Of a DNA stretch of 64,000 nucleotides, positions 1 to 64,000 are shown in pieces. Location of the stretch: contig NZ_JACJRT010000004.1 of NCBI RefSeq assembly GCF_014697415.1, positions 1 to 64,000 of the forward strand, in the 5' to 3' direction. Each line of letters opens with the position of its first letter. Position 1 is the stretch's first letter. Below the pieces are notes generated by a model. That model was given only the letters and a program-made list of their open reading frames with translations, had not been told where the DNA came from and searched no databases. Source of the stretch: Cyanobium sp. FACHB-13342. GTDB lineage: Bacteria; Cyanobacteriota; Cyanobacteriia; PCC-6307; Cyanobiaceae. Both the position numbers and the translations under genes were made by a program.

Positions 1-106
1 GCACACCGAACCAGCCCACGTACAGGCGGTTGTTGGTGGAGGTGACCCACTCGCAGAACTGGTTCCACGCAGAAGCGCCTTGGCGCTGCTGAATAGTGGT
101 TGTCAT
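1..106 (-). CDS. psbA: Photosystem II D1 protein, N-terminal fragment (runs off window)
   Basis: Only the first 35 codons lie in the window; the gene continues beyond base 1. The translation starts MTTTIQQRQ and continues with [19 protein letters not shown], the invariant stromal N-terminus of the D1 reaction-centre protein of photosystem II. D1 binds the P680 chlorophylls, the Mn cluster ligands and QB in the thylakoid membrane. The start is the ATG at 104-106. Residue 130 (Gln/Glu, which separates low- and high-light D1 forms) is outside the window, so the isoform cannot be told. The gene diverges from cofG with about 150 bp between starts. Confidence 0.96.
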
Positions 107-146
107 GAGAACGAGAGAAGGGTGTTCCAGAGGAACGGGTATGGAG

Positions 147-160
147 GGCGGTAAACCGCC
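147..160 (-). promoter_or_regulatory. Small inverted repeat in the psbA upstream region
   Basis: GGCGG-TTTA-CCGCC reads as a 5-bp stem with a 4-nt loop about 41 nt upstream of the psbA ATG. It is likely inside the psbA 5' leader, given usual psbA leader lengths. A GTTACA element lies further upstream on the minus strand near 200-206; it resembles half of an RpaB HLR1 site, but no second repeat is convincing. The psbA promoter itself could not be placed with confidence. Confidence 0.3.
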
Positions 161-259
161 AGGGCGAAAACCGCCGGACGGAATCCCATCACACGCAACT
201 GTAACGGAAGATTGCGGCACTGGTGAGAAGGTCGCCGCCTGGGCGCCCCAGCGCTGCTG

Positions 260-1273
260 ATGGCTCCAATAAGCCCTGCTGATGTGTACCGCGGGGGCGG
301 CGCGATCACTTGGAGTCCCAGCGTCACGCTGGTGCCCACCCGGAGCTGCTTCAACGCCTGCGGCTATTGCAGCTTTCGCAGGCCCGCCAATCCCGTCGAT
401 CCCCTGGCGGATGCCTTGCCTGATGGCGAGGCCCGGGCGGTTCTGGGGGCCCGGCCCCAGGCCGCCGAGGTGCTGCTGCTCAGCGGCGAGGTCTCGCCCA
501 GCTCTCCCCATCGGCGCGCCTGGTTGGCCCGCCTGCAGGCGCTCAGTCGGCTGGCCTGGGCGGCGGGCCGATTGCCCCACACCAATGCGGGTCCCCTGTC
601 CCTGGCGGAGATGGCGGCCCTGGGCCGGCTCAACGCTTCGATGGGGCTCATGCTGGAGGGGCTTGGCCCCGCCTATGACGCCCTGCACCGCCGGGCACCG
701 AGCAAGCGGCTGGAGGTGCGGTTGGCCCAGCTGGAGCAGGCCGGGCGGCTGGGGATTCCCTTCACCAGCGGGTTGTTGCTGGGGGTGGGGGAGAGCCAGG
801 CCGATCGCCGCGAGGCGCTGGAGGTACTGGCCAGGCTGCAGCGGCGCTGGGGCCATCTGCAGGAGGTGATCCTGCAGCCCTTCCGGCCCGATGGCGCCAC
901 GGCCGAGCGGCTCACCGCAGCGGAGCAGGCCGACCTGCTCGGCACCATCGCCGAGGCCCGCAGGACCCTGCCCCCGGAGGTGCATCTGCAGATGCCGCCG
1001 AACCTCTGGCCCCTGGAGGCCTTGCCTGCGGCCCTGGCGGCCGGCATTGACGATCTGGGCGGGATCGACAGCGGCGATGTGATCAATCCCGCCTATCCCC
1101 AGCCCACGCCCACTGAGTTGGCGGCTGTTCTGGCGCGTTCCGGCTACCGATTGGTGCCTCGGTTGTGCGTGCATCCGGCCTGGCAGTCCTGGCTGCCCGC
1201 TGCCATTCAGGAGCAGGCCCGCCGCGCCGAATCCAGGTTGTTAGCGTCCATCTCTTCGGGCCCCTGGAGTTAA
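260..1273 (+). CDS. cofG: 7,8-didemethyl-8-hydroxy-5-deazariboflavin (FO) synthase subunit 1, radical SAM
   Basis: 337 aa. The radical SAM cluster motif CFNACGYC gives Cys30, Cys34 and Cys37 (CX3CX2C), and the C-terminal part has the CofG-type [11 protein letters not shown] segment. CofG and CofH together make FO, the deazaflavin core of F420; in cyanobacteria FO serves mainly as the antenna chromophore of DNA photolyases (family knowledge). CofH is not in this window. The ATG at 260 fits the family N-terminus. The next radical SAM gene starts 5 bp after the stop, suggesting co-transcription. The neighbouring divergent psbA fits a light-related setting but does not prove a functional link. 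Confidence 0.9.
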
Positions 1274-1278
1274 CGGCC

Positions 1279-2859
1279 GTGAGCACCACGAGCGACCACC
1301 GGGTGCTGCTGGTACGGCTGCCCTGCAACCCCATCTTCCCGATCGGCCCCATCTATTTGGCCGATCACCTGCACAAGCAATTCGGGGAGATGCCCCAGCG
1401 CATCCTCGACCTGGCCGCGGTGCCCTTGCTCGATGTGGAGCGGGTGTTGCTCCAGGTGGTGGCGGCGTTCCGCCCCACCCTGCTGGTGTTTTCCTGGCGC
1501 GACATCCAGATCTACGCGCCGGTGGATGGCCGGGGGGGCAATCCCCTGCAGAACTCCTTTGAGGTGTTCTATGCCCGCAACCCCCTGCGACGGCTGCGGG
1601 GGGCCTGGGGCGGTTTGCAGTTGATGGCGTCGTTCTACGGCGAGCTGTGGCGCAATCTGCGGCTGGTGCGTCGGGGGTTGCGCCGGGCCCGCCGCTTCCA
1701 CCCTGAAGCGCGCGCCGTGATCGGCGGCGGGGCGGTGAGCGTGTTCTACGAGCAGCTGGGCCGCAAGCTCCCGAAGGGCACCGTGGTGTCGGTGGGCGAA
1801 GGCGAGCCCCTCCTGGAGAAGCTGATCCGCGGTGACTCCATCGCCGGTGAACGCTGCTTCGTGGTGGGCGAAGCGCCCCGGGCGGGGTTGATCCATGAGC
1901 AGCCGGCGGGCATGGAGAAAACCGCCTGCAACTACGCCTATATCGCTGAGATCTGGCCCCAACTCGACTGGTATCTCGACGGCGGCGACTTCTACGTGGG
2001 CGTGCAGACCAAGCGCGGCTGTCCCCACAACTGCTGCTATTGCGTGTACACGGTGGTGGAGGGCAAGGCGGTGCGGGTGAACCCCGTCGAGGAGGTGATC
2101 GCAGAGATGGGCCAGCTCTATGCCAAGGGGGTGCGCGGCTTCTGGTTCACCGATGCCCAGTTCATCCCCGCGCGCCGCTACATCGAGGATGCCAAGCAGC
2201 TGCTCCGAGCCATCCAGGCCCAGGGCTGGAACGACATCCGCTGGGCCGCCTACATCCGGGCCGACAACCTCGACGCCGAGCTGGCGGAGCTGATGGTGGC
2301 CACCGGCATGGACTACTTCGAGATCGGCATCACCTCCGGCTCCCAGGAGCTCGTGCGAAAGATGCGCATGGGCTACAACCTGCGCACCGTGCTGGAGAAC
2401 TGCCGCCTGCTGGCGCGGGCCGGCTTCCGCGAGCACGTGTCGGTGAACTACTCGTTCAACGTGATCGACGAGCGGCCCGAGACGATCCGCCAGACCGTGG
2501 CCTACCACCGCGAGCTCGAACGCATCTTCGGGGCCGACAAGGTGGAGCCGGCCATCTTCTTCATCGGCCTGCAGCCCCACACCCATCTGGAGCAGTACGG
2601 CTTCGACCAAGGCCTCATCCAGCCCGGTTACAACCCGATGAGCATGTTGCCCTGGACGGCCCGCCAGCTGCTCTGGAACCCTGAGCCCATGGGCAGCACC
2701 TTCGGCCGCATCTGCCTGGAGGCGTTCGAGCGCAACCCCGCCGATTTCGGTCGCACGGTGATGGATCTGCTCGAGCGCGACTACGGATTGGCTCCCCTCG
2801 AGGAGGCGTTGCACGCGCCGGTGGAGGGGCGCAAAGCCCTGGCTACGGCGACCCGTTAG
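1279..2859 (+). CDS. B12-binding-type radical SAM protein (cyanobacterial, light-acclimation family)
   Basis: 526 aa from the GTG at 1279, five bases after cofG. An open frame extends further upstream, but that part overlaps cofG. Residues 1-200 resemble a degenerate cobalamin-binding fold (PCNPIFPIGPIYLADHL, then a VIGGGAVSVF segment). The radical SAM cluster is CPHNCCYC at Cys248, Cys252 and Cys255, followed by a TIM-barrel half with the FEIGITSGSQELVRKM segment typical of B12-dependent members. The substrate is unknown. I recall cyanobacterial homologues named 'photosystem II high light acclimation radical SAM protein', unverified here; the location beside psbA agrees. The 3' end overlaps the convergent CPBP gene by 17 bp. 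Confidence 0.8.
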   Translation: MSTTSDHRVLLVRLPCNPIFPIGPIYLADHLHKQFGEMPQRILDLAAVPLLDVERVLLQVVAAFRPTLLVFSWRDIQIYAPVDGRGGNPLQNSFEVFYARNPLRRLRGAWGGLQLMASFYGELWRNLRLVRRGLRRARRFHPEARAVIGGGAVSVFYEQLGRKLPKGTVVSVGEGEPLLEKLIRGDSIAGERCFVVGEAPRAGLIHEQPAGMEKTACNYAYIAEIWPQLDWYLDGGDFYVGVQTKRGCPHNCCYCVYTVVEGKAVRVNPVEEVIAEMGQLYAKGVRGFWFTDAQFIPARRYIEDAKQLLRAIQAQGWNDIRWAAYIRADNLDAELAELMVATGMDYFEIGITSGSQELVRKMRMGYNLRTVLENCRLLARAGFREHVSVNYSFNVIDERPETIRQTVAYHRELERIFGADKVEPAIFFIGLQPHTHLEQYGFDQGLIQPGYNPMSMLPWTARQLLWNPEPMGSTFGRICLEAFERNPADFGRTVMDLLERDYGLAPLEEALHAPVEGRKALATATR

Positions 2860-3691
2860 CGCCATTCCACCAGCGGCGGCGCACCCAGAGCAGGGCCGCC
2901 AGGCCGATCCAGCCGATCAGGCCGCCGATCGGGTTGATGTCGGCGCCACCGGGCCCCACCCACCAGGCGGGTGCCGCCGGGGAGATTTGCAGCAATCCCT
3001 TCTGCACCAGAAACCAGCCCCCCACCAGGCCGCCGTGGAGGCCGACGGCCCCCCACAGGGAGCCCCCATCGGCGCGGCGCTGCAGGGCCAGCACCAATCC
3101 CAGCAGCACCAGTCCCCCCAACAGGCCTACCGCCTCCAGGCCAGGGGCGCGATACCACGGGTGCAGCAGGGCAAAGATCACGGCCTGCAGGAGCAAGGCC
3201 CGCCTGGGGCCCACCAGCAGGTCCAGTTCGCCCCAGAGCCAGCCGCGAAACAGCAGCTCTTCAGCGAAGCCAACCCCGATCAGCAGCAACAGGCCGTTGA
3301 GGAGCAGGGCGCCATGCACTTCACCCAGCCACTGGGCCTGGCCGGCCAGCAGCAGGGCCCCGGCCACCAGCACCAGCAGGGCCAGGGCCTTGAGCAGGCC
3401 GCGAACGCCGCTGCGGAGAGCGACGGCTGGGGGGACGGCCACGCCCAGCCGCGCCCAGGGGTGGGGCTCTTGCCAGACGCGCCGCAGGCGCATGGGCAGG
3501 CTGACCAGGAGCAACAGCAGCGCCACCACCAGCCCGGCCAGGTCAACCTGGTCAGAGCGCCAGCCAGGGGCCACCAGGGCCAGGGGACGGGACACCAGCC
3601 ATCCAGCGGCATAGAGCAGGGGCACGTACAGCAGGGTGCCCCAGCCATGGGGCCGGATCGCGTGGGGCACCTCGGCTGAGGGCGGAGCCAT
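2843..3691 (-). CDS. CPBP-family intramembrane metalloprotease
   Basis: 282 aa and strongly hydrophobic, with about six to eight predicted membrane helices. It carries the CPBP (Abi) signature: Glu144-Glu145 with Arg149 (FAEELLFRGW), His177 in the FALLHPW motif, and a later GLHGG motif near residue 218. The family includes Rce1-type prenyl-protein proteases; most cyanobacterial members have no known substrate. It is the last gene of a dapL-clpS-CPBP minus-strand cluster, and its ATG (3689-3691) directly abuts the clpS stop codon, so translational coupling is likely. The 3' end overlaps the convergent radical SAM gene. Confidence 0.85.
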   Translation of the reverse strand: MAPPSAEVPHAIRPHGWGTLLYVPLLYAAGWLVSRPLALVAPGWRSDQVDLAGLVVALLLLLVSLPMRLRRVWQEPHPWARLGVAVPPAVALRSGVRGLLKALALLVLVAGALLLAGQAQWLGEVHGALLLNGLLLLIGVGFAEELLFRGWLWGELDLLVGPRRALLLQAVIFALLHPWYRAPGLEAVGLLGGLVLLGLVLALQRRADGGSLWGAVGLHGGLVGGWFLVQKGLLQISPAAPAWWVGPGGADINPIGGLIGWIGLAALLWVRRRWWNGANGSP

Positions 3692-4036
3692 TCAGGTTTC
3701 CGGCTCGAGGCTGCTGCTCAGGCCCTTGGCCTTGAGGGTTTCGCAGTAGAACTCCGCCGGCTCCAGATCGCAGACGATCACCAGGCCCACGCCAGTGTTG
3801 TGGGCCTCCAGCATCACGGCGATCGCGTCCTGCTCGCTGAGGCTGGGCACCACCTGACGCAAGGTGCTCACCACGTATTCCATGGTGTTCACCGGGTCGT
3901 TGTGGAGCAACACCTTGTAGCGGGGAGACGGCTTGCGCACCCGCTCTGGAGCCTTCTCCATCACAGCCGCTCCGCCGCTTTCGCGGCCCGGGCTCTGGCT
4001 GGCGACTGGTTGGGAGGTCATGGCCGCTGGTGTCAT
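3692..4036 (-). CDS. clpS: ATP-dependent Clp protease adaptor ClpS
   Basis: 114 aa from ATG 4036; a second in-frame ATG at 4021 would give 109 aa. The ClpS core is clear: YKVLLHNDPVNTMEYVV (residues 40-56), then an acidic helix with EAHNTGVGLVIVCDLEPAEFY. ClpS hands N-end-rule substrates to the ClpA/ClpC N-domain and blocks other substrates; HNDPVNTMEYV forms the N-degron pocket region. The first 30 or so residues are low-complexity. The gene lies 13 bp after dapL and abuts the CPBP protease start. Upstream in-frame codons reach into dapL but are not needed for the family fold. Confidence 0.92.
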   Translation of the reverse strand: MTPAAMTSQPVASQSPGRESGGAAVMEKAPERVRKPSPRYKVLLHNDPVNTMEYVVSTLRQVVPSLSEQDAIAVMLEAHNTGVGLVIVCDLEPAEFYCETLKAKGLSSSLEPET

Positions 4037-4049
4037 GACAACGGTTCCA

Positions 4050-5276
4050 TTAAAGGGCGCGGATGCGCCGCATGGCTTCTTCCACGTTCTCGCGACTGTT
4101 GAAGGCCGAGAGGCGGAAGTAGCCCTCGCCGGCGGCGCCGAAACCGCTGCCGGGGGTGCCCACCACATTCGCTTTGCTGAGCAGACGATCGAAAAATCCC
4201 CAGGAATCCAGGCCCTCCGGCGTTTTCAGCCACACGTAGGGGGCCTGCTCGCCGCCATACACCTGCAAGCCGGCCGCCTGCAGCTCCCGGCGGATGATCG
4301 CGGCGTTCTCCATGTAGAAGCCAATTAGCGCCTTCACCTGGGCCTTGCCCTCGGGCGAATACACGGCTTCGGCCCCGCGCTGCACGATGTAGCTGACGCC
4401 GTTGAATTTGGTGCACTGGCGCCGGTTCCACAGGCCCCAGAGCTCCACGCGCTCGCCGTTGGCCGCCGTGCCCATCAGGCCGCGGGGCACCACGGTGAGG
4501 GCGCAGCGGGTGCCGGTGAATCCGGCGTTCTTGGAGAAGGAGCGGAACTCGATCGCGCACTCGCGGGCGCCCTCGATCTCATAGATCGAGTGGGGCAGGG
4601 AGGGATCCTGAATGAAGGCCTCGTAGGCGGCGTCGAACAGGATCAGGGCGCCATGGGCGCGGGCGTAGTCCACCCAGGCCTGGAGCTGCGCCTTCGTTGC
4701 CACCGCGCCGGTGGGGTTGTTGGGGAAGCACAGGTAGATCAGATCCACCGGTGCGTTGGGGATTTCCGCTGTGAAACCGTTTTCGGCGTTGATGGGCAGG
4801 TAGGTGAGGCCGCCGTACTGGCCGGCGTCATCGGCGTCGCCGGTGCGCCCCGCCATCACGTTGCTGTCCACGTACACCGGATACACCGGGTCGGTCACGG
4901 CGATGCGGTTGCCCTCGCCCAGGATGTCGAGAATGTTGGAGCTGTCGCACTTCGAGCCGTCCGACACGAAGATCTCCTCGGCCGTGATCTGGCAGCCGCG
5001 GGACTGGAAGTCGTGCTGGGCAATCGCTTCGCGCAGCCAGAGATAGCCCTGCTCGGGCCCGTAGCCGTGGAAGCCTTCACGGGTGCCCATCTCGTCGATG
5101 GCGGCCTTCATGGCGGTGCGGCAGGCCTCCGGCAGCGGCTCGGTGACATCACCGATGCCCAGACGGATGATCGGTGCACTGGGGTTGGCTTCGCTGAAGG
5201 CCTTCACCCGCCTGCCGATCTCCGGGAACAGGTAGCCCGCCTTGAGCTTGAGGTAGTTGCCGTTGACCTGGGCCAT
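4050..5276 (-). CDS. dapL: LL-diaminopimelate aminotransferase
   Basis: 408 aa, the usual DapL length, starting [20 protein letters not shown]. DapL is a class I/II PLP aminotransferase that converts tetrahydrodipicolinate directly to LL-diaminopimelate with glutamate as donor. This is the one-step lysine/peptidoglycan route used by cyanobacteria, plants and chlamydiae. Visible motifs are [10 protein letters not shown], the [10 protein letters not shown] cofactor loop, DAAYE, and [13 protein letters not shown] with the PLP lysine at about Lys249. It is first in a minus-strand cluster with clpS. The start ATG at 5274-5276 is about 95 bp from the divergent radical SAM gene. Confidence 0.96.
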
Positions 5277-5372
5277 GGAAGAAGAATGTCGCGGACGGAA
5301 GGGAATGGCGGGATTGTCCTATGGCGGGTGGCGCTGCATACGATCAAGGCAGCTCCCCAGCCGCCCGCATCT

Positions 5373-8063
5373 GTGACTGTCGTCCCCGTCGAGGCGCCCC
5401 AAGATGGTCCAGTGGCGGCCCCAGTGGATTTCCCCACCCTCGTCGACCTGGAGATCAGCAAGCCGGCCCGCTACCTGGGCAATGAGCTGGGGGTGCGTGA
5501 GCGGGATTGGGCGGCCGACTGGCCAGCTGCCGGCGTGCGCTGGGCGCTCACCTACCCCGAGGTCTACGAGGTGGGCGCCAGCAACAGCGGCCACATCATT
5601 CTCTATTCGATCCTCAACAGCCTCCCCGGCCAGCTGTGCGACCGCAGCTACCTGCCGGCGCCGGATTTGGCGGCTCGCCTGCGGGAGCGCGGGGTGCCCC
5701 TGTTTGCGGTGGAGAGCCGCCGGCCCCTGGCCGCCTTCGACATCCTGGGCTTCTCGCTCAGCTACGAGCTGGGCGGCACCAACATCCTCGAGATGCTGGA
5801 GCTGGCTGGCATTCCGATCCATGCTGCCGACCGCGGCGACCTGCCCCTCAGCCACCCGGCGGCGCCGCCGCTGATCTTCGCCGGAGGGCCCACCGCCACC
5901 AGCAACCCGGAGCCCTTCGCCGCCTTCTTCGACTTCATCGCCCTGGGCGACGGCGAGGAGTTGTTGCCGGAGATCGGTCTGGTGGTGGCCGAGGCTCGCG
6001 CTGCCGGTCTGACACGTCTCGAGCTGTTGCGTGACCTGGCCCAAGTGCCAGGGGTCTATGTGCCCAGCTTGTATGCCCCAGGTGCCGATGGGGTGGCGCT
6101 CGAGCCGCTGGAGCCCGGTCTTCCGGCGCGGATTCAGCGCCGCACGGCCACGCCGATGCCCCATTACGCCATGGGGCTCGTGCCCCACATCGAAACGGTG
6201 CACGACCGGCTCACGGTGGAGATCCGCCGCGGCTGCACCCGCGGCTGCCGCTTCTGCCAGCCCGGCATGCTCACCCGCCCCGCCCGCGACGTCGAGCCCG
6301 AGGCGGTGGTGGAGGCGGTGGAAGAGGGCATGCGGCGCACGGGCTACAGCGATTTCTCCCTGCTGTCGCTGAGCTGTTCCGACTACCTGGCCCTGCCAGC
6401 GGTGGGCGTTGAGCTGCGCAACCGCTTAGCAGACCAGAACGTGAGCCTCACCCTGCCCAGCCAGCGGGTGGACCGCTTCGATCAAAACATTGCCCACATC
6501 CTCGGGGGAACGAGAAAGGGCGGACTCACCTTCGCCCCCGAGGCCGGCAGCCAGCGCCTGCGCGACATCGTCAACAAGGGGCTCACTGATGCCGAGCTGC
6601 TGGCCGGGATCCGCATGGCGATGGAGAACGGCTACCGCAAGGTGAAGCTCTATTTCATGATCGGCCTGCCGGGGGAAACCGACGCCGACGTGCTCGGCAT
6701 CGCCGACACCTGTCAGGCCCTGCAGCGGCAGTGTGCCGATCTGGGCCGGTTGGAGCTGAATCTGACGATCAGCAACTTCACCCCCAAGCCCCACACGCCG
6801 TTCCAGTGGCACAGCGTCAGCACCGCGGAGTTTCGGCGGCGCCAGGAGTTGTTGCGCCGGGCCCTGCGTCAGCTGCGCGGCCTCAAGACCAACTTCACCG
6901 ACGTGCGCCTCTCGGCGGTGGAAGATTTTGTTGGCCGCGGCGACCGGCGTGTCTCGGCGGTGATTGAGGCGGCCTGGCGGGCTGGGGCGGGTCTCGATGC
7001 CTGGTTTGAGTCGGCGGAGCGCAGCTATGCCGCCTGGACTGGTGCCATCGAGGCGGCGGGTCTGGGGGGGCGCTACCGCCAGTTGGAGCTCGGCGCCTGG
7101 AGCGCGGCTGAGGCGATGGAGGCGGCGGATCTGGAGGGCTTCTGCCGCCAGAGCCTGCCCTGGGACCACATCGATTCGGGCCTCGACAAGCGCTGGCTGG
7201 CGGAGGATCTCCAGCGGGCCCTGGCCGCGGCCGTTGTCCCCGACTGTTCTTTTGAGGGCTGCAGCAGCTGCGGCGTGTGTGGTCCGGAGCTCGGCCACAA
7301 CGTGGTGATTCCGCCGCCGGCGATTCCGGTCGCCTTGCCCCAGCGCGCCCCGGCCAGTGAGCGGGTGGATCGGCTGCGGATCGGTTTCACCAAATCGGGC
7401 TCCCTGGCCCTGATCAGCCACCTCGACACCCTGCGGATGTTGGAGCGGGCCCTGCGTCGCTCCGGGCTGCCGGTGAGCTTCACCGGCGGCTTCCACCCCC
7501 TGCCGCGGCTGCAGCTGGCCCTGCCCTTGCCCCTGGGGGTGGAGGGTTATGGCGAGTGGCTCGACCTGGAGTTCACCGAGGAGGTGGATCCGGCCCAGGT
7601 GCGGGAGCGGCTGCAACCCCAGCTGCCCCCTGAATTCCAGCTGCTTTCGATGGCCCGGGTCCCGGTGTTCGGGGTGAGCCTGTCCCAGGAGCTGGAGTCT
7701 GCCCAGTGGACCTTCCTGCTCCAGCCCCAGGGGGGAGAGCCGGTGGAGCCCGAGCAGTGGCAGGGGGCGCGCGCCGCCCTGCTGGCGGCTGAGACCTTGG
7801 TCTGGCATGACACGGATAAAAAAGGTCGTCCCCGCAGTCGGGATTGCCGGCCCTTTCTGCTGGATCTGCAGATGCCCGCCGCGTCAGATGGCACCCAGCC
7901 GTGCAGCTTGAGGGCTGCGATCGATGCCTCCGGGCGCAGTCTGCGGCCTGAGCAGGTGCAGCACTGGATCGCTGAGCGCCTGGGCCAATCCCTCGTGTTG
8001 AGAGCTCTGCGCCGCCAGGCCCTTGTGCTGAAGCCAGTGCTAATATCCATCCAAGGCGAATAG
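5373..8063 (+). CDS. Radical SAM protein (TIGR03960-like) fused to a DUF2344/TIGR03936 domain
   Basis: 896 aa from GTG 5373; other in-frame GTGs (5412, 5424) are possible, and the open frame runs on upstream through dapL. Residues 60-200 form a B12-binding-like segment. The radical SAM motif CTRGCRFC supplies Cys288, Cys292 and Cys295, followed by GLTFAPEAGSQRLRDIVNKG. A cysteine cluster (CSFEGCSSCGVCG) near residue 630 precedes the DUF2344 domain (from about residue 664, LRIGFTKSGSLALISHLDTLR). Many bacteria encode the two domains together next to rne/rng, as here; a tRNA or rRNA modification role is often supposed but unproven. The terminal codons overlap a TAATAT element that could belong to the rne promoter. 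Confidence 0.82.
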   Translation: MTVVPVEAPQDGPVAAPVDFPTLVDLEISKPARYLGNELGVRERDWAADWPAAGVRWALTYPEVYEVGASNSGHIILYSILNSLPGQLCDRSYLPAPDLAARLRERGVPLFAVESRRPLAAFDILGFSLSYELGGTNILEMLELAGIPIHAADRGDLPLSHPAAPPLIFAGGPTATSNPEPFAAFFDFIALGDGEELLPEIGLVVAEARAAGLTRLELLRDLAQVPGVYVPSLYAPGADGVALEPLEPGLPARIQRRTATPMPHYAMGLVPHIETVHDRLTVEIRRGCTRGCRFCQPGMLTRPARDVEPEAVVEAVEEGMRRTGYSDFSLLSLSCSDYLALPAVGVELRNRLADQNVSLTLPSQRVDRFDQNIAHILGGTRKGGLTFAPEAGSQRLRDIVNKGLTDAELLAGIRMAMENGYRKVKLYFMIGLPGETDADVLGIADTCQALQRQCADLGRLELNLTISNFTPKPHTPFQWHSVSTAEFRRRQELLRRALRQLRGLKTNFTDVRLSAVEDFVGRGDRRVSAVIEAAWRAGAGLDAWFESAERSYAAWTGAIEAAGLGGRYRQLELGAWSAAEAMEAADLEGFCRQSLPWDHIDSGLDKRWLAEDLQRALAAAVVPDCSFEGCSSCGVCGPELGHNVVIPPPAIPVALPQRAPASERVDRLRIGFTKSGSLALISHLDTLRMLERALRRSGLPVSFTGGFHPLPRLQLALPLPLGVEGYGEWLDLEFTEEVDPAQVRERLQPQLPPEFQLLSMARVPVFGVSLSQELESAQWTFLLQPQGGEPVEPEQWQGARAALLAAETLVWHDTDKKGRPRSRDCRPFLLDLQMPAASDGTQPCSLRAAIDASGRSLRPEQVQHWIAERLGQSLVLRALRRQALVLKPVLISIQGE

Positions 8064-8460
8064 CTTGTGAATTCCGACGTTTTTTTCGGAGTCCTCAGCT
8101 GCCGGTAGCCAGATTCGCTGGTTTCACCGCCCCAGGGCACCCCTGCCCCAGTCTTCGCCCCACTGCTTTCAAGAAGTTCCATTCCTGAAAGCTGTTCCGC
8201 GGCAGTTGATGCGCGGCTGAATCAGAACAGCATTTTTCGCAGCAACGCCTCCCGGGCTGTCCGGTTTCCCGGTAACCCGGTTGCTCCAGGCCCTTCTCCA
8301 GGCCGATTGATTTGACGGGCTGACGACAGCCCCACCGCATTGCATGACCCGGGATCGGCAGAGCCCCCATCCGGTTCCGCCCAGCCCAGATCTGGTCAAG
8401 CCAGATCCAGTCCATTGAGTTCTCCCCTGGCCGGGCCCATCGGGCCCTATCCCTCTCCCC
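8064..8460 (+). promoter_or_regulatory. rne 5' leader / intergenic region
   Basis: 397 bp without a gene. A TAATAT box at 8041-8046 could be a -10 element, giving a leader of about 400 nt, but no clear -35 was found. Near the 5' end a weak 5-bp hairpin (TCCGA 8073-8077 / TCGGA 8086-8090) puts a T run in its loop, and a second T run lies at about 8231-8235. Near the start codon, GATCTGG/CCAGATC (8389-8407) and GGGCCC/GGGCCC (8433-8447) form hairpins. The start lacks a Shine-Dalgarno sequence. RNase E in several bacteria controls its own mRNA through leader U-runs and hairpins; that this happens here is inference. Confidence 0.5.
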
Positions 8461-10515
8461 ATGCCCCAGCAGATCGTCATTGCCGAGCAACTGCGAATCG
8501 CTGCAGTGCTCAACGACGAACGTGTTGATGAACTGGTGGTGGCCCAAGGCCGCTACCAAATTGGCGATGTTTATCTCGGCACGGTCGAAAACGTGCTGCC
8601 CGGGATCGATGCCGCCTTTGTGAACATTGGCGAAAGCGAGAAAAACGGCTTCATTCACGTCACGGATCTCGGCCCGTTGCGACTGCGCAAGGGTGCCGCT
8701 GGCATCACCGAGTTGCTGGAGCCTCGCCAGAAGGTGCTGGTGCAGGTGATGAAGGAACCCACCGGCACCAAGGGGCCTCGCCTCACGGGCAATCTCGCCC
8801 TGCCGGGGCGTTTCCTGGTGCTCCAGCCCCAGGGCCAGGGCGTCAACATCTCCCGCCGGATCAACGGCGAAAACGAACGCAACCGCCTGCGGGCCCTTGG
8901 GGTGTTGATCAAGCCGCCTGGGGCGGGGCTGTTGATTCGCACCGAGGCCGAGGGCGTCAGCGAAGAGCTGCTGATCGACGACCTCGAAACCCTCCTGCGC
9001 CAGTGGGAGGGCATTCAGACCGCGGCGGAGAGCGCCAGTCCGCCGGTGCTGCTCAACCGCGATGAAGACTTTGTCCATCGCGTGCTGCGCGATCTCTACA
9101 GCCCTGACCTGGTTCGGGTGGTGGTGGACACCCCCGAAGCGGTGGCCCGGGCCAACGCCTTCCTCGGTTCCGACCACACCTCGGTGCTGGTGGAGGCCCA
9201 CGCCGAGTCGGCGGAGATCCTTGAGCACTTCAAGGTCAACGCCGCCATTCGGGATGCCCTCAAGCCAAGGGTGGATTTGCCATCCGGTGGCTACGTGATC
9301 ATCGAGCCCACCGAGGCGCTCACCGTCATCGATGTCAACTCGGGCTCGTTTACCCGCTCGTCCAATTCCCGCGAGACGGTGCTCTGGACCAACTGTGAAG
9401 CGGCCGTGGAGATCGCCCGCCAGCTCAAGCTGCGCAACATTGGCGGCGTGGTGATCATCGACTTCATCGATATGGAGTCGCGTCGCGATCAGCTGCAGGT
9501 GTTGGAGCATTTCACCCAGGCCGTTCGGGATGACGCGGCCCGGCCCCAGATCGCCCAGCTCACGGAACTGGGCCTGGTGGAGCTCACCCGCAAGCGCCAG
9601 GGTCAGAACATCTACGAGCTGTTTGGTCGTGCTTGCCCCAGCTGTGGGGGTCTGGGCCATGTGGCGGTCTTGCCCGGCAAGGACACCCTCCAGCCCCTGG
9701 CCACCCTCACCGGTCTGGTGCGCTCGGCCGCGTCGGCCCGGGCCGAGGTGCTGAGCCCAGGGACCGCAGAGGGTGGCTCCGGCCGCCGGCGTCGCGGTGG
9801 CCGTGGTGGGCGCGGTGGCAGTGATCTGGCGGAGACGCCCACCTCTGGCGACAGCCTCGACACTCCCGTGGCGTTCGAGGCCCCTCGCGGCAGTGGTGGC
9901 GCCAGCACGGAGCCGGCTCCCCGGCGCTTCGATCACGAGCTGGTGGCTGTGCCCATGGATGCCGACCAGGAATTGGTGTTTGGTTGGATGGGTCTCAATC
10001 CGGCCCTGTTGCTGGAGGAGCCCCCCAGCGGCGACAACGTTGTCGTGCGGGTGGTGCGTCCAGGCATGGATGCCGAAGACGTGTTGGAGGATGCCCGCCA
10101 GCAGCTCGCCGCCTCCGGCTCCCGTCGCCGTCGTGGTCGGGGTGGTCGGGGCTCCGGATCGGCCGAGGGCCAGGCCGGTGATACGGAGGCCCAGGTGCCG
10201 CTCCGGGAGGTGCCCGCGCCGGTCGAGATCACCCCGCTGCCCGAACCGGGCGAGCCCGAAACGGTGGTCACGGTGTCGGTGCCGACCACCGTCAGCATTG
10301 CCCCCCCTGAGGTGGAGCTGCCGGCCCGGCGTGGTCGCACCCGCAGCTCCGCAGGCTCCTCCGGTGCCAAGACGGGGGCTGCCAAAGCCGCCGCCGCGCC
10401 AACCACTCCAGAGACCACCTCTGCTCCGGTGACGCCCGTCGCCCTCGCGGAACCCGAACTGGATGATGCCGGCGAACCGCGCCGTCGCCGCCGCCGCTCC
10501 TCCGCTTCCAGCTGA
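8461..10515 (+). CDS. rne: Ribonuclease E/G
   Basis: 684 aa. It has an N-terminal RNase E/G catalytic region: an S1 domain (VYLGTVENVLPGIDAAFVNIG, about residues 38-58), then DNase I-like catalytic segments with the acidic residues of IDVNSGSF and IDFIDMESRRDQ. A CPSCG zinc-link motif near residue 392 supports dimer pairing. The C-terminal third is low-complexity with two Arg/Gly boxes (RRRRGGRGGRGG, RRRRGRGGRG) and ends in RRRRRRSSASS. The enzyme cuts single-stranded AU-rich RNA, starting mRNA decay and processing rRNA. rnhB follows within 3 bp, a pairing conserved in cyanobacteria. Confidence 0.95.
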   Translation: MPQQIVIAEQLRIAAVLNDERVDELVVAQGRYQIGDVYLGTVENVLPGIDAAFVNIGESEKNGFIHVTDLGPLRLRKGAAGITELLEPRQKVLVQVMKEPTGTKGPRLTGNLALPGRFLVLQPQGQGVNISRRINGENERNRLRALGVLIKPPGAGLLIRTEAEGVSEELLIDDLETLLRQWEGIQTAAESASPPVLLNRDEDFVHRVLRDLYSPDLVRVVVDTPEAVARANAFLGSDHTSVLVEAHAESAEILEHFKVNAAIRDALKPRVDLPSGGYVIIEPTEALTVIDVNSGSFTRSSNSRETVLWTNCEAAVEIARQLKLRNIGGVVIIDFIDMESRRDQLQVLEHFTQAVRDDAARPQIAQLTELGLVELTRKRQGQNIYELFGRACPSCGGLGHVAVLPGKDTLQPLATLTGLVRSAASARAEVLSPGTAEGGSGRRRRGGRGGRGGSDLAETPTSGDSLDTPVAFEAPRGSGGASTEPAPRRFDHELVAVPMDADQELVFGWMGLNPALLLEEPPSGDNVVVRVVRPGMDAEDVLEDARQQLAASGSRRRRGRGGRGSGSAEGQAGDTEAQVPLREVPAPVEITPLPEPGEPETVVTVSVPTTVSIAPPEVELPARRGRTRSSAGSSGAKTGAAKAAAAPTTPETTSAPVTPVALAEPELDDAGEPRRRRRRSSASS

Positions 10516-10518
10516 TTG

Positions 10519-11151
10519 GTGTCGCCGGATCCCTGGCAGGGCCGGGATCCGGCCGTGTGTGCCGGGCTGGATGAGGTGGGTCGGGGATGCCTGTTCGGTC
10601 CGGTGTTTGCCGGCGCCGTGGTGTTGCCGGCCACGGCGTTGCATCCCCTGCGCGAGCTTGGTCTCACGGACAGCAAGAAGCTCACCGCTCGCCGTCGGGC
10701 GGCCCTGGTGCCGGTGATTCAGCAACTGGCATCGGCCTGGGCCCTGGGCCAGGCGGCCGCTGCGGAGATCGATCGCCACGGCATCCGGCTGGCCACGGAG
10801 CGGGCCATGCACCGCGCCCTCCAGAAGCTGCCCTGCCAGCCCGAGCTGGTGCTGGTGGATGGGGTGCTGCCGCTGCGGGGCTGGGGTGGCGAGCAGGTGA
10901 CCCTGGTGCGGGGCGACAGCCACTGCCTGGCGATTGCGGCGGCCAGTGTGCTGGCCAAGCAGGCGCGAGACGGGCTGATCACAGCCCTGGCGGCGCGCTA
11001 TCCGGGGTATGGCCTGGAGCGGCATGCGGGATATGGCACGGCCGAGCATTGTGCGGCCCTGGAGGCCTGGGGGCCCACGCCCCTGCACCGCCGCAGTTTT
11101 CTGGGTCGGCTGACGCTCAGTGCTCCTGACACCAGCTTTGAAAGTCGCTGA
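10519..11151 (+). CDS. rnhB: Ribonuclease HII
   Basis: 210 aa from GTG 10519; a TTG at 10516 directly after the rne stop is an alternative. RNase HII motifs are present: GLDEVGRG (catalytic Asp-Glu near residue 16), LTDSKKL, VDG (Asp near 113), and [16 protein letters not shown]. It removes RNA from RNA:DNA hybrids, including single ribonucleotides left in DNA. It is coupled to rne with essentially no spacer. The 3' end overlaps the convergent DUF1997 gene by 35 bp. Confidence 0.93.
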
Positions 11152-11629
11152 GCAGCTGCTGGCCCACCCGACCCTTGATCCCCAACAGGATGCCGGCCAA
11201 AAGGGAGCGGCCCGTGGCCTCCAGCACCTTGGCCGGGATCAGCTTGAGCAGGGGCGGTTGGCTCACCTCCACCGCCAGGGTGGCTTCCCCCTCCAGCCCG
11301 CTGGGTCCCGCCGCCAGCCAGGAGCCCAGGGTGAGCTGGAAGTCGTCCACCAGCCCCAGCCCCTCCAGTTCGCAGTCGGTGGCCTCCAGCACCAGGCGCC
11401 CTGGCTCCAGGCTGGTGCGCAGGTCGACCACCGGCTGAATCTGCAGTTGGAACACCTGCAGATGGGTCACCGAGTAGCGGTAGCGCCCCTGGCCCAGGGC
11501 CTCGAGCTGGCTCGGGTCGAGCAGGGCCTTCACCACCCGATCCTGATCGTCCAAGTAGGCGGCCAACCGCTCGGGTTGGTGGCTCACCTCAAGTTGCAGT
11601 TGCTGACTGGCGCTGAAGGCCAGGGGCAT
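11117..11629 (-). CDS. DUF1997-family protein
   Basis: 170 aa from ATG 11629; in-frame extension upstream runs antisense through pheA and is not credible. The protein resembles the DUF1997 family of cyanobacteria and plastids: an N-terminal [27 protein letters not shown] segment, a beta-rich middle, and C-terminal [28 protein letters not shown]. The fold is likely lipid- or tetrapyrrole-binding-like (START-type), but no function is established and no catalytic motif is visible. It overlaps rnhB tail-to-tail by 35 bp and diverges from pheA. Confidence 0.75.
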
Positions 11630-11698
11630 GGCCTGCGGGCCGGCGCGGCATGATCCTATCGGCCCCCTTGGGCCACTCCCCTTCGGTTTCTGGAAGCG

Positions 11699-12526
11699 AT
11701 GCGTTTTGCCTTTCTCGGCCCGGTCGGCACCTACGGCGAGCAGGCAACCCGGCACCTGGCCGAGCTGGAGGGCGTTGCCGAGCCGGAGCTGGTGCCCCAG
11801 CTCGGCATTCGTGCGGTGGTGCAGGCCCTGGCCCAGGGCAGTTGTGATGCGGCGGTGGTGCCGGTGGAAAACTCCGTGGAGGGAGGGGTCACGGCCTGCC
11901 TGGACGCCCTCTGGGAGCATCCCGATCTCACCGTGGCGCGGGCCCTGGTGTTGCCCATCCGCCATGCCCTGCTGGGCAGCGGCCCGATCGAGGCTGTGAG
12001 TGAGGTGCTCTCCCATCCCCAGGCCCTGGCCCAGTGCAGCCAGTGGCTCTCCGAACACCTGCCCCAGGCGCTGCAGCTGCCCACCAGTTCCACGGCCGAT
12101 GCGGCTCGGATGGTGGCGGGTAGCCGGTTTCGGGCGGCGATTGCGTCCCGCCAGGCGGGGGTGGAACACGGCTTGCAGGAGCTGGCCTATCCGATCAATG
12201 ACGTCGCCGGAAATTGCACCCGGTTTCTGCTGCTGCGCCGGGGGCCCCGCTCTCCCCATGGCCCCATGGCCAGCGTGGCCTTCTCGCTCCATTCCAACCA
12301 GCCGGGGGCCCTGCTCGAGGCGCTGGGTTGTTTTGCCCAGCGTCGGCTCAACATGAGCCGCATTGAGTCGAGGCCGTCCAAACGGGAGATGGGCGAGTAC
12401 ATCTTTTTCGTGGATCTGGAGCTGCCTGAGGGATCTGCTCCCCTGGAGGCGGCCCTGGCCCAGTTGGAGCCCCTGTGCGAGCACCTGGCCCTCTTTGGCG
12501 CCTACCCGCTCACCAACCTGACCTAG
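11699..12526 (+). CDS. pheA: Prephenate dehydratase
   Basis: 275 aa. The periplasmic-binding-like catalytic domain starts FLGPVGTYGEQA and carries VPVENSVEGGV and the NCTRFLLL motif, whose Thr-Arg-Phe is needed for prephenate decarboxylation/dehydration to phenylpyruvate. A C-terminal ACT domain (from about residue 200: SLHSNQPGALLEAL, then RIESRPS) is the usual site of phenylalanine feedback inhibition. There is no fused chorismate mutase. The enzyme acts in the cytoplasm in phenylalanine synthesis. The stop lies 7 bp from the convergent methyltransferase stop. Confidence 0.95.
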   Translation: MRFAFLGPVGTYGEQATRHLAELEGVAEPELVPQLGIRAVVQALAQGSCDAAVVPVENSVEGGVTACLDALWEHPDLTVARALVLPIRHALLGSGPIEAVSEVLSHPQALAQCSQWLSEHLPQALQLPTSSTADAARMVAGSRFRAAIASRQAGVEHGLQELAYPINDVAGNCTRFLLLRRGPRSPHGPMASVAFSLHSNQPGALLEALGCFAQRRLNMSRIESRPSKREMGEYIFFVDLELPEGSAPLEAALAQLEPLCEHLALFGAYPLTNLT

Positions 12527-12533
12527 GGCCCCA

Positions 12534-13517
12534 TCAGGCTGGTTCGGGTTTGCGGCCGCGGAACACGCCGAACTGCATCAGGCCGGTGGCGAAGGCCCAG
12601 TGCATCAGCAGGATCGTGGGGGTCTCGCGCAGGCCTTGCAGCACGGCGGCTGGCCCCAGACCCAGGATGGCCCAGGGCCTGCGGACTCCTTCACTGATTG
12701 AGTCGATCCAGGAAGGCAGGGTGGCGCGGGTCCAGTCATCGGTGTCGATGGCCAGGCTGGCGCCGTAGGCACTGTCTTCGAGGTGCCGCTGCAGACTCCG
12801 GATGCTGGCAAATTCCGGATGGGCCCACTGTTCCAGCAGTTGGCGCATGACCCAGCGTTCCCGCCGGTCCATGGCTCCATCGGCGGGATCACGGCGGTTC
12901 CAGTCGGCCACGGCCAGTCGGCCGCCGGGTTTGAGCACCCGCAGCAGTTCATCGGCGTAGCGCTGTTTGTCCGGCATGTGGGGGCAGGCCTCCACGCTCC
13001 AGACGGCGTCGACGCTGGCGTCGGCCACCTCTAAGGCCAGGGCATCCATTACGGCGAAGCGGCAGCGCAGACCGGCTGGGGTGAGGGCTGTGGCCCGGGC
13101 AATTTGGGCGGGACTGATGCTGATTCCCAGCACTTGGAAGCCATAGTCCCTCGCCAGGATCCGGGCGCTGCCGCCGATGCCGCAGCCCACGTCGAGCACG
13201 GTGGAGCCGGGGGGAAGCTGGTCGAGGCCGCTCCAGCGCACCAGCTCGTGCACGAAGGTTTCCTTGGCTGCGCGGAAATCCTGGTGGCGAGGCCGTCCTA
13301 GCCCGCTATCGCGGTAGTAGCCCAGATGGATGTGGTCGCCCCAGAGGCGCTCGAGCAGCTGGTCGTTGGTCCAGCGGTCGTAGGCCTGGGCGACGCTGTC
13401 GGCCGATTGGTAGCGCCGCCGCCGCTGCAACCACAAGCCAGTGCCCAGACCGATCGCTGCACAGGCCAGGGCCCCGGCCCCGAGGGTGGCGGCCAGGGGC
13501 CAGCTGATGAGCGTCAT
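12534..13517 (-). CDS. MPBQ/MSBQ methyltransferase (plastoquinone/tocopherol pathway)
   Basis: 327 aa with an N-terminal membrane anchor (residues 5-30) and a class I SAM domain: motif I VLDVGCGIGG (107-116), then WSVEACPHMPDK and PGGRLAVADWN. It closely resembles, from memory, Synechocystis Sll0418, in the sequence around GDHIHLGYY and in the C-terminal PTILLMHWAFATGLMQFG. Sll0418 methylates 2-methyl-6-phytyl- and 2-methyl-6-solanesyl-benzoquinol in tocopherol and plastoquinone synthesis. A gamma-tocopherol methyltransferase is the main alternative, but the N-terminal anchor and tail favour the MPBQ/MSBQ enzyme. Confidence 0.85.
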   Translation of the reverse strand: MTLISWPLAATLGAGALACAAIGLGTGLWLQRRRRYQSADSVAQAYDRWTNDQLLERLWGDHIHLGYYRDSGLGRPRHQDFRAAKETFVHELVRWSGLDQLPPGSTVLDVGCGIGGSARILARDYGFQVLGISISPAQIARATALTPAGLRCRFAVMDALALEVADASVDAVWSVEACPHMPDKQRYADELLRVLKPGGRLAVADWNRRDPADGAMDRRERWVMRQLLEQWAHPEFASIRSLQRHLEDSAYGASLAIDTDDWTRATLPSWIDSISEGVRRPWAILGLGPAAVLQGLRETPTILLMHWAFATGLMQFGVFRGRKPEPA

Positions 13518-13537
13518 GGGCCGGAGACGGGAGGGCG

Positions 13538-14185
13538 TTACTGGGGTTGGAAGGTGTCTTTGAGCACCGTGCGGGCAGCCAGCTGCCGGCGGGTCTGATC
13601 CAGCAGCTCATATTCCTGGCGCAGGCGCTCCCCGGTATCGGTGATCTCGAGCAGGGCTTGCTGGTGGTCGGCCACGGGGCCACCCAGGTGGGCACCGATC
13701 CAAAAGGACAGTTCGCGCGGCAGGTCCGGCAGATCGCTGGGCAGGCTGGCCGGCTTGCCGATCAGTTTGCCGGTGAGTTCCACCACGTCCCGCAGGGCCT
13801 GGCCCACATCGCTGGCCAGAACCTCCAGTTCCTCATGGCTGGCCTCGGGATCATCTTCAATCCAACTCACCAGACCCACCCGGAAGGGGGCTTCGCGCAC
13901 GATCTCGAGCACCCGAAAGCGCTGTTGCCCCATGGTCACGATGTTGCTGCGGTCGTCGTCCTGGGTTTGGCAGTGCAGGATCTCCGCGCAGCAGCCCACC
14001 GAGGCCATGGCCTGGGTTTGGGGATCCCACCGCACCACTCCAAAGCGTTGGTCATCGGCCATCACCGTGCGCAGCAGCATCCGGTAGCGGGGCTCGAAGA
14101 TGTGCAGCGGCAGCACTTCCTGGGGGAAGAGCACCACGTCTGGCAAGGGGAAAAGGGGCAGCTCCCGTACGGCCAACTCACCCAT
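13538..14185 (-). CDS. LON peptidase substrate-binding domain protein
   Basis: 215 aa consisting of the Lon N-terminal (LonN/PUA-like) domain only: ELPLFPLPDVVLFPQEVLPLHIFEPRYR at the N-terminus, VGCCAEI, then a helical tail. No AAA+ or Ser-Lys protease region follows, so it is a stand-alone member as in many cyanobacteria and proteobacteria. Its function is unknown; a substrate-recognition or chaperone role is supposed for the fold. It lies 20 bp upstream of the methyltransferase on the same strand and just beyond the str-operon terminator. Confidence 0.85.
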   Translation of the reverse strand: MGELAVRELPLFPLPDVVLFPQEVLPLHIFEPRYRMLLRTVMADDQRFGVVRWDPQTQAMASVGCCAEILHCQTQDDDRSNIVTMGQQRFRVLEIVREAPFRVGLVSWIEDDPEASHEELEVLASDVGQALRDVVELTGKLIGKPASLPSDLPDLPRELSFWIGAHLGGPVADHQQALLEITDTGERLRQEYELLDQTRRQLAARTVLKDTFQPQ

Positions 14186-14215
14186 GGCTAGTTCAGGAGA
14201 AGCTCGGTCATCCTA

Positions 14216-14255
14216 GAAAAATTGCCCCTGACACGCGATGACGTGACCGGGGCAA
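14216..14255 (-). terminator. Intrinsic terminator of the str operon
   Basis: On the minus strand a stem starting TTGCCCCGGTCACG pairs with CGTGTCAGGGGCAA (one internal mismatch region, 6-nt loop) and is followed by TTTTT. It lies about 40 nt after the rpsJ stop, the expected end of rpsL-rpsG-fusA-tuf-rpsJ transcription. Confidence 0.85.
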
Positions 14256-14294
14256 ACGGGAATGCTCGGGGATCTCTGCGCCTGGGAGACCGAA

Positions 14295-14615
14295 TCAGAG
14301 CTTGACTTCGATGTCCACACCACTGGGCAGGTCCAGTTTCATCAGGGCATCGATCGTCTTGGCCGAAGGGCTGTAGATGTCGATGATGCGGCGATGGGTG
14401 CGCGTTTCGAAGTGCTCACGGGAGTCTTTGTCCACGTGGGGCGAGCGCAGCACGCAATAGATCTTGCGCTTGGTGGGCAGGGGGATGGGGCCGATGGCCG
14501 TCGCGGCGGTGTGATCGGCGGTCTCAATGATTTTTTCGCAGGAGAGATCCAGCATGCGGCGGTCGAACGCCTTCAAGCGAATGCGGATCTTCTGCTGGGC
14601 GATGGCGGTGGACAT
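14295..14615 (-). CDS. rpsJ: 30S ribosomal protein S10
   Basis: 106 aa from ATG 14615 ([23 protein letters not shown]); the open frame continues upstream without family similarity. S10 binds the 30S head and, as NusE, takes part in antitermination. Signature segments are [27 protein letters not shown] and [10 protein letters not shown]. In cyanobacteria rpsJ commonly ends the str operon behind tuf instead of heading the S10 operon; that arrangement is seen here, with 128 bp between tuf and rpsJ. Confidence 0.97.
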
Positions 14616-14743
14616 GTCAGAACGGGCGTCGGGAAGCCCCAGGGCTGGACACCCGGGTGGCTGATGGAGCTGGGTTGTCGAGGTGCGAAGTGTGGAGATC
14701 GGGGGATGGACCCGAAGGCCCACCCCACGAAACTACCTCAGGC

Positions 14744-15973
14744 TCAGGCGATGATCTTGGAGACCACGCCGGCACCGATGGTGCGACCGCCTTCGCGGAT
14801 GGCGAAGCGCATGCCCTGCTCGATGGCCACCGGGCAGATCAGCTCGCCGGTCATCTTGATGCGGTCACCGGGCATCACCATTTCCACGTTCGCGCCGTCG
14901 TCGGAGGTGAAGGCCGTGATCTGGCCAGTCACGTCGGTGGTACGGATGTAGAACTGCGGGCGGTAGCCAGCAAAGAAGGGGGTGTGGCGGCCGCCTTCTT
15001 CCTTCTTCAGCACATACACCTCACCCTCGAACTTGGTGTGGGGGGTGATGGAGCCGGGCTTAACCAGAACCATGCCGCGCTCGATGTCTTCCTTCTGCAC
15101 ACCACGAAGCAGCAGGCCGACGTTGTCCCCAGCCATGCCCTCGTCGAGGAGCTTGCGGAACATTTCCACCCCGGTCACTGTGGTCTCGCGGGTGTCTTTG
15201 ATGCCCACGATCTGGACGGTTTCGCCCACCTTCACCTTGCCGCGCTCGATCCGGCCGGTGGCCACGGTGCCGCGTCCGGTGATGGAGAACACGTCTTCCA
15301 CTGCCATCAGGAAGGGCTTGTCGATTTCGCGCTCAGGCTCGGGAATCGACTCGTCCACCGCATCCATCAGGTCGAGGATTTTGTCGACCCACTCGTCGGC
15401 GCCACGCTCGGCCTTGTTGCCCGCCTGGATGTACTCCAGAGCCTTGAGGGCAGAGCCAGCCACCACGGGAATGTCATCGCCGGGGAAGTCGTAGCTGCTG
15501 AGCAGCTCGCGCATTTCCAGTTCGACGAGTTCGAGGATCTCCTCGTCGTCGACCATGTCCTTCTTGTTGAGGAACACCACCAGGGCAGGAACGCCCACCT
15601 GCTTGGCCAGCAGGATGTGCTCCTTGGTTTGGGCCATGGGGCCGTCGGTCGCGGCAACCACCAGGATCGCGCCGTCCATCTGGGCGGCACCGGTGATCAT
15701 GTTTTTCACGTAGTCCGCGTGACCGGGGCAGTCCACGTGGGCATAGTGGCGCTTTTCGGTTTCGTACTCGACGTGCGCCGTGTTGATCGTGATGCCCCGT
15801 TCTTTCTCTTCAGGAGCACCATCGATTTCGTCGTAGGCCTGGGCCTTGGCCATGCCTTGGGATGCCAGCACGTTGGTGATGGCAGCCGTGAGGGTGGTTT
15901 TGCCGTGGTCAACGTGGCCGATGGTGCCGATGTTGACGTGGGGTTTGTTCCTTTCGAACTTCTCGCGTGCCAT
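14744..15973 (-). CDS. tuf: Elongation factor Tu
   Basis: 409 aa. The GTPase domain has GHVDHGKT (P-loop), DCPGHADY (G3), NKKD (G4) and SALKALE (G5). Domains II and III follow, with [13 protein letters not shown] and [14 protein letters not shown] roughly ten-residue insertion near residue 190 ([14 protein letters not shown] context) makes it longer than the enterobacterial protein, as is usual in cyanobacteria. EF-Tu delivers aminoacyl-tRNA to the ribosome. It lies 38 bp after fusA in the str operon. Confidence 0.98.
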
Positions 15974-16011
15974 GAGTAGAAAGAATCGGGGGTTGGAGGG
16001 TTAGGGGAAGA

Positions 16012-18087
16012 TCAGGAATTGCCCTGATTCTTGGAGATGATGGCCTCAGCCACATTGCGAGGAACTTCCTCGTAATGGCTGAACTCCATCGAGAAAATAC
16101 CCCGACCCTGGGTCATGGATCGGAGCTGGGTGGCATAGCCGAACATCTCGGCCAGGGGCACTTTCGACTGGACTTTGGACTGACCATTGTCAATGGACTG
16201 TCCTTCGACCTGGCCACGACGGGATGAGAGGTCGCCGATGACCGATCCGAGGAAATCCTCGGGGATCTCGACTTCCACCTTCATCATCGGCTCAAGGAGC
16301 ACAGGATTGCACTTCTTGACGGCGTCTTTGAAGGCCATGGATCCGGCGATCTTAAACGCCATCTCCGAAGAGTCGACGTCGTGATAGGAGCCGTCGACCA
16401 TGGTCGCCCTGACGTCGATCATGGGGAAGCCCGCAATCACGCCGGATTGGCAGGTCTCCTTCATGCCGGCTTCGGCTGGACCGATGTACTCCTTGGGAAC
16501 GATGCCGCCAACAATCTTGTTGACGAATTCGAACCCTGAACCCGGCTCGCCGGGCTCCATCTCGATCACCACATGGCCGTACTGGCCTTTGCCGCCGGTT
16601 TGGCGGGCAAATTTGCCTTCGCCTTTGGAGCTGGTACGAATGGTTTCGCGGTACGACACCTGGGGGGCGCCGATGTTGGCTTCCACCTTGAATTCGCGCA
16701 GCATCCGGTCCACCAGGATTTCCAGGTGGAGTTCGCCCATGCCAGCAATCACCGTTTGGCTGGTTTCCGGATCGGTGGAGACCCGGAACGTGGGATCCTC
16801 CTCCGAGAGAGACTGGAGCGCCTTGGAGAGCTTCTCCATGTCGCCCTTGGTCTTGGGCTCAACGGCCACCGAGATGACCGGCTCGGGAATGTAGAGCGAT
16901 TCAAGAATGATCGGGTCGGAGTCAACGCAGAGGGTGTCCCCCGTCGTCGTGTCCTTCAGGCCTAGGACCGCACCCAGGTCACCGGCGCGCAGCTCATCCA
17001 CTTCTTCGCGGTCGTCGGCCTTGAGCAGGATCAGGCGCGAAATCCGTTCCTTCTTGTCCTTGGTGGAGTTCAGGACGTAGCTGCCCTTGTTGAGCACCCC
17101 GGAGTACATGCGCACGAAGGTGAGCTTGCCGTAGGGGTCCGCCATGACCTTGAAAGCCAGGGCGCTGAAGGGGGCGTTGTCGTCGCAGGGGCGGTTCGAC
17201 TCGGTGCCATCGGGCAGCAGGCCGGTGATGGGCGGCACATCGACCGGGGCGGGCAGGTAGTCGACCACGGCGTCGAGCACCAGCTGGACCCCTTTGTTCT
17301 TGAAGGCAGAACCGCACACCATGGGCACCATGCCGTGGTGAATGGTGGCCTTGCGAATGCCTTTGATCAGTTGCTCTTCGGTGAGTTCGCCGTTTTCGAG
17401 GAAGACGTCAATCAGTTCCTCGTCGGATTCGGCTACCGACTCCATGAGTTTGAGGCGCCACTCCTGGGCTTCATCCTTCATGTCGTCAGGGATCTCCCCT
17501 TCGATGATGTCGGTGCCAAGGTCGTTGGTGTAGATGATCGCCTTGTTACGCACCAGGTCGATAATCCCCTTGAGTTCCCCTTCAGCGCCGATTGGCAGCT
17601 GGATGGGAGCAGCATTCGCCTTCAGACGGTCTTTGATCTGCTCGTAGACCTTCAGAAAGTTGGCGCCGGTCCGGTCCATCTTGTTGACGAACACGATCCG
17701 GGGCACGTTGTAGCGGTCAGCCTGGCGCCACACCGTTTCGGACTGGGGCTGGACGCCACCAACGGCACAGAACACGGCCACCACGCCGTCGAGCACCCGC
17801 ATCGAGCGCTCCACTTCGATCGTGAAATCGACGTGCCCAGGCGTGTCGATGATGTTGATCCGATTGTCTTTCCAGCTGGTGGAGATGGCGGCGGCGGTGA
17901 TGGTGATGCCGCGTTCACGCTCCTGTTCCATCCAGTCGGTGACGGCGGCGCCATCGTGGACTTCGCCCATCTTGTGAACCACACCCGAATAGAACAGAAT
18001 CCGTTCGGTCGTGGTGGTCTTGCCCGCATCAATGTGAGCGGCGATACCGATATTTCTGACGCGTTCCAGTGGAAAGGCGCGGGCCAC
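16012..18087 (-). CDS. fusA: Elongation factor G
   Basis: 691 aa from a GTG start (18085-18087), beginning [31 protein letters not shown]. It has the G domain with P-loop [17 protein letters not shown] and NKMD, then domains II-V ending [19 protein letters not shown] drives GTP-dependent translocation and, with RRF, ribosome recycling. Its position between rpsG (100 bp upstream) and tuf is the standard str order. Confidence 0.97.
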
Positions 18088-18187
18088 GGGGGAGGTCTCC
18101 GAGAGGTCTACAAAACGAGGGCGTCACTCTACAGACTGGGTCTGCAGGGGCTGAAGTCGCCCTGGACTTCAGCCGCTGGCTGGTGAA

Positions 18188-18658
18188 TCAGTAGCGGTAG
18201 TGGGCGAAAGCCTTGTTGGCTTCGGCCATCTTGTGGGTCTCTTCCCGCTTGCGGACGGCACTGCCGGCTTCGTTCGCGGCATCCATCAGTTCGCCGGCCA
18301 GCTTCTGGGCCATGCTGCGGCCGTTGCGGGCTCGGGAAAAGTTGACCAGCCAGCGCAGAGCCATGGCGGTGCCGCGCTCCTGGCGCACTTCCATGGGCAC
18401 CTGATAGGTGGCACCACCGACACGGCGGGCGCGGACTTCCACCAGGGGGGTGGCGTTGCGAACCGCCGTTTCAAACAGCTCCAGCGGGTCGGAGCCCGTG
18501 CGTTCATTGATCAGCGAGAAGGCATCCGACAGGATCCGCTGGGCTGTGGATTTTTTGCCGTGCTTCATCAGCCGGGCCACGATCATCGAGGCGAGTCGGC
18601 TGTTGAACTGGGGGTCGGGAAGCACGGGGCGCTTCTCGGCGGCATTGCGGCGAGACAT
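18188..18658 (-). CDS. rpsG: 30S ribosomal protein S7
   Basis: 156 aa, the standard length, starting [32 protein letters not shown]7 nucleates 30S head assembly on the 3' domain of 16S rRNA; in E. coli it is the translational repressor of the str operon. Signature segments are [21 protein letters not shown] and [15 protein letters not shown]. It lies 68 bp after rpsL and 100 bp before fusA. Confidence 0.97.
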
Positions 18659-18726
18659 GGTCGACCGGAGCGGGAAGAACGAAGGGAAAAGGTGGGGGAT
18701 TGCGCAGGCTCGAAGGCCCTGCCCAA

Positions 18727-19101
18727 TCAGCCCTTGGGCGTCTTGGCGCCGTATTTGGAGCGGGACTGACGACGATCCTTGACGCCGGCGGTGTCCAGGG
18801 TGCCCCGAATGATGTGGTAGCGGACCCCAGGCAGATCCTTAACCCGACCACCGCGGATCAGCACCACCGAGTGTTCCTGGAGGTTGTGGCCGATGCCGGG
18901 GATGTACGCGGTCACCTCAAAGCCCGAGGTGAGCCGCACCCGCGCCACCTTGCGGAGCGCCGAGTTCGGCTTCTTCGGGGTGGAGGTGTACACACGCGTG
19001 CAGACGCCCCTGCGTTCGGGACAGGCGCGCAGGGCGGGCGACTTCGTCTTGCGGGAAAGACTCTGACGCTCAGTACGGATGAGCTGCTGGATGGTGGGCA
19101 T
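18727..19101 (-). CDS. rpsL: 30S ribosomal protein S12
   Basis: 124 aa, starting [20 protein letters not shown]. The decoding-centre loops are present: [17 protein letters not shown] (contains the Lys of streptomycin resistance) and [18 protein letters not shown] (contains the Asp methylthiolated by RimO in many bacteria). It is the first ribosomal gene of the str operon. A 16-bp perfect palindrome lies 30 bp upstream of its ATG. Confidence 0.97.
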
Positions 19102-19130
19102 CGAGGACCGGGATCTGGTCGGAGAACACT

Positions 19131-19146
19131 GGTCGGACGTCCGACC
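19131..19146. promoter_or_regulatory. 16-bp perfect palindrome upstream of rpsL
   Basis: GGTCGGACGTCCGACC is fully self-complementary and lies 30 bp before the rpsL start, in the 65-bp gap behind the Fe-S carrier-like gene. The half element CTGGTCGGA occurs once more just beside it at about 19116-19124. It could be a repressor operator or, in RNA, a short leader hairpin. No known site was recognised. Confidence 0.45.
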
Positions 19147-19166
19147 GATTTCGACAATCCGTCACC

Positions 19167-19523
19167 TTACTGGGTCGCCTGACGCCCACCCCCGATGCGT
19201 CGGAAGGCCGTGCCGCAGGCGCAGCTCACGACCCCGTCGCCCGGCCGCACCAGAAAGCCGCCGCCACTGATGTCACCGCGGAAATCCAGGCTCAACCCGG
19301 TCACCAACTCCAGCTGGTCGGCGGGGGCATACAGGGTGATGCCATCGGCTCGGGCGATCGGCGTACCGGCCAGATGGCCAGGCCTGAGCCGAATGGCCCA
19401 GCGCTCACAGCTGCCGTCCACCAGGTCGAGATGCATCATCCCCGGCGTGCCCGCCACAGCAGCCTGGCGCCCCAGCTCGGCCGCTGCGGCTGCGGTCAGG
19501 CGCAGGCTGTGGCCCTTGGGCAT
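19167..19523 (-). CDS. A-type iron-sulfur carrier-like (HesB/IscA) protein, first cysteine missing
   Basis: 118 aa from ATG 19523; an in-frame GTG at 19553 would add ten residues. The layout matches A-type carriers: LRLTAAAAAELGRQA at the N-terminus, then LYAPADQLELVTGLSLDFRGDISGGGFLVRPGDG and a terminal CACGTAF like the usual CGCGxSF. The first conserved cysteine of the family (GCSG context) is absent; TPGMMHLDLVDG occupies the place and the only other Cys is in GSCERW. Canonical three-Cys cluster binding is therefore doubtful. The gene sits 65 bp upstream of rpsL on the same strand. Confidence 0.65.
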   Translation of the reverse strand: MPKGHSLRLTAAAAAELGRQAAVAGTPGMMHLDLVDGSCERWAIRLRPGHLAGTPIARADGITLYAPADQLELVTGLSLDFRGDISGGGFLVRPGDGVVSCACGTAFRRIGGGRQATQ

Positions 19524-19566
19524 GGCGAGCTTGGGAGTGGATCGATTCCCCACTCTGGCAGCCCCC

Positions 19567-21324
19567 TCAGGGCACCAGCCCCACCCCGTTGTGCACGGAG
19601 CCGGCCACGCCCCGACCCTTCACCTGCAGGGAGCCGCCCAGCACCAGTCCGGTGGAGCTGCCGCCGTCCAGGTTCAGGGCATCACGGAGCCCAAGCTGTT
19701 GCAGCAACAGGGCCGTTTCGCCGAGGGACGGGCCGCTGTCCTGGATGCCCTCGAGGGTGATCAGCCACACCTGGCGGTCATCACGGGCCAGCACGGTGCG
19801 GGGAGCCCCCTGGCTGAGGAAGGAGGCGCTGAAGTTTTCGGCAGCACCGTTCAGCACGATCTGTCCCTCTTGCAGCAACAGGGGCCCACCGCCGATCACA
19901 TGGGTGGCCAGTCCGAGGTCGTTGCTGGGCCGGCTGTCGAGCTGGAGCCGGTCGCCGGGCTCCCAGGGCAACTCCGTGCCGCCCCGGCCCACCAGCAACT
20001 GGTCATCGCCCCGCAGTGGCACCCCGGCCTCCAGCGCGTCAGAGCTGAGGCGTTGGCTCACCCAGCCCGCCCGCAGGAGCAGGCCCGTTTCCGAGCCGCT
20101 CAGGGCCCGGTAGGCGGGCCCCCATTCGGCGGTGTACCGGCTGATGCCCCGTTGCACATATCCGCTGTTGAGGGCGTTGATCGGCAGTCGCTGGCCATGG
20201 GGGCCCGCGATCGACTCCACCAGTTGCAGACGGCCGAACCGGGGCAAGCTGCGCTCGCTCCAGGCCGCCACGCCCCGGTTGAGAATGGGGCCGGACAGCC
20301 AGCGGCCGTTGGCTTTCAGGGCGCCCAGGGGCAGGCGGCGCACCCGGTTGAAGAAGCCGCCGTTGATGGCCACCCAGGCCTGCTCTTGGTTGGCGAGCTG
20401 CACCAGCGAACTGAGCCCCTCCATTCCCCCTGGCCGGGCTAGGGGCTTGAGCTGCAGGGAGGCGGTGCGGGGGTCGACGCGGATGGCGTTGATTCGTACC
20501 CCCTGGCGGCTCAGACGGTCCCATTGGATCTCCCTGCCGAGCAGGGCCTGTACGCGCGGATCGATGGGGATGGCCCCACCGTCGCTGGGGAGCGGGCCGT
20601 CCGCGGGCCACTCGATCACCAGCCGTGGCGGAGCGCCCAGGCTGAATGTCCGCGTCAGCTTCCCTGCTGCTGGTTGGAGTCGCAGCCTGCCGCTGCTCTG
20701 GAGGCCCCCAAGGCCCAGGGCCTTGAGTTGGGCCTGTTGGTCGTCGCGGCTGGTGAGGTCCAGCACCAGCCCCCCGCTGTCGCCCTCCACCAGGGCCGGG
20801 CCGCTGAGGTCGAGCACGACGCGCCGCAGGTTGCCCGGGGTGGCGCTGCGAACCTGCAGCAGCTCGGGCCGGCCCAGGTTGAGGCTGAGCTGGCCGCCCT
20901 CCTGGCGCACCGTGAAGCCGATGTTCCGGAACAGCCCGGCCACCTCGATGGCCACCTCGTCCTCGAGGCTCCGCTGGGCAGTTGCCGGCACCTTCAGCCC
21001 CTGGCCAAACCACTCGAGGTCGAGGGAGCCATCGCTCAGGCTGCGGCTGGTGACCCCCAGTTGGTTGTCGAGCAGCTCGAGGGGGATCCAGAGTTGCTGG
21101 GGTGCTTCACCGGCACGCCCAACCCACAACCAGCGGGCTTTCTGGACCCTGCCGTTGATGCTGACGCTGCTCCCCTGGCGCTCCAGGCCCGTTGGTTGTT
21201 GGGTGGGGACCGGCGGCGGGGGCGGCGGCGGCAACGCCAGGGCCAGGCCGGCTGGGGGCAGAAGCAGGGACAGCAGGCAAGGCGTCAGCAGCAGGCTGGG
21301 CCTGAGGGAACCCGCAGTCGCCAT
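19567..21324 (-). CDS. Exported phosphodiester glycosidase-family (NAGPA/DUF2233) protein
   Basis: 585 aa. A signal peptide (residues 1-30, cut likely after LALA) is followed by a proline run and an AMIN/copper-amine-oxidase-like N-terminal half. The C-terminal half is the NAGPA domain, with AWVAINGGFFNR, then VWLITLEG and ALNLDGGSSTGLVLGG, motifs that supply the family's catalytic Asp/Gly pocket. Related proteins hydrolyse phosphodiester-linked sugars in envelope polymers; the natural substrate here is unknown. It ends 44 bp from the Fe-S carrier-like gene and diverges from glutamate synthase. Confidence 0.82.
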   Translation of the reverse strand: MATAGSLRPSLLLTPCLLSLLLPPAGLALALPPPPPPPVPTQQPTGLERQGSSVSINGRVQKARWLWVGRAGEAPQQLWIPLELLDNQLGVTSRSLSDGSLDLEWFGQGLKVPATAQRSLEDEVAIEVAGLFRNIGFTVRQEGGQLSLNLGRPELLQVRSATPGNLRRVVLDLSGPALVEGDSGGLVLDLTSRDDQQAQLKALGLGGLQSSGRLRLQPAAGKLTRTFSLGAPPRLVIEWPADGPLPSDGGAIPIDPRVQALLGREIQWDRLSRQGVRINAIRVDPRTASLQLKPLARPGGMEGLSSLVQLANQEQAWVAINGGFFNRVRRLPLGALKANGRWLSGPILNRGVAAWSERSLPRFGRLQLVESIAGPHGQRLPINALNSGYVQRGISRYTAEWGPAYRALSGSETGLLLRAGWVSQRLSSDALEAGVPLRGDDQLLVGRGGTELPWEPGDRLQLDSRPSNDLGLATHVIGGGPLLLQEGQIVLNGAAENFSASFLSQGAPRTVLARDDRQVWLITLEGIQDSGPSLGETALLLQQLGLRDALNLDGGSSTGLVLGGSLQVKGRGVAGSVHNGVGLVP

Positions 21325-21400
21325 CGCCAGCCCAGCCGACAGCGCCCAACGCTAGCGGTGGGTGGCTGCGCTAGAGGCCGGGTTTGGGGGTGTGAATCCC

Positions 21401-21497
21401 TAGGATCAATCGTTCTGCTGTGGTCGCCCCCCGTCGGGGTTCTGCCGCAGCAGAACGTCTGGATCCACTGTCAGATCCACTGTCAGATCAACTGCCG
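21401..21497 (+). promoter_or_regulatory. Glutamate synthase promoter/leader: -10 box, hairpin and three 12-nt tandem repeats
   Basis: TAGGAT at 21401-21406 fits a -10 element and would place the transcript start near 21412. A perfect 10-bp inverted repeat begins there: CGTTCTGCTG (21411-21420) with CAGCAGAACG (21448-21457), enclosing a CCCC/GGGG inner stem. Then come GATCCACTGTCA at 21462-21473, an exact copy at 21474-21485, and a diverged third copy GATCAACTGCCG at 21486-21497, ending 14 nt before the ATG. No NtcA site (GTAN8TAC) and no glutamine-riboswitch core (GGAAGTAGG) was found. Confidence 0.55.
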
Positions 21498-21511
21498 GAC
21501 CTTTTCGGGTT

Positions 21512-24500
21512 ATGCCTCAATCCCCTCGCCCTGTTTGGCCCCATTGCGACAGCCCCGCTCCGGCGGCGGTGGCGGGCGAGAAGGATGCCTGTGGTGTGGG
21601 CTTTCTGGCCAGCCTCAAGGGGGTTTCGAGCCACTGGTTGCTGCAGCAGGCCCTGCGCGGCCTCGATTGCATGGAGCATCGCGGTGGCTGCGGCGGCGAC
21701 GGCGACTCGGGTGATGGCGCCGGGGTGCTGTGTGGCATCCCCTGGAGCTATCTGGAGGCGGTGTGGCCCGAAGCGGCGGCCGCCCAAGGCAGCTCCCGGG
21801 GCCTGGGCATGGTGTTCCTGCCGGCCGACGCCAGCAAGCGCGACCAGGCCAAGGCTTTCTGCGCCGAAGAGGCCACCAAGCTGGGGCTACGGAGCCTGGG
21901 TTGGCGCGCCGTCCCGCTGAACCCTGCGGTGTTGGGTCCCCTCGCCCTGGGGACCGCCCCCGCCATTGAGCAGTGGCTGGTGGCGGCTGATCTGGCCGGA
22001 GATGCCCTCGAATCCCTGCTGTTCCGTCTGCGGCGCCGCTGCGGCGACCGGGCTCGGGAAGCCTGGGGGCCCGGTCCTGGAGATCTCTATTTCGCCTCCC
22101 TGAGCAGCCGCACCGTTGTGTACAAGGGCATGGTGCGCTCGGAGGTGCTCTCCGCCTTCTATGGCGATCTGCGGGACGAGCGCTTTGCCGTGAGCTTCGC
22201 CGTTTACCACCGCCGGTTCAGCACCAACACCCTGCCCCGCTGGCCCCTGGCCCAGCCCATGCGGTTGCTGGGCCACAACGGCGAGATCAACACCCTGCTG
22301 GGCAACCTCAACTGGGCCCGGGCTTCCGAGGCCAATCTCGATGCGGTGTGGGGGGAGGCCGCCGCCGAGCTGAAGCCGGTGGTGAATGCTGCCTTCAGTG
22401 ATTCGGCCAACCTCGACGCCACCCTGGAGCTGCTGGTGCGCAGCGGCCGGCCCATCACCGAGAGCCTGCTCACTCTTGTGCCCGAGGCCTTCCGCGACCA
22501 GCCCGAGCTGGTGGGCAAGCCGGAGATCCAGGCCTTCTACGAATATTCCGCCTGCACCCAGGAGCCCTGGGATGGCCCGGCCCTGCTGGTGTTCGCCGAT
22601 GGCCGCAGCGTTGGGGCCACCCTGGATCGCAATGGCCTGCGCCCAGCCCGCTACTGCATCACCAGCGACGGCTATGTGGTGATGGGCAGCGAAACCGGCG
22701 TGGTGGAGCTCGAGGAGAGCCGCATCATCGAGAAGGGCCGCCTGGGCCCTGGCCAGATGCTGGCGGTGGACCTGGAGCAGGGCCGCCTGCTGCGTAACTG
22801 GGATGTGAAGCAGGAGGTGGCGGCCCGTCACCCCTATGGCGCCTGGTTGGCGGAGCATCGCCGCAGCCTGGCTCCCCAGCCCTGGACCCAGGAGCGCCAG
22901 CTGGGTGATCTGGAGCTGCTGCAGCAGCAGACGGCTTTTGGCTTCACGGCCGAAGACTTCGAGCTGGTGATCGAGGACATGGCCGGTGCGGCCAAGGAGC
23001 CCACCTACTGCATGGGCGACGACATTCCCCTGGCAGTGCTCTCCGATAAACCGCATCTGCTCTACGACTACTTCAAGCAGCGCTTCGCCCAGGTCACCAA
23101 CCCGCCGATCGATCCGCTGCGCGAAAAGCTGGTGATGAGCCTGGAGATGCACCTGGGCAAGCGGGGGTCGCCCTTGAAGCCCGAGGCGGCTTCGGCGGCG
23201 GTGCTGCATCTGGCCAGCCCGATCCTCAACGAGGCGGAGCTGGCGGCGCTGGCCCAGCAGGGCCTGCCCACCCTCAAGCTCTCCACCCTGATGGCCATCA
23301 CCGATGGGCCTGGGGGCCTGGCGGCTGCCGTGGAGCGCCTCAAGGCAGAGGCCGAGGCAGCCGTGCGCGCCGGCACCCAGATCCTGGTGCTCAGTGATCG
23401 CGGCGGTTCCAGCGGCGGCATTGCGGCCACCACCACCACCATCCCGCCGCTGTTGGCGGTTGGTGCGGTGCACCACCACCTGCTCAACCTGGGGCTGCGG
23501 CTGCAGGCGTCCTTGGTGGTGGACACGGCCCAGTGCTGGAGTACCCATCATCTGGCCTGCCTGATTGGCTACGGCGCCAGCGCCGTTTGCCCCTGGCTCA
23601 CGTGGGAAACCACCCGCCACTGGCTGGCGCACCCCCGGGTGCAGAAACTGATTGAAACCGGCAAGTTGCCGGCCCTCACGCCCGATCAGGCCCAGGCCAA
23701 CGTGCGCAAGGCCCTGGAAGACGGCCTGCGCAAGATCCTCTCCAAGATTGGGATCTCGCTACTGGCCAGCTACCACGGTGCCCAGATCTTCGAGGCCATC
23801 GGCCTCGGTGCCGACCTGATCGAGCTGGCCTTCAAGGGCACCACCAGTCGGGTGGCGGGCCTGAGCCTGGCTGAATTGGCCAGCGAAACCCTCAGCTTCC
23901 ATGCCAAGGCCTTCCCCGAGTTGAACCGCACCAAGCTCGAATTCATGGGCTTTGTGCAGTACCGCACCGGCGGCGAGTACCACCTCAACAGCCCGGAGAT
24001 GGCCAAGGCCCTGCACGCGGCGGTCAAGGCGGGCCCCGGCTACGACCACTTCTCCACCTACAAGACCCTGCTGGAAAACCGGCCGGTCACGGCCCTGCGC
24101 GACCTGCTGGAGCTCAAGCCCGCGCCGGCACCTCTGCCGATCGAGCAGGTGGAGAGCGTGGAGAGCATCTGCAGCCGTTTCTGCACCGGTGGCATGAGCC
24201 TGGGCGCCCTCTCGCGGGAGGCCCACGAGGTGTTGGCCATCGCCATGAACCGCATCGGCGGCAAGAGCAACAGCGGCGAGGGCGGCGAGGATCCGGCCCG
24301 CTTTGGGGTGCTCAGCGATGTGGACGATGACGGCCACTCCGCGACCCTGCCCAGCCTGAACGGCCTGCGCAACGGCGACACCGCCTGCTCGGCGATCAAG
24401 CAGATCGCCTCGGGCCGTTTCGGGGTGACCCCCGAGTATCTGCGCAGCGGCAAGCAGCTGGAGATCAAGGTGGCCCAGGGGGCCAAGCCCGGTGAGGGCG

Positions 24501-26110
24501 GCCAGCTGCCTGGCCCGAAGGTGGATCCCTACATCGCCTGGCTGCGCAACAGCAAGGCCGGTGTGGCGCTGATTTCACCGCCACCCCACCACGACATCTA
24601 TTCCATCGAGGACCTGGCCCAGCTGATCCACGACCTGCACCAGGTGCATCCCGCCGCCAAGGTGAGCGTGAAGCTGGTGGCTGAGATCGGCATCGGCACC
24701 ATCGCCGCCGGTGTGGCCAAGGCCAACGCCGATGTGATTCAGATCTCCGGCCACGACGGTGGCACCGGCGCCTCCCCCCTGAGCTCGATCAAGCACGCCG
24801 GCAGCCCGTGGGAGCTGGGCCTCACCGAGGTGCACCGCTCGCTGCTGGAGAACGGTCTGCGGGATCGGGTGTTGCTGCGGGCCGACGGCGGCCTCAAGAC
24901 CGGCTGGGATGTGGTGATCGCCGCCCTGCTGGGTGCGGAGGAATACGGCTTTGGCTCGGTGGCGATGATCGCCGAGGGCTGCATCATGGCCCGGGTTTGC
25001 CACACCAATAACTGCCCGGTGGGCGTGGCCACCCAAAAGGAGAACCTGCGCAAGCGCTTCCCCGGCGTGCCCGAACACGTGGTGAATTTCTTCCTGTTCG
25101 TGGCGGAGGAGGTGCGCCAGCTGCTCAGCGTGCTGGGGGTGGCCCGTCTGGAGGATTTGATCGGCCGCAGTGAGTTCCTCCAGCCTCGGGCCGTGGCCCT
25201 GGCTAAAACCCAGGCCTTGGATCTCTCCTGCCTGATGGATCCGATTCCGCAGGCGGCTGATCGCCGTTGGCTGCAGCACGAGGCCCAGGCCCATGGCAAT
25301 GGTCCAATCCTGGAAGATCAGCTGCTGGCTGATGCCGAGGTGATGGCCGCGATCGAAGGCCACGGCCGGGTGCGCCGCACCCTGGCGATCGTCAACACCG
25401 ACCGCAGTGTGGGCGCCCGCCTCTCCGGCGAGATCGCAGCGCGCCACGGCAATAAGGGCTTCCAGGGTCAGCTCGACCTCACCCTGGAGGGCGCGGCCGG
25501 CCAGAGCTTCGGGGCCTTCGTGCTCCAGGGCATGAACGTGCGCCTTGTGGGTGAAGCCAACGACTACGTCGGCAAGGGCCTCAATGGGGGGCGCCTCACC
25601 GTGGTCCCCCCTGCCGGCGGCAACGACCCCGGCAGCCAGGTGATCCTCGGCAACACCTGTCTCTACGGCGCCACCGGCGGCGAGTTGTTTGCCCTGGGCC
25701 GGGCCGGGGAGCGCTTCGGCGTGCGCAACAGCGGCGCCCGCACCGTGGTGGAGGGTGCCGGCGACCACTGCTGCGAGTACATGACGGGTGGCGTGGTGGT
25801 GGTGCTGGGCAGCACCGGCCGCAACGTGGCCGCCGGCATGACCGGTGGCGTGGCCTTCATCCTCGATGAGAGCGGTGGTCTGCGGGAGCGGGTAAATCCC
25901 GAGATCGTGGCCATTTGCTCGCTCACCACCCCCGAGCAGGAGGCCCTGCTCAAGCCCCTGCTGCAGGCCCATCTCGACGCCACCGGCAGCGCCAAGGCCG
26001 CCGCGATCCTGGCCGACTGGAGCACCTGGAAGGCCCAGTTCAAGCTGCTGGTGCCCCCCAGCGAAAAGGCCACCGTGGGCCTGGCCGAGCGGGAGGCGGT
26101 GGTGGCTTGA
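21512..26110 (+). CDS. gltS: Ferredoxin-dependent glutamate synthase
   Basis: 1532 aa. A 26-residue propeptide precedes Cys27 (EKDACGVGFLAS), the N-terminal nucleophile of the glutaminase domain. The central domain follows; then the FMN/synthase domain has GDTACSAIKQIASGRFGVTP, the ferredoxin-loop region seen in the Fd enzyme. GCIMARVCHTNNCPVG holds the [3Fe-4S] cysteines (CX5CX4C). The C-terminal GXGXG beta-helix ends the protein. It makes two glutamates from glutamine and 2-oxoglutarate using reduced ferredoxin, working with glutamine synthetase. No small NADPH subunit (GltD) is adjacent, which supports the Fd type. The stop is 22 bp from convergent lipA. Confidence 0.95.
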   Translation: MPQSPRPVWPHCDSPAPAAVAGEKDACGVGFLASLKGVSSHWLLQQALRGLDCMEHRGGCGGDGDSGDGAGVLCGIPWSYLEAVWPEAAAAQGSSRGLGMVFLPADASKRDQAKAFCAEEATKLGLRSLGWRAVPLNPAVLGPLALGTAPAIEQWLVAADLAGDALESLLFRLRRRCGDRAREAWGPGPGDLYFASLSSRTVVYKGMVRSEVLSAFYGDLRDERFAVSFAVYHRRFSTNTLPRWPLAQPMRLLGHNGEINTLLGNLNWARASEANLDAVWGEAAAELKPVVNAAFSDSANLDATLELLVRSGRPITESLLTLVPEAFRDQPELVGKPEIQAFYEYSACTQEPWDGPALLVFADGRSVGATLDRNGLRPARYCITSDGYVVMGSETGVVELEESRIIEKGRLGPGQMLAVDLEQGRLLRNWDVKQEVAARHPYGAWLAEHRRSLAPQPWTQERQLGDLELLQQQTAFGFTAEDFELVIEDMAGAAKEPTYCMGDDIPLAVLSDKPHLLYDYFKQRFAQVTNPPIDPLREKLVMSLEMHLGKRGSPLKPEAASAAVLHLASPILNEAELAALAQQGLPTLKLSTLMAITDGPGGLAAAVERLKAEAEAAVRAGTQILVLSDRGGSSGGIAATTTTIPPLLAVGAVHHHLLNLGLRLQASLVVDTAQCWSTHHLACLIGYGASAVCPWLTWETTRHWLAHPRVQKLIETGKLPALTPDQAQANVRKALEDGLRKILSKIGISLLASYHGAQIFEAIGLGADLIELAFKGTTSRVAGLSLAELASETLSFHAKAFPELNRTKLEFMGFVQYRTGGEYHLNSPEMAKALHAAVKAGPGYDHFSTYKTLLENRPVTALRDLLELKPAPAPLPIEQVESVESICSRFCTGGMSLGALSREAHEVLAIAMNRIGGKSNSGEGGEDPARFGVLSDVDDDGHSATLPSLNGLRNGDTACSAIKQIASGRFGVTPEYLRSGKQLEIKVAQGAKPGEGGQLPGPKVDPYIAWLRNSKAGVALISPPPHHDIYSIEDLAQLIHDLHQVHPAAKVSVKLVAEIGIGTIAAGVAKANADVIQISGHDGGTGASPLSSIKHAGSPWELGLTEVHRSLLENGLRDRVLLRADGGLKTGWDVVIAALLGAEEYGFGSVAMIAEGCIMARVCHTNNCPVGVATQKENLRKRFPGVPEHVVNFFLFVAEEVRQLLSVLGVARLEDLIGRSEFLQPRAVALAKTQALDLSCLMDPIPQAADRRWLQHEAQAHGNGPILEDQLLADAEVMAAIEGHGRVRRTLAIVNTDRSVGARLSGEIAARHGNKGFQGQLDLTLEGAAGQSFGAFVLQGMNVRLVGEANDYVGKGLNGGRLTVVPPAGGNDPGSQVILGNTCLYGATGGELFALGRAGERFGVRNSGARTVVEGAGDHCCEYMTGGVVVVLGSTGRNVAAGMTGGVAFILDESGGLRERVNPEIVAICSLTTPEQEALLKPLLQAHLDATGSAKAAAILADWSTWKAQFKLLVPPSEKATVGLAEREAVVA

Positions 26111-26132
26111 GCACCACCCCTGCAGCAGCGGC

Positions 26133-27002
26133 TTAGCGGGGATGCTCCCGCATCAGCCGCTGCACCTCGCCGGCGTGGTAGCTGCTGCGGGTGAGCGGGC
26201 TGCTCACCACCTGCAAAAATCCCAGTTCCGTTTCGCCATGGGTCCGGAACGCCTCAAATTGCTCCGGGGTCACGAAGCGATCCACCGGCAGGTGCTTGGG
26301 ACCGGGCGAGAGGTATTGGCCGATGGTGACGATGTCCACCCGGTGGCGCCGGAGATCGGCCATCACCTCGCGCACTTCCCCGTCGCTTTCCCCCAGACCG
26401 GCCATCAGCCCTGATTTGGTGTAGGCGCGTGGCCAACCTTCGCGCACCCGCTGCAGCAGCTCCAGCGAGCGCTGGTAGATCCCCTGGGGCCGCACCATCT
26501 TGTAGAGCCGTGGCACCGTTTCGATGTTGTGGTTGAGCACGTCGGGCGCCGCCTCCATCACCGTGGCCAAGGCCTGCCAATTGCCGCAGAAATCGGGGAT
26601 CAGCAGCTCGATCGTGGTGAGGGGGGAGCGCTGGCGCACCTCGGCGATGCAGCTCACAAACTGGCTGGCGCCGCCATCGGCCAGGTCGTCGCGGTTCACC
26701 GACGTGATCACCACGTGGCTCAGGCCCAGCCGCGCCACGGCCTCCCCGAGCCGTTGGGGTTCCGTGGGGTCGAGCTCCCGCACGCTCTTGTCGAAGTCGA
26801 TGTCGCAGTAGGGGCAGGCGCGGGTGCAGCCCGGCCCCATGATCAAAAAGGTGGCGGTGCCGCCGGCGAAGCACTCGCCGATGTTGGGGCAGCTGGCTTC
26901 CTGGCAGACGGTGTTGAGCTTGAGATCCTGCAGCAGGTCGGCCACCTCGCCGATCCGCTCCCGCTGGGGGGCCTTGACGCGCAGCCAGTCGGGTTTGAGC
27001 AA
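26133..27002 (-). CDS. lipA: Lipoyl synthase
   Basis: 289 aa from a TTG start (27000-27002), [20 protein letters not shown]. Both clusters are visible: the auxiliary [4Fe-4S] motif [12 protein letters not shown] (CX4CX5C) and the radical SAM motif CTRACPYC, plus the terminal SSYHAGE segment whose Arg-Ser-Ser ligates the auxiliary cluster. LipA inserts two sulfurs into octanoyl groups on lipoyl-dependent enzymes. No ATG fits the family N-terminus, so the TTG start is preferred. It is convergent with glutamate synthase. Confidence 0.95.
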
Positions 27003-27121
27003 GGGGCCGGGGGGCCGTAGGGGCCAGGAGAAAGGCAGTTGGGAACTTTAGAAAGCGATCGGGATCCCAGCCTCAGGATGGCGGGCTGGGGGGCGGCGGC
27101 CATCCCCTAAAGTCGCCCCAT

Positions 27122-27195
27122 CGGGATGTAGCGCAGCTTGGTAGCGCACTTCGTTCGGGACGAAGGGGCCGCAGGTTCGAATCCTGTCATCCCGA
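27122..27195 (+). tRNA. tRNA-Pro (anticodon CGG)
   Basis: 74 nt. The acceptor stem CGGGATG pairs with CATCCCG, with discriminator A at 27195. The anticodon stem CTTCG/CGAAG encloses TTCGGGA, giving anticodon CGG (reads CCG). The T-arm contains GGTTCGAATCC. The 3' CCA is not encoded; a T run follows directly and may end transcription. Confidence 0.96.
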
Positions 27196-27217
27196 TTTTT
27201 CTTTGCTTCAGCTCTGT

Positions 27218-29035
27218 TCAGCTGAGCTCGGCCCCCGGGTAGCCGCGTGGGGTCACCATGCGGCCGTCCTGGGCATAGCTGGTGCTGTTGCCCACCAGCA
27301 CCAGGGTGAGCATGTCCACCTGCTCCACCGGCAGCTCCCCAAGGGTGTGCAGGCTCATCGACTCGTCGGCCCGGCCCAGTTGGCGGGCCACGGCCACCGG
27401 GGTCGCTGCCGGCCGGCCCTCCAGCAGCAGCTCCCGGGCCCGGGCCAGTTGCCAGTCCCGTCCCTGGGAGCGGGGGTTGTAGAGCGCCACCACGAAATCG
27501 CCTGCGGCGGCGGCCTGCAGTCGGCGCTCGATCACGGCCCAGGGGGTGAGGCGGTCGCTGAGGCTGATGGTGCAGAAATCGTGCATCAACGGGGCTCCGG
27601 CCCGGGCCGCGGCCAGTTGCAGGGCCGAGATCCCCGGATGCACGGTGAAGCTGGGGCGGCCATCCGCGGCTTGGGCCAGCCACAGTTCCAGGGCCAGCCC
27701 GGCCATGGCGTAGATGCCGCTGTCGCCTGAAGACACCAGGGCCACAGTCAGCCCCTGGCTGGCCAGTTCCAGGGCCAGGGCGCAGCGGGCCCGCTCTTCG
27801 GTGAGCTGGCCATCCCAGCGCAACTGATCGGGTCGCCGCAGGGGTTCGAGCAGGTCGAGGTAGAGCCCATAGCCCACCCACACTGTGGCTTCAGCCAGGG
27901 CCCGCCGGGCATCGCCCGTGAGCAGATCCAGGCTGCCTGGCCCACTGCCCACCAGGTGCAGCTGGCCGCGCTGGGGGGCCCATTGGCTCGCCGCCAGGGC
28001 GATGGCCAGGGTGGCGGCTCCCTGCTCACCGTTGCCGGCGCGCTCGATGCGTTTGGTCTGGAGGAGCTGTGCTCCGGGGCCGGCCGCCAACAGGGCCGAG
28101 GCTTCCGCCACGCTGGCGGTGCCCATCTCCTGGGCCACGGCCGTGGAGGGATTGGGCACGGGCACCTCGGCCAGCCGTGGTGCGTCAAACCAGCGCAGCG
28201 GCCAGTGCCGCTGCGCGGCCAGGGCCAGCAGGGCAGGTTCATCGGCCTTGCGGTCGATGCTGGCCAGCCCGGCCACCGCTTCGGGGGCGAGTTGGAGGTC
28301 CGCCAGGGTTTGGTCCACCACCCGCTCCAGCAGGCTGAGGCTGGTGTGGCGTTCGCAACCCAGCCCCAGCCAGAGGCTGGGGGGGTGCCAGCGGCAGCCA
28401 TCCCCGCTGTGGATGTCCACCACCATGGCTGGGGTTGCCGTGGCGTTTGCTGGGGCCGCTTGCAGACCAGCAGCGGCGGGCAGGTCCAGCCAGCGCCGGC
28501 TGCCGTGGCGGGCCTCCACCAGGAGCGGTGCGGTGTCCCGGGCCGCCGCCTGCATCAGGCCACTCCAATCGCCCTGGCCGCGCCGCCAGCCCCAGGCCTG
28601 GCCAAAACTGTCGAGGTTCAGGCGGCCCATGGCGGCCGTGGCTCCAGTCAGCACGGCCTGGCCCCCGAGGCTGGCCGCGACGCGGTGACTGAGCTGTTCT
28701 GCGCCGGCGGCGTGTCCCCCCAGCAGGGGGATGGCAAACCGCCCCTCAGGGTCCACGACCACCACGGCCGGGTCCCTGTCCTTGTCGCTGAGCAGTGGGG
28801 CCATCAGGCGGGTCACCAGACCACAGGCCCCAACCACCACGAAGGCGCCGGCGGATGACCATTCGCGCCGCAGACAATCCCGCGGGGAGGGCTCGTCGTG
28901 CGGGCCCACCTGGCGATCCAGCAATCCGGCCTGCTGGAGCCGCGTCAGCACCGCCGTGCTCGCCGAGCTGAAGCCCAGCCCCCAGATGCCAGCCCGCTGA
29001 CCTGCGGCTGGAGCAGTTGTAGGGAGTTGACTCAC
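27218..29035 (-). CDS. cobJ: CbiG-CobJ fusion: cobalt-precorrin-5A hydrolase-like / precorrin-3B C17-methyltransferase
   Basis: 605 aa from a GTG start. Residues 1 to about 270 match CbiG: FVVVGACGLVTRLMAPLLSDKDRDPAVVVVD, LLGGHAAGAEQLSHRVA, and a second lobe with LGLGCERHTS. From about residue 355 (LHLVGSGPGSLDLLTGDA) it is a SAM-dependent tetrapyrrole methylase of the CobJ/CbiH type with SSGDSGIYAMAGL. These catalyse ring contraction and the following deacylation in corrin synthesis, probably by the anaerobic-like route. The fusion is common in cyanobacteria. The GTG start overlaps the upstream lipoprotein stop (GTGA), indicating coupling. Confidence 0.88.
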   Translation of the reverse strand: MSQLPTTAPAAGQRAGIWGLGFSSASTAVLTRLQQAGLLDRQVGPHDEPSPRDCLRREWSSAGAFVVVGACGLVTRLMAPLLSDKDRDPAVVVVDPEGRFAIPLLGGHAAGAEQLSHRVAASLGGQAVLTGATAAMGRLNLDSFGQAWGWRRGQGDWSGLMQAAARDTAPLLVEARHGSRRWLDLPAAAGLQAAPANATATPAMVVDIHSGDGCRWHPPSLWLGLGCERHTSLSLLERVVDQTLADLQLAPEAVAGLASIDRKADEPALLALAAQRHWPLRWFDAPRLAEVPVPNPSTAVAQEMGTASVAEASALLAAGPGAQLLQTKRIERAGNGEQGAATLAIALAASQWAPQRGQLHLVGSGPGSLDLLTGDARRALAEATVWVGYGLYLDLLEPLRRPDQLRWDGQLTEERARCALALELASQGLTVALVSSGDSGIYAMAGLALELWLAQAADGRPSFTVHPGISALQLAAARAGAPLMHDFCTISLSDRLTPWAVIERRLQAAAAGDFVVALYNPRSQGRDWQLARARELLLEGRPAATPVAVARQLGRADESMSLHTLGELPVEQVDMLTLVLVGNSTSYAQDGRMVTPRGYPGAELS

Positions 29036-30441
29036 GCGCCCAGCTTCTGGCGCAGCCCGGCCAGGGGGCCGCTGGGGCGGGGCTTGAGCAATGAGCCGTC
29101 AGGATTCACCTGGTTTCGAGCAGATCCCTCCACACTGCTTGACGGCACGATCCGGTCGGGATTGGCCGTTGGGGCCGCCGGTTTGGTGTCTTCCGGGGTG
29201 GGGGTGGGCTCGAGAGCGGCGCTGGGCTCGGCAAGGGGTGTTGCGGCCGGTTCGAGGTCCGTCACGACATCCTCTTCCCTGGTCTCGAGGGTTTGTTCGA
29301 TCGGGGCCGCGGCCGGGGGGATAAGAGTTTCAGGGGTTGACGCGGCCGTTGGCTCCGGATCCGTTGGCGGTTCGGGCAAGGGTTCGGCTTCCACGGTTGG
29401 GGCCACGGGGGGGACCTGCGGGGGTGCCTCGGGTTCGCTGGGCGGGGTGGGCGCAGCCTGCACCTCTGGCGGGGCCGTGCCCAAGAGCTGGGCCAGGTCG
29501 CTCGCACTGAGGCGACCCTGCTGCCAGACCGGCCCTGGGGCGCTGGGGTCGAGCACCACCTCGGCCACCAGGCTGTTGAAGGGAGGGTTCAGGGCGTCGC
29601 CGCGGCCATCCACCAGCTCGAACAGCAGGCTGTTGCTGCCCCTCTCCCAGCCCTTGAGCCAGAGGGGTGCGTTCTGATCCACCAGGAAGCTGTCGCCATT
29701 CACGGTGACCCGCAGACGCCAGCTGCCGTCGTTGTCCCGCAGGCCCTGCAGCGGGGCATCGAGCAACAGCCAATCCAGCAGCACCGGTTCCCGGGCCGCC
29801 TGGGATGGGGGGCTCACCACCAAGAGCTGGGGGGTGCCGGGCTGGGGAATGGCCAGGGGGTTGGCCGCAACCCGGTGCACCTGGATCTGGGCCGAGGCGC
29901 CTGGGCTTTTCACCGCCTCACCCCAGGGGCGGGCCGCATAGGCGGTGATTCTGTGGCTGCCAGGAGACAGGGCCGGCAGCTCCAGCTTGAGATCGGTCAC
30001 GGCCAGGGGGGGCTGGTCGTCGACCTGCACCACCACGTGGGGTCCAAGGCCGAGGGGGCCAGCGTCCACCAGGGGCCAGTCACGCACCTGCAGTTGCAGG
30101 CCAACGGGGCCGCCCGGCAGTACGGCCCCATCCCGCGGCGTCAGGATCGACACCTGCGGGTTGTGGTCGGCCAGGCCCGCCTGAAGTTGTTGCACAGCAG
30201 CGGGCGGGGCCACTTCCTGCAAGCGCCCCGCTGGCCCTTCGGCCCTGAGGGGAGCTCCAGCCCCAGGTTGGGCTCGGGTCGGGGAGAGCCGATCGCAGCC
30301 GGCTGGGAGCACCAGCACGGCGACCAAAGCCAGATGCAGCAGGGCCAGGCGCAGCAGGGACGCGACCCGACTCCGCCAGTGGTCGTGCCGCCTGGGGCCG
30401 TCGCCGGGAAGGGCGGGATGGGTTGCGCTGCCTGCGCCCAC
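29032..30441 (-). CDS. Proline-rich lipoprotein of unknown function
   Basis: 469 aa from GTG 30441; no ATG lies before the signal segment. Residues 28-48 are hydrophobic and end in the lipobox LPAGC (Cys49). Residues 85-310 contain Ig/Big-like beta segments (ILTPRDGAVLPGGPVGLQLQVRDWPLV; LKGWERGSNSLLFELVDGRGD). The last 150 residues are Pro/Glu/Ala/Thr-rich low complexity. I recognise no catalytic motif; it resembles conserved hypotheticals of picocyanobacteria. It overlaps the CbiG-CobJ start by 4 bp, so the two are probably co-translated, although a cobalamin role is only a guess. Confidence 0.7.
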   Translation of the reverse strand: MGAGSATHPALPGDGPRRHDHWRSRVASLLRLALLHLALVAVLVLPAGCDRLSPTRAQPGAGAPLRAEGPAGRLQEVAPPAAVQQLQAGLADHNPQVSILTPRDGAVLPGGPVGLQLQVRDWPLVDAGPLGLGPHVVVQVDDQPPLAVTDLKLELPALSPGSHRITAYAARPWGEAVKSPGASAQIQVHRVAANPLAIPQPGTPQLLVVSPPSQAAREPVLLDWLLLDAPLQGLRDNDGSWRLRVTVNGDSFLVDQNAPLWLKGWERGSNSLLFELVDGRGDALNPPFNSLVAEVVLDPSAPGPVWQQGRLSASDLAQLLGTAPPEVQAAPTPPSEPEAPPQVPPVAPTVEAEPLPEPPTDPEPTAASTPETLIPPAAAPIEQTLETREEDVVTDLEPAATPLAEPSAALEPTPTPEDTKPAAPTANPDRIVPSSSVEGSARNQVNPDGSLLKPRPSGPLAGLRQKLGA

Positions 30442-30577
30442 GCTGGGTTGCTCAGCTGTTTCTCAGGGCATTCTGCTGGCCCGGGCCACCCCGGGAATCC
30501 GAAGCCCCGCCGCCGCCAGCACGGAGTGGCTCGCTCGACAACTTTGGCTGGTTAAGTAATAACGAGAGGGGTAAAAA

Positions 30578-30655
30578 ATGCCCGATCTCAATGATTCTTT
30601 CTGTTCTGTAAAGCCCAGTGCTGGCCTGGGAAGCGCCGGGATTGAACCTTTGTAA
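30578..30655 (+). CDS. Possible 25-aa small protein upstream of psaA
   Basis: An ATG preceded by GAGAGGGG at about 8 nt spacing opens a frame reading MPDLNDSFCSVKPSAGL and ending before a TAA at 30653-30655. It lies in an AT-richer stretch and would be upstream of the TATACT box. It has no hydrophobic segment and no recognised family. The ribosome-site-like sequence is the only positive sign; it may be chance. Confidence 0.2.
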   Translation: MPDLNDSFCSVKPSAGLGSAGIEPL

Positions 30656-30686
30656 CTGCAGCCCAAAAGTCCTCGGAAGCGGCCTC

Positions 30687-30692
30687 TATACT
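30687..30692 (+). promoter_or_regulatory. Candidate -10 element of the psaAB promoter
   Basis: TATACT matches the sigma-70 -10 consensus at five of six positions and would start a leader of about 195 nt. At the proper spacing upstream the sequence is CAAAAG, not a -35 consensus. This would suit an activator- or RpaB-dependent promoter, but no full HLR1 repeat is visible. Confidence 0.4.
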
Positions 30693-30777
30693 TCCGCCAG
30701 CGGTCCCCTATCTGGGGCCCCAAGCTCCAGTTGTGGCAAGCGGTTTCACGGTTTCGTGGACTTCTTTCCCGCTGGTG

Positions 30778-30819
30778 CCCATGGGCGGTTCGGACGCTTC
30801 GGCGTCCGGCTCCCATGGG
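30778..30819 (+). promoter_or_regulatory. Extended leader hairpin with UUCG tetraloop upstream of psaA
   Basis: The outer stem CCCATGGG (30778-30785) pairs with CCCATGGG (30812-30819). The inner stem CGGACGC (30791-30797) pairs with GCGTCCG (30802-30808) around the loop TTCG. UUCG loops closed by C-G are exceptionally stable, and here the closing pair is C-G. The structure ends 75 nt before the psaA ATG, with no T run after it, so it is not a terminator. Confidence 0.6.
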
Positions 30820-30894
30820 GCCCACTGGTAGGCCCTCCGGCCTGCCTCAGGGGTGGACCCACCACCTCGACCCCGTCCCTCGAGGAACGTCTCG

Positions 30895-33198
30895 ATGACC
30901 ATCAGCCCACCAGAGCGTGGGGAAAAGGCGAAGGCCATGGTCGACCGGAACCCCGTTCCGGCCACCTTCGAACTGTTCGGCAAGCCCGGCCATTTCGATC
31001 GCAGCCTTGCCAAGGGTCCCAAAACCACCACCTGGGTTTGGAACCTCCACGCCAATGCTCACGACTTCGACAGCCACACGAGTGACCTCGAAGAGGTCTC
31101 TCGCAAGATCTTTTCGGCTCACTTCGGCCACCTGGCCGTCATCTTTATCTGGCTGAGCGGCGCCTTCTTCCATGGAGCGCGCTTCTCCAACTACACCGGT
31201 TGGTTGACCGATCCCCTGCACGTCAAGCCTTCGGCGCAGGTGGTTTGGCCGATTTTTGGCCAGGAAATCCTCAATGGCGATGTGGGTGCCGGCTTCCACG
31301 GCATTCAGATCACCTCCGGTCTCTTCCACGTGTGGAGGGCCTGGGGCATCACCAACGAAACCCAGCTGCTGGCCCTGGCCATCGGCGCCCTGGTGATGGC
31401 CGGCCTGATGCTCAATGCGGGCGTCTTCCACTACCACAAGGCAGCCCCCAAGCTCGAGTGGTTCCAGAACGTTGAGTCGATGCTCAACCACCATCTGGCC
31501 GGTCTGCTTGGTCTGGGCTCCCTCTCCTGGACAGGACACCTTCTGCACGTGTCCCTGCCCACCAACGCGCTGATGGAGGCCATCGACGCCGGCAAGCCGC
31601 TGGCGCTCAACGGCAAGACCATCGCCACTTACGCCGACATCCCCCTGCCCCACGAGTTCCTGAATCAGGACGTGATTGCCCAGCTGTTCCCCGGTTTCGG
31701 GGCGGGCATCTCAGCCTTCTTCACGGGCAACTGGGCGGCCTACAGCGATTTCCTCACCTTCAAGGGTGGGCTGAATCCCGTGACCGGCAGCCTCTGGATG
31801 ACCGACATCGCCCATCACCATCTGGCGATTGCGGTGCTGTTCATCGTGGCCGGCCACATGTACCGCACCAACTGGGGCATCGGCCACAGCATCAAGGAGA
31901 TCCTCGAGGGTCAGAAGGGTGATCCCCTGCTGTTCCCCGCTCCCAACGGTCATGACGGACTCTTCGAGTTCATGACCACCAGCTGGCACGCCCAACTGGC
32001 TGTAAACCTGGCTCTGCTGGGTTCGCTGACCATCATCGTGGCCCAGCACATGTATGCGATGCCTCCGTATCCCTACATCGGCATCGACTACCCCACCCAG
32101 CTGTCGATCTTCACCCACCACACCTGGATCGGTGGCTTCTTGATCGTCGGTGCCGGCGCCCACGCCGCCATCGCGATGATCCGCGACTACGACCCCGCCA
32201 AGCATGTGGACAACGTGCTTGACCGGGTGCTCAAGGCCCGCGATGCCCTGATCAGCCACCTCAACTGGGTGTGCATCTGGCTGGGCTTCCACAGCTTCGG
32301 CCTCTACATCCACAACGACACCATGCGTGCCCTGGGTCGCCCCCAGGACATGTTCAGCGACTCCGCCATTGCCCTGAAGCCCGTCTTCGCGCAGTGGATT
32401 CAGGGTCTCCACGCCGCCGCCGCCGGCAGCACCGCCCCCAACGCCCTTGCCGGCGTGAGTGAGGTGTTCAATGGCGCTGTGGTGGCCGTGGGAGGGAAGG
32501 TGGCTGCCGGTCCGATCCCCCTGGGAACGGCCGACTTCATGGTCCACCACATCCACGCCTTCACGATCCACGTCACCGTGCTGATCCTGCTGAAGGGTGT
32601 GCTGTATGCACGGAGCTCCCGCCTCGTTCCTGACAAGGCGAACCTGGGCTTCCGTTTCCCCTGCGACGGCCCCGGCCGTGGCGGCACCTGCCAGGTGTCG
32701 GCTTGGGACCACGTGTTCCTCGGCCTGTTCTGGATGTACAACTCCCTGTCGATCGTCATCTTCCACTTCTCCTGGAAGATGCAGAGCGACGTGTGGGGCA
32801 CCGTCAACGCTGACGGCAGTGTCCAGCACATCACCAACGGCAACTTCGCCCAAAGCGCCATCACCATCAATGGTTGGCTGCGGGACTTCCTCTGGGCCCA
32901 GGCCGCACAGGTGATCAACAGCTACGGCTCGAGCTCCAGTGCTTACGGTCTGATGTTCCTGGGAGCCCACTTCATCTGGGCCTTCAGCCTGATGTTCCTG
33001 TTCAGCGGCCGCGGCTACTGGCAGGAGCTGATCGAGTCCATCGTCTGGGCTCACAACAAGCTGAGGGTTGCCCCCGCCATCCAACCGCGGGCGCTCTCCA
33101 TCACCCAGGGCCGTGCCGTCGGTGTCGCTCACTATCTGTTGGGCGGTATCGCAACGACCTGGTCCTTCTTCCTGGCCCGCATCATTGCGGTCGGCTGA
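30895..33198 (+). CDS. psaA: Photosystem I P700 chlorophyll a apoprotein A1
   Basis: 767 aa from ATG 30895 ([20 protein letters not shown]); the frame is open 14 codons further upstream, but this start matches the family. It is an eleven-helix reaction-centre subunit with many HH/HN chlorophyll ligands. The FX cluster loop [12 protein letters not shown] lies near residues 588-598, and the C-terminus is [25 protein letters not shown]. It forms the P700 heterodimer with PsaB and binds the electron carriers A0, A1 and FX. psaB follows after 19 bp, as a two-gene operon ending at a strong terminator. Confidence 0.98.
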
Positions 33199-33217
33199 CC
33201 TTTCCTGACCTTTCCCA

Positions 33218-35425
33218 ATGGCAACGAAATTTCCTTCGTTCAGCCAGGGTCTGGCACAGGACCCGACAACCCGCCGTATTTGGTACGGCATTGCCACGGC
33301 TCACGATTTCGAGAGCCACGACGGCATGACCGAGGAGCGGCTTTACCAAAAGCTGTTCTCCACCCATTTCGGTCACCTGGCCATCATTGGCCTCTGGGTT
33401 TCGGGCAACCTGTTCCATATCGCCTGGCAGGGCAACTTTGAGCAGTGGGTCGCCGATCCTCTGCACGTCCGTCCCATCGCTCACGCGATCTGGGATCCCC
33501 ACTTCGGCCAGGGCGCCATTGCCGCCTTCACCCAGGCGGGCGCCTCCTCTCCGGTGAACATTGCCTATTCCGGTCTGTACCACTGGTGGTACACGATCGG
33601 CATGCGCACCAACGCCGAGCTCTACCAGGGTTCCATCTTCATGATGATCCTGTCGGCTTGGGCCCTGTTCGCCGGCTGGCTCCATCTGCAGCCCAAGTTC
33701 CGGCCTTCCCTGGCCTGGTTCAAGAACGCTGAATCCCGCCTCAACCACCACCTGGCGGTTCTGTTCGGTTTCAGCTCCATCGCCTGGACCGGCCACCTGG
33801 TTCACGTGGCCATCCCTGAGGCCCGTGGTCAGCACGTGGGTTGGGACAACTTCCTCTCCGTGCTGCCGCATCCCGCCGGTCTGGCTCCGTTCTTCACCGG
33901 CAACTGGGGCGTGTATGCCCAGAATCCCGACACTGTGTATCAACAGTTCGGCACGGCTGAGGGCTCAGGCACCGCGATCCTCACCTTCCTCGGCGGGTTC
34001 CACCCGCAAACGGAAGCCCTGTGGCTCACGGATATTGCCCACCACCACCTGGCAATTGGTTGCATCTTCGTGATCGCTGGCCACATGTACCGGACCAACT
34101 TCGGTATCGGCCATTCGATTCGCGAGATCCTCGAGGCCCACAACCCTCCTAAGGGCACCCCTGGTGATCTCGGGGCCGGCCACAAGGGTCTCTACGACAC
34201 GATCAACAACTCGCTGCACTTCCAGCTCGGTCTGGCCCTGGCAGCTCTGGGTGTGGTCACCAGCCTGGTGGCCCAGCACATGTATGCGATGCCCTCCTAC
34301 GCCTTTATCGCGAAGGACTACACAACGCAGGCTGCGCTTTACACCCACCACCAGTACATCGCCATCTTCCTGATGTGCGGTGCGTTCGCCCACGGTGCGA
34401 TCTTCTTCATCCGCGACTACGACCCGGAAGCCAACAAGGACAACGTGTTGGCCCGGATGCTTGAGCACAAGGAAGCCCTGATCAGCCACCTGAGCTGGGT
34501 CTCCCTGTTCCTCGGTTTCCACACCCTGGGTCTCTACGTCCACAACGACGTCGTCGTGGCCTTCGGTACCCCCGAGAAGCAGATCCTGGTGGAGCCCGTC
34601 TTTGCCCAATTCGTCCAAGCCGCTTCCGGCAAGGCGATGTACGGCATGGATGTGCTGCTTTCCAACTCTGCGAGCGCCGCCAGCACAACCAGTGCGGTCT
34701 ATCTGCCCGGCTGGATTGATGCCATCAATGGTGGTAACGACCTGTTCCTGCCCATTGGTCCTGGCGACTTCCTCGTGCACCACGCCATTGCGCTGGGTCT
34801 GCACACCACCACCCTGATCCTGGTGAAGGGTGCCCTGGATGCCCGGGGTTCCAAGCTGATGCCCGATAAAAAGGACTTCGGCTATTCCTTCCCCTGCGAC
34901 GGCCCTGGCCGTGGCGGCACCTGCGACATCAGTGCCTGGGACGCCTTCTATCTGGCAGTCTTCTGGGCCCTGAACACCGTGGGCTGGCTCACCTTCTACT
35001 GGCACTGGAAGCACCTCGCCATCTGGCAGGGCAACGTGGCCCAGTTCAACGAATCCAGCACCTATCTGATGGGTTGGTTCCGCGACTACCTGTGGCTCAA
35101 CTCCTCCCAGCTGATCAACGGTTACAACCCGTTTGGCAGCAACAACCTGGCCGTCTGGTCCTGGATGTTCCTGTTCGGTCACCTGGTGTGGGCCACCGGC
35201 TTCATGTTCCTGATCTCCTGGCGCGGTTACTGGCAGGAACTGATCGAGACCATCGTCTGGGCGCATCAGCGCACTCCGCTTGCCAACCTGGTGGGCTGGC
35301 GTGACAAGCCTGTGGCGCTCTCGATCGTTCAGGCCCGTGTGGTGGGCCTCGCCCACTTCACGATCGGCTACATCCTCACGTATGCAGCCTTCCTGATCGC
35401 TTCCACTTCGGGCAAGTTCGGCTGA
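33218..35425 (+). CDS. psaB: Photosystem I P700 chlorophyll a apoprotein A2
   Basis: 735 aa, starting [24 protein letters not shown]. It is the second half of the P700 heterodimer, with eleven helices and the FX loop [12 protein letters not shown] at about residues 559-569, whose two cysteines complete the interprotein [4Fe-4S] cluster. The C-terminus is [24 protein letters not shown], the standard PsaB end. It is co-transcribed with psaA and followed by a terminator 38 bp downstream. Confidence 0.98.
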
Positions 35426-35463
35426 TCCCAGCTCCCTTGCCCTCTCTTTGAGGGACGACCCAA

Positions 35464-35488
35464 CCCCGGCCTAGGCCGGGGTTTTTTT
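35464..35488 (+). terminator. Intrinsic terminator of psaAB
   Basis: CCCCGGCC-TA-GGCCGGGG forms an 8-bp GC stem (35464-35481) followed by seven T residues. It lies 38 bp after psaB. A minus-strand run is absent, so it acts mainly on plus-strand transcripts. Confidence 0.92.
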
Positions 35489-35538
35489 ATGGCAGATCTT
35501 CCCAATCGACATCGACACGGCCCTTAGCCAGCCATCCC

Positions 35539-35937
35539 TTAACGGCTGCTCGCTGCCGGGTAATTCCGTTCGACATACGCCTGCTCTTCGCAGCGCAGTT
35601 CGTTGCCATCGGTTTGGGCCCGTTCGCCGTGGAGGCAGGCCACGGTGGATTGGTGTCCTTCACTCCAGCCGCGCCGGAGGGCCGTGGCGGCAGCTTTGGC
35701 TTCGGCCGCCTTGCGTTCTTGTGTGGCCGCTCGCTGGGCCTGCTGCTGGCTTGTATTGGGGAGTTGGGCGTCAGGCACGGAAGTCACGGCCCTGGGCTTG
35801 GCGGCTTCCCTGCCGCAGGCTGTGAGCAACAGGGCTGCACACAAGAAGGGTGTGCCCAGCCAGGCCGGGTTCACCCAGCGGTTAGGGAAGGGAGCTCGGC
35901 CGTTGGGGCGAGGTCTGTGACGGCTGGAACGGACCAT
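35539..35937 (-). CDS. Small lipoprotein of unknown function
   Basis: 132 aa from ATG 35937; an open frame runs further upstream antisense and is not credible. A hydrophobic segment (residues 27-40) ends in the lipobox LLTAC with Cys41. After it come a Gln/Ala/Lys-rich helical stretch (about 60-90) and a C-terminal HQSTVACLHGER...RCEEQAYVERNYP segment whose two cysteines could form a disulfide. It is likely attached to the plasma or outer membrane. No family recognised. It lies downstream of psaL but beyond the psaL terminator. Confidence 0.6.
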   Translation of the reverse strand: MVRSSRHRPRPNGRAPFPNRWVNPAWLGTPFLCAALLLTACGREAAKPRAVTSVPDAQLPNTSQQQAQRAATQERKAAEAKAAATALRRGWSEGHQSTVACLHGERAQTDGNELRCEEQAYVERNYPAASSR

Positions 35938-36018
35938 GGCGTGCTGAGGCGTTTCCTTCCATTGTTGGCCCGATTCGAGCGGTGCCACAGGGCTGCACTT
36001 GGGCAGCGATGTCCCATC

Positions 36019-36045
36019 AAAAAAGCCCCGCCTGAGCGGGGCTTT
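36019..36045 (-). terminator. Intrinsic terminator of psaI-psaL
   Basis: On the minus strand AAGCCCCGC pairs with GCGGGGCTT around TCAG, followed by a run of T. It lies 23 bp after the psaL stop. Confidence 0.9.
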
Positions 36046-36067
36046 AGGTGCCAGGTGGCCGATGCGT

Positions 36068-36559
36068 TCAGCTGACGCTCCAGACCCCACCGGCGATGTT
36101 GACCAGGGGAGAAACAATCGCCGTTCCGGCGAGGAACCAGGCAAAGGCAGCACCGCCACAGCCTCCGAGCCAGAAGCCACTCGCAAATTCAGCCCAGCCA
36201 GCCTTGGTGAAGAGGTCTGCGGGTGGATTGTCGATGGTGGCATCCGTGGGCTGAATGTTCGGCCCATTGCCAGCGGTGCCGTAGATCGACAGGCACACGG
36301 TGAGGATCGACACCAGGCCGATGGTGGCCAGCAGGCCCGCGGTGCTGGCGTATTCGGTGAGCCGCAGGGGGCCGCAGATGGTGAAGGGTCCGTAGAGGAA
36401 GAAGCCATGGGCCATGCCCACTTCCAGGCCGCGCCGATTGGGCGAAAGGGACGGACGGTAGGCCGGCAGGGCATTCAGAAAAGCCCGGCTGAAATAGCTG
36501 CTGTTGACGGGGGTGGCCAGATTGCCGACGCAGGGGTCGGCCACGGGGGTCACGGTCAT
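36068..36559 (-). CDS. psaL: Photosystem I reaction centre subunit XI
   Basis: 163 aa, starting [21 protein letters not shown]. PsaL has three membrane helices and makes the contacts that hold PSI trimers (or tetramers) together. Family segments are [37 protein letters not shown] (a chlorophyll-binding region) and a glycine-rich C-terminal helix. The protein ends [10 protein letters not shown]; the C-terminus of PsaL influences oligomer state, which cannot be judged by eye. It lies 48 bp after psaI and upstream of a clear terminator. Confidence 0.96.
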
Positions 36560-36607
36560 GGTGGCGGGGAAGGTGCGGTGAGGAAGGACAACGGCTCCGG
36601 AGAGAGC

Positions 36608-36724
36608 TCAATCGCGCGCTTCGATCACGTTGAAGAGCAGGGCCATGGCCACGGCTGGGCCGAGGATTCCCACCAGGGGTACAAACACTGAGGGCAACCA
36701 GGCGGCAGCGAATTCTCCAGTCAT
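36608..36724 (-). CDS. psaI: Photosystem I reaction centre subunit VIII
   Basis: 38 aa from ATG 36724, starting MTGEFAAAWLPSVFVPLVG and continuing with the single membrane helix (LGPAVAMALLFNVIE). The length and the LPSVFVPLVG segment match PsaI, which sits beside PsaL and helps anchor it. Gene order psaI-psaL on one strand is common in cyanobacteria. An in-frame upstream extension is open but unlike the family. Confidence 0.93.
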   Translation of the reverse strand: MTGEFAAAWLPSVFVPLVGILGPAVAMALLFNVIEARD

Positions 36725-36814
36725 GGCGCGGGCCAATAGCAACCTTCGGTACTGTAAGGAGCTGCCCCAAGCCAGCCCCAACGGCCTTCCTGGGGCGACA
36801 TAAAAGTTCAATCC

Positions 36815-37291
36815 ATGCATCCTTCTTTGCTTGCTGGTTCGGCGGCCGTTTTGGTGGCCCTGTATTGGGTTCTGGCCCGCCGACGCCCCTCCGTGGCAGC
36901 GACCATCGACACCCAGGCGATCGCGGCCCTGAATCGCGCTCAGATCGCCCTCATGGCTCCTGCCCCGGCGGCCAGTGGGCCTTCGCTCCAGCCGCTGCCC
37001 AGCCCGGATGGACTGTTGCCCCTGCCTGCCACGGCCCGGGAACGGGCTGCTTTTCGGCAGCGCCTTGCTGAGCAGTTGGGGGGAGATAGTCCCCAGCGCC
37101 TGGCGGCCATCGAGGCGGCCCGGCGCTGGGGAGGCCGTCAGACCCTGCCCTTGCTCTATCGCGGCCTGCGGGATGTGGATCCGGCCGTGGTGTTCGCTGC
37201 AGCCCAGGCCATGGAGCGCTTCCGGGGACGCAGCACTGCGCGGCCTCCGCTCACTCAGGCGCTGCCGCGCAATGTGTCGCGCACCCGATAG
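36815..37291 (+). CDS. Hypothetical membrane-anchored protein with a HEAT-like segment
   Basis: 158 aa. An N-terminal membrane helix (residues 3-21, LLAGSAAVLVALYWVLA) with a following RRR suggests a cytoplasmic-facing soluble part. A Pro/Ala linker leads to a helical region (75-140), RLAAIEAARRWGGRQTLPLLYRGLRDVDPAVVFAAAQAMERFRG, which reads like one or two HEAT/armadillo-type repeats. The function is unknown. It starts 90 bp from the divergent psaI, and its 3' end overlaps the convergent glycosyltransferase by 37 bp. Confidence 0.6.
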   Translation: MHPSLLAGSAAVLVALYWVLARRRPSVAATIDTQAIAALNRAQIALMAPAPAASGPSLQPLPSPDGLLPLPATARERAAFRQRLAEQLGGDSPQRLAAIEAARRWGGRQTLPLLYRGLRDVDPAVVFAAAQAMERFRGRSTARPPLTQALPRNVSRTR

Positions 37292-38217
37292 ATCGGGCGC
37301 CCCTGGCTTTCGTGGTAGGTGCGCATCTGCAGCTCCGCCAGCAGGCCAAAGCAGAACAGCTGCACCCCCGTCAGAAAACTGAGCAGGGCCATCAGCAGCA
37401 GGGGGCGATCGCCGATGTCACTGCCCAGTAAGAGCTTTTCGCCGACGAGCCAGAGGCCGACCATGACGCCCAAGCCCATGGCCGCCAGCCCCCCGAAACC
37501 GAACACGTGCATCGGCCGGGTGAGAAAGCGCTTCATGAACCACACGGTCAGCAGGTCCATCAGCACCCGGAAGGTGCGATCCAGGCCGTACTTGCTTTGG
37601 CCAAAACGCCGGGGGTGGTGGTTCACCTTCACTTCGCTGATCCGCGCCCCTTCGATGAAGGCCAGGGCTGGCAGGAAGCGGTGCAGTTCGCCGTAGAGGT
37701 TCAGGTCACTCACCACCTCCCGGCGGTAGGCCTTGAGGGAACAGCCGTAGTCGTGCAGCCGAACGCCGGTGACCCGGGCGATCAGGCGATTGGCGATCCG
37801 GCTCGGCAGGAGCCGTTGCAAAGCAGCATCCTGGCGCTGGTGACGCCAGCCACTCACCAGGTCGTAGCCCTGGTTGAGCTCGGCCAATAGCAGGGGTATG
37901 TCGGCCGGATCGTTCTGCAGGTCCCCATCGAGGGTGACGATCACGGCCCCGCGGCTGGCATCGAAACCCGCCGCCATGGCAGCGCTCTGGCCGTAGTTGC
38001 GCCGCAGCAGCACCGCCACCAGCTCGGGCACGGTGGCCGCCAGGGCGCTGAGCACGTTGGCGGTGCCGTCCTTGGAGCCGTCATCCACCAGCACCAGTTC
38101 GAAGGGCAGGTTGAGCACCCGCATGGCGGCCAGCAGTTGGTCCACCAGCTGGGGCAGGCTCTCCTCCTCGTTGTAGAGGGGCACCACCACGGAGAGTTCC
38201 GGCACGGGCTGGCTCAT
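37255..38217 (-). CDS. Family 2 glycosyltransferase with C-terminal membrane helices
   Basis: 320 aa from ATG 38217. It is a DPM1/GtrB-like GT2: VVVPLYNEEESLPQLV, VDDGSKDGT and TLDGDLQNDPADIP (DxD metal site), then HDYGCSLKAYRREV and the family's KYGLDRTFRVLMDL segment. Two C-terminal membrane helices follow (about 235-260 and 275-300). Related enzymes load a sugar onto polyprenyl phosphate for cell-envelope or lipid modification; the sugar is unknown. It lies 25 bp from the NlpC/P60 gene on the same strand, a plausible envelope pair. Confidence 0.88.
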   Translation of the reverse strand: MSQPVPELSVVVPLYNEEESLPQLVDQLLAAMRVLNLPFELVLVDDGSKDGTANVLSALAATVPELVAVLLRRNYGQSAAMAAGFDASRGAVIVTLDGDLQNDPADIPLLLAELNQGYDLVSGWRHQRQDAALQRLLPSRIANRLIARVTGVRLHDYGCSLKAYRREVVSDLNLYGELHRFLPALAFIEGARISEVKVNHHPRRFGQSKYGLDRTFRVLMDLLTVWFMKRFLTRPMHVFGFGGLAAMGLGVMVGLWLVGEKLLLGSDIGDRPLLLMALLSFLTGVQLFCFGLLAELQMRTYHESQGRPIYRVRDTLRGSA

Positions 38218-38242
38218 CTCCAGGCTGTTTCTGGCGGTGACC

Positions 38243-39019
38243 CTAAGCGGGCAGCGGGCTGCCGTCATGGCTGTGCATCACCCGCCCGGCGCCGCGCAGT
38301 TCCAGCCGGTAGTGGCGGGCCACCGGATCGGGATTGTGGGGCGCAAGGGTGTCGAGGCCAATGCCGTTGCGGCCGTGGGCGCTGCCGGAGCTGTGCAGAT
38401 AGGTTCCGGCCCCCAGGTGCAAACCCACATGGGTGCAGCGCCGGGGAGGGCCGAAGAAGATCAGGTCGCCGGGGGCCAGCAGCTGGGTGTGGCCGGGTTG
38501 CACCGCCACAGGCTGGCAGAAGCGTTCCTGCAGGTAGGCATCGCGGGGAATCCAGATGCCAGCGCTGGCAAAGGCCCGCTGGATCAGGCCAGAGCAGTCG
38601 TAATTGGGCCCCAGGCTGCCGCCCCAGAGGTAGGTGTTGGGTTGATCGTGGGCGGCCTTGGCAAAGGTCAGCACCTGGGGCAGCCGCTGGGCGATGGCGC
38701 GACGTGTCACGGCTGGTGCCAGGGGGCGCGCACTGGCCACCGCCCGTCCCAGCAGCGCCGCCGGGTCCATCCAGCCGGGGTAGCCATCCTCCAGCAGCCG
38801 CACCCGCAGCCGTTGGCCGGGCATGGCTTCCTGCCCGGAGGACAAAATCTGCAGGTGTCGGCCGGCCCAGGCCTGGGTGGCCAGTCCGGCACCCTGGGGC
38901 TGGCTGTGCAGGTTGACCGGACCGCTGAGGCGCCAGATCGTGCCGGCCCTCAGCCATTCGGGGGCCGCGGGGGTGCCGCTGGCCAGGTGGAGCGGGTCGA
39001 TGGTGCCTAATGTCGCCAC
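38243..39019 (-). CDS. NlpC/P60-family cell-wall peptidase with SH3-like N-domain
   Basis: 258 aa from a GTG start at 39019. Residues 25-95 look SH3b-like (IWRLSGPVNLHSQP...). The NlpC/P60 catalytic domain has Cys142 (NYDCSGLIQRAF), His197 (CTHVGLHLG) and His209 (YLHSSG) as the likely triad. Such enzymes cut the gamma-D-Glu-meso-DAP bond of peptidoglycan stem peptides. No signal peptide is visible, which suggests action on recycled muropeptides or an unusual export route. The start codon overlaps or closely opposes that of the divergent serine hydrolase. Confidence 0.85.
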   Translation of the reverse strand: MATLGTIDPLHLASGTPAAPEWLRAGTIWRLSGPVNLHSQPQGAGLATQAWAGRHLQILSSGQEAMPGQRLRVRLLEDGYPGWMDPAALLGRAVASARPLAPAVTRRAIAQRLPQVLTFAKAAHDQPNTYLWGGSLGPNYDCSGLIQRAFASAGIWIPRDAYLQERFCQPVAVQPGHTQLLAPGDLIFFGPPRRCTHVGLHLGAGTYLHSSGSAHGRNGIGLDTLAPHNPDPVARHYRLELRGAGRVMHSHDGSPLPA

Positions 39020-39036
39020 AACGGTTGCCGGCGGTG

Positions 39037-39990
39037 ATGGCGTTCTACAGCCCAGATCCGGCCATGGGCCAGATCCTGGCCGACCTGGTGCGCGCCCTGG
39101 AGCTCGAAGGGCGGCCTGGACTGGCCCAGCAGCTCTCGATCACCTGGGTGCGTTACGACCAGTCCCTGGTCGGCCGTGCTGCCGATCGGGCCCCGGACCA
39201 GTTCTGGGCGCTGCCGGTGCAGGGGGCGAGCTGGGCCGGCGAGCGGTTGCGCTATCCCGCCAGCGTGGTGAAGTTGGTGTATCTGGTGGCGGCCGAGGCC
39301 TGGCGCCAGGCCGACCTGCTGGAGGAGACGCCGGAGCTGCGGCGCGCGCTGGCCGACATGATCCGCGATTCCAGCAATGACGCCACGGGGCTGGTGCTGG
39401 ATCTGCTGAGCGGCACCACCAGCGGTCCGGCCTTGCCTGCGGAGCGGATGGCCTCCTGGGTGGAGCAGCGTCAAGTGGTGAACCGCTGGCTGGCGGAGCT
39501 CGGCTGGCCGGAGCTCGAGGGCTGCAATGCCTGTCAGAAAACCTGGGGGGATGGCCCCTACGGCCGTGAACGGGAGTTTTATGGCGCCCAGCTGGAGAAC
39601 CGCAATCGCCTGAGCACCGATGCCGTCGCCCGTCTGCTGCAGGGGGTGATGGCGTCGGCCCTGGTCTCTCCTCCAGCCGGAGCACGGATGCGCGCGGTGC
39701 TGTCCCGCAGCCTGGATCCGGCCCAACGGGCCGCCGATCCGGAGAACCAGGTGGATGGGTTCATCGGCGAAGGGCTGCCGGCCGGCAGCCGGCTCTGGAG
39801 CAAGGCCGGCTGGATGAGCCAGGCGCGCCACGATGCGGCCTACGTGGAAGGGGCCGGCGGGGCGTCGCCGTTCCTGTTGGTGATTTTCACTGAAGGGCAG
39901 GCTTGCGCCCGGGATACCCAACTGCTGCCCGAATTGGCCTCCCGGTTGGCCGAGGTCTGCGGCCATGCAGCTGAAGGGGGGCGCGGGTGA
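39037..39990 (+). CDS. Beta-lactamase-fold serine hydrolase
   Basis: 317 aa from ATG 39037; an ATG at 39010 would add nine residues and overlap the NlpC/P60 start. The class A fold motifs are present in variant form: Ser76-x-x-Lys79 (YPASVVKL), SxN at Ser112-Asn114 (RDSSNDAT), and Lys-Ala-Gly near residue 265 (LWSKAGW) in place of KTG. There is no signal peptide and no clear Glu166 equivalent. Cyanobacterial members are usually cytoplasmic or unassigned hydrolases and need not confer antibiotic resistance. Confidence 0.78.
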   Translation: MAFYSPDPAMGQILADLVRALELEGRPGLAQQLSITWVRYDQSLVGRAADRAPDQFWALPVQGASWAGERLRYPASVVKLVYLVAAEAWRQADLLEETPELRRALADMIRDSSNDATGLVLDLLSGTTSGPALPAERMASWVEQRQVVNRWLAELGWPELEGCNACQKTWGDGPYGREREFYGAQLENRNRLSTDAVARLLQGVMASALVSPPAGARMRAVLSRSLDPAQRAADPENQVDGFIGEGLPAGSRLWSKAGWMSQARHDAAYVEGAGGASPFLLVIFTEGQACARDTQLLPELASRLAEVCGHAAEGGRG

Positions 39991-40021
39991 GCCCTCCTTC
40001 AGCCTGTCAACCGGGTTCAAA

Positions 40022-40110
40022 CGGAGAGGGAGGGATTCGAACCCTCGACAGATGTTGCCACCTGTAACTCCTTAGCAGGGAGCCGCTTTCAACCACTCAG
40101 CCACCTCTCC
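40022..40110 (-). tRNA. tRNA-Ser (anticodon GCT)
   Basis: 89 nt. The acceptor stem GGAGAGG pairs with CCTCTCC, discriminator G. The anticodon loop CTGCTAA gives GCT (reads AGC/AGT). The long class II variable arm ACAGGTGGCAACATCTGT forms a hairpin, and the T-arm contains GGTTCGAATCC. CCA is not encoded. It lies 20 bp upstream of the alanine racemase stop region. Confidence 0.96.
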
Positions 40111-40129
40111 AGGGGGCCCGATGAGCTTA

Positions 40130-41365
40130 TCAGTGAGCCCCATCGTTGGGGCCCTCCCAGGCGGCCTGGGCAGCGGTGAGTCGTGGTAGCCGGTGCTTGA
40201 ACCCGCAAAGGATTTCCCAGGGGATGGTCTGGCAGCGGTCGCTCCAGTCGGAGGGGGTGATCTGTTGGTCACCGTCCCGGCCCAGCAAGGTCACCACCGA
40301 GCCCACGTCCAGGCCCGGGCAGTCGGTGACATCGAGCACCAACTGGTCCATGGTGATGGCCCCCACCTGGGGCAGGCGCTGGCCCTGGAACAGCACCTCA
40401 AGCTGGTTGGACAGCTGGCGCGGCACACCATCGGCGTAGCCGATGCCCACCACCGCCAAGCGGCTGGGCCGGGAGGTGTGGAACCGGTGGCCGTAGCTCA
40501 CCCCCACTCCCGCACCCACCTCCCGGATCAGGCTCACCCGGGCGTGCAGGGTCATGGCCGCCTCCAGGGGGATGGCGCCGGCCAGGTGGGCGGCGGGGCT
40601 GTGGCCGTAGAGGGCGAGCCCCACCCGCACCAGGTCGTAGTGGAGCCCGGCGCTGCGCAGGGTGCCCGCGGAGTTGGCCAGGTGGCGGCTGCCTGCCTGC
40701 AGGCCGAGGTCGTGCAGGGCGCGCAGCACCGTGTCGAAGCGCTGCTGCTGTTGATGGGTGAGGCCATCGTCCTCGAGGGGGGCGGCATCGGCGCTCGCCA
40801 GGTGGGAATACACGCCCTTGAGTTCAACGGCCTCCAGCTCCGCCAGGGCCGTCACCAGTCTGGGTCCCTCCTGCCAATCGGCCCCAAGCCGCGCCATGCC
40901 GGTATCGAGTTTCAGCTGCAGGGCCATGGACCGGCCCTGGCCGCTGGCGAGGTTCTGGCAGAGCAGGGCTTCCCGCATGCCGCTGATGGTGGGCATCAGT
41001 TGCCAATGGAGGCAGCAGCGCAGTTCTTCCACCTGGCTGAGGCTGCCCAGCACCAGAACCGGCGCCTGGATTCCGGCCCGGCGCAGTTCGATGCCCTCGG
41101 CCAGGGTGGCGACGCCGCATTCGCTGGCCCCGCCGGCCAGGGCGGCCCGGGCCACCGGCACCGAGCCGTGGCCGTAGCCATCGGCTTTGACCACGGCCAT
41201 CAGGCTGGTGCGGGGGCCGATGCAGCGTTTGAGGCTGCGGGCATTGGCGGTAATCGCCGCGGTGTCCACTTCCACCCAGGCCCGTTGGCGGGCCATCTCG
41301 GCCTCGGCGGCCGCACCGTTCCAACTGGCCTGGGTGGATGTGGTGGCCTGGGTCACGGATCCCAC
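40130..41365 (-). CDS. alr: Alanine racemase
   Basis: 411 aa from GTG 41365; ATG 41296 would give 388 aa and also fits, because the family core starts at RAWVEVDTAAITANARSLK. The PLP lysine is in MAVVKADGYGHG (Lys60 counting from GTG), and the catalytic tyrosine is in GVSYGHRF near residue 295. Alr supplies D-alanine for peptidoglycan. The terminal QTIPWEILCGFKHRLPR segment is standard. It diverges from the HNH nuclease gene with about 40 bp between starts. Confidence 0.95.
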   Translation of the reverse strand: MGSVTQATTSTQASWNGAAAEAEMARQRAWVEVDTAAITANARSLKRCIGPRTSLMAVVKADGYGHGSVPVARAALAGGASECGVATLAEGIELRRAGIQAPVLVLGSLSQVEELRCCLHWQLMPTISGMREALLCQNLASGQGRSMALQLKLDTGMARLGADWQEGPRLVTALAELEAVELKGVYSHLASADAAPLEDDGLTHQQQQRFDTVLRALHDLGLQAGSRHLANSAGTLRSAGLHYDLVRVGLALYGHSPAAHLAGAIPLEAAMTLHARVSLIREVGAGVGVSYGHRFHTSRPSRLAVVGIGYADGVPRQLSNQLEVLFQGQRLPQVGAITMDQLVLDVTDCPGLDVGSVVTLLGRDGDQQITPSDWSDRCQTIPWEILCGFKHRLPRLTAAQAAWEGPNDGAH

Positions 41366-41406
41366 CGAAGATTGCGCCTAGCATGCCGCCCAACACGGGT
41401 GCTGGC

Positions 41407-41907
41407 ATGGGCCACGTTCTCGTTCTGAATGCGTCCTACGAGCCCCTCAACATCACTACCTGGCGCCGTGCCGTGGTGATGGTGCTGAAGGGGAAGGCCG
41501 AGGGGCTTGAACATGATCCGGCCCGCAGGATTCGCGACGATACCTGGCTGCCCACGGTGATCCGGCTGCGCCATTACGTGCGGGTGCCCTACAAACCACT
41601 GCCGCTCACCCGCCGCAACCTCTTCCATCGCGATGGCCACCGTTGCCAGTACTGCGGCACCTGCAGCGACCAGCTTTCGGTGGATCACGTGGTGCCCCGC
41701 AGCCGGGGTGGCCTCGACACCTGGGAGAACGTCACCACCGCCTGCTTGCCTTGCAATGTGCGCAAGGGCAACCGCACGCCCCGGGAGGCGGGCATGCCCC
41801 TGGCCAGGCAGCCCCATCGCCCCCTCAGCAGCCTCAACTTCGAGGCCAGTCGCCACATCTCTGCCGGCCTGCATGGGGAGTGGGCCAAGTATGTGATCGG
41901 CGCCTGA
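41407..41907 (+). CDS. HNH endonuclease family protein
   Basis: 166 aa from ATG 41407; ATG 41383 is an alternative. The N-terminal half is VLVLNASYEPLNITTWRRAVVMVLKGKAE. The C-terminal HNH domain has the zinc cysteines CQYCG and CLPCN around the DHVVPRSRGGLDTWENV catalytic core. It is very widely conserved in cyanobacteria and many other bacteria as a single-copy gene. Its function is uncertain and does not require a mobile origin. It ends 5 bp from the convergent prfA stop. Confidence 0.9.
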   Translation: MGHVLVLNASYEPLNITTWRRAVVMVLKGKAEGLEHDPARRIRDDTWLPTVIRLRHYVRVPYKPLPLTRRNLFHRDGHRCQYCGTCSDQLSVDHVVPRSRGGLDTWENVTTACLPCNVRKGNRTPREAGMPLARQPHRPLSSLNFEASRHISAGLHGEWAKYVIGA

Positions 41908-41912
41908 GCCGA

Positions 41913-43010
41913 TCAGCGGGCCACCTCCTCGGCCAGTTCTTCCAGTTGGCGGCTCTGGTCTGCGGCGATGCAGGCCCCGATCAGATCGTGCAACTGGCCA
42001 TTGAGCACGGGCTCCAGGGAAAAGTTGCGGCCCAGGCGGTGGTCGGTGGTGCGGTTGTCTTTGTAGTTGTAGGTGCGGATCTTTTCGCTGCGATCGCCGC
42101 TCCCCACTTGGGCCAGCCGGGCAGAACGCTCCTGGGCATTGGCCTCGGCCAGTTGGCGCTCGTAGAGCTTGGCGCGCAGGATCTCGAAGGCCCGTTCGCG
42201 GTTTTGCAGTTGGGAGCGTTCCTGGGTGCAGAACACCCGGATGCCAGTGGGTTTGTGCAGCAGGTCCACCGCCGTTTCCACCTTGTTGACGTTCTGACCG
42301 CCCGCACCGCCGGAGCGGGCGGTGCTGATCTCAATGTCGGTGGGATCGATCTGCACCTCCACGGGGTCGGCTTCCGGCATCACGGCCACAGTGGCAGTGG
42401 AGGTATGCACCCGGCCCTGGGATTCGGTGGCGGGCACCCGTTGCACCCGGTGCACGCCAGCCTCGAATTTCAACTGGCTGAACACCCCCTCCCCCTGGAT
42501 GGCCAGGATCAGTTCTTTGTACCCCCCCAGTTCCGCTTCTGAGGCGCTCACCGGCTCCACCCGCCAGCCCACGCTCTGGGCATACCGCTCATACATGCGG
42601 GCCAGATCGCCGGCCCAGATGGCCGCCTCATCACCCCCTGCGCCGGCTCGGATCTCCAGCATCACGCTGCGCTCGTCCCGGGGATCCCGCGGCAGCAGGG
42701 CCAGGGTGAGCCGGTCGCGCAGGCTGCTGATGGCGGTTGCCAGGCTGGCGAGCTCGTCGGTGGCGAGCTCTTCCATGGCGGGGTCGCCTCGATGCTCCTT
42801 CAGCAGGGCGCGGGCTTCCTGCTCTTCCAGTTCGAGCTTCTGGAGTTGCTGGTGGTCCTGCACCAAGGGCTCCAGGCGGGCGCGCTCCTGGGCGATCGCC
42901 TGCAGCTGGCTGGGGTTGGAGGCCACGGCGGGATCGGCCAGCTGCCGTTCGAGGGTCTCGAAGGTGCGGCGGGCCGTGTCCAGGCGCTCATGCAGCAGGG
43001 AGGGGTCCAT
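41913..43010 (-). CDS. prfA: Peptide chain release factor 1
   Basis: 365 aa from ATG 43010 ([21 protein letters not shown]). The codon-recognition motif is [13 protein letters not shown] (P-A-T, RF1 type for UAA/UAG). The catalytic GGQ loop is [18 protein letters not shown], whose glutamine is normally methylated by PrmC. It lies at the end of the ribosomal supercluster, after a terminator-like hairpin behind rpmE. Confidence 0.96.
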
Positions 43011-43044
43011 CGGCGGGGCGGAGCGGGGCCTGGAGGGCTCCAGA

Positions 43045-43077
43045 CAAGACAAAGCCGGATGCCCGAAAGCACCCGGC
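43045..43077 (-). terminator. Terminator-like hairpin between rpmE and prfA
   Basis: On the minus strand GCCGGGTGC pairs with GCATCCGGC (nine pairs, one G-U) around a 6-nt loop, followed by TTTGTCTTGTC. It lies between the rpmE stop (43118) and prfA ATG (43010). The T tract is broken, so partial termination is more likely than full stop. Confidence 0.6.
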
Positions 43078-43117
43078 CAGGGGATTGGAAGTCAATCGCG
43101 ATCAGGCCAGGCCGAAC

Positions 43118-43426
43118 TCAGGCTTCGGCTGCTGCAGGGGTGGCTTCAGCGGCGGCAGCTGGGGCCGGGGCTTCGCTCTTGGCGGCCTTTTTGGCGCCCG
43201 AGCTGGAGCCGGCTTCGGCTCCGCCCATGCCGTACTTGCGCATGAAGCGGTCCACCCGACCCTCGGTGTCCAGGATCTTCTGGGTCCCGGTGTAGAAGGG
43301 ATGGTTGCCACTCCACACGTCGACGTGGATCTCGGGCGAGGTGGAGCCGGTGGTCATGACCACCTCTCCGTTGCAGATCACCTTGGCATCGGGGTACCAG
43401 GTGGGATGGATGTCGGCCTTGGGCAT
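43118..43426 (-). CDS. rpmE: 50S ribosomal protein L31 with Ala/Pro-rich tail
   Basis: 102 aa, starting MPKADIHPTWYPDAKVICNGE. The L31 core (residues 1-70) has WSGNHPFYTGTQKILDTEGRVDRFMRKYG. It lacks the CxxC zinc pair, having VICNGE with a single cysteine. Residues 74-102 are an Ala/Pro/Glu/Lys-rich extension not present in most L31 proteins. L31 bridges the two subunits. It lies 32 bp after rpsI. Confidence 0.95.
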   Translation of the reverse strand: MPKADIHPTWYPDAKVICNGEVVMTTGSTSPEIHVDVWSGNHPFYTGTQKILDTEGRVDRFMRKYGMGGAEAGSSSGAKKAAKSEAPAPAAAAEATPAAAEA

Positions 43427-43458
43427 GGCAGGAAGGGGCTGATGGCGAAGAGAAGAAA

Positions 43459-43860
43459 TCAGCGCTTGGAGAACTGAGGAGCCTTACGGGCTTTCTTCAG
43501 GCCGTACTTGCGGCGCTCCTTGGCGCGCGGGTCGCGGCTGAGGTGGCCTTCGGTCTTGAGCGGTTTGCGGTTGTCGGGGGACAGGTCGCACAGGGCCCGG
43601 GCGGCGCCCTGCTTGATGGCATCGGCCTGGCCGGTCAGGCCACCACCGCGCACATTGACCAACAGGTCATACTCGGCGGCCAAGCCGAGGGTCTGCAGGG
43701 GGGCTTTCACCGCCGCCAGGTAGACGGGGTTGTAGTTGAGGTAGTTATCGCCAGGGCGACCGTTGATGGTGACGGTGCCGTTGCCGGGAACCACACGCAC
43801 GCGGGCAACGGCGGTCTTGCGACGACCCGTACCCCAGTAGACGACTTTGTTGGTGCTCAT
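43459..43860 (-). CDS. rpsI: 30S ribosomal protein S9
   Basis: 133 aa, starting [23 protein letters not shown] and ending [20 protein letters not shown], the tail that reaches the P-site tRNA. The ATG overlaps the rplM stop as ATGA, so S9 and L13 are translationally coupled, as in most bacteria. Confidence 0.97.
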
Positions 43861-44309
43861 TGGGCTGCGGTGGCGGGATCGAGGGCGAGAACCTGGGGCT
43901 GCTGGGCGGCATGGGGATGCTCGGTGCCCTTGTAGACCTTCAACTTGCGGAACAGCTGACGGCCCAGGGCGTTGTGGGGAAGCATGCCCTTGATGGCCTT
44001 CTCCACAATGCGCTCGGGGATCCGGGCCTGGAGGTGCTCGAAGGTTTCGGTTTTCATGCCACCGGGCCGGCCCGAATGGCGTCGGTAGATCTTTTGGGTG
44101 GGCTTGTTACCGCTCACCCTCACCTTGTCGGCGTTGATGACGATCACAAAGTCGCCGGTGTCGAGGTGGGGGGTGTAGCAGGGCTTGTTTTTGCCGCGCA
44201 ACACCTGGGCCACTTCGCTGGCCAGGCGACCGAGGGTCTGATTCTCCGCATCCACCAGATACCACTGGCGGTCAAGGGAATCAATGGAGGGCAGGGGGGT
44301 CTTGTTCAT
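43857..44309 (-). CDS. rplM: 50S ribosomal protein L13
   Basis: 150 aa, starting [31 protein letters not shown]. Family segments are [30 protein letters not shown] and [24 protein letters not shown]13 is an early 50S assembly protein. It follows truA by 82 bp, and its stop overlaps rpsI by 4 bp. Confidence 0.97.
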
Positions 44310-44391
44310 GTCGCCTGATCAGGCACCGGCAGGCCGGAAGTTGGGGCAGGACAGCTGGTCGTTGGAAACCCAACGCCCGGTTTCAGTGACC

Positions 44392-45312
44392 TTACCGCCT
44401 GGCCTGCGCGCCCCCGGATGGCAGCGGCGCGGGTTGGGCGGACGGGACGGCTGAAGCAGGCTGGAGATCCGGTGAATCGGAGGTCTCGAGCTGAAACCGC
44501 GGTTGGCAATCATACCAGGCGGGTCTGGGGAAGACTTCGCTGGGATAGCCCACCCGCAGCAGGCACAGGCCCTGGGGCGGCGCGGCCTCCTTCACCTCCA
44601 CCCGGCGGCACTCCCGCCAGCGGCGTTCGAAGGCCATGCGGCTGAGCCGGCCCTCGCCCACCGCCACCAGCTGGCCCATCACGAGGCGCACCATGCCGTA
44701 GAGGAAGCCGCTGGCCTGCAGCTCCACCGTGATCAGGTCACCCTGGCGCTCCAGGCACACCTCCTGCAGGGTCGTGCGTCCATGGGCCCGGCGGCTGCCG
44801 GCCCGCTGGAAGGCCGAGAAATCGTGCTCCCCCAGCATGGCCTCGAGGGCCAGGCCCATCGCCTGGTCGTCGAGCCGTTGCTGGTATCGCTGCCAGCTCC
44901 AGGGGGCCAGGAACAGATTGGGAGTGCGGGCGTTGAGGATCGTGTAGCGGTAGCGCCGGTAGGTGGCGCTGAAGCAGGCGTGCCAGGTGTCGGGCACCGC
45001 TGCGGCTGCCCGGATACGAATCGAGCTCGGCAGCCGTCCGTTCAGGGCCTTGGGCCAGCGCTCCGGCGGGATGGGCCCGGCGCTGTCGAAGTGCACCACC
45101 TGGGCCGCGGCGTGCACCCCGGTGTCGGTGCGGCCGGCTGCCATGGTGCGGGCGGGGCCATGGGGCTCCAGCCCGGCGATCGCGCTCTCCAGGGTCTCCT
45201 GCACGCTGGGGGCATTGCGCTGGCGTTGCCAGCCGCAGAAGGCACTGCCGTCGTATTGCAGGCAGAGGGCGATCCGGTGCAGGGAAGGGTCGGGGGGAAG
45301 GGCCGGCTCCAT
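44392..45312 (-). CDS. truA: tRNA pseudouridine synthase A
   Basis: 306 aa from ATG 45312 ([29 protein letters not shown]); a GTG at 45339 would lie inside the rplQ terminator. The catalytic Asp is in [12 protein letters not shown]. Other motifs are YRYRYTILN-like ([15 protein letters not shown]), HDFSAFQ and the [12 protein letters not shown] tail. TruA makes pseudouridine at positions 38-40 of tRNA anticodon arms. The last 35 residues are Ser/Pro/Ala-rich. The ATG touches the T run of the preceding terminator. Confidence 0.94.
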
Positions 45313-45344
45313 TAAAAAACCGCGGTGGATGGTCTCCACCGCGG
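45312..45344 (-). terminator. Intrinsic terminator after rplQ, touching the truA start codon
   Basis: On the minus strand CCGCGGTGGA pairs perfectly with TCCACCGCGG around GACCA, followed by TTTTTTAAT. The following G completes truA ATG. It is 25 bp after the rplQ stop and has all features of a strong rho-independent terminator. Confidence 0.9.
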
Positions 45345-45369
45345 CGCTGTTAACGAGCCCTCGGGGGAC

Positions 45370-45720
45370 TCAAACCAGCTCGATGATGGCCATTTCGGCA
45401 TTGTCGCCACGGCGGGGCACGGTGCGGATGATCCGGGTGTAGCCGCCCTGGCGCTCGCCATAGCGTTCCTGGGCCTTGTCAAACAGGGCGTGGACCAGCT
45501 GCTTGTCGTAGATGTAGCCGATGGCCCGGCGACGGGCCGCCAGGCTGCCGTCCTTGGCCAGGCTGATCATGCGCTCGGCTTCATCGCGGAGGGCCTTGGC
45601 CCGGGCCTTGGTGGTGGTGACCCTGCCTTCGCGAATCAACTGGGTGGTGAGACCACGCAGCATGGCTTTGCGTTGGTCGGCGGGGCGTCCCAGCATGGGG
45701 ACTCGGCACTGGTGTCGCAT
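45370..45720 (-). CDS. rplQ: 50S ribosomal protein L17
   Basis: 116 aa, starting [29 protein letters not shown] (cyanobacterial form of RHRxxxxKLGR). Family segments include [22 protein letters not shown] and [25 protein letters not shown]. It follows rpoA by 46 bp and is ended by a strong terminator. Confidence 0.97.
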
Positions 45721-45766
45721 GGGACTGGGGCTGGTGAGATGGCGTGTCGGGAAACGGGGCCGCCGG

Positions 45767-46705
45767 TCAGGCGCTGGTGCGGCTCTGGGGCAGGGTGATG
45801 CCGATGCGCTCCAGCGCTTCGATCACCTCATCGGCTGACTTGGAGCCGAAGTTCTTGATCTCCAGGAGATCTTCGTAGCTGAAGCCCATCAGGTCGGACA
45901 CGGAGTTGACCTGGGCGCGCTTCAGGCAGTTGTAGGCCCGCACCGAGAGGTTGAGCTCTTCGAGGGGAATCTGGGCCTCGGCGGAAGGCTCCGGCTCAAG
46001 GCCAGGCTCCTCCACCATGGTGAGGCTGGCCAGGGGCTGGAACAGGGCGATCAGTTGGTTCGCGGCCTGGGCCATGGCGTCGTCGGGGGTGACGCTGCCG
46101 TTGGTTTCGATCTCCAGGCGCAGCCTTTCGCGGGCGGAGCCGCCCTCACCCACGGCGGTTTCGTCGACGGTGTAATTGACGCGGCGCACCGGTTTGAACA
46201 CCGCATCGATCTGGAGCAGGTCGATGGCACTGGTGTCTTCGCTGTGGCGATCGACGGGCCGGTAGCCCACGCCGCGCTCCACATGCACTTCCATTTCCAG
46301 GCTGTGGCCTTCGGCCACGGTGGCGATCAGCCGGTCGCCGTCGATCACCTGCACCTGGGAGGAGAACTGCAGGTCGGCGGCGGTCACCGTGGCCGGACCA
46401 TTCACCACCAGACGGCCGATCTCCAGTTCGCGATTGCGGCTGTTGACGGAGATCTGCTTGCAGTTGAGCAGGATGTCGAGCACGTCTTCCCGCACACCGG
46501 GCACGGTGGCGTACTCGTGGTTGACACCGGAGATCCGCACGGCGGTGATGGCGCTGCCTTCCAGGCTGCCAATCAGGACGCGCCGGAGGGCGTTGCCGAG
46601 GGTGGTGGCCTGGCCGCGATCGAGCGGGCCGATCAGGAAGGTGCCGGTCTGGGACCGGTCTTCGGCGACCTGGTGCTCAATCCGATCAATTTGGTAGTGC
46701 AGCAC
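45767..46705 (-). CDS. rpoA: DNA-directed RNA polymerase subunit alpha
   Basis: 312 aa from GTG 46705 ([19 protein letters not shown]), the cyanobacterial family start; an earlier in-frame codon gives an unlike extension. The N-domain (dimerisation and assembly) has [23 protein letters not shown]. The linker is acidic, and the C-domain (about 245-305) has [27 protein letters not shown], which contacts UP elements and activators. It lies 56 bp after rpsK. Confidence 0.97.
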
Positions 46706-46761
46706 GGTCTGAAGGGTCGAAAGGGTGAAGGAAGCCCCGGGGGCAAGCACGAGACGACGGG

Positions 46762-47154
46762 TCAGACGCGACGGCGCTTGGAGCGACGGCAGCCGTTGTG
46801 GGGCAGCGGCGTCACGTCGCGGATCAGGGTGATTTCCAGGCCGGCGACCTGCAGGGCGCGAATGGCGGTTTCGCGGCCGGAGCCGGGGCCACGCACCAGC
46901 ACTTCGATCTGGCGCATGCCCTGCTCAAGGGCACGGCGGGCAGCGGCCTCGGCGGCGGTCTGGGCGGCGAAGGGGGTGCCCTTGCGGGCTCCCTTGAAAC
47001 CACTGGCGCCGGCGGAGCTCCAGGAGATCACCTCACCGGCCGTGTCGGTGATCGACACGATGGTGTTGTTGAAGGTGCTCTGGATGTGCGCCACGCCGTT
47101 GGGCACGTTGCGCTTCGTTTTCTTGGCGCCGGATTTTTTGGCTGGCTTTGCCAT
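46762..47154 (-). CDS. rpsK: 30S ribosomal protein S11
   Basis: 130 aa, starting [25 protein letters not shown]. Family segments are [30 protein letters not shown] and [16 protein letters not shown], with the terminal [18 protein letters not shown]. It lies on the 30S platform. A 156-bp gap separates it from rpsM; I see no gene or clear site in it. Confidence 0.97.
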
Positions 47155-47310
47155 GGCGGAAAGGCCTGCTGGTGCAGGAGGTGATCAGAGAACGTGAAGG
47201 GGGTCGCTCTGGTGACGCCGGGAGCTCGAACGGGTGAACTGACCGGAGGGACAGAACCTGAACAGCGGTTGGCGGCAGGGCGAGGGGCAGAGAGAGGAAG
47301 GCGGAACGCC

Positions 47311-47676
47311 TTACTTCTTCTTGCCGGCCACGGTTTTACGGGCACCCCGGCGGGTGCGGGCGTTGGTGCGGGTGCGCTGGCCACGCACGGGCAGGCCCAT
47401 GCGGTGACGCCGGCCGCGGAGGCAGCCGATGTCCTGCAGACGCTTGAGGGCCATGCCCTCCTGGCGGCGCAGGTCGCCCTCCAGGGTGAAGCTCTCGGCG
47501 GCGCCCCGCAGCTTCTGGACGTCGGCGTCGCTGAGGTCCTTCACCCGGATGTCCGGGTTGACCCCGGACTTGGCCAGGATCTTCTGGGCACGGGTGAGAC
47601 CGATGCCATACACATAGGTGAGGGCGATCTCAACGCGCTTTTCGCGAGGGATATCAACGCCGGCAATCCGAGCCAC
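47311..47676 (-). CDS. rpsM: 30S ribosomal protein S13
   Basis: 121 aa from GTG 47676 ([26 protein letters not shown]); no ATG is available at the family start. The C-terminal tail [23 protein letters not shown] contacts tRNA in the decoding region. It lies 95 bp after rpmJ. Confidence 0.96.
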
Positions 47677-47771
47677 GTGGGAAATCGATGAGGGGGCAGG
47701 AGGCCCCGCCGAGGCGGAGCGGGAAGGAAGGGTTGGGCAGCTGGCCCCCAGGCGGGGCTGGCCGGGGCTGG

Positions 47772-47885
47772 TCAGCCCTGGCGCTGCTTGTGCTTGGGAT
47801 TGGTGCAGATCACCATCACCCGGCCATGGCGACGGATCACCCGGCACTTGTCGCACATCTTCTTGACTGAGGCACGCACCTTCAT
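47772..47885 (-). CDS. rpmJ: 50S ribosomal protein L36
   Basis: 37 aa, starting [21 protein letters not shown]. It carries the zinc ribbon ligands Cys11, Cys14, Cys27 and the terminal histidine (CxxC...C...H). It is the smallest ribosomal protein. It lies 64 bp after adk, and no infA gene intervenes as it does in some other cyanobacteria. Confidence 0.97.
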
Positions 47886-47949
47886 GGGCGTTGTGCTCTC
47901 CGAATTTGCAAACCGACAACCTACCACACGGGTCAACGCCCTCCTGGAC

Positions 47950-48510
47950 TCAACCCAGCAGGCCGGTGATGCGCGCGGCGATCTCATCCACCAGGCCGTT
48001 GGCCTCTACGGCCTGGAGCAGCCCCTTCTCCTCGTAATAGCGGATCAGGGGGGCCGTCTGCTCGCGATAGACCTCCAGGCGGTGACGGATCACGGCTTCG
48101 TTGTCGTCGGCGCGGCCCCGGGCCAGCAGGCGCTGGATCAGCACGGCGTCATCGAGTTCCATCAGCACCACCAGGTCGATCGGTTGCTGCAGCTCGTCGA
48201 GCAGGGCGCCCAGGGCTTCGGCCTGGGCGCGGTTGCGCGGGAAGCCGTCGAGCAGCCAGCCGCCGCCGCCGCTGGCCGCCTGCGCTTCCAGGCGGCTGCG
48301 CACGATGGCCAGCACCAGCGCATCGCTCACCAGTTCCCCGCGGGCCATCACCGCTTCGGCTTCCTGGCCGAGGGCGCTGCCGGCGGCCACTTCAGCCCGC
48401 AGCAGATCGCCGGTGGAGAGGTGAAGCAGGTTGTGGCCTGCGGCCAGCTGCTGGGCCTGGGTGCCCTTGCCGGCTCCGGGGGGGCCGAGGAACAGGAGAC
48501 GTTGCTTCAT
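47950..48510 (-). CDS. adk: Adenylate kinase
   Basis: 186 aa. The P-loop GPPGAGKGT lies at residues 9-17, with TGDLLR and DGFPRN further on. It is the short form with a trimmed LID ([19 protein letters not shown]) and no zinc cysteines. It interconverts ATP+AMP and 2 ADP. It lies 55 bp after secY; secY-adk is the classic spc-operon pairing. Confidence 0.96.
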
Positions 48511-48565
48511 GGCAGGGGAGGAAGCGGGGATGGAGACGGAGAAGGGAGGACCGGAGTGCGGCGCA

Positions 48566-49885
48566 TCACTGCCGCACCATGCCCTCGTAGCGCTGGGAGA
48601 TCACGTAGGTCTGCACCTGCTTGGCGGTGTCGATTGCCACCCCCACCAGGATCAGCAGGGAGGTGGCGCCCAAGCCCTGGAAGGTGCGCACCTGGGTGGC
48701 ACCCTCTACGGCGGAGGGGATGATCGCCACGGCGCCGAGGAAGACGCCGCCCAACAGGGTGAGCCTGTTCTGCACGCCGCTGAGATAGTTCGCCGTAGCC
48801 GAGCCTGGGCGAACTCCTGGGATCGCCACGCCACTGCGTTTGAGGTTGGTGGCAATGTCCACCGGATTGACGGTGAGCGAGGCGTAGAAGAAGCCGAAGC
48901 CGCAGATCAGGGCAAAGAACACCAGGGCGTAGAGCCAGGGGGTGCTGCTGTTGGGGTTGAGGTAGCCCGCCAACTGGATCAGCCAGGGGCTGCGGGTGAG
49001 GTTGGCGATCGTGAGCGGCAGGAACACCACCGCCGAGGCGAAAATGATCGGCATCACGCCGCCGGCGTTGAGCTTGAGCGGCAGGTAGCTCTGGCGTGCG
49101 GAGAGCATGCCCGCCCCGCCCACTTGGCGCTTGGCGCTCACGATCGGGATCCGGCGGTTGCCCTCCTGCACGAAGATGATTCCCACGATCGTGAGCAGGA
49201 AGACCAGCACCAGCACCACGATGCCGCCGACGGTGCTGCGGTCTCCGCTCTGGGCCAGCTCGATGGTGGAGCCCAGCGCCTTGGGCAAGGTGGCCACGAT
49301 GTTCACGAAGATCACCAGGGAGGCCCCTTGGCCGATGCCCCGCTCGGTGATCACCTCACTGATCCACATCACCACCATGGAGCCGGTCACCAGGGCCAGG
49401 GCTGTCTGGATGACGAACACAGGCTCCGAGAGTCCTTCGGTGGCGTACTGCCGCAGGATCAGGGCAAACACCAGGCTCTGCAGGATGCCCCAGCCCAGGG
49501 CGACATAACGGGTGATCTGGGCGATCTTGCGGCGGCCGGCCTCGCCTTCGTTCTTCTGGAGGTCTTCCAGCTGGGGCAGGGCTGCGGTGAGCAGCTGGAT
49601 GATGATCGAGGCGTTGATGAAGGGCAGGATCCCGAGGGCGAAAATCCCCAGGGTGGAGAGGCCGCCTCCGGTGAAGATGTCGAGGAAGCCGATCAGCTGG
49701 CCGCCACGGGAGAGGAACTCCTGGAAGGCCACCCGGTCGATGCCGGGCATCGGGATGTAGATGCCAAGCCGCACCAGCAGCAGCAGGCCGAGGGTGGTGA
49801 GCACCCGGTCGCGCAGGCCCTTCGACTGGATCAGTTGGCTGAGAATTTCCCCAGCACTGGGGTTGCGACCCCGGCTAACAAGCAT
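48566..49885 (-). CDS. secY: Preprotein translocase subunit SecY
   Basis: 439 aa, ten membrane helices, starting MLVSRGRNPSAGEILSQLIQSKGLRDRVL. Family segments are LGIYIPMPGID, GILPFINASIIIQLL (plug/lateral-gate region) and RRIPI...KRQVGG (cytoplasmic loop 5). It forms the SecYEG channel; in cyanobacteria one SecY serves both plasma and thylakoid membranes. It lies 102 bp after rplO, with a terminator-like hairpin in the gap. Confidence 0.97.
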   Translation of the reverse strand: MLVSRGRNPSAGEILSQLIQSKGLRDRVLTTLGLLLLVRLGIYIPMPGIDRVAFQEFLSRGGQLIGFLDIFTGGGLSTLGIFALGILPFINASIIIQLLTAALPQLEDLQKNEGEAGRRKIAQITRYVALGWGILQSLVFALILRQYATEGLSEPVFVIQTALALVTGSMVVMWISEVITERGIGQGASLVIFVNIVATLPKALGSTIELAQSGDRSTVGGIVVLVLVFLLTIVGIIFVQEGNRRIPIVSAKRQVGGAGMLSARQSYLPLKLNAGGVMPIIFASAVVFLPLTIANLTRSPWLIQLAGYLNPNSSTPWLYALVFFALICGFGFFYASLTVNPVDIATNLKRSGVAIPGVRPGSATANYLSGVQNRLTLLGGVFLGAVAIIPSAVEGATQVRTFQGLGATSLLILVGVAIDTAKQVQTYVISQRYEGMVRQ

Positions 49886-49905
49886 GGCGGCGTGTGGTGG
49901 GCATG

Positions 49906-49955
49906 AAAAAACCGCCCGCCGGACTCTGGGAACGATCCCCGAATCCGCTGGACGG
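49906..49955 (-). terminator. Terminator-like hairpin between rplO and secY
   Basis: On the minus strand CCGTCCAGCGGATTC pairs with GAGTCCGGCGGGCGG (13 of 15 pairs, two of them G-U) around a loop that itself holds GGGG/CCC, followed by six T residues. The T run ends 20 nt before the secY ATG. It looks like a full intrinsic terminator placed inside an operon, which suggests attenuation or partial termination. Confidence 0.8.
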
Positions 49956-49987
49956 CTCAGACCTTAGGGCGGAGGGCCCCAAGGGGA

Positions 49988-50437
49988 TCAGATGACTTCG
50001 CAGCTGCCACCGGCAGCTTCGATCTTGGCGCGGGCGCTGGCGGTGAAGGCAGCCGCCTGCACGGTCAGCTTGACCTTGAGGTCCCCGTTGCCCAGCACCT
50101 TCAGGGGGTGCTTGGGGCTTGTGACCAGGCCGTCCTTGACCAGGGAATCGAGGCTCACGGTGCTGCCGGCTTTGCAGTCGGCCAGCTTGGCCACGTTGAT
50201 GATCGTGAATTCCTTCTGGTTGACCAGCTCAAAGTGCTTGAGCTTGGGGATGCGCCGGTAGAGGGGCATCTGGCCGCCCTCGAAGCCGGGCCGGGTGGGG
50301 CGACCGGAGCGGGACTTCTGGCCGCGCATGCCGAAACCGCAGCTGGCGCCCTGGCCGGCGGCGATGCCGCGGCCCTTGCGGAGCTTGCGGCGTCGGGCGC
50401 CGGCGTTGGGTTTCAGCGACTGGAGATTGATGCTCAT
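49988..50437 (-). CDS. rplO: 50S ribosomal protein L15
   Basis: 149 aa, starting [45 protein letters not shown], the basic glycine-rich L15 N-terminus that threads into 23S rRNA. The C-terminal part has [25 protein letters not shown]. It lies 9 bp after rpsE. Confidence 0.97.
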
Positions 50438-50446
50438 GGCGAGGCC

Positions 50447-51103
50447 TCAGGAGTAGATCTGCTCAAGGGAGATGCCCCGCTCCTTGGCGGTCTCCTTGTG
50501 GGTCCGCAGGGCGGACAGGGCCTCCATCGCAGCGCGGGCGTTGTTCAGGGGGGTCTTGGAGCCGAGGCGCTTGGCCAGGACGTTCTTGATGCCGGCCAGT
50601 TCGAGCACCGTGCGGATCGAGCCCCCCGCGATCACACCGGTACCGGGGGCGGCCGGGCGGATCAGCACGCTGGCGGCGCCATCGCGGCCGTTGCTGAGGG
50701 TCGGGATGGAGCTGTGGCGGGTGAGGGGCACCTTCACCAGGTGCTTCTTGCCATCGGCCACGCCCTTGCGGACGGCACCGATCACATCGCCGGCCTTGCC
50801 GACGCCCACGCCCACCTGGCCCTTCTCGTTGCCGACGACAACGATGGCCCGGAAGCTCATCTTCTTGCCGCCTTTCACGGTCTTGGAGACGCGGCGGATT
50901 TGCACCACCCGCTCCTGCCATTCGGAGTCGCGCTCTTGACCGCCGCGACGGTTGTCGCGCCCGCGGCCCCCACCGCGGCGGCTGTCGCCACCCCGGCCCT
51001 CACCGCGGCCACCCCGGCGTTCCTGCTGGCCTTCGGCCGCTGCAGGCACATCCGATGCGGCCGGAATGTCGTTGGACTGAACTTGATCGTTGGTTTCGGT
51101 CAT
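50447..51103 (-). CDS. rpsE: 30S ribosomal protein S5 with RGG-rich N-terminal extension
   Basis: 218 aa against about 170 in most bacteria. Residues 66-218 are the S5 core ([66 protein letters not shown]). Residues 1-65 are an added low-complexity region with [20 protein letters not shown], similar to RNA-binding RGG boxes. S5 shapes the mRNA entry and decoding accuracy region of the 30S subunit. From memory, marine picocyanobacterial S5 proteins share such an extension, whereas Synechocystis does not. It lies 14 bp after rplR. Confidence 0.96.
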
Positions 51104-51117
51104 GGTGAGAGCAGGGA

Positions 51118-51483
51118 TCAGAACTGAAGGCCCGCTTCCCGGGCGGCGTCAGCCAGGGCCTTGACCCGGCCGTGGTACAGGTTGCCGCCGCGATCGAAGA
51201 CCACCTGCTGGATGCCCTTGGCAAGGGCCCGTTTGGCAACCAGCTCACCCACGGCCACGGAGGCATCGCAGGTGGCGCTGGTGGTGAGGCTGGTGCGCAG
51301 GTCCTTGTCGAGGGTCGATGCCGCACAGAGGGTGTTCTGGGCGTCGTCGTCGATGACCTGGGCGTAGATGTGGTTGTTGGAGCGGAACACGGCGAGCCTG
51401 GGACGGGCAGCCGTGCCAGTGAGCTGGCGACGCAGGCGGCGGTGACGCTTCTGGGTCTGCTGTTTGCGGGAGATGGAAGACAT
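51118..51483 (-). CDS. rplR: 50S ribosomal protein L18
   Basis: 121 aa, starting [46 protein letters not shown]. The terminal [25 protein letters not shown] is standard. L18 binds 5S rRNA with L5. It lies 32 bp after rplF. Confidence 0.97.
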
Positions 51484-51515
51484 GGCGATACAGGGTAACG
51501 ACGCTCAGGCAGACC

Positions 51516-52055
51516 TCATTTCTTACCGGTCTTACCGGCCTTGCGCAGGATGCGCTCACCCTCGTACTTGATGCCCTTGCCCTTGTAGGGCTCGGGCGGA
51601 CGAATGGCGCGCACCTTGGCAGCTTCGTTGCCCACCAGTTCCTTGTTGGCCCCGGAGACCAGCACGGTGGTGTTGCCCTCAACGGCGAAGGTGACGCCCT
51701 CGGGGGGCACCATCTCCACCTGGTGGCTGTAGCCGGCAGAGACCACCAGCTTTTTGCCCTGGACGGCGGCGCGGTAGCCCACACCGACGATTTCCAGCTT
51801 GCGGGTGTAGCCCTGGCTGACGCCTTCCACCATGTTGGCGACGAGCGTGCGGCAGAGACCGTGGCGCTCACGGGAGCGGCGCGTTTCGCTGCTGGGGCTC
51901 ACCACCAGGGTGTTGCCGTCCTGGGAGATCTGCACCCCATCGGGCAGGGTGCGGCTGAGTTCGCCCTTCGGGCCCTTCACGGTGACGGCCAGGCCATTGA
52001 GGCTGACGCTCACCTTGTCGGGGAGGGGAATCGGCGCTTTACCAATACGAGACAT
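51516..52055 (-). CDS. rplF: 50S ribosomal protein L6
   Basis: 179 aa, starting [40 protein letters not shown]. The two repeated alpha/beta domains are followed by the [28 protein letters not shown] tail near the factor-binding site. It lies 17 bp after rpsH. Confidence 0.97.
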
Positions 52056-52072
52056 GGATCAACCTCCCAGGA

Positions 52073-52474
52073 TCAGTAGACGTAGCAGAGCACTTCGCCA
52101 CCGACACCCTGCTTGCGGGCGTCGCGGTCGCTCATCACTCCCTTGGAGGTGGAGATGATGGCCACTCCCAGGCCGCCCAACACTTTGGGCAGCTGGCGAT
52201 TGTTCTTGTAGATGCGCAGGCCTGGCTTGCTGACCCGCTGCACGGAGCGGATCGTCGGCTGGCGGTGCTTGCCGCTGTACTTGAGCTCGACAACCAGGTG
52301 CTTCTGCACGCCCTCACCTTCTTCGGTGATGGCGGCGATGAAGCCCTCCTGCTGCAACACGTTGGCGATGTTGCGCACCAGACGGGAAGCAGGGATCTTG
52401 GTGGTCTCGTGACGCTTCTCACTCGCATTGCGGATGCGGGTGAGCATGTCGGAAATCGGGTCGTGATTGGCCAT
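52073..52474 (-). CDS. rpsH: 30S ribosomal protein S8
   Basis: 133 aa, starting [23 protein letters not shown] and ending [28 protein letters not shown]8 binds 16S helix 21; in E. coli it represses the spc operon at the rplE start. It lies 19 bp after rplE. Confidence 0.97.
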
Positions 52475-52493
52475 GGTCGGGTCCGAAGAGGGC

Positions 52494-53033
52494 TCAGTTG
52501 CTGCGGAACGGCATTCCCATCTCGCGGAGGAGGGCCCGGCCCTCTTCGTCGTTACGGGCGTTGGTCACGATCGTGACGTCCATACCTCGGATCGCATCGA
52601 TTTTGTCGAAGGAGATCTCGGGGAAGATGATTTGCTCGCGGATTCCCAGGGTGTAGTTCCCCCGACCGTCAAAGCTCTTGGGGCTCACGCCGCGGAAGTC
52701 GCGGATGCGAGGCAGGGCCAGGTGAATCAGGCGCTCCAGGAAGGCGTACATCCGCTCGCCCCGGAGGGTGACGGCCACGCCGATCGGCATGCCCTGACGG
52801 ATCTTGAAGCCGGCGATGGCCTTTTTGGCCCGGGTCACCACCACCTTCTGGCCGGTGATCGTGGCCAGCTCGGTGATCGAGGCCTCAAGGGCCTTGGCGT
52901 TCTGGGCGGCCTCGCCGAGGCCCCGGTTGACGGTGACTTTCACCACCTTCGGGACTTCGTGGATGTTGGAGAGATTCAGCTCCTTGAGGAGTTTCGGTTG
53001 AATCGTCTCCCGGTAGCGCTGTTTCAGTGACAT
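52494..53033 (-). CDS. rplE: 50S ribosomal protein L5
   Basis: 179 aa, starting [41 protein letters not shown]. The [28 protein letters not shown] tail is typical. It binds 5S rRNA and contacts the P-site tRNA. An 84-bp gap separates it from rplX, somewhat long for this cluster; nothing clear is visible there. Confidence 0.97.
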
Positions 53034-53117
53034 GACGGGGGAGGGGTTGCGCTTCTGGTCGGGGTCAGAAGGCGGACAGGGAACGGGAGAAAGGTGAAGG
53101 AAGGAAGAAGCAGGAGA

Positions 53118-53474
53118 TCAATCCAGAACTTCGCCGGTTTTTTTCAGCCGACGCTTCTTGGTGCCATCCTTTTCCACCACGATCTCCACCCGGCTGGCCA
53201 CCTGTTTGGTGGTGGAGTAGAGCATCACATTGGAGGCGTGCACGGAGGCTTCCTCCGTGACGATCCGGCCGGATTCGCCTTCCTGGGTGGGTTTGACGTG
53301 GCGGGTGCGGAGGTTGATGCCCTGCACCACCACCCGGTTGTCGTAGGGCAGGGTGCGGAGCACTTCGCCGGTCTTGCCCTTGTCCTTGCCAGCGATCACC
53401 TGAACGGTGTCGCCTTTCTTGAGGCGCATTTTGATGCGCTCAGGGGACTTGGCTTTGGGGGTTGCGGTGGCCAT
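53118..53474 (-). CDS. rplX: 50S ribosomal protein L24
   Basis: 118 aa. The KOW motif is [25 protein letters not shown] (from about residue 16), then [22 protein letters not shown]24 starts 50S assembly near the exit tunnel. It lies one base after rplN, so coupling is likely. Confidence 0.97.
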
Positions 53475-53475
53475 C

Positions 53476-53841
53476 TCAGATCACCTCCGGGGCGAGGGAC
53501 ACAATCTTGGTGAAGTTGCGCTCGCGCAGCTCCCGGGCCACGGGCCCGAAGACGCGGGTGCCCTTGGGGTTGTTGTCGTTGCCCAGGATCACGGCGGCGT
53601 TGTCGTCGAACCGGATTGAGTTGCCCGTGTCGCGGCGCAGGGTGGCCTTGGTGCGGACCACAACGGCCTTGACCACGTCCGACTTCTTCACGCCCATGTT
53701 GGGCATGGCGTCTTTGACGGCTGCAACGATCACATCACCCACGTGGGCGTAGCGACGGTTGGTACCGAGCACCCGGATGCACTGGATGCGCTTGGCGCCG
53801 CTGTTATCAGCGACGTTCAGAAAGGTTTCCTGTTGGATCAT
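53476..53841 (-). CDS. rplN: 50S ribosomal protein L14
   Basis: 121 aa, starting [26 protein letters not shown], with [14 protein letters not shown] and [27 protein letters not shown]14 lies at the subunit interface and is the RsfS target in other bacteria. It lies 12 bp after rpsQ. Confidence 0.97.
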
Positions 53842-53853
53842 TGGGGGTTGTCC

Positions 53854-54105
53854 TCAACCGACGGTGGTGTTGGTGAGAACTTCAGCCACGGTCCAGCGCT
53901 TGGTGCGGCTGAGCGGGCGGGTCTCGGTGATGCGAACCCGGTCGCCCACTTTGCAGCTGTTCGCTTCGTCGTGGGCTTTGTAACGGGTGGTGCGGCTGAC
54001 CGTCTTTTGATAGATGGGGTGGGGGAAGCGGTTTTCCACCGCCACCACCACCGTTTTGTCCATCTTGTCGCTGACGACGGTGCCGACCCTTTCCTTGAGT
54101 GCCAT
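53854..54105 (-). CDS. rpsQ: 30S ribosomal protein S17
   Basis: 83 aa, starting [39 protein letters not shown], with an OB-fold and the [19 protein letters not shown] segment. It binds the 5' domain of 16S rRNA. It lies 17 bp after rpmC. Confidence 0.97.
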
Positions 54106-54122
54106 GGGATCGAGGGGGGGTA

Positions 54123-54347
54123 TCAGGAGGCTGAATCAGCCGTGGCGGCGGAGCGCAGTTGCTCCTTCTGCACCGTCAGCAGGTGGGCCAGCTTGATGCG
54201 GGCTTCCTTGAAACGGTGCGGGTTTTCCAGGCGGCGGGTGGCCTGCTGGAAGCGCAGCTCAAACAGCTCGCGCCGGGTGGCGTTGACCTGTTCGTTGATT
54301 TGGTCACCGCTGAGCTTGCGCACGTCGGCGATGTTGGGTCTTGCCAT
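54123..54347 (-). CDS. rpmC: 50S ribosomal protein L29
   Basis: 74 aa. A two-helix protein with [33 protein letters not shown]29 lies next to the exit tunnel and forms part of the trigger-factor and SRP platform with L23. It lies 4 bp after rplP. Confidence 0.96.
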
Positions 54348-54351
54348 TGGA

Positions 54352-54795
54352 TCAGGCCTCCACAGGGGCTGCAGTGTCCTGATCCGCCAGGCTCAGGAAT
54401 TTGGTCTTCAGGGGGAGCTTGTATTGCGCCAGGCGCATGGCTTCCTTGGCGATTTCGGGGGTGATTTCGGCACCCCCCATCTCGAACAGAATCCGACCCG
54501 GCTTGATGACGGCCACCCAGAATTCCGGGTTGCCCTTACCGGAACCCATTCGGGTTTCGGCGGCGCGCATGGTGACGGGCTTGTCGGGGAAGATCCGGAT
54601 CCAGATCTTGCCGCCCCGCTTGACGTGGCGGGTCATGGCTCGGCGGCTGGCCTCAATCTGGCGGGAGGTGATCCAGCCACATTCCTGGGCCTGCAGGGCA
54701 AACTCACCGAAGGCAATGGTGTTGCCGCGGGTGGCGACACCGCGCATGCGGCCTCGCTGTTGCTTGCGGAATTTGACGCGTCGTGGACTCAGCAT
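54352..54795 (-). CDS. rplP: 50S ribosomal protein L16
   Basis: 147 aa, starting [36 protein letters not shown]. The segment [38 protein letters not shown] is characteristic. L16 organises the A-site tRNA region. It lies 16 bp after rpsC. Confidence 0.97.
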
Positions 54796-54811
54796 GGTTC
54801 AGGGCTCCTGA

Positions 54812-55540
54812 TCACTCTTTGTTAGAGCGGTCTTCAAACTGTTGCGGCTGCCGGCTGGTCCGGCGGCGGGGGGCAGCACCCACGGGCAGCTGCTCTTTCT
54901 GGCCAGGCAGCACCTCGCCCTTGAACACCCACACCTTGATGCCGAGCACCCCATAGGTGGTGCTGGCCAACTTGGTGGCGTAGTCGATGTCGGCGCGCAG
55001 GGTGTGCAGGGGCACACGACCTTCGCGGGTCCATTCGGTACGGGCGATTTCGGCGCCGTTGAGGCGGCCGGCCACCATGATCTTCAGACCGAGCACGCCA
55101 GCCCGTTGGGCCCGTTGCACGGCCATGCGCATGACGCGGCGGAAGGCAACCCGCTTTTCCAGTTGCTGGGCGATGTATTCGGCCAGCAGGAAGGCGTCGG
55201 CGTCGACCCGCTCGACTTCCACCACGTTGATGCGCACCTGACGGTTGGCATCGCCGAGGGTTTTTTGGATGCCGGCACGCAGCTCCTCAATGCCGCTGCC
55301 CTGGCGGCCAACAAGAACGCCCGGACGGGCGGTCTTGAGTTCGACCTCCAGTTGGTCGGCCTTGCGGGCGATCAGCACATCGCTGATGCCGGCAGCGCCG
55401 TACTTCTTGTGGACGAACTTGCGGATCCGATCGTCCTCCTGGAGGAGGGTTGGATAGGTCTTGCTGGGGGCGTACCAACGCGAGCGGTGATCCTGGGTAA
55501 TCCCCAGGCGCAGGCCGGTTGGATGGATCTTGTGTCCCAT
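54812..55540 (-). CDS. rpsC: 30S ribosomal protein S3
   Basis: 242 aa, starting [24 protein letters not shown]. The KH domain contains [12 protein letters not shown], and the C-domain contains [28 protein letters not shown]3 forms the mRNA entry helicase with S4 and S5. It lies 18 bp after rplV. Confidence 0.97.
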
Positions 55541-55558
55541 CGGTCGGTGTCCTCGGGG

Positions 55559-55912
55559 TCAGGCGGAAGGCGCCACAGCAATGCTGATGTGGCAGGTTTG
55601 TTTTTTGATCGCGTAGGCACGACCCTGGGCGCGGGGGCGGAACCGCTTCAGGGAGGGGCCCATGTCGGCGTTCGCCGCAGCGATCACCAGGGTGGAGGGG
55701 TCGAGGCCGAGGTTGTGCTCGGCGTTGGCCACCGCCGACCGCAGCACCTTGGTGATGGGGCCAGTGGAGCGGTAGGGCATGAACTCGAGCATGATCAGGG
55801 CCTCGCGGTAGCTGCGGCCACGGATCTGATCGAGAACCCGCCGCACCTTGGACACGGAACCGCGGATGTAGCGACCGTGGGCGAGGGCCTGGTTGGAAGG
55901 GGTGTTTGCCAT
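55559..55912 (-). CDS. rplV: 50S ribosomal protein L22
   Basis: 117 aa, with a beta-hairpin loop reaching the exit tunnel ([31 protein letters not shown]) and helices around [27 protein letters not shown]. It lies 4 bp after rpsS. Confidence 0.97.
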
Positions 55913-55916
55913 AGCG

Positions 55917-56192
55917 TCAGCGGCCTCCTTTCTTGTCCTTGATGTGGCCCCGGAAGGTGCGGGTGGGGGCGAATTCCCCGAGCTTGTGGCCCACCATCTG
56001 TTCCGTCACGTAGACGGGAACGTGGGATTTGCCGTTGTGAACGGCAATGGTGTGGCCGATCATCATCGGCAGGATGGTGGAAGCCCGTGACCAGGTCTTG
56101 ATCACGGACTTGTCATCGGCGACGTTTTGCTTTTCAACCTTCCGCAGAAGGCTGTCGGCAACAAACGGTCCTTTTTTGAGTGAACGTCCCAT
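55917..56192 (-). CDS. rpsS: 30S ribosomal protein S19
   Basis: 91 aa, starting [23 protein letters not shown], with [40 protein letters not shown]. It partners S13 in the 30S head. It lies 35 bp after rplB. Confidence 0.97.
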
Positions 56193-56227
56193 GGCGGATT
56201 AAGCGAACAGCAAAGCGGTGTGGATCA

Positions 56228-57091
56228 TCAGGAATCGCGTCCGCCACGGCTCCGTTTGGAGGTCCGGCGACGTTTCCGGAGCACAAACCGATTGCTGGGT
56301 TTGTTCCGCTTACGGGTTTTGAGGCCCAGGGCCGGTTTACCCCAGGGGGTGACCGGGCCGGAGCGGCCGATCGGTGCACGGCCCTCGCCACCACCGTGGG
56401 GGTGGTCGCAGGGGTTCATCACCGAACCGCGCACTTCGGGTCGGCGACCCAGCCAGCGCTTGCGTCCAGCCTTGCCAAGACTGGTGTTGCGCACCTCGGA
56501 GTTGCCCACTTCGCCGAGGGTGGCGTAGCACTCGCGACGCACCAGGCGCACCTCGGTGGAGGGCAGCTTGAGGGCGACGTAGTCGCCTTCTTTGGCCACC
56601 ACCTGGGCACTGGCACCAGCGGTGCGCACCATCTGGCCACCCCGGCCGGCGTAGAGCTCCACGTTGTGGACGCTGGAGCCGAGGGGAACGGCCGAAAGGG
56701 GCAGGGCGTTGCCGGTTTCGATCGGGGATTCGGGGCCGGAGACCACCTGTTGACCGATCTCAATGCCAGCCGGAGCCAGGATGTAGCGCTTCTCGCCATC
56801 GGCGTAGAAGAGCAGGGCCAGCCGGGCGTTGCGATGGGGGTCGTAGTGAATGGCCGCCACCTTGGCGACGATGCCGTGCTTATCGCGGCGGAAGTCGACG
56901 ATGCGGTAGAGGCGCTTGTGGCCGCCGCCGCGGTGGCGACAGGTGATCACACCGCGGTTGTTGCGGCCCTTGCGGCGGTGTTTGGCGACCACCAAGCCCC
57001 GCTCCCGTCCACGGCCGGTGACTTCAGAGAAGTCGCTGGCGACGCGGGTGCGGGTGCCGGGGGTGATGGGTCGGTAGTTGCGAATAGCCAT
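56228..57091 (-). CDS. rplB: 50S ribosomal protein L2
   Basis: 287 aa, starting [24 protein letters not shown]. Motifs include [27 protein letters not shown], and near the C-terminus [18 protein letters not shown], whose histidine is close to the peptidyl-transferase centre. It lies 15 bp after rplW. Confidence 0.98.
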
Positions 57092-57106
57092 GACGTTTCA
57101 GACCCC

Positions 57107-57409
57107 TCAGGACTCAGGGAACAGCTGGATGGCGTTGCCCTCGGCCAGGCGCACCACGGCTTTCTTCACCTGGGCACGCTTGCCGGCGAAGCGCCCCACG
57201 CGCCGGGTTCGGCGGGGGGGATTCATGGTGCTGATGCCGATGACCTTGACGTCGAACAGCTGTTCAACGGCAGCCTTGATGTCGGGCTTGGCGGCCCGGT
57301 GATCCACCTCAAAGGTGTACTGGTTTTGCTCGAGGGCCCGGGTGGCCTTCTCGGTGATCAGGGGCCGACGGATCACATCCGCAAGCCGACTTGAAAAACG
57401 CTCAGCCAT
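57107..57409 (-). CDS. rplW: 50S ribosomal protein L23
   Basis: 100 aa, starting [35 protein letters not shown]. It includes [29 protein letters not shown]23 is the trigger-factor docking protein at the tunnel exit. Its start overlaps the rplD stop by 8 bp, indicating translational coupling. Confidence 0.97.
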
Positions 57410-58037
57410 CGCCGTAGACCTCCTGAATCTTCGCGAGTGCTTCCTCGCTCACCACCAACTTGTTGGCGTGGAGCAGATCGAACACGTTGAGCTGATCGGC
57501 GGCGATCAGCTTGACCTTCTCGAGGTTGCGGACGGAGCGCCGCACCGCCTCGGAGGCATCGTCGAGCACCACCAGAACCTTGGCGCCGGCCTCGATGCCG
57601 AAGCGGGCCAGGGCAGCAGTGATCTCCTTGGTTTTGGGGGTCTCCAGACCCGCTCCGAAGCCCTTCACCACCGTGATGTCGTCGATGCGGCTCATCAGGG
57701 CTGTGCGCAGGGCCAGGCGACGCTCCTTGCGGTTCATCGCCACCGCGTAGCTGCGGGGTTTCGGCCCGAACACCACGCCACCGCCGGGGCGAAGCGGGGT
57801 GCGGATCGAACCCTGGCGGGCCCGACCGGTGCCCTTCTGCTTGTAGGGCTTGCGGCCACCACCGGCCACTTCGGCCCGGGTGAGCGTGCTGGCCGTGCCC
57901 TGGCGGGCGTTGGCCAGCTGACGCACCACGGCGCGGTGCACCAGGTCGGAGGCGGAGGATTCTTTGGCGACCTTGAGGTCGAGGGCAGCCTTGCCGGCTT
58001 CTTTGCCCTGCCAGTCGCGGATTACACAGTTAGCCAT
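57402..58037 (-). CDS. rplD: 50S ribosomal protein L4
   Basis: 211 aa, starting [27 protein letters not shown]. The tunnel-lining extended loop is [43 protein letters not shown]-like. In E. coli L4 also represses the S10 operon at its leader; the leader here is structured but unrelated by eye. It lies 11 bp after rplC. Confidence 0.97.
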
Positions 58038-58048
58038 CGGTGTTCTCC

Positions 58049-58696
58049 TCAGTTCCCGGCTTTGGCGCCCACCCGGTTCGCCGGGCGGATGTTCAGCAGG
58101 GCGCCGGGCTTGCCGGGCACTGAACCTTTCACCACCAGCAGGTTGCGCTCGGCATCCACTTTCAGGATCACGAGGCCACGGGTGGTGGTTTGCTTGCCGC
58201 CGTAGCGACCGGCCATGCGCTTGCCGGGGTAAACGCGGCCCGGGGTGGTACCGGCACCGATCGATCCGGGCTCGCGGTGGTTCTTGGAACCGTGGGTCAT
58301 GGGGCCGCGGCTGAAGCCGTGGCGCTTCTGGAACCCGGAGAAGCCCCGGCCCATGGTGTCGCCACTCACATCGACCTTCTGGCCTGCTTCGAAGGCCGTG
58401 ACGGTGATGGAGCCACCCAGCTCAAGGCCGTCCACGCTGTCGACCCGATATTCCTTCAGGTGACGCAGGACATCCTCACCGGACTTGGCCAAATGCCCCT
58501 TGGCCGGCTTGTTCACGAGTTTTTCGCGAATGTCGCCAAAACCAAGCTGCACGGCGTTGTAACCGTCGGTGCTGGTGCTTTTGAGTTGGGTGATGCGGCA
58601 GGGCCCAGCCTCGATCACGGTGACCGGGATGGACCTGCCCTCTTCATCGAAGAACTGGGACATGCCCAGTTTCTTCCCAAGAATGCCGATGGACAT
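58049..58696 (-). CDS. rplC: 50S ribosomal protein L3
   Basis: 215 aa from ATG 58696 ([33 protein letters not shown]); an open frame continues upstream without family similarity. The segment [42 protein letters not shown] is the tunnel/PTC extension whose glutamine is methylated in many bacteria. It is the first gene of the supercluster because rpsJ has moved to the str operon. There is no Shine-Dalgarno; the bases before the ATG read CCTCCT. Confidence 0.97.
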
Positions 58697-59159
58697 AGGA
58701 GGGGAAACAACGCCAGCTGGACCACCGGGACCAGGAGCACGGGGCCCATGGACAACGGTGAAGCTGAAGGGATCGAAGAGCTGCCGGGCTCGGCCATGGG
58801 GCCGCTTGGCGCCGTTCGAGTGGGCACTCGAACCGGGCTGTTGCGAATTCCAAGGGCTAGCGAGGCTGATCAGGATCGGATCAGCGCGGCTGGGACTTAT
58901 CGGAACCGGACCGGGATGTCTCCGAGGAGCTCCGGCGCGTTCAGGCAGTTTCCCGACGGATCGCGCAACCTGGGAGGGTTGGTTGGTCCGTACTGGCCGA
59001 GGACGGTCTCCACCACTGGAGACCGTGTGCCGCGAACTGGAGGCCCGGCTAGCGGACGGGCACAGTTCAATGGCACAGTTGGCCACCTTACCCCACAGCC
59101 CAACCCCCTACCTACGGTTCGAGCTGGCAGACTGGTGCCCAGCTCCGCGATCTTCTGCG
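58697..59159 (-). promoter_or_regulatory. S10-supercluster leader and divergent ndhN upstream region
   Basis: 463 bp without a gene. Three inverted repeats are seen: GTTCGAGTG/CACTCGAAC at 58814-58833 (9 bp, 2-nt gap), GCTGATC/GATCAGC at 58865-58885 (7 bp), and ACGGTCTCCA/TGGAGACCGT at 59003-59026 (perfect 10 bp, 4-nt loop). None is followed by a T run in either direction. The promoters of rplC and ndhN must both lie here, but no convincing -10/-35 pair was found. Confidence 0.5.
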
Positions 59160-59621
59160 ATGCCCCTGCTGCTCTCTGGTCGCGGTTTCCGACAGGACCT
59201 TGAGCGCGCCGGGGCATTGGCCCTCTTTGCGCCCCTGGAAGGCGGGGCAGAAACCCGGTTGATGCGCCGCCTGCGGGCTGCGGGGTACCGCGCCCAGCTC
59301 ACCTCGGCCCGCGGGCTGGGGGATCCGGAGGCGTTTTTGCTGCAGCTGCACGGTGTGCGTCCGCCCCATTTGGGGCATCAGAGCGTGGGCCGGGGGGCTG
59401 CTGTCGGTGAAGTCCAGCGGGTCATGCCCCAGTTGGGCGCCCTGCTGGAGGGAACCCAGCCAATCCTGCTCTGGTTGCTGGAGGGGCAGGTGCTCTCCCA
59501 GGCGGAGCTGGGATCCCTGGTGGCGCTCTGTCGCCGGGAGCCCCGGCTGAAGCTGGTGGTGGAGATGGGTGGTGCCCGGTCCCTGCGCTGGCAGCCCCTT
59601 GACCAGCTGCTTGCGGCCTGA
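59160..59621 (+). CDS. ndhN: NAD(P)H-quinone oxidoreductase subunit N
   Basis: 153 aa from ATG 59160; the frame is open upstream but without similarity. The sequence follows the NdhN pattern: [44 protein letters not shown], then [20 protein letters not shown] and [18 protein letters not shown]. NdhN is a cyanobacterial/plastid-specific peripheral subunit of NDH-1, used in PSI cyclic flow, respiration and CO2 uptake. The 3' end overlaps the ldpA start region. Confidence 0.93.
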
Positions 59622-60633
59622 CCTCGCCCTGGCCCGGGGGTGCTGGGTCAAGCTCATCTGCGGCGCCAGCAACCAGGACCTGGCCGCCATTGAAGATCTC
59701 TGTGGCATCTTCAGCCTGGCGGGGGTGCACTGCATTGATGCAGCCGCCGATTCCGCCGTGGTGGCGGCGATTCGTCGTGGCATGGCCTGGGCCGTGGCCC
59801 GCGGGGCGGAGCGGCCCTGGCTGATGCTCAGCCTCAGTGACGGCGCCGATCCCCATTTCCGCAAGGCCTGGTTTGACCCCGGCCGCTGTCCGCCCGCCTG
59901 TGCCCGTCCCTGCGAACGGGTTTGCCCGGCCCTCGCCATCGGCGTGGCCGCCACCGGCGCCGCGGGGGTGCTGGCCGAGCGCTGCTACGGCTGTGGCCGC
60001 TGCCTGCCCCTTTGTCCCCATGGTCTGATCGAGGAGCGGGGGCAGGTGCTGGAGGGGGAGGCTGTGGCGCCCCTGCTGGCCCAGCTCCGTCCCGATGCGG
60101 TGGAGCTCCATACCCAGCCCGGTCGGGGACTCGCCTTTGCGGAGCGGCTGGCCCAGTTGGTCGCCAGTGGCGTCCCCCTGCAGCGGGTGTCGGTCAGCGC
60201 TGGCCTGGAGGGCACGGCCCAGTCGCCGGAGGCCCTGGCGGCGGAACTCTGGCAGCGTTCGGTCCTGCTTCGCGGGTCTGGGTTTCGCCCGATTTGGCAG
60301 CTCGATGGCCGCCCGATGAGCGGCGATGTGGGGGCCGGAACGGCCCATGCCGCCCTGGGCTTGGTGAGGGCTGTGGCGCCAGCCTGCCCGCCTGGCCCCC
60401 TGCAGCTGGCGGGGGGGACCAATGGCCAGACCCTTCCCCTGCTGCGGGCGGGGGGGCCACTGCGGCAGCCGATCGCCGGTGTGGGTTTTGGTGGGGTGGC
60501 CCGGCGCCTGTTGCAGCCCCTGTTGCTCCAAGCCCAGGCCCGGGGGCGGGCGCTCCTGGCCGATGGGGAGCTGTGGCCCCAGGCCCTCACCCTGGCGCAG
60601 GACCTGGTGACTCCCTGGCTAGAACGGGCTTAG
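59611..60633 (+). CDS. ldpA: Light-dependent period modulator LdpA (iron-sulfur protein)
   Basis: 340 aa from TTG 59611; GTG 59569 would add 14 residues and overlap ndhN more. The N-terminus [36 protein letters not shown] matches LdpA. Two cysteine sets suit [4Fe-4S] clusters: [13 protein letters not shown] (Cys93, 97, 101, 105) and [11 protein letters not shown] (Cys125, 128, 131, 135). LdpA modulates the circadian period with light by sensing electron-transport redox state and associates with the Kai/CikA assembly in Synechococcus elongatus. The stop TAG overlaps the next GTG. Coupling to ndhN is suggestive. Confidence 0.88.
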
Positions 60634-62315
60634 TGCTCCGCGAGCCGGTGTCCAGCCCTGAGCCCCACCCTGAGCCCCAGCGCATCACCGACGATCTCGA
60701 TCGCCTGCTGGAGGTGTTGCCCGACGTGGTGCAGGCGTCGTTGGCCTCGGAGGCGTCGCGCGAGCAGCTGCTGGAGGTGGTGCTGGATCTGGGCAGGGTG
60801 CCGGAGGCCCGTTATCCCGGCCGCGTGCTGGCCCTGGGCGAAGCGCCGCTGCAGCGTGTTGATCTGGCTGCCGTGGTGGACCGCCTCGGCAGCTTCGGGG
60901 GGGACAATCGCGCCGGGATTGAGCGCACCCTGCATCGCATCAGTGCCATCCGCAATCGCAGCGGCGATGTGGTGGGCCTCACCTGCCGGGTGGGACGGGC
61001 GGTGTTCGGCACCGTGGCCATGGTGCGTGACCTGCTCGACTCCGGCGAGTCGCTGCTGTTGATGGGGCGCCCTGGTGTGGGCAAGACCACCGCCCTGCGC
61101 GAAATCGCCCGGGTGTTGGCCGACGACCTGGGCAAGCGGGTGGTGGTGATCGACACCAGCAATGAGATTGCCGGCGATGGCGACATCCCCCACCCCGCCA
61201 TCGGCCGTGCTCGCCGCATGCAGGTAGCCCGGCCTGAGCTGCAGCACCAGGTCATGATCGAGGCGGTCGAAAACCACATGCCCGAGGTCATCGTCATCGA
61301 TGAGATCGGCACCGAACTGGAGGCCCAGGCGGCCCGCACCATTGCTGAACGGGGCGTGATGCTGGTGGCCACGGCCCATGGCAATGAGCTGGCCAACCTG
61401 ATCAAGAACCCCACCCTCTCCGACCTGGTGGGTGGCATCCAGTCCGTGACCCTGGGCGATGAGGAAGCGCGGCGGCGACGCACCCAGAAGACGGTGCTGG
61501 AGCGGGCCGCCGATCCCACCTTCCCCCTGGCGGTGGAGATGCACAGCCGTCACCGCTGGCTGGTGCACCGCGACGTGGCCCGCACCGTCGACCTCCTGCT
61601 GCGGGGGCAGAGTGCCCGGCCCCAGATTCGTGAGCTCGGGGTCGATGGCCGGCTGCAGCTCCAGGACCTGGCTCCAGTGGCTCCGGCCGAGATGGGGGGA
61701 TCCCCGGCCGCGCCCCCACCGCTGTCCTCCCTCACGGTTCGTCCGCGGATCGCGCCCAGGCCCCTGCCGCCTCCCGATGCGCCCGTCGGTCCCGCCCCTG
61801 CTCCGTTGCCCGTGTTGCGGGTGTACGGCGCCGGCATCAGTCGGGCCCAGCTCGAGCAGGTGGTGCGGGCCCGCCAGCTGGCGCTGGAGGTGGTGGGCAG
61901 CGTGGAGTTGGCCGATGCGGTGCTCAGCCTGCGTCACCAGCTCGGCCGGGATCCCCATGTGCGCCGGCAGGCCCAGGACCTCGGGCTGCCGATTCTGGTG
62001 CTGAAATCGGCGGCCCAGCCCCAGCTTCAACGGGCCCTGGAGCGGCTGCTGGAGCGCCACCGCCAGGCCCAGGTGGACCACGATCCGGCCGTGGCGGCGG
62101 CGGCTTCGGTGCAGGGCGACGATGCCCTGGCCGGCTTGGAGGAATGCAGGCTGGCGGTGGAACAGGTGGTGCTTCCCCATGGCCAGCCTGTGGAGCTGTT
62201 GCCCCGCAGTGATCGGGTGCGCCTGATGCAGGCGGAACTGGCCAGCCGCTACCGCCTGCGCACGGCGGTGTTCGGCCGTGGAGCCGAACAACGGTTGCGG
62301 GTCTTCCCGGCCTGA
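60633..62315 (+). CDS. Ycf45-like AAA ATPase with R3H-type C-terminus
   Basis: 560 aa from GTG 60633, overlapping the ldpA stop (TAGTG). The ATPase part resembles SpoIIIAA/Ycf45: Walker [13 protein letters not shown] (about 143-153), [26 protein letters not shown], and Walker [17 protein letters not shown]. Residues 350-400 are a Pro-rich linker. The last 60 residues ([27 protein letters not shown]) resemble an R3H nucleic-acid-binding domain, though the canonical Arg-x3-His is not intact. Plastid Ycf45 homologues are widespread; the function is unknown. Confidence 0.83.
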
Positions 62316-62398
62316 AGCGGCGGCCTCGCCAGCACGCGGTTGACGAAGGACGGGGCGCTATGGGTAACTATCTAGGCACCGGTGAAACCCGGCTGCTT

Positions 62399-62470
62399 TG
62401 GGTCGTCGCCAAGTGGTAAGGCAGCGGGTTTTGGTCCCGCCATTCCTAGGTTCGAATCCTAGCGACCCAG
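62399..62470 (+). tRNA. tRNA-Gln (anticodon TTG)
   Basis: 72 nt. The acceptor TGGGTCG pairs with CGACCCA, discriminator G at 62470. The anticodon stem GCGGG/CCCGC encloses TTTTGGT, giving TTG. The T-arm contains GGTTCGAATCC. CCA is not encoded. A T run follows. Confidence 0.96.
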
Positions 62471-62519
62471 TTTTTAGCAGCTTTCGCGGCCCCTGTTCCG
62501 CGCCCGCATTTTCCTTGCC

Positions 62520-63275
62520 ATGTCTGCCGATCCGGCCCCCCTGCTGGTCTTCGACTTCGATGGTGTGCTGGTGGATGGAATGCCGGAGTACTGGTGGTCG
62601 GCCCGGGAGGCAGCGCTGCAGCTCGCTCCTGCGTTGCAGCTCCCCGAGGCGGCCCCTGCCGGCTTCGCCCAGCTGCGGCCCCTGATTCACAAGGGCTGGG
62701 AGATGGTGTTGATGGCCGCGGAGCTGGGGCGAGTCGACCTCGATTTGGAGGCCCTGCTGGCTGATTACGACGCGGCCCTGCCCAGGGCGCTGGCGCGCTG
62801 GGGTTGGCAGGCCGATCCGCTGCAGCGTCAGTTGGAGCAGGTGCGCTCCACGGCCATCGCCACCGACCCGGCGACCTGGTTGGCCCGGCACCGGCTGTAT
62901 CCCGGGGTGAAGGAGCGCCTGGAGCGGTTGGGCCGAGAAGGCGCGGACTGGGCCGTGCTCACCACCAAAGGCGCGGCGTTCGCCTCCCAGCTCCTGGCGG
63001 CGGCGGGGCTGGCGCCCAGGGCCCTGTTCGGCCACGAGCAGGGCAGCAAGCCCGAGGTGTTGCGGACGTTGTTGGCGGAGGAGCGGCCGCTCTGGTTCAT
63101 CGAAGACCGTCGTCCCACGCTGGAGACGGTGCGGGCGGATCCCCGGCTGGCGGCGGTGCGCTGCTTCCTGGTGAGCTGGGGATACCTGGGGCCCCGTGAT
63201 GGCGAGGGCCTGCCGCCCACCATCGCCTGGCTCACCCCGGAGCGATTTGCAGCCCCCCTGGCGCAATGGCCCTAG
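62520..63275 (+). CDS. HAD-family hydrolase
   Basis: 251 aa. Motif I is FDFDGVLVDG (nucleophile Asp12, acid Asp14). The Lys/Thr motifs are VLTTKGAAFASQ (motif II Thr) and a Lys in GSKPEVL. Motif III is WFIEDRRPTLE, where a GD/DD pair is usual and ED is present. It resembles phosphoglycolate phosphatase-like HADs, but the substrate cannot be told. It starts 49 bp after tRNA-Gln and ends just before the LexA-type site of recA. Confidence 0.83.
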   Translation: MSADPAPLLVFDFDGVLVDGMPEYWWSAREAALQLAPALQLPEAAPAGFAQLRPLIHKGWEMVLMAAELGRVDLDLEALLADYDAALPRALARWGWQADPLQRQLEQVRSTAIATDPATWLARHRLYPGVKERLERLGREGADWAVLTTKGAAFASQLLAAAGLAPRALFGHEQGSKPEVLRTLLAEERPLWFIEDRRPTLETVRADPRLAAVRCFLVSWGYLGPRDGEGLPPTIAWLTPERFAAPLAQWP

Positions 63276-63283
63276 TCGGGTAG

Positions 63284-63297
63284 AGTACGCCCGTACT
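63284..63297 (+). promoter_or_regulatory. LexA-type SOS box upstream of recA
   Basis: AGTAC-GCCC-GTACT is a perfect palindrome with a 4-nt centre, matching the cyanobacterial/Gram-positive-like pattern AGTACNNNNGTACT known for cyanobacterial LexA. It is 113 bp upstream of the recA ATG and 9 bp after the HAD stop, where it would overlap or border the promoter. Confidence 0.75.
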
Positions 63298-63410
63298 ATG
63301 CACAATTGGTACGCCGGCCCTGTTTGGTGGCACTTGCTGCTCAGAGGTCGCAGGATGGCTCCCCAGCGGGGCCCGCGCCACGGCCTGTCCCATTGCTTCT
63401 GATCGCTGCC

Positions 63411-64000
63411 ATGCCTGCCGATCCCGCCACCCCGTCAACAAAACCGTCAACAAACCCGTCCGCAGCAGCACCGTCCTCAGGGCCGTCCGCGCCCGCTTCC
63501 ATTCCTTCCACCGCCCGTTCTTCCGTGTCTCCTTCTTCCTCCGCTCCCCGCACCCCCGCCGCCGGTTCGTCTGGGGCAGCGGATGCTCGGGCTTCCGCCG
63601 AGCGTGACAAGGCGTTGGGGCTGGTGCTCAACCAGATCGAGCGCAACTTCGGCAAGGGATCGATCATGCGCCTCGGGGATGCCTCCCGCATGCGGGTGGA
63701 AACCGTGTCCACCGGGGCCCTCACCCTCGACCTGGCCCTCGGTGGTGGCTACCCCAAGGGGCGCGTGGTGGAGGTCTACGGCCCGGAGAGCTCCGGTAAA
63801 ACCACCCTCACCCTGCATGCCATTGCCGAGGTGCAGAAGCGCGGTGGCGTGGCGGCCTTTGTCGATGCTGAGCACGCCCTGGATCCCGTCTACGCGGCCT
63901 CCCTCGGCGTCGACATCGAAAATCTGCTGGTGTCCCAGCCCGACACGGGCGAGATGGCCCTGGAGATCGTGGACCAATTGGTGCGTTCCGCCGCCGTTGA
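63411..64000 (+). CDS. recA: Recombinase RecA, N-terminal part (runs off window)
   Basis: The first 196 codons are present. The conserved core starts near residue 66 ([25 protein letters not shown]). The Walker A motif GPESSGKTT is at about residue 124, followed by [11 protein letters not shown] and [15 protein letters not shown]. RecA forms the DNA strand-exchange filament and triggers SOS. Residues 1-60 are a Ser/Pro/Ala/Thr-rich extension, longer than usual even for picocyanobacterial RecA. No in-frame ATG lies between this start and the core. A LexA-type palindrome lies upstream. Confidence 0.97.

Follow-up and report, generated by a model that had tools for sequence, protein, structure and literature searches.

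A stem-loop at the predicted 5′ end of the glsF message, probably kept by paired changes in some picocyanobacteria

What kind of element stands before glsF in Cyanobium sp. FACHB-13342, and does it act in RNA, act in DNA or do little at all? The gene (gltS; positions 21512–26110, plus strand, of the 64,000-nt stretch of contig NZ_JACJRT010000004.1 analysed here, “the window”) encodes the large subunit of glutamate synthase (1532 aa; NCBIfam NF008730, 1694.9 bits), which we take to be ferredoxin-dependent from the gene’s name in picocyanobacteria. Its leader occupies part of the intergenic stretch 21325–21511, between glsF and a divergent minus-strand ORF (19567–21324) without an NCBIfam match. 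The original prediction for this DNA proposed a structured leader with tandem repeats, either an undescribed nitrogen-responsive leader or a protein-binding repeat array. The comparisons below suggest that glsF mRNA probably begins with a stem-loop that is kept by paired changes in some picocyanobacteria. Decay that depends on the 5′ end is poorly known in these organisms, and a covarying 5′ stem-loop at glsF offers a simple, testable case of how they keep a long message alive.

We compared 86 glsF leaders, drawn from 15 genomes of the genus, 15 others and 56 among the highest-scoring of 362 matching family genomes, so that the sample leans to close relatives. A putative −10 element of the glsF promoter, TAGGAT (21401–21406, plus strand), lies where the original prediction had placed a −10-like box, and 60 of the 86 leaders have the same hexamer 35–225 nt ahead of the start (mean of shuffles, 1.9). 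On the minus strand, TAGCGT (21349–21354) is by its position the probable −10 box of the divergent gene; its plus-strand reading, ACGCTA, recurs in 38/86 leaders (mean of shuffles, 2.8). These two elements face away from each other about 50 nt apart and, each recurring in relatives, suggest a conserved divergent promoter pair. The spacing after TAGGAT places the predicted 5′ end of the glsF transcript at the foot of a hairpin, whose stem begins at the fifth base after this hexamer; were transcription to start with a purine, at G21412, the RNA would lack the first base of the stem. An ORF opening with GTG at 21420, upstream of the glsF ATG, extends into glsF in a different reading frame.

The claim that known nitrogen-control elements are missing from this leader was borne out. 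NtcA sites have the form GTA-N8-TAC, and no such motif with one mismatch or fewer occurs in 20148–22109, which sets aside an NtcA-activated promoter. The glutamine riboswitch (RF01739) has no match in the window at the gathering threshold and none in 21300–21700 at E up to 5, and the genome’s one match lies elsewhere; it was therefore rejected as the glsF leader. A consensus scan found no terminator hairpin with a T-run in 21200–21700, which likewise sets aside a transcription attenuator. Within the glsF leader, Rfam 15 returned chance-level matches alone, far below gathering, and in 20 relatives’ leaders (of the 86) it returned none at E up to 0.5, as expected of the “undescribed” leader first proposed. 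Titles and abstract openings among the matches listed, mostly without subscription papers, hold no description of this glsF leader. Two known cyanobacterial leader RNAs invite comparison: the glutamine riboswitch (glnA RNA), which the available part of one article reports before nitrogen genes including glutamate synthase (PMC2864571), and the psaA RNA (RF01752). Neither matches the glsF leader; the window carries a full-length psaA RNA elsewhere (30685–30898, 114.5 bits).

Some observations lie away from glsF. The genome’s one glutamine riboswitch match (contig C17, 82862–82925; 2862–2925 in extracted locus L222) precedes a 37-aa ORF, which is followed by a terminator-like hairpin (region 2709–2822 of L222) and then by an ORF that we take to be class II aldolase-like, an arrangement resembling the described layout of glutamine riboswitch plus short peptide. 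Matches to RF01739 occurred in three of nine relatives searched, on contigs other than that of glsF. On the minus strand of the window (49885–49987), between ORFs resembling rplO and secY, a TAAGGT −10-like element is followed by a strong hairpin with a T-run; the scanned segment lies 72 nt before the secY start, and the hairpin may be a terminator or a start-proximal leader hairpin.

The stem-loop before glsF spans 21411–21457 (plus strand) by fold and covariation. Its predicted fold comprises an outer stem of 14 bp (21411–21424/21444–21457), an inner stem of 5 bp (21426–21430/21436–21440) and a 5-nt loop; the outer stem contains the perfect 10-bp inverted repeat of the original prediction (21411–21420/21448–21457), and the inner stem that it had described is the one just given. 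The 47 nt fold at −33.5 kcal/mol (z −6.64), which none of 200 shuffles equalled, and the leader deserves to be called structured. Set against 101 upstream segments of the same genome (taken from 420,869 of 2,365,942 nt, with genes called by our own codon-usage script), the hairpin’s best 50-nt window ranks second by z and fourth by energy and is thus unusual but not unique. The part common to relatives, which is the span of our hairpin model R1, runs from 21416 to 21451 (plus strand); the outermost pairs occur, among the leaders compared, only in the window and in genome G008.

Within the genus, the glsF start is present in 15 of 16 genomes, and ten of these 15 leaders carry a hairpin at the window’s position. 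The five that do not are 48 nt (G004, G015) or 28–34 nt (G003, G009, G010) long, predicted leader lengths overall running from 28 to about 197 nt. Folding is better than in shuffles at p ≤ 0.05 in only three of the ten carriers (G000, G008, G011) and is weak in others despite the hairpin (G013, z −0.04; G012, z +0.43); extreme stability is therefore not conserved in the genus.

Model searches delimit where the hairpin occurs. In the 16 genus genomes, each with about 1,900 to 5,500 candidates of which 150 were scored, R1 gave matches at E < 0.01 at glsF alone, eleven in ten genomes; the second match in G007, on contig C20, is that genome’s glsF leader again, truncated at the contig end and therefore probably an assembly duplicate. 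Each of these sequences either belongs to the model or duplicates one of its members, so that the matches count against further copies and not for independent membership. Their confinement to glsF among the candidates scored, together with the single DNA match of the glsF leader in its own genome, led us to reject a mobile or repeated palindrome. A second model, R2, built from ten hairpins without those of the window and G008, ranked G008 first of 93 matches (29.1 bits, E 0.003) and missed the window hairpin, which came 66th of the 93 (14.1 bits, E 6.4). At best, then, the window hairpin is a divergent member, linked with the others through its position and through G008. On 58 leader loci outside the genus, R1 recovered its own four members (E < 0.001); beyond these it gave a single new match at E 0.03 (L174) and ten others between E 0.18 and 0.85, and a homologous hairpin is thus supported only in the genus and in genera g54 and g82.

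Do these hairpins change as a pairing RNA would? Twelve distinct selected hairpins—eight from the genus (G000, G005, G006, G008, G011, G012, G013, G014) and four from g54 and g82 (G232, G248, G174, G123)—were aligned with MAFFT from their sequences only; the hairpins of G007 and G001, identical to those of G011 and G006, were omitted. The figures are indicative, since we hand-trimmed the hairpins and picked them for looking alike, and since the members are related. Across a 14-pair stem, pairing holds in 87.1% of 163 cells, eight of the 14 pairs have changed on both sides (19 cells), and covariation scores 0.452, shuffles averaging 0.215 ± 0.028; none of the 500 shuffles reached the observed value on any of the five measures. 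When the partners were slid by one to three columns, pairing fell to 31–53% and the scores to 0.096–0.147. Removing the window and G008 left seven of 14 pairs doubly changed (14 cells), a result that shuffles reached in 0/500 cases for the score, 2/500 for pair number and 48/500 for pair types. RNAalifold, given a ten-sequence alignment, predicted 12 pairs unaided, 11 of them those of the stem; our alignments A2, A3 and A4 hold 10, 12 and 10 hairpins, with G232 partly misaligned in all three. The covariation that the original prediction had named as a check is thus found in these selected glsF leaders, and the data support the hairpin as an RNA element.

The same alignment indicates which strand folds and what the loop may contribute. 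G-U cells outnumber A-C cells by 27 to 8 (binomial p 0.002; cells not independent), and as folding of the opposite strand would swap these counts, it is the plus strand, that of the glsF mRNA, that folds. Loops read cUNCGg in six of the 12 hairpins and cUGUGg in two more, which suggests that the loops were selected to be stable and not to present a binding sequence; among the compared hairpins we see no unpaired core that is conserved, and the commonest loop is a plain stability tetraloop. In the window, the z-score, the covariation and the G-U excess together describe a stable stem-loop of the RNA strand; in most relatives it is weaker.

A tendency toward structure at the 5′ end extends beyond the homologous hairpin. 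In 76 leaders from 24 genera—ten of the 86 having been dropped because the pattern used found no −10—the 50-nt window at the predicted start was more structured than each of the other five windows compared (mean z −0.86, against −0.19 to +0.11), and z fell below −1.64 in 16/76 leaders there against 3 to 8 of 76 in other windows. The −10 pattern is loose (77/86 leaders match; mean of shuffles, 13.6), so that some of the predicted start points may be wrong. Genus means average −0.61 and are negative in 17 of the 24 genera, differing from zero by a Wilcoxon test (p 0.008; p 0.015 when genus g1 is removed); compared with the upstream window, the genus-level excess falls short of significance (p 0.14). 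As a control, made imperfect by being mostly coding sequence, the divergent gene’s leader gave a mean z of 0.06 (2/49), with 23 of 72 leaders unusable. Different genera seem to use different hairpins at the 5′ end, g19 being an example (six leaders, mean z −3.12), and a need for a structured 5′ end fits these data better than a need for a given sequence, as a trend only.

What would such a stem-loop do? We think it most likely, at a probability of about one half, that the 5′-terminal stem-loop protects the long glsF mRNA from 5′-end-dependent decay, a reading inferred from the comparisons above and from the literature on 5′ decay, 5′ hairpins and cyanobacterial RNases. Specifically, a stable stem-loop would tie up the 5′ end of the message and so slow nucleases that depend on that end (RNase E, RNase J); slower attack would allow a 4.6-kb message, whose decay would start at the 5′ end, to last longer, while the stretch from hairpin to ATG would be left largely unstructured for ribosome loading. 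In Prochlorococcus MED4, according to the available part of one study, glsF is the longest gene (4.6 kb) and large transcripts decay 5′ to 3′ (PMC2897979). Elsewhere, a 5′ hairpin can stabilize mRNA, including long downstream regions, and impede conversion of the 5′ end, but the rpsO and lacZ mRNAs gain no stability from a paired 5′ end, which counts against the explanation (available part of PMC3997798). Cyanobacteria possess both RNase E and RNase J; against the explanation, the accessible text of the same source reports that close RppH homologues are absent from them (PMC10989914). Several results given above also weigh against it: the five genus leaders that have no such hairpin, the small number of carriers (three of ten) that fold better than shuffles, the failure of R2 to recover the window hairpin and the non-significant genus-level excess over the upstream window.

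The nearest known counterparts are the stem-loops of ompA, papA and aprE (PMC3997798, in part), which likewise put a stable stem-loop at or near the 5′ end, a position that is predicted in our case. As in that type, the glsF hairpin is followed by a largely unstructured spacer, and what relatives keep is pairing rather than sequence. The differences are that stabilization of the mRNA is known for those messages and is proposed for glsF, whose transcript start is a predicted one, and that the nuclease set of cyanobacteria is another one, with RNase J and no close RppH homologue (PMC10989914, in part).

Some of the evidence would suit a humbler account, in which a clade-limited hairpin of little function is kept or remade by chance while leader length is free to vary. 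We consider this unlikely, though not far-fetched: the wide range of leader lengths (28 to about 197 nt), the absence of the hairpin from five of the 15 genus leaders, the weak folding of several carriers and the failure of R2 to recover the window hairpin all agree with it, but chance retention sits poorly with double compensating changes at eight of 14 pairs, unmatched in 500 shuffles, and with the trend to 5′ structure in other genera.

Somewhat less probable still is a cis-regulatory RNA, in which a protein, a small RNA or a metabolite binds the hairpin and tunes glsF to nitrogen or redox state. Covariation with and without the window and G008, strong matches only at glsF among the candidates scored, the nitrogen-assimilation gene downstream and the conserved block at the start codon (below) are what such an RNA might show; against it, the loop varies and an unpaired core is not apparent, there is neither a terminator nor a second structure beyond chance, one third of the genus leaders (5/15) do without the hairpin, and the genome’s glutamine riboswitch is elsewhere. 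A narrower version, in which the hairpin would be the constant part of an undescribed class of cis-acting RNA that tunes the lifetime of glsF mRNA to nitrogen or redox state by means of a protein or small RNA able to recognize the bulged stem or the 5′ end, strikes us as doubtful.

Equally doubtful is control of translation, with the hairpin or repeats setting ribosome access or holding a standby site. Conservation of the start-codon block in the genus and a weak 4-bp hairpin predicted beside the ATG speak for it, but that hairpin shows no excess over chance, 54 nt separate the end of the stem-loop from the glsF ATG, and the sequence after the stem-loop (21458–21515) is no more structured than chance (z −0.09). 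Nor does the last part of the leader tend to fold in relatives: in a first structure comparison, for which 63 of 72 leaders were usable, the last 55 nt had a mean z of +0.34. The gltD (SRC-18-1) motif, another candidate leader RNA, likewise precedes a glutamate synthase gene, and in the available description it is followed by a hairpin that seems to occlude the ribosome-binding site (PMC8632094); by that description it differs from the glsF leader, where the hairpin by the ATG is weak and at chance level.

Least probable is a DNA operator, a palindrome or 12-nt array to which a transcription factor would bind shortly after the start site. The perfect inverted repeat and the phased 12-nt units of the window would suit it, but the G-U excess over A-C, the arms that change in sequence while pairing is kept and the variable number of 12-nt units among close relatives all speak against it.

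Those units, the most eye-catching part of the leader, prove to be its least conserved part. There are three at 21462–21497 (plus strand): two identical copies of GATCCACTGTCA (21462–21473 and 21474–21485) and a diverged third, GATCAACTGCCG (21486–21497), scored by TRF as 2.8 copies with 95% match. In layout they are as the original prediction had them, ending 14 nt before the ATG at 21512. A functional repeat array, on the contrary, did not withstand the comparison of repeat number and was rejected, since the count is not kept among close relatives: three in the window, two in G008, one plus a shortened one in G011 and G007, and one in G006, G001, G005, G013 and G012. Being so variable (3, 2 or about 1), the units are most likely the product of recent replication slippage of one ancestral unit, which, under a protective stem-loop, would have expanded in a spacer tolerant of length.

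Conservation in this part of the leader lies around the start codon. A block at 21480–21518 (plus strand) is matched in ten of 14 other glsF-bearing genus genomes, at 89–97% identity in nine and over the whole query in G008. To the eye, its portion before and over the ATG (21487–21514; CTGCCGGACC..CGGGTTATG) is echoed in genus g54, and an ACC/GGT pairing next to the ATG is possible within it. GATC-containing tandem repeats also occur in the glsF leader of G290, from another genus (g6), where units of 19 nt stand in 2.4 copies (191–235 of locus L188).
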